Of a DNA stretch of 5,983 nucleotides, positions 1-5,983 are shown piece after piece. Both the position numbers and the translations under genes were made by a program. Source of the DNA: Muribaculaceae bacterium (GTDB taxonomy: Bacteria; Pseudomonadota; Alphaproteobacteria; Rs-D84); the NCBI GenBank assembly GCA_023665245.1, contig JAMPEH010000152.1:1-5983 (forward strand), written 5' to 3'. A model generated the notes under the pieces. The model saw only the letters and a program-made list of their open reading frames with translations. It searched no databases and was not told the origin of the DNA. Within the stretch, counting starts at the first letter, position 1, and each line of letters opens with the position of its first letter.

Positions 1-74
1 GGATCGCCAGGGGCTGGCCACGGGAAGACGCGCTCAAAAAGCCCGTCGGCCCGCAGGGCCGGAAATGCCGCTGA
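1..74 (+). CDS. C-terminal end of a helix-turn-helix-like repeat protein (partial, start off window)
   Basis: Reading from base 3, the frame gives 23 codons (IARGWPREDALKKPVGPQGR then KCR) and stops at TGA 72-74. The segment ARGWPREDALKKP matches the end of the repeat modules in the protein at 620-1714, which end RGWTLEQAL, RGWDLESAL and LGWDLKRAL. This identifies the piece as the tail of a second protein of the same family; the rest lies upstream of the window. The match is short, but the G-W-x3-x-AL spacing is exact and the other two frames give only Ala/Arg/Pro-rich sequence. A role in DNA binding is inferred from the module's helix-turn-helix look, not shown. Confidence 0.6.
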   Translation, partial: IARGWPREDALKKPVGPQGRKCR

Positions 75-218
75 CGGCAAAGCATCTGCCAGGCACAGCG
101 CTTTCTGTACCGGAACCGGCAGGCAGCGGGGCGCGCCCGCTGCCGCGGCCGCTCCCCGCAGGAACAAAATTGCCGTCGGCGCGGGACTGAGGGCGCGGGC
201 AAATGCGAGGAGAACAGC
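75..218. other. Intergenic region with a strong hairpin, no gene seen
   Basis: These 144 bases separate the stop of the upstream repeat protein from the next start. No plausible gene is seen. Two frames stay open here, but their translations are Ala/Arg/Gly/Pro-rich and have no start or family resemblance. The region holds a 9-bp perfect hairpin (122-144) and ends in the GAGGAGA ribosome binding site (207-213) of the following gene. I see no convincing sigma-70 promoter and no T-tract terminator on the plus strand. Confidence 0.5.
122..144. repeat. Perfect 9-bp inverted repeat (hairpin)
   Basis: GGCAGCGGG (122-130) pairs perfectly with CCCGCTGCC (136-144) around a five-base loop. The stem is almost all G-C and should be very stable in RNA. 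There is no T-run after it on either strand, so it is not a canonical intrinsic terminator. It could be an mRNA processing or stabilising structure, or a protein-binding site upstream of the gene at 219. Confidence 0.6.
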
Positions 219-593
219 ATGAGCAAGAAAACTGAAAACAGAACAGAACATAAAGAAAACGCGTTGCTGGCACAGCTGCCATCGGATATGCCATGGTCAT
301 GCGAGGACCGGATCGAGCACCTGCCCGACGGGAGCATATTTTATGAATGCGGCTGGTACGAAGAGAAATTCGACTGCTCCAGCCCGGAGACATGCGCCGC
401 CTCCGGCACGGTCATAAAATACGCAGGCATGCCCGTGGCATGGGCCATGTACGATGGGGACGGCGCAGCCAACGCATTTGGGCACGAGCCCGGGTTCGCC
501 AGCCTGCCCGTCATCACTGCGGAAAAGCTCCATGCCGCGCTGGAGGCCATGCTGGGGCTCCGGTGCCTGTGCCGCAGGCAGCCTGAAAATTAA
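219..593 (+). CDS. Hypothetical protein, 124 aa, cysteine-containing
   Basis: I do not recognise this protein. It starts at ATG 219, five bases after GAGGAGA (207-213), a good ribosome binding site that decides the start. The N-terminal 16 residues are polar and charged (MSKKTENRTEHKEN). The middle has six scattered cysteines in total (28, 44, 53, 59, 116, 118) around aromatic residues (FYECGWYEEKFDC at 41-53), and a glycine-rich stretch follows near 80-92. The C-terminal part (ITAEKLHAALEAMLGLRC, about 99-116) looks like an amphipathic helix. There is no signal peptide and no membrane segment. It lies between two members of the repeat-protein family and is probably the first gene of the operon reaching 3415. 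The cysteines do not form a standard paired CxxC zinc ribbon, so metal binding is only possible. Confidence 0.75.
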   Translation: MSKKTENRTEHKENALLAQLPSDMPWSCEDRIEHLPDGSIFYECGWYEEKFDCSSPETCAASGTVIKYAGMPVAWAMYDGDGAANAFGHEPGFASLPVITAEKLHAALEAMLGLRCLCRRQPEN

Positions 594-619
594 AAAGCCA
601 TGGAAAGAGGGGTGCCGCC

Positions 620-1714
620 ATGCCGAAGAACGCCATACCCTGCCGGGACCACACCGGGCAGGAATTCAGCTCCATATCCGAAATGTCCCAGGCATGGGGC
701 ATCCCGATGTCCACGGTCAAGAACCGGCTGCAAAGGGGCTGGACCCTGGAGCAGGCCCTGACGATCCCCAACAGGGGCACAAACAAGAAAGTCAAGCACA
801 GCAAGCCGCTCCGGGACCACGAGGGTACCTGGTTCCCATGCGTCCGGGAGATGTGCGAGAAATGGGGCATCCCCGAGAAAGTCTACTGGTCCCGGAAGCG
901 CGTCTGCAAATGGCCGCTGAACAAGATCCTGACCACCCCGGTCAACGACATGCCGCCGAACGCAGCGCGCGTCAAAGACCACCTTGGCCAGGAATTCCCG
1001 TCCATCAGCCACATGTGCCGGCACTGGCATGTGGGCCTGTCGACCTACCGGGAGCGCCGCAAGCGGGGCTGGGACCTGGAATCGGCCCTGACCGAGAAGC
1101 AGCGCATGCCCGGCGTGCCGAAAACGGAAGCCTGCAGAGACCACCTGGGGAACGAATACCCGTCAAAAGCGGCCATGTGCAAGGCCTGGGGCAAGACCCG
1201 CTACTGCGTCCAGTCCAGGCTGGACCTGGGCTGGGACTTAAAACGCGCCCTGGAGGAGCCATTTTCAGTAAATGCCCGCCCCTGCACGGATTATAAAAAC
1301 AGGCAGTTCCCTACATCAAAAGACATGGCCAACTTCCTGGGATTCCCGGAATACGCGTTCCAGAGCCGGAAAGAGCCGGAAAAGCTCATACCGGGATACG
1401 CCGCGAAATACTGGCCGGGCCGCCAGGCAGGGGACATCGCGATAAAATCCTGCCTGTCGTTCCCCTGGTTCCGGGCCAGCGTGTCCGGGAAGCCGGTCAT
1501 CGTCCATTTCGAGTCCATCCTGGACGCGTGGCACGCATCGCCGGACTTCCAGCCGCTCACGACAGAGAACCGCCGGCTCCATGTGGTAAAGCCCGTCCGG
1601 TTCCCCTGGTACCTGGCCGAGCTCGACGGCATGGCCATAATGCTGGACTACTGGTCACTGGCAAAGCTGAACACAGAGACAAATTTCGGCCTGTCAAAGC
1701 CGGACAAAAAATAA
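620..1714 (+). CDS. Protein with five tandem helix-turn-helix-like repeats and a duplicated C-terminal motif
   Basis: The 364-residue protein is built from tandem modules of about 41-45 residues at roughly 8-48, 64-106, 118-158, 172-212 and 222-265. The shared pattern is (C/V)-x-D-H-x-G-x-E-(F/Y)-P-S-x-x-x-M-C-x-x-W-G, a variable turn, then R-x-x-x-G-W-x-L-x-x-A-L. Each module reads as a short strand or turn followed by helices resembling a helix-turn-helix, like the modular DNA-binding repeats seen in phage and mobile-element proteins (family level only; exact name not certain). Repeat 5 is the most diverged and lacks the GW-AL ending. The C-terminus holds a different pair of related segments (FPWFRASVSGKPVIVHF at about 281-297 and FPWYLAELDGMAIMLDYW at about 328-345). 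ATG 620 follows AAAGAGGGG by seven bases. No nuclease motif is seen. Sequence-specific nucleic-acid binding is the likeliest role, by inference. Confidence 0.85.
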   Translation: MPKNAIPCRDHTGQEFSSISEMSQAWGIPMSTVKNRLQRGWTLEQALTIPNRGTNKKVKHSKPLRDHEGTWFPCVREMCEKWGIPEKVYWSRKRVCKWPLNKILTTPVNDMPPNAARVKDHLGQEFPSISHMCRHWHVGLSTYRERRKRGWDLESALTEKQRMPGVPKTEACRDHLGNEYPSKAAMCKAWGKTRYCVQSRLDLGWDLKRALEEPFSVNARPCTDYKNRQFPTSKDMANFLGFPEYAFQSRKEPEKLIPGYAAKYWPGRQAGDIAIKSCLSFPWFRASVSGKPVIVHFESILDAWHASPDFQPLTTENRRLHVVKPVRFPWYLAELDGMAIMLDYWSLAKLNTETNFGLSKPDKK

Positions 1715-1734
1715 AATACAGGAGGGCGCAGACT

Positions 1735-1938
1735 ATGACACCTGAAGAATACGCGCGCGAATGCCGCCGCACAGGCACGCCCATGACCGTGAAAGGCCTG
1801 TTCGGCACCAGCCAGCCCGACGACTGCGAAAACTGCAGCGAGAACCGGCACGACACAGGCGCCGACCGCCGGCTCCCGTGCGGGCAGCAGAACTGCTGGA
1901 TCAGGCTGCACCTGGGCAGCGGCTTCCCGGAGGCCTGA
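1735..1938 (+). CDS. Small cysteine-rich protein, 67 aa
   Basis: ATG 1735 follows GGAGG (1721-1725) by nine bases, and the gene lies 20 bases after the repeat protein, so it is probably cotranslated in the same operon. The frame is also open upstream of this ATG, but only this start has a ribosome binding site. The protein has cysteines at 10, 31, 34, 49 and 54. The CENC pair (31-34) and the later CGQQNC pair (49-54) could ligate one zinc ion. There is no signal peptide. The C-terminal end (WIRLHLGSGFPEA) is unremarkable. I do not recognise a family. A small zinc-binding accessory protein is the most the sequence supports. Confidence 0.7.
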   Translation: MTPEEYARECRRTGTPMTVKGLFGTSQPDDCENCSENRHDTGADRRLPCGQQNCWIRLHLGSGFPEA

Positions 1939-1967
1939 CAAAATTTGCAGCAAGGAGGATTCCTGCT

Positions 1968-2486
1968 ATGAAAGAAATCAGATATGGCGGCAACCTGTTC
2001 CTGCTCGGGCCGGAAAACAAATCCGCCCGCGCAGCCTACGCCGTGACCACAAACGGCATGCTCAAGTCCGGCAGCAGGCTGGTCATGGGCGCGGGCATCG
2101 CCAAATACGCCCGCGACAATTTTAAAGGCATCGACACGGCCCTCGGGAAGCTGGTCGGCGCCAGCGGGAACCACGCCTACTTCCTGGGCGCATGGGAAGA
2201 CGCGAACCGGTCCCGCGCCGGGCTGGACCCCCGCGTCTTCGTCATCTCGTTCCCGACGAAAAACGACTGGCGCGACCCGTCCAGCCTTGCGCTGATTACC
2301 CAGTCGGCCCATGAGGCCATGTCCGTCGCGGACCGGAACAACCTGGATGCCGTCTATATGCCCATGCCCGGCTGCTCCCTCGGCAGGCTGGACTATGCCA
2401 GGGACGTCCGCCCGGCGATCTCCGGCATCCTGGACGGCAGGTTCCATGTGGCCGTGCCCCCAGAAATCTACGACAGGCTCCCGTGA
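1968..2486 (+). CDS. Stand-alone macrodomain protein of the DarG/Poa1-like type (predicted ADP-ribose binding or removing)
   Basis: The 172-residue protein is a single macrodomain. Residues 26-46 (VTTNGMLKSGSRLVMGAGIAK) align with the VNT-x-G-x-MGKGIA signature of DarG and related macrodomains. FPTKNDWRDPSSLALI (95-110) matches the FPTKxxWRxPSxxxxI segment of DarG, where the lysine, here K98, is a catalytic residue in de-ADP-ribosylation. MPGCSLGRLDY (133-143) matches the PPLGCGxGGLDW loop. Known members bind ADP-ribose, remove ADP-ribose from nucleic acid or protein, or dephosphorylate ADP-ribose-1''-phosphate (Poa1). ATG 1968 follows AAGGAGG by about 10 bases; an in-frame extension upstream has no ribosome binding site. 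No DarT-like toxin is present in the window, so it is not an obvious toxin-antitoxin pair. Reversal of host ADP-ribosylation is an attractive inference; substrate unknown. Confidence 0.85.
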   Translation: MKEIRYGGNLFLLGPENKSARAAYAVTTNGMLKSGSRLVMGAGIAKYARDNFKGIDTALGKLVGASGNHAYFLGAWEDANRSRAGLDPRVFVISFPTKNDWRDPSSLALITQSAHEAMSVADRNNLDAVYMPMPGCSLGRLDYARDVRPAISGILDGRFHVAVPPEIYDRLP

Positions 2487-2505
2487 GCCTGGGAAAGGAG
2501 CCCAT

Positions 2506-2748
2506 ATGAGGCCGAAAAAGAAGAAGAAGCACTGCCCGGCCCAGCCCGCCATAAAAACGGCTTACTGGGAGCCCTGTGCCGACGGGCCTGTCACGAAAGC
2601 CCGCTGCTCAGGCTGCGATTTCACCGTCGAGCCCATCCGCGCCGTGGAGACAGGCTGGAGCAGCGCCGAGTTCACGGACGCAAAATATAAATTCTGCCCC
2701 ATGTGCGGGTCAAAAATGTCCGTGCATGGCAAAGACAGCGATGCCTGA
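2506..2748 (+). CDS. Small zinc-ribbon protein, 80 aa
   Basis: ATG 2506 follows GGAAAGGAG (2492-2500) by five bases. The protein opens with a lysine-rich arm (MRPKKKKKH), then has CSGC at 34-37 and CPMCG at 64-68. This is two CxxC knuckles about 26 residues apart, a typical zinc ribbon, with a tyrosine-rich approach (DAKYKFCPMCG) common in small phage-type zinc-ribbon proteins. Extra cysteines stand at 10 and 24. The basic arm fits nucleic-acid contact, but the function is not known. The gene lies 19 bases after the macrodomain gene and 46 before the hydrolase gene, so it is probably in one operon with them. Confidence 0.8.
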   Translation: MRPKKKKKHCPAQPAIKTAYWEPCADGPVTKARCSGCDFTVEPIRAVETGWSSAEFTDAKYKFCPMCGSKMSVHGKDSDA

Positions 2749-2780
2749 CAACAAGCCCGCCGCGCAGCAGGGACCGCAGG

Positions 2781-2788
2781 AAAGGAGG
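2781..2788 (+). promoter_or_regulatory. Ribosome binding site that sets the hydrolase start
   Basis: AAAGGAGG lies six bases upstream of ATG 2795. The reading frame stays open upstream to an ATG at 2576, inside the zinc-ribbon gene, but that start has no comparable site and would overlap the real gene in another frame. The site therefore fixes the start at 2795, directly before the basic and hydrophobic export signal. Confidence 0.75.
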
Positions 2789-2794
2789 CCGCCC

Positions 2795-3415
2795 ATGCAA
2801 AGGCCCAAAAGACACAGGAAACGCCGGCGCACACCCGGCAGGCCGGCAGCCGTGCTGCTGGCCATATTCGCCACGGCCATGTCCATCGGCACGTTCTGCT
2901 CCGCAGGCGACGCGCCCGCAGGCGGGCCAGCCCAGAAGCAGATGCTTGCCAGCGTCAGCTCGCCCGCCACGCAGCCCGCGGAAACGCCCGACATGCCGCT
3001 GCCGGAGCCGGAAGCGCCTGCCTATGGGGATACCGAAGCCGAGACGATGGCCAAGATGCTCTGGGGCGAGTGCCGGGGCTGCAGCCGGCTCCAGCAGGCA
3101 GCGGCGGCCTGGTGCGCCCTGAACCGCGTGGACGACCCGCGCTGGCCCAATGACGTCATATCCGTCATCACCCAGCCCTGCCAGTTCTATGGCTACGACC
3201 AGGGAAACCCCGTCACCCAAGAGCTGCTTGACGTGGCAAACGACGTGCTGGCCCGGTGGGAGCTCGAAAAAGCCGGCCAATATGACAGCGGCCGGGTGCT
3301 GCCGAAAGACTACGTCTTCTTCACCGGCGACGGCGTGCTGAACCACTTCCGGACGGATTTCGCAGACACCGGATCGTGCTGGGACTGGTCCCTGCCGAGC
3401 CCGTATTATGACTGA
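2795..3415 (+). CDS. SleB-like cell wall hydrolase with an N-terminal membrane or signal segment
   Basis: The 206-residue protein begins with a very basic arm (MQRPKRHRKRRR), followed by a hydrophobic stretch at about 18-35 (AAVLLAIFATAMSIGTF), which is a signal peptide or membrane anchor. A Pro/Ala-rich linker runs to about 77. Residues 82-200 resemble the Hydrolase_2/SleB catalytic domain: AKMLWGECRG (86-95) corresponds to the family's x-x-I-x-GEARG motif with the predicted catalytic glutamate E92, then AWCALNRV (105-112), PNDVISVITQPCQF (118-131) and a C-terminal part. SleB-type enzymes cut peptidoglycan as lytic transglycosylases. In a mobile element this would act outside the membrane for wall passage or lysis. 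Cysteines at 93, 96, 107, 129 and 195 could form disulfides. The cysteine at 35 is preceded by Phe, so it is not a proper lipobox. Confidence 0.8.
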   Translation: MQRPKRHRKRRRTPGRPAAVLLAIFATAMSIGTFCSAGDAPAGGPAQKQMLASVSSPATQPAETPDMPLPEPEAPAYGDTEAETMAKMLWGECRGCSRLQQAAAAWCALNRVDDPRWPNDVISVITQPCQFYGYDQGNPVTQELLDVANDVLARWELEKAGQYDSGRVLPKDYVFFTGDGVLNHFRTDFADTGSCWDWSLPSPYYD

Positions 3416-3434
3416 CCCAAAGTAGGAGAGATTA

Positions 3435-3617
3435 TTGCCGGAAAATGCCCATGCCGCCAACATGGGCGATAAAAAAAAACACTGGCATCTTTTGCCCGGA
3501 GGCCAGGCATCCATGCCAGGTATTGCGCCAGGGCGCCCAAAGAAGATTGCCTCTGTCCGAAGCGTGCGGCCCGCGGGCCCGCGGGCGGCTGCACAGCGAT
3601 CAGAGGGCGGACTATAA
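3435..3617 (+). CDS. Possible small protein with a TTG start, 60 aa (weak)
   Basis: A TTG at 3435 lies six bases after AGGAG (3424-3428), which is good ribosome binding site spacing. The 60-residue product (MPENAHAANMGDKKKHWHLL onward) is basic and has no recognised motif. Codon choice drifts from that of the neighbours: it contains CGA, CTA, TTG, TCT and GGT. The frame also runs across the inverted repeats and the minus-strand terminator signature. The Shine-Dalgarno is the only support, so it may be spurious. Confidence 0.2.
   Translation: MPENAHAANMGDKKKHWHLLPGGQASMPGIAPGRPKKIASVRSVRPAGPRAAAQRSEGGL
3442..3467 (-). terminator. Second, weaker minus-strand terminator-like hairpin
   Basis: On the minus strand GCCCATG (3467-3461) pairs perfectly with CATGGGC (3453-3447) around a seven-base loop, followed by A then four T. 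The T-run is short, so alone this would be weak. It lies directly downstream of a better terminator (3471-3519), which suggests a tandem backup. On the plus strand the hairpin is followed by a run of A, not T, so it does not terminate the hydrolase transcript. Confidence 0.35.
3471..3519 (-). terminator. Intrinsic terminator on the minus strand
   Basis: Read on the minus strand, CTGGCAT (3519-3513) pairs perfectly with ATGCCAG (3488-3482), then comes TG and nine consecutive T (3479-3471). The 24-base loop can hold a nested short stem (GCCT with GGGC, one G-U pair), which would shorten it. Stem plus immediate long T-run is the standard factor-independent terminator layout. All genes here read rightward, so a leftward terminator implies a leftward transcript starting somewhere to its right. 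Confidence 0.6.
3550..3606. repeat. Nested inverted repeat around an 18-bp perfect palindrome
   Basis: CCTCTG (3550-3555) pairs with CAGAGG (3601-3606). Inside, GTGC (3564-3567) pairs with GCAC (3591-3594), enclosing the perfect palindrome GCCCGCGGGCCCGCGGGC (3569-3586). The three levels are nested, as in an RNA stem with internal loops. A dimeric protein-binding site at the palindrome is an alternative. In GC-rich DNA part of this could be chance. Confidence 0.5.
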
Positions 3618-3627
3618 ATCCGATCAC
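3596..3627. repeat. Inverted repeat, alternative to part of the nested stem
   Basis: GCGATC (3596-3601) faces GATCAC (3622-3627). This gives six pairs on the minus-strand RNA, including one G-U, with an inner GGA/TCC stem around a seven-base A/T-rich loop (CTATAAA on the plus strand). It shares base 3601 with the neighbouring CCTCTG/CAGAGG stem, so the two would compete at that point. Confidence 0.35.
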
Positions 3628-3663
3628 GGGCGCCTCCTGGCTTTCAGTGCCAAGCAACCTAAC

Positions 3664-3708
3664 GCCGGGAGCGTAAACGGCCCGGCTTGCCGCAGGGCCC
3701 TGCCGGCA
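3664..3708. repeat. Two adjacent GC-rich hairpins
   Basis: GCCGGG (3664-3669) pairs with CCCGGC (3681-3686) around an 11-base loop. Directly after it, TGCCGCAGGG and CCCTGCCGGCA form a near-perfect inverted repeat with one bulged base (3688-3708), centred on the palindrome GCAGGGCCCTGC (3692-3703). No T-run follows on either strand, so these are structural, not terminators. Confidence 0.45.
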
Positions 3709-3747
3709 CAGACGTGCGCTGGCAGGCGCGCTGCGGGACAGGAATAC

Positions 3748-3796
3748 AAAAAGGCCCCTATGCGCAGACCGGGGCGGCGCCAAGCCGTGCCGCCCC
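3748..3796 (-). promoter_or_regulatory. Attenuator-like pair of mutually exclusive hairpins (candidate)
   Basis: On the minus strand GGGGCGGC (3796-3789) pairs perfectly with GCCGCCCC (3778-3771). The GCCCC part of the latter (3775-3771) can instead pair with GGGGC (3758-3754), which is followed by C and five T (3752-3748). The two stems share bases and cannot coexist, which is the arrangement of an antiterminator and a terminator. The downstream stem has only five pairs and a 12-base loop, so it is weak. On the plus strand, the 8-bp hairpin alone could structure the helicase mRNA leader. Confidence 0.25.
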
Positions 3797-3854
3797 CGCG
3801 CTGCCATAGCCATCGCAACACAGAAACAGGGCATCCATACAGTAGGGACATATT

Positions 3855-5240
3855 ATGCAGGAATACCGGTACCCCGAAATCTACAAGACGCTGAACAGCG
3901 ACCAGAAGATCGCCTTCCAGATGCTGGCCTACGGCCAGAAGTCCGGGAAAAATTACTTCCTGACCGGGGACGCCGGCACGGGGAAGTCCTATTTGATTGA
4001 CGCGTTCTATCAATTTTGCTGCCTCAACGGCATCACCATGCTGAAATGCGCGCCCACCGGCGTGGCGGCGACCAACATCGGCGGCGTGACCATGCACCGC
4101 ATGTTCCGGCTGCCCCTGTCCGTGCTGACGGACAAGATCGAGGGCACCCAGTTCGCCAATATTTACAAACTGGTCAGCCGGGCCGACGTCATGTTCATCG
4201 ACGAGATCAGCATGGCCCGCGTGGACGTCTTCGGCAACGCCATGGCCCAGGTCCGGGAGGCCAACAAGATCCGCGCCAGGAACAGCAAACCGCCTGTCCA
4301 GATCATCGTCTGCGGGGACTTCGGCCAGCTGATGCCCGTGGTCACGGACAAGGACCGCGAGATCTACCAGCAGCTCACCGGGGCGGACATCGGCACCGGG
4401 TGCTGTTATAATTCCCACTGGTGGTCCGACCTGGACTTCCAGCCTATTTTGCTCAGCCAGCCCATGCGCCAGTCCGACCAGGCGTTCTGCCGGGCACTTG
4501 ACAATTTAAAGCTGGGCATCAAGTCCGACATCGACTACCTGAACGCCAACACGGCGCAGCAGCCCCTGAAGGACGGCATCTGGCTGTGCGGGTACAACAA
4601 CACGGCCGCCGAGAAGAACGCCCGCGGCATCTACAACCTGCCCGGCGAGGTCCTGACCAGCCGCGCAGTTATTACAGGCAAAGCAAACATCAAGCAGACC
4701 AACTTCGCCGAGAACTTACTGTACAAGCCCGGGGCGCGTGTCGTCATGACCATGCGGGAGCTCGGCAACCGGAACAGCCCCTATGACAACGGGTCCCTTG
4801 GGACGATCCTGGAAGCCCGCCGGGACTTCGTGAAGATCCGGCTGGACCGCGGCGTGACCGTGGACGTCCCCCGCGTCAAGCTGCCCTTTTATGAATATGA
4901 GGTCTGCGGCAGCTCCGTGGAGCCACGCGAGGTCGGCACGGTGACGCAGTTCCCGTTCAAGATCGGGTACGCGATCACCATACACAAGTCCCAGGGGCAG
5001 ACATATGATAAAATGAACGTCGTGCCGGAGATATTCGCGCCGGGCCAGCTCTACGTGGCCATGTCCCGCTGCCGGGAAATCGCCAACATCTACGTCCAGC
5101 CCGACGGCTACGGCCGCCGGATCACCCCGGAGAAAATCCTGCCGAACCCCGAAGTGATTAAATTCCTGATCTCCCAGGACGCCATGTACGCCGACTTCAA
5201 GAGCTACTTCGAGAAAAATATTTTCGACCCGGCGGCATGA
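3855..5240 (+). CDS. PIF1-like ATP-dependent DNA helicase (superfamily 1B)
   Basis: The 461-residue protein carries the full PIF1/RecD-type motif set in order. The Walker A is GDAGTGKS (38-45, K44 binding ATP phosphate), followed by APTGVAATNIGGVTMH (66-81). Walker B is FIDEISM (114-120, D116/E117). Motif III is CGDFGQLMPV (153-162), and motif IV is LSQPMRQSD (200-208, R205). The C-terminal GYAITIHKSQGQTYDKM (371-387) is motif V, and QLYVAMSRC (398-406) is motif VI with R405 as arginine finger. All catalytic residues are present, so it should be active. PIF1 helicases unwind DNA 5' to 3' and act in replication, recombination and G-quadruplex or RNA-DNA removal. ATG 3855 follows AGGGA (3844-3848) by six bases, a weaker site than those of its neighbours. 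It sits alone after a structured 439-base gap, so it probably has its own control. Confidence 0.92.
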   Translation: MQEYRYPEIYKTLNSDQKIAFQMLAYGQKSGKNYFLTGDAGTGKSYLIDAFYQFCCLNGITMLKCAPTGVAATNIGGVTMHRMFRLPLSVLTDKIEGTQFANIYKLVSRADVMFIDEISMARVDVFGNAMAQVREANKIRARNSKPPVQIIVCGDFGQLMPVVTDKDREIYQQLTGADIGTGCCYNSHWWSDLDFQPILLSQPMRQSDQAFCRALDNLKLGIKSDIDYLNANTAQQPLKDGIWLCGYNNTAAEKNARGIYNLPGEVLTSRAVITGKANIKQTNFAENLLYKPGARVVMTMRELGNRNSPYDNGSLGTILEARRDFVKIRLDRGVTVDVPRVKLPFYEYEVCGSSVEPREVGTVTQFPFKIGYAITIHKSQGQTYDKMNVVPEIFAPGQLYVAMSRCREIANIYVQPDGYGRRITPEKILPNPEVIKFLISQDAMYADFKSYFEKNIFDPAA

Positions 5241-5348
5241 AAACACGTTCCAAAACTTAAACCAAACCCGGGACAGCCTGCCCCGGCCCACGCATGGCTG
5301 GGGCGGCGCATTCCGGCATTTACCACAAAAACCGGAGGGACACTGAGC
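5241..5348. other. Intergenic region with a long hairpin
   Basis: This 108-base gap has no gene. It starts with an A/C-rich stretch after the helicase stop, holds the hairpin at 5278-5306, and ends in the CGGAGGGA ribosome binding site for the next gene. No obvious promoter boxes are seen. Confidence 0.5.
5278..5306. repeat. Hairpin of about 11 bp between helicase and next gene
   Basis: GCCCCGGCC (5280-5288) pairs with GGCTGGGGC (5296-5304) with one G-U pair and a seven-base loop; two further pairs (one wobble) extend it to 5278-5306. No T-run follows on the plus strand, so it is not a canonical terminator. It may stabilise or process the transcript, or cause partial termination after the helicase. 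Confidence 0.5.
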
Positions 5349-5735
5349 ATGAACATGGACAAGATGGCAGCCGATATTTTAGAGCAGGCCGAGCTGCTGC
5401 GCAACCCGCATTCCGTCATGGCCACCGCCTGCGCGACCATGGTGAATTTAATATCCGACGGCAAAGGCTGGGACAAGGCCCATACGACCGTCGGCCAGTT
5501 CCGGGACCTGGCCAAGCTGGCCGCCCGGATCTACGCCGAGATGCCCGACATGCAGGACCCGGAGCTGAACTTCTACGCCTACGCCCAAGGCATCGCGGAA
5601 CAGGCCCGCCCCGTGGACATCCAGAAGCTGCTGGGCCTGGAGCATGACGACTTCGTCAAATCCGTGCTGTGGCTGGCGCAGAACCGGTCCGCCGGCCACG
5701 AAGCCAATCCGCCCGCGGACATCTACGAGGGCTGA
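5349..5735 (+). CDS. Hypothetical mostly helical acidic protein, 128 aa
   Basis: I do not recognise this protein. ATG 5349 follows GGAGGG (5334-5339) by nine bases; ATG 5355 (residue 3) is a possible alternative start. The sequence looks all-helical: MAADILEQAELLR (6-18), a central TVGQFRDLAKLAARIYAEM (47-65), and IAEQARPVDIQKLLGL plus DDFVKSVLWLAQNR toward the end. There are no membrane segments and no metal motifs; a single Cys sits near residue 28. It overlaps nothing and lies five bases before the next gene, with which it is probably cotranslated. Context (helicase upstream) hints at an element-maintenance role but does not show one. Confidence 0.8.
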   Translation: MNMDKMAADILEQAELLRNPHSVMATACATMVNLISDGKGWDKAHTTVGQFRDLAKLAARIYAEMPDMQDPELNFYAYAQGIAEQARPVDIQKLLGLEHDDFVKSVLWLAQNRSAGHEANPPADIYEG

Positions 5736-5740
5736 AAAAC

Positions 5741-5983
5741 ATGGCAAAACGGAACCGGGCTTATCTCAGGATGCAGCGCCGCCGGCACATCGACCGGAAA
5801 AAGCGCATCATCAAAAAGCAGGGGGATTACTGGCACTACGCGCACGAAGGGGAACTCGACAAGGGCAAGATCCACTGCCCCTGCCCCATGTGCCGCCACA
5901 AATCCTATGACCGCGCAAAAATGACCGACGCCCGCCGCTCCGGAGGCCACCTGGAAGCGCTCCAGGAGCTCGGGCCGGAAGGC
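5741..5983 (+). CDS. Basic protein with CPCPMC and KSYD motifs (partial, runs off window)
   Basis: ATG 5741 lies nine bases after GAGGG (5727-5731), a site located inside the end of the upstream gene. The 81 visible residues start with a strongly basic arm (MAKRNRAYLRMQRRRHIDRK). KGKIHCPCPMCRHKSYD follows at about 44-60, with cysteines in a CxCxxC arrangement. This combination (basic N-terminus, KGKxHC-x-C-x-MCR-x-KSY) resembles a small hypothetical protein common in Bacillota genomes and their mobile elements. The function of that family is not known to me; metal or nucleic-acid binding is likely from the basic arm and cysteines. No stop codon is reached before the window ends. Confidence 0.75.
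   Translation, partial: MAKRNRAYLRMQRRRHIDRKKRIIKKQGDYWHYAHEGELDKGKIHCPCPMCRHKSYDRAKMTDARRSGGHLEALQELGPEG

Follow-up and report, generated by a model that had tools for sequence, protein, structure and literature searches.

The window analysed here is a stretch of 5,983 bases in which nine genes were read, all of them rightward, with the last one cut by the window end. Between the genes for a cell wall hydrolase and a PIF1/Dda-like helicase lies a gap of 439 bases (Table 1), and the minus strand of this gap carries what appears to be a transcription terminator. The question raised by the locus is what such a leftward signal does where the neighbouring genes run the other way. A preliminary description had explained it by an undescribed, structured leftward RNA of up to about 350 nt. 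The hydrolase matches phrog_30550 across residues 5-205 of its 206, and the helicase is listed in the protein database on one contig only, of 5983 bases.

Table 1. Features of the gap and of its two flanking genes (positions are those of the window).
Feature	Position	Strand	Details
Cell wall hydrolase gene	2795-3415	+	PF07486; phrog_30550
Non-coding gap	3416-3854		439 bases, between hydrolase and helicase genes
Second leftward hairpin	3447-3467	-	-12.4 kcal/mol; A, then TTTT at 3445-3442
Nine-T tract	3471-3479	-	A9 on plus strand; two bases past hairpin
Leftward terminator hairpin (predicted)	3482-3519	-	7+7 pairs, -21.2 kcal/mol, 38 nt
Candidate rightward promoter	3590-3618	+	TGCACA-17-TATAAA; rank 46
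Stem-loop with lowest z of the sub-ranges tested	3690-3736		z: plus -4.37, minus -3.44
Weak third terminator-like site	3754-3775	-	GCCCC/GGGGC, -8.9 kcal/mol, then CTTTTTG
Candidate leftward promoter	3850-3879	-	TTTCGG-18-TAATAT; weak, inside helicase start; score 8.4, rank 57 in window
PIF1/Dda-like helicase gene	3855-5240	+	PF05970; phrog_325

The absence of a gene between the hydrolase and the helicase was borne out by codon usage. With a codon table derived from the window's own nine genes, the log-odds per codon ranged from -0.28 to -0.69 in the six frames of the gap and from +0.29 to +0.69 in the nine genes. All six gap ORFs of at least 30 aa scored negative; a leftward protein gene was rejected on the scores of the three on the minus strand (-0.41 to -0.73). 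Four gap ORFs compared with Pfam and PHROGs matched nothing at E<=1, and for the best plus-strand ORF of the gap none of 25 candidates drawn from 5.8 billion proteins was a relative at E<=1. A second GC-rich stretch (0.69-0.72), at positions 1-218 on the left edge of the window, is probably non-coding and is cut by the contig end; its codon log-odds are negative in five of the six frames and +0.05 in the other, and its fold energy is ordinary.

Read leftward, the hairpin at 3519-3482 has two stems of 7 pairs each, CTGGCAT/ATGCCAG on the outside and another inside it. After the hairpin come TG and nine T, the window's sole run of at least seven A or T. The outer stem formed with a probability of 0.95-0.96 in four contexts (60, 120, 200 and 370 upstream bases requested, of which the gap itself supplies at most 341). 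In shuffles, which allow for base composition, nine T behind a hairpin of -20 kcal/mol or lower occurred in none of 1000 copies of the window (both strands) and in one of 2000 copies of the gap. When 7 T of 9 sufficed as the tail, such a hairpin turned up in 26 of 200 shuffles of the window and in 37 of 2000 of the gap, so the significance of the terminator rests on the pure T run. Both this hairpin and the second one with its four T, which had been described beforehand, were thus recovered with the energies of Table 1, the first beyond chance expectation. As a predicted sequence feature, the leftward terminator is real and well supported.

The remaining terminator-like signals are less distinctive. 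Scoring of T-tract hairpins gave ten in the window, every one of them on the minus strand, so a T-poor plus strand accounts for part of the leftward bias, and a simple scan of positions 3200-4100 returned two terminator-like sites against 1.0 expected. Neither the scan nor the T-tract scoring placed a rightward terminator-like site within the gap. The 5' arm of the weak third site overlaps a stronger competing hairpin (arms 3789-3796 and 3771-3778), which displaces its stem in the local fold; the mutually exclusive hairpins at 3754-3796 on the minus strand might resemble an attenuator arrangement.

Because the leftward terminator signal exceeds chance in a non-coding gap, we infer a leftward RNA, together with its transcription, promoter, pairing and effect on the helicase. 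In the reading that we tentatively prefer, transcription would start at a promoter close to the beginning of the helicase gene, run leftward and stop at the tandem intrinsic terminator at 3519-3442, giving a short non-coding RNA no longer than about 380 nt. Complementary to the helicase message in its intercistronic leader, this RNA would act in cis, as OOP RNA of phage lambda does, and lower helicase levels either through base pairing there or through transcriptional interference. A fuller version, in which the gap encodes a new antisense RNA, read leftward and about 370 nt long, with an internal attenuator and a tandem terminator, setting the helicase level in an uncharacterised gut mobile element, is improbable as a whole.

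Scored with promoter weights that may not match the preferences of the host sigma factors, the gap has no strong promoter site and no convincing leftward one upstream of the terminator. The best site next to the helicase start, where the leftward promoter had been presumed, ranks 57th in the window. The best leftward promoter-like site of the gap (3460-3431, rank 23, found also by the simple scan) cannot drive the RNA because it is located beyond the terminator.

Relatives of the locus were found in 2 of 11 pattern-matched stretches of GTDB contigs. Both (L001 and L002) are contigs of Oscillospiraceae MAGs with 'Lapin' in their isolate names, and their helicases are 66% identical to that of the window. 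In L001, 20 bases separate the helicase from a preceding 359-aa gene, which is 42% identical to the window's 364-aa gene; in L002, 28 bases separate it from the corresponding ORF. The gap is absent from the relatives' loci compared. Since nothing like its 439 bases precedes these two helicases, the gap is not a fixed helicase leader, and they do not support the idea of a conserved control element of the helicase. The 40-kb contig of L001 may be phage-like; guanylate kinase, nudix, HNH, DUF5131 and glycosyltransferase families were among the matches of 16 of its ORFs compared with PHROGs, 10 of them with Pfam too. The window also encodes a macro-domain-like protein at 1968-2486 (phrog_335 phosphatase; Pfam Macro under the cut-off), with 38% identity along 68 residues to a 151-aa gene at L001 3217-3672.

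In both relatives, past the gene after the helicase, there is a hairpin that is T-rich on both faces, with leftward ORFs behind it (L007 10922-12000; L002 6122-7200). One leftward ORF, of 281 and 275 aa, is common to both, with 157 of 282 aligned positions identical; by eye it is lipoprotein-like. Terminator sites of -20 kcal/mol or lower with 7 T of 9 numbered four in 48,377 bases of the relatives (L006, L007 and L002). Two of them (L007 127-165 and 19178-19228) are rightward and just past the ends of rightward ORFs; a third, leftward (L007 10955-10922), is behind the leftward ORFs and is the leftward face of the T-flanked hairpin; the fourth, also leftward (L007 10779-10739), is inside a rightward ORF, within 190 bases of its end, and downstream of the leftward unit ending at 10955-10922. 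Three of the four mark plausible transcript ends. The statement that every gene reads rightward therefore holds for the nine genes of the window but not for these two relatives, and tandem leftward terminators, unexpected against all genes of the window, are less so where leftward ORFs of the relatives have such terminators. These observations make a leftward unit in the window plausible and weaken the premise that leftward signals are foreign to the element.

The same observations suit another reading, in which the terminator insulates the hydrolase operon by halting leftward transcription, stray or antisense, that arrives from the side of the helicase, with no dedicated RNA. A strong terminator without an evident promoter, with ordinary structure on the minus strand and no conservation found, agrees with this reading, and in both relatives the leftward ORFs end at a T-flanked hairpin that faces the helicase side. 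On the other hand, it leaves unexplained the 335 further non-coding bases between the terminator and the helicase, and we consider it unlikely, though it stands next after the antisense RNA.

The folding of the gap bears on the antisense RNA from the other side. Over the whole gap, the z-score was -4.34 for the plus strand and -2.54 for the minus strand with 100 shuffles, of which none and three, respectively, folded as well as the gap; with 150 shuffles the values were -4.35 and -2.17. Among the 14 ranges tested, the plus strand scored lower in 11; the three that favoured the minus strand (3471-3600, 3541-3655 and 3420-3530) are all in the left part of the gap and all above -1.4. The claim of at least five stem-loops on the minus strand is correct for the predicted fold, but that strand is unexceptional and the plus strand folds better. 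Against windows from a relative, in a rough comparison given their shorter length (290 bases) and 30 shuffles each, 3 of 92 fold below -4.35 on the plus strand, and at least six of 92 minus-strand windows reach -3.6 or lower. Fold energy was rejected as proof of an RNA gene, since the relative's other DNA reaches z -6.9 (the lowest window, L006 at 7831), including stretches read as ORFs.

When the gap was compared with 4227 Rfam families, as the preliminary description had proposed, none matched at E<=1; the window has three matches at E<=1, all below the gathering threshold. The structured leftward RNA of about 350 nt is a candidate, with a terminator that is well supported as a sequence feature. 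Where two rightward genes adjoin, at 1683-1736, the minus strand has a sub-threshold match to the a1/b1 targets of C4 antisense RNA (E 0.0039; 25 bits against a gathering threshold of 46.7).

The better fold of the plus strand suggests that the functional RNA could instead run rightward, as a structured 5' leader of considerable length on the helicase message or as a processed RNA, and that the nine T of the opposite strand would be incidental. The whole-gap scores and the 11 of 14 ranges agree with this, and a candidate promoter is available on that strand (Table 1). However, the background windows that fold better still, the lowest of them where ORFs were read, the two relatives without such a leader and the lack of an Rfam match in the gap all count against it, and it leaves the T9 terminator without explanation. 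A rightward leader is quite unlikely.

Homologous gaps upstream of related helicases, which the preliminary description had looked to for covarying base pairs, were sought and none was found. By blastn, the gap had no match in phages or plasmids. In IMG/VR, two of four 18-base gap patterns had no match and the other two led to three contigs (L011-L013), which were rejected as homologues, with 18-19 bases in common and nothing longer at E<=1. A DNA search of 388 genomes gave only three short matches, of 28-40 bases, all ascribed to chance: two (L015 and L016) are inside single ORFs, of 149 and 326 aa, of an otherwise open frame, and the third (L014) belongs to a GC-rich repeat that occurs there in several copies, in a region with many open frames.

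Relatives of the flanking genes were sought as well. Three phage records (L008-L010) have a hydrolase relative, with 50-52% identity along 60-62% of the hydrolase, and nothing like the gap. In IMG/VR, the hydrolase led to two pattern-matched stretches and no relative. The helicase had no match there; with two 7-residue patterns present in all of 26 aligned helicases, 15 stretches fitted a pattern and none encoded a relative. The element family thus seems to be missing from the IMG/VR viral collection. Genome samples gave relatives in 1 of 400, 1 of 35, 1 of 394, 1 of 391 and 1 of 377 genomes (the samples of 400 and 377 overlap), and these were the same two again. Eighteen helicase protein clusters at 73-82% identity (P0002-P0019) are known as proteins only. 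Relatives of both helicase and hydrolase are recorded on contigs of 14,251 and 201,590 bases; judging from the equal sizes, these are probably the same contigs.

In a further reading, the gap works as DNA, as an origin of replication or transfer, or is inserted or decaying sequence, with hairpins that act, if at all, at the DNA level. GC-rich palindromes, the adjoining helicase gene and the absence from this place in two relatives are in its favour. Nevertheless, the repeat search showed just three two-copy direct repeats of 8-11 bases and no iteron array, and plasmid and phage DNA gave no match. The helicase leader resembles the sequence past the hydrolase stop to a degree reached by 30 of 2000 shuffles, but in real DNA 34 of 2755 windows score as high, the place itself possibly included. 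An insertion with target duplication was rejected, the likeness of the gap's two ends being within this background. A DNA-level element is improbable. Finally, the nine T might be three AAA lysine codons seen from the opposite strand, within a small rightward gene of 60 aa with TTG at 3435 and the Shine-Dalgarno sequence AGGAGAG. This is very improbable, for although the ribosome site of this ORF is well spaced, judged by reading, and the 16 codons after the start score slightly positive (+0.24), positions 3504-3614 are strongly non-coding (-0.99), the whole ORF scores -0.54 against a minimum of +0.13 among equal stretches of the window's genes, and it has no Pfam, PHROGs or phage match.

The leftward antisense RNA is therefore placed first, as the most likely reading, followed by the insulating terminator, the rightward leader, the DNA element and, last, the small gene. 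Its predicted terminator shares with intrinsic (Rho-independent) terminators a stable, GC-rich hairpin with a T tract right behind; it is unlike the typical ones in that the hairpin is composite, with 7 outer and 7 inner pairs, and opposes all window genes read. Among larger RNAs, GOLLD and ROOL are linked to phages, and Rfam includes models of both. PMC12286853 presents these large bacterial RNAs as non-coding and structured; the gap is likewise non-coding and predicted to be structured, whereas it has no Rfam match at E<=1. A literature search combining Oscillospiraceae, jumbo phage and noncoding RNA found no paper.

The OOP RNA of phage lambda is encoded next to the replication genes, between cII and O, which both read rightward. 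PMC5869508 describes it as a leftward small RNA with its own promoter and a hairpin terminator, which acts on an overlapping message and overlaps the end of cII by 52 bases. As in OOP, the terminator of the gap opposes the flanking genes. Unlike in OOP, the T tract ends at 3471 and leaves 55 bases to the stop codon of the hydrolase gene (end 3415); and while the transcription of OOP is known, the gap RNA is predicted from sequence alone, and no sequence relation is claimed. Because the overlap with a coding end is absent and the promoter is unproven, the gap RNA is not claimed as a member of the OOP type. If the terminator only insulates, the locus would be ordinary. If the RNA is real, the pO-oop-tO unit of lambda would be its closest counterpart in working, and the locus would be a case of a helicase gene under OOP-like antisense control, carried by a mobile element seldom seen in the collections searched.
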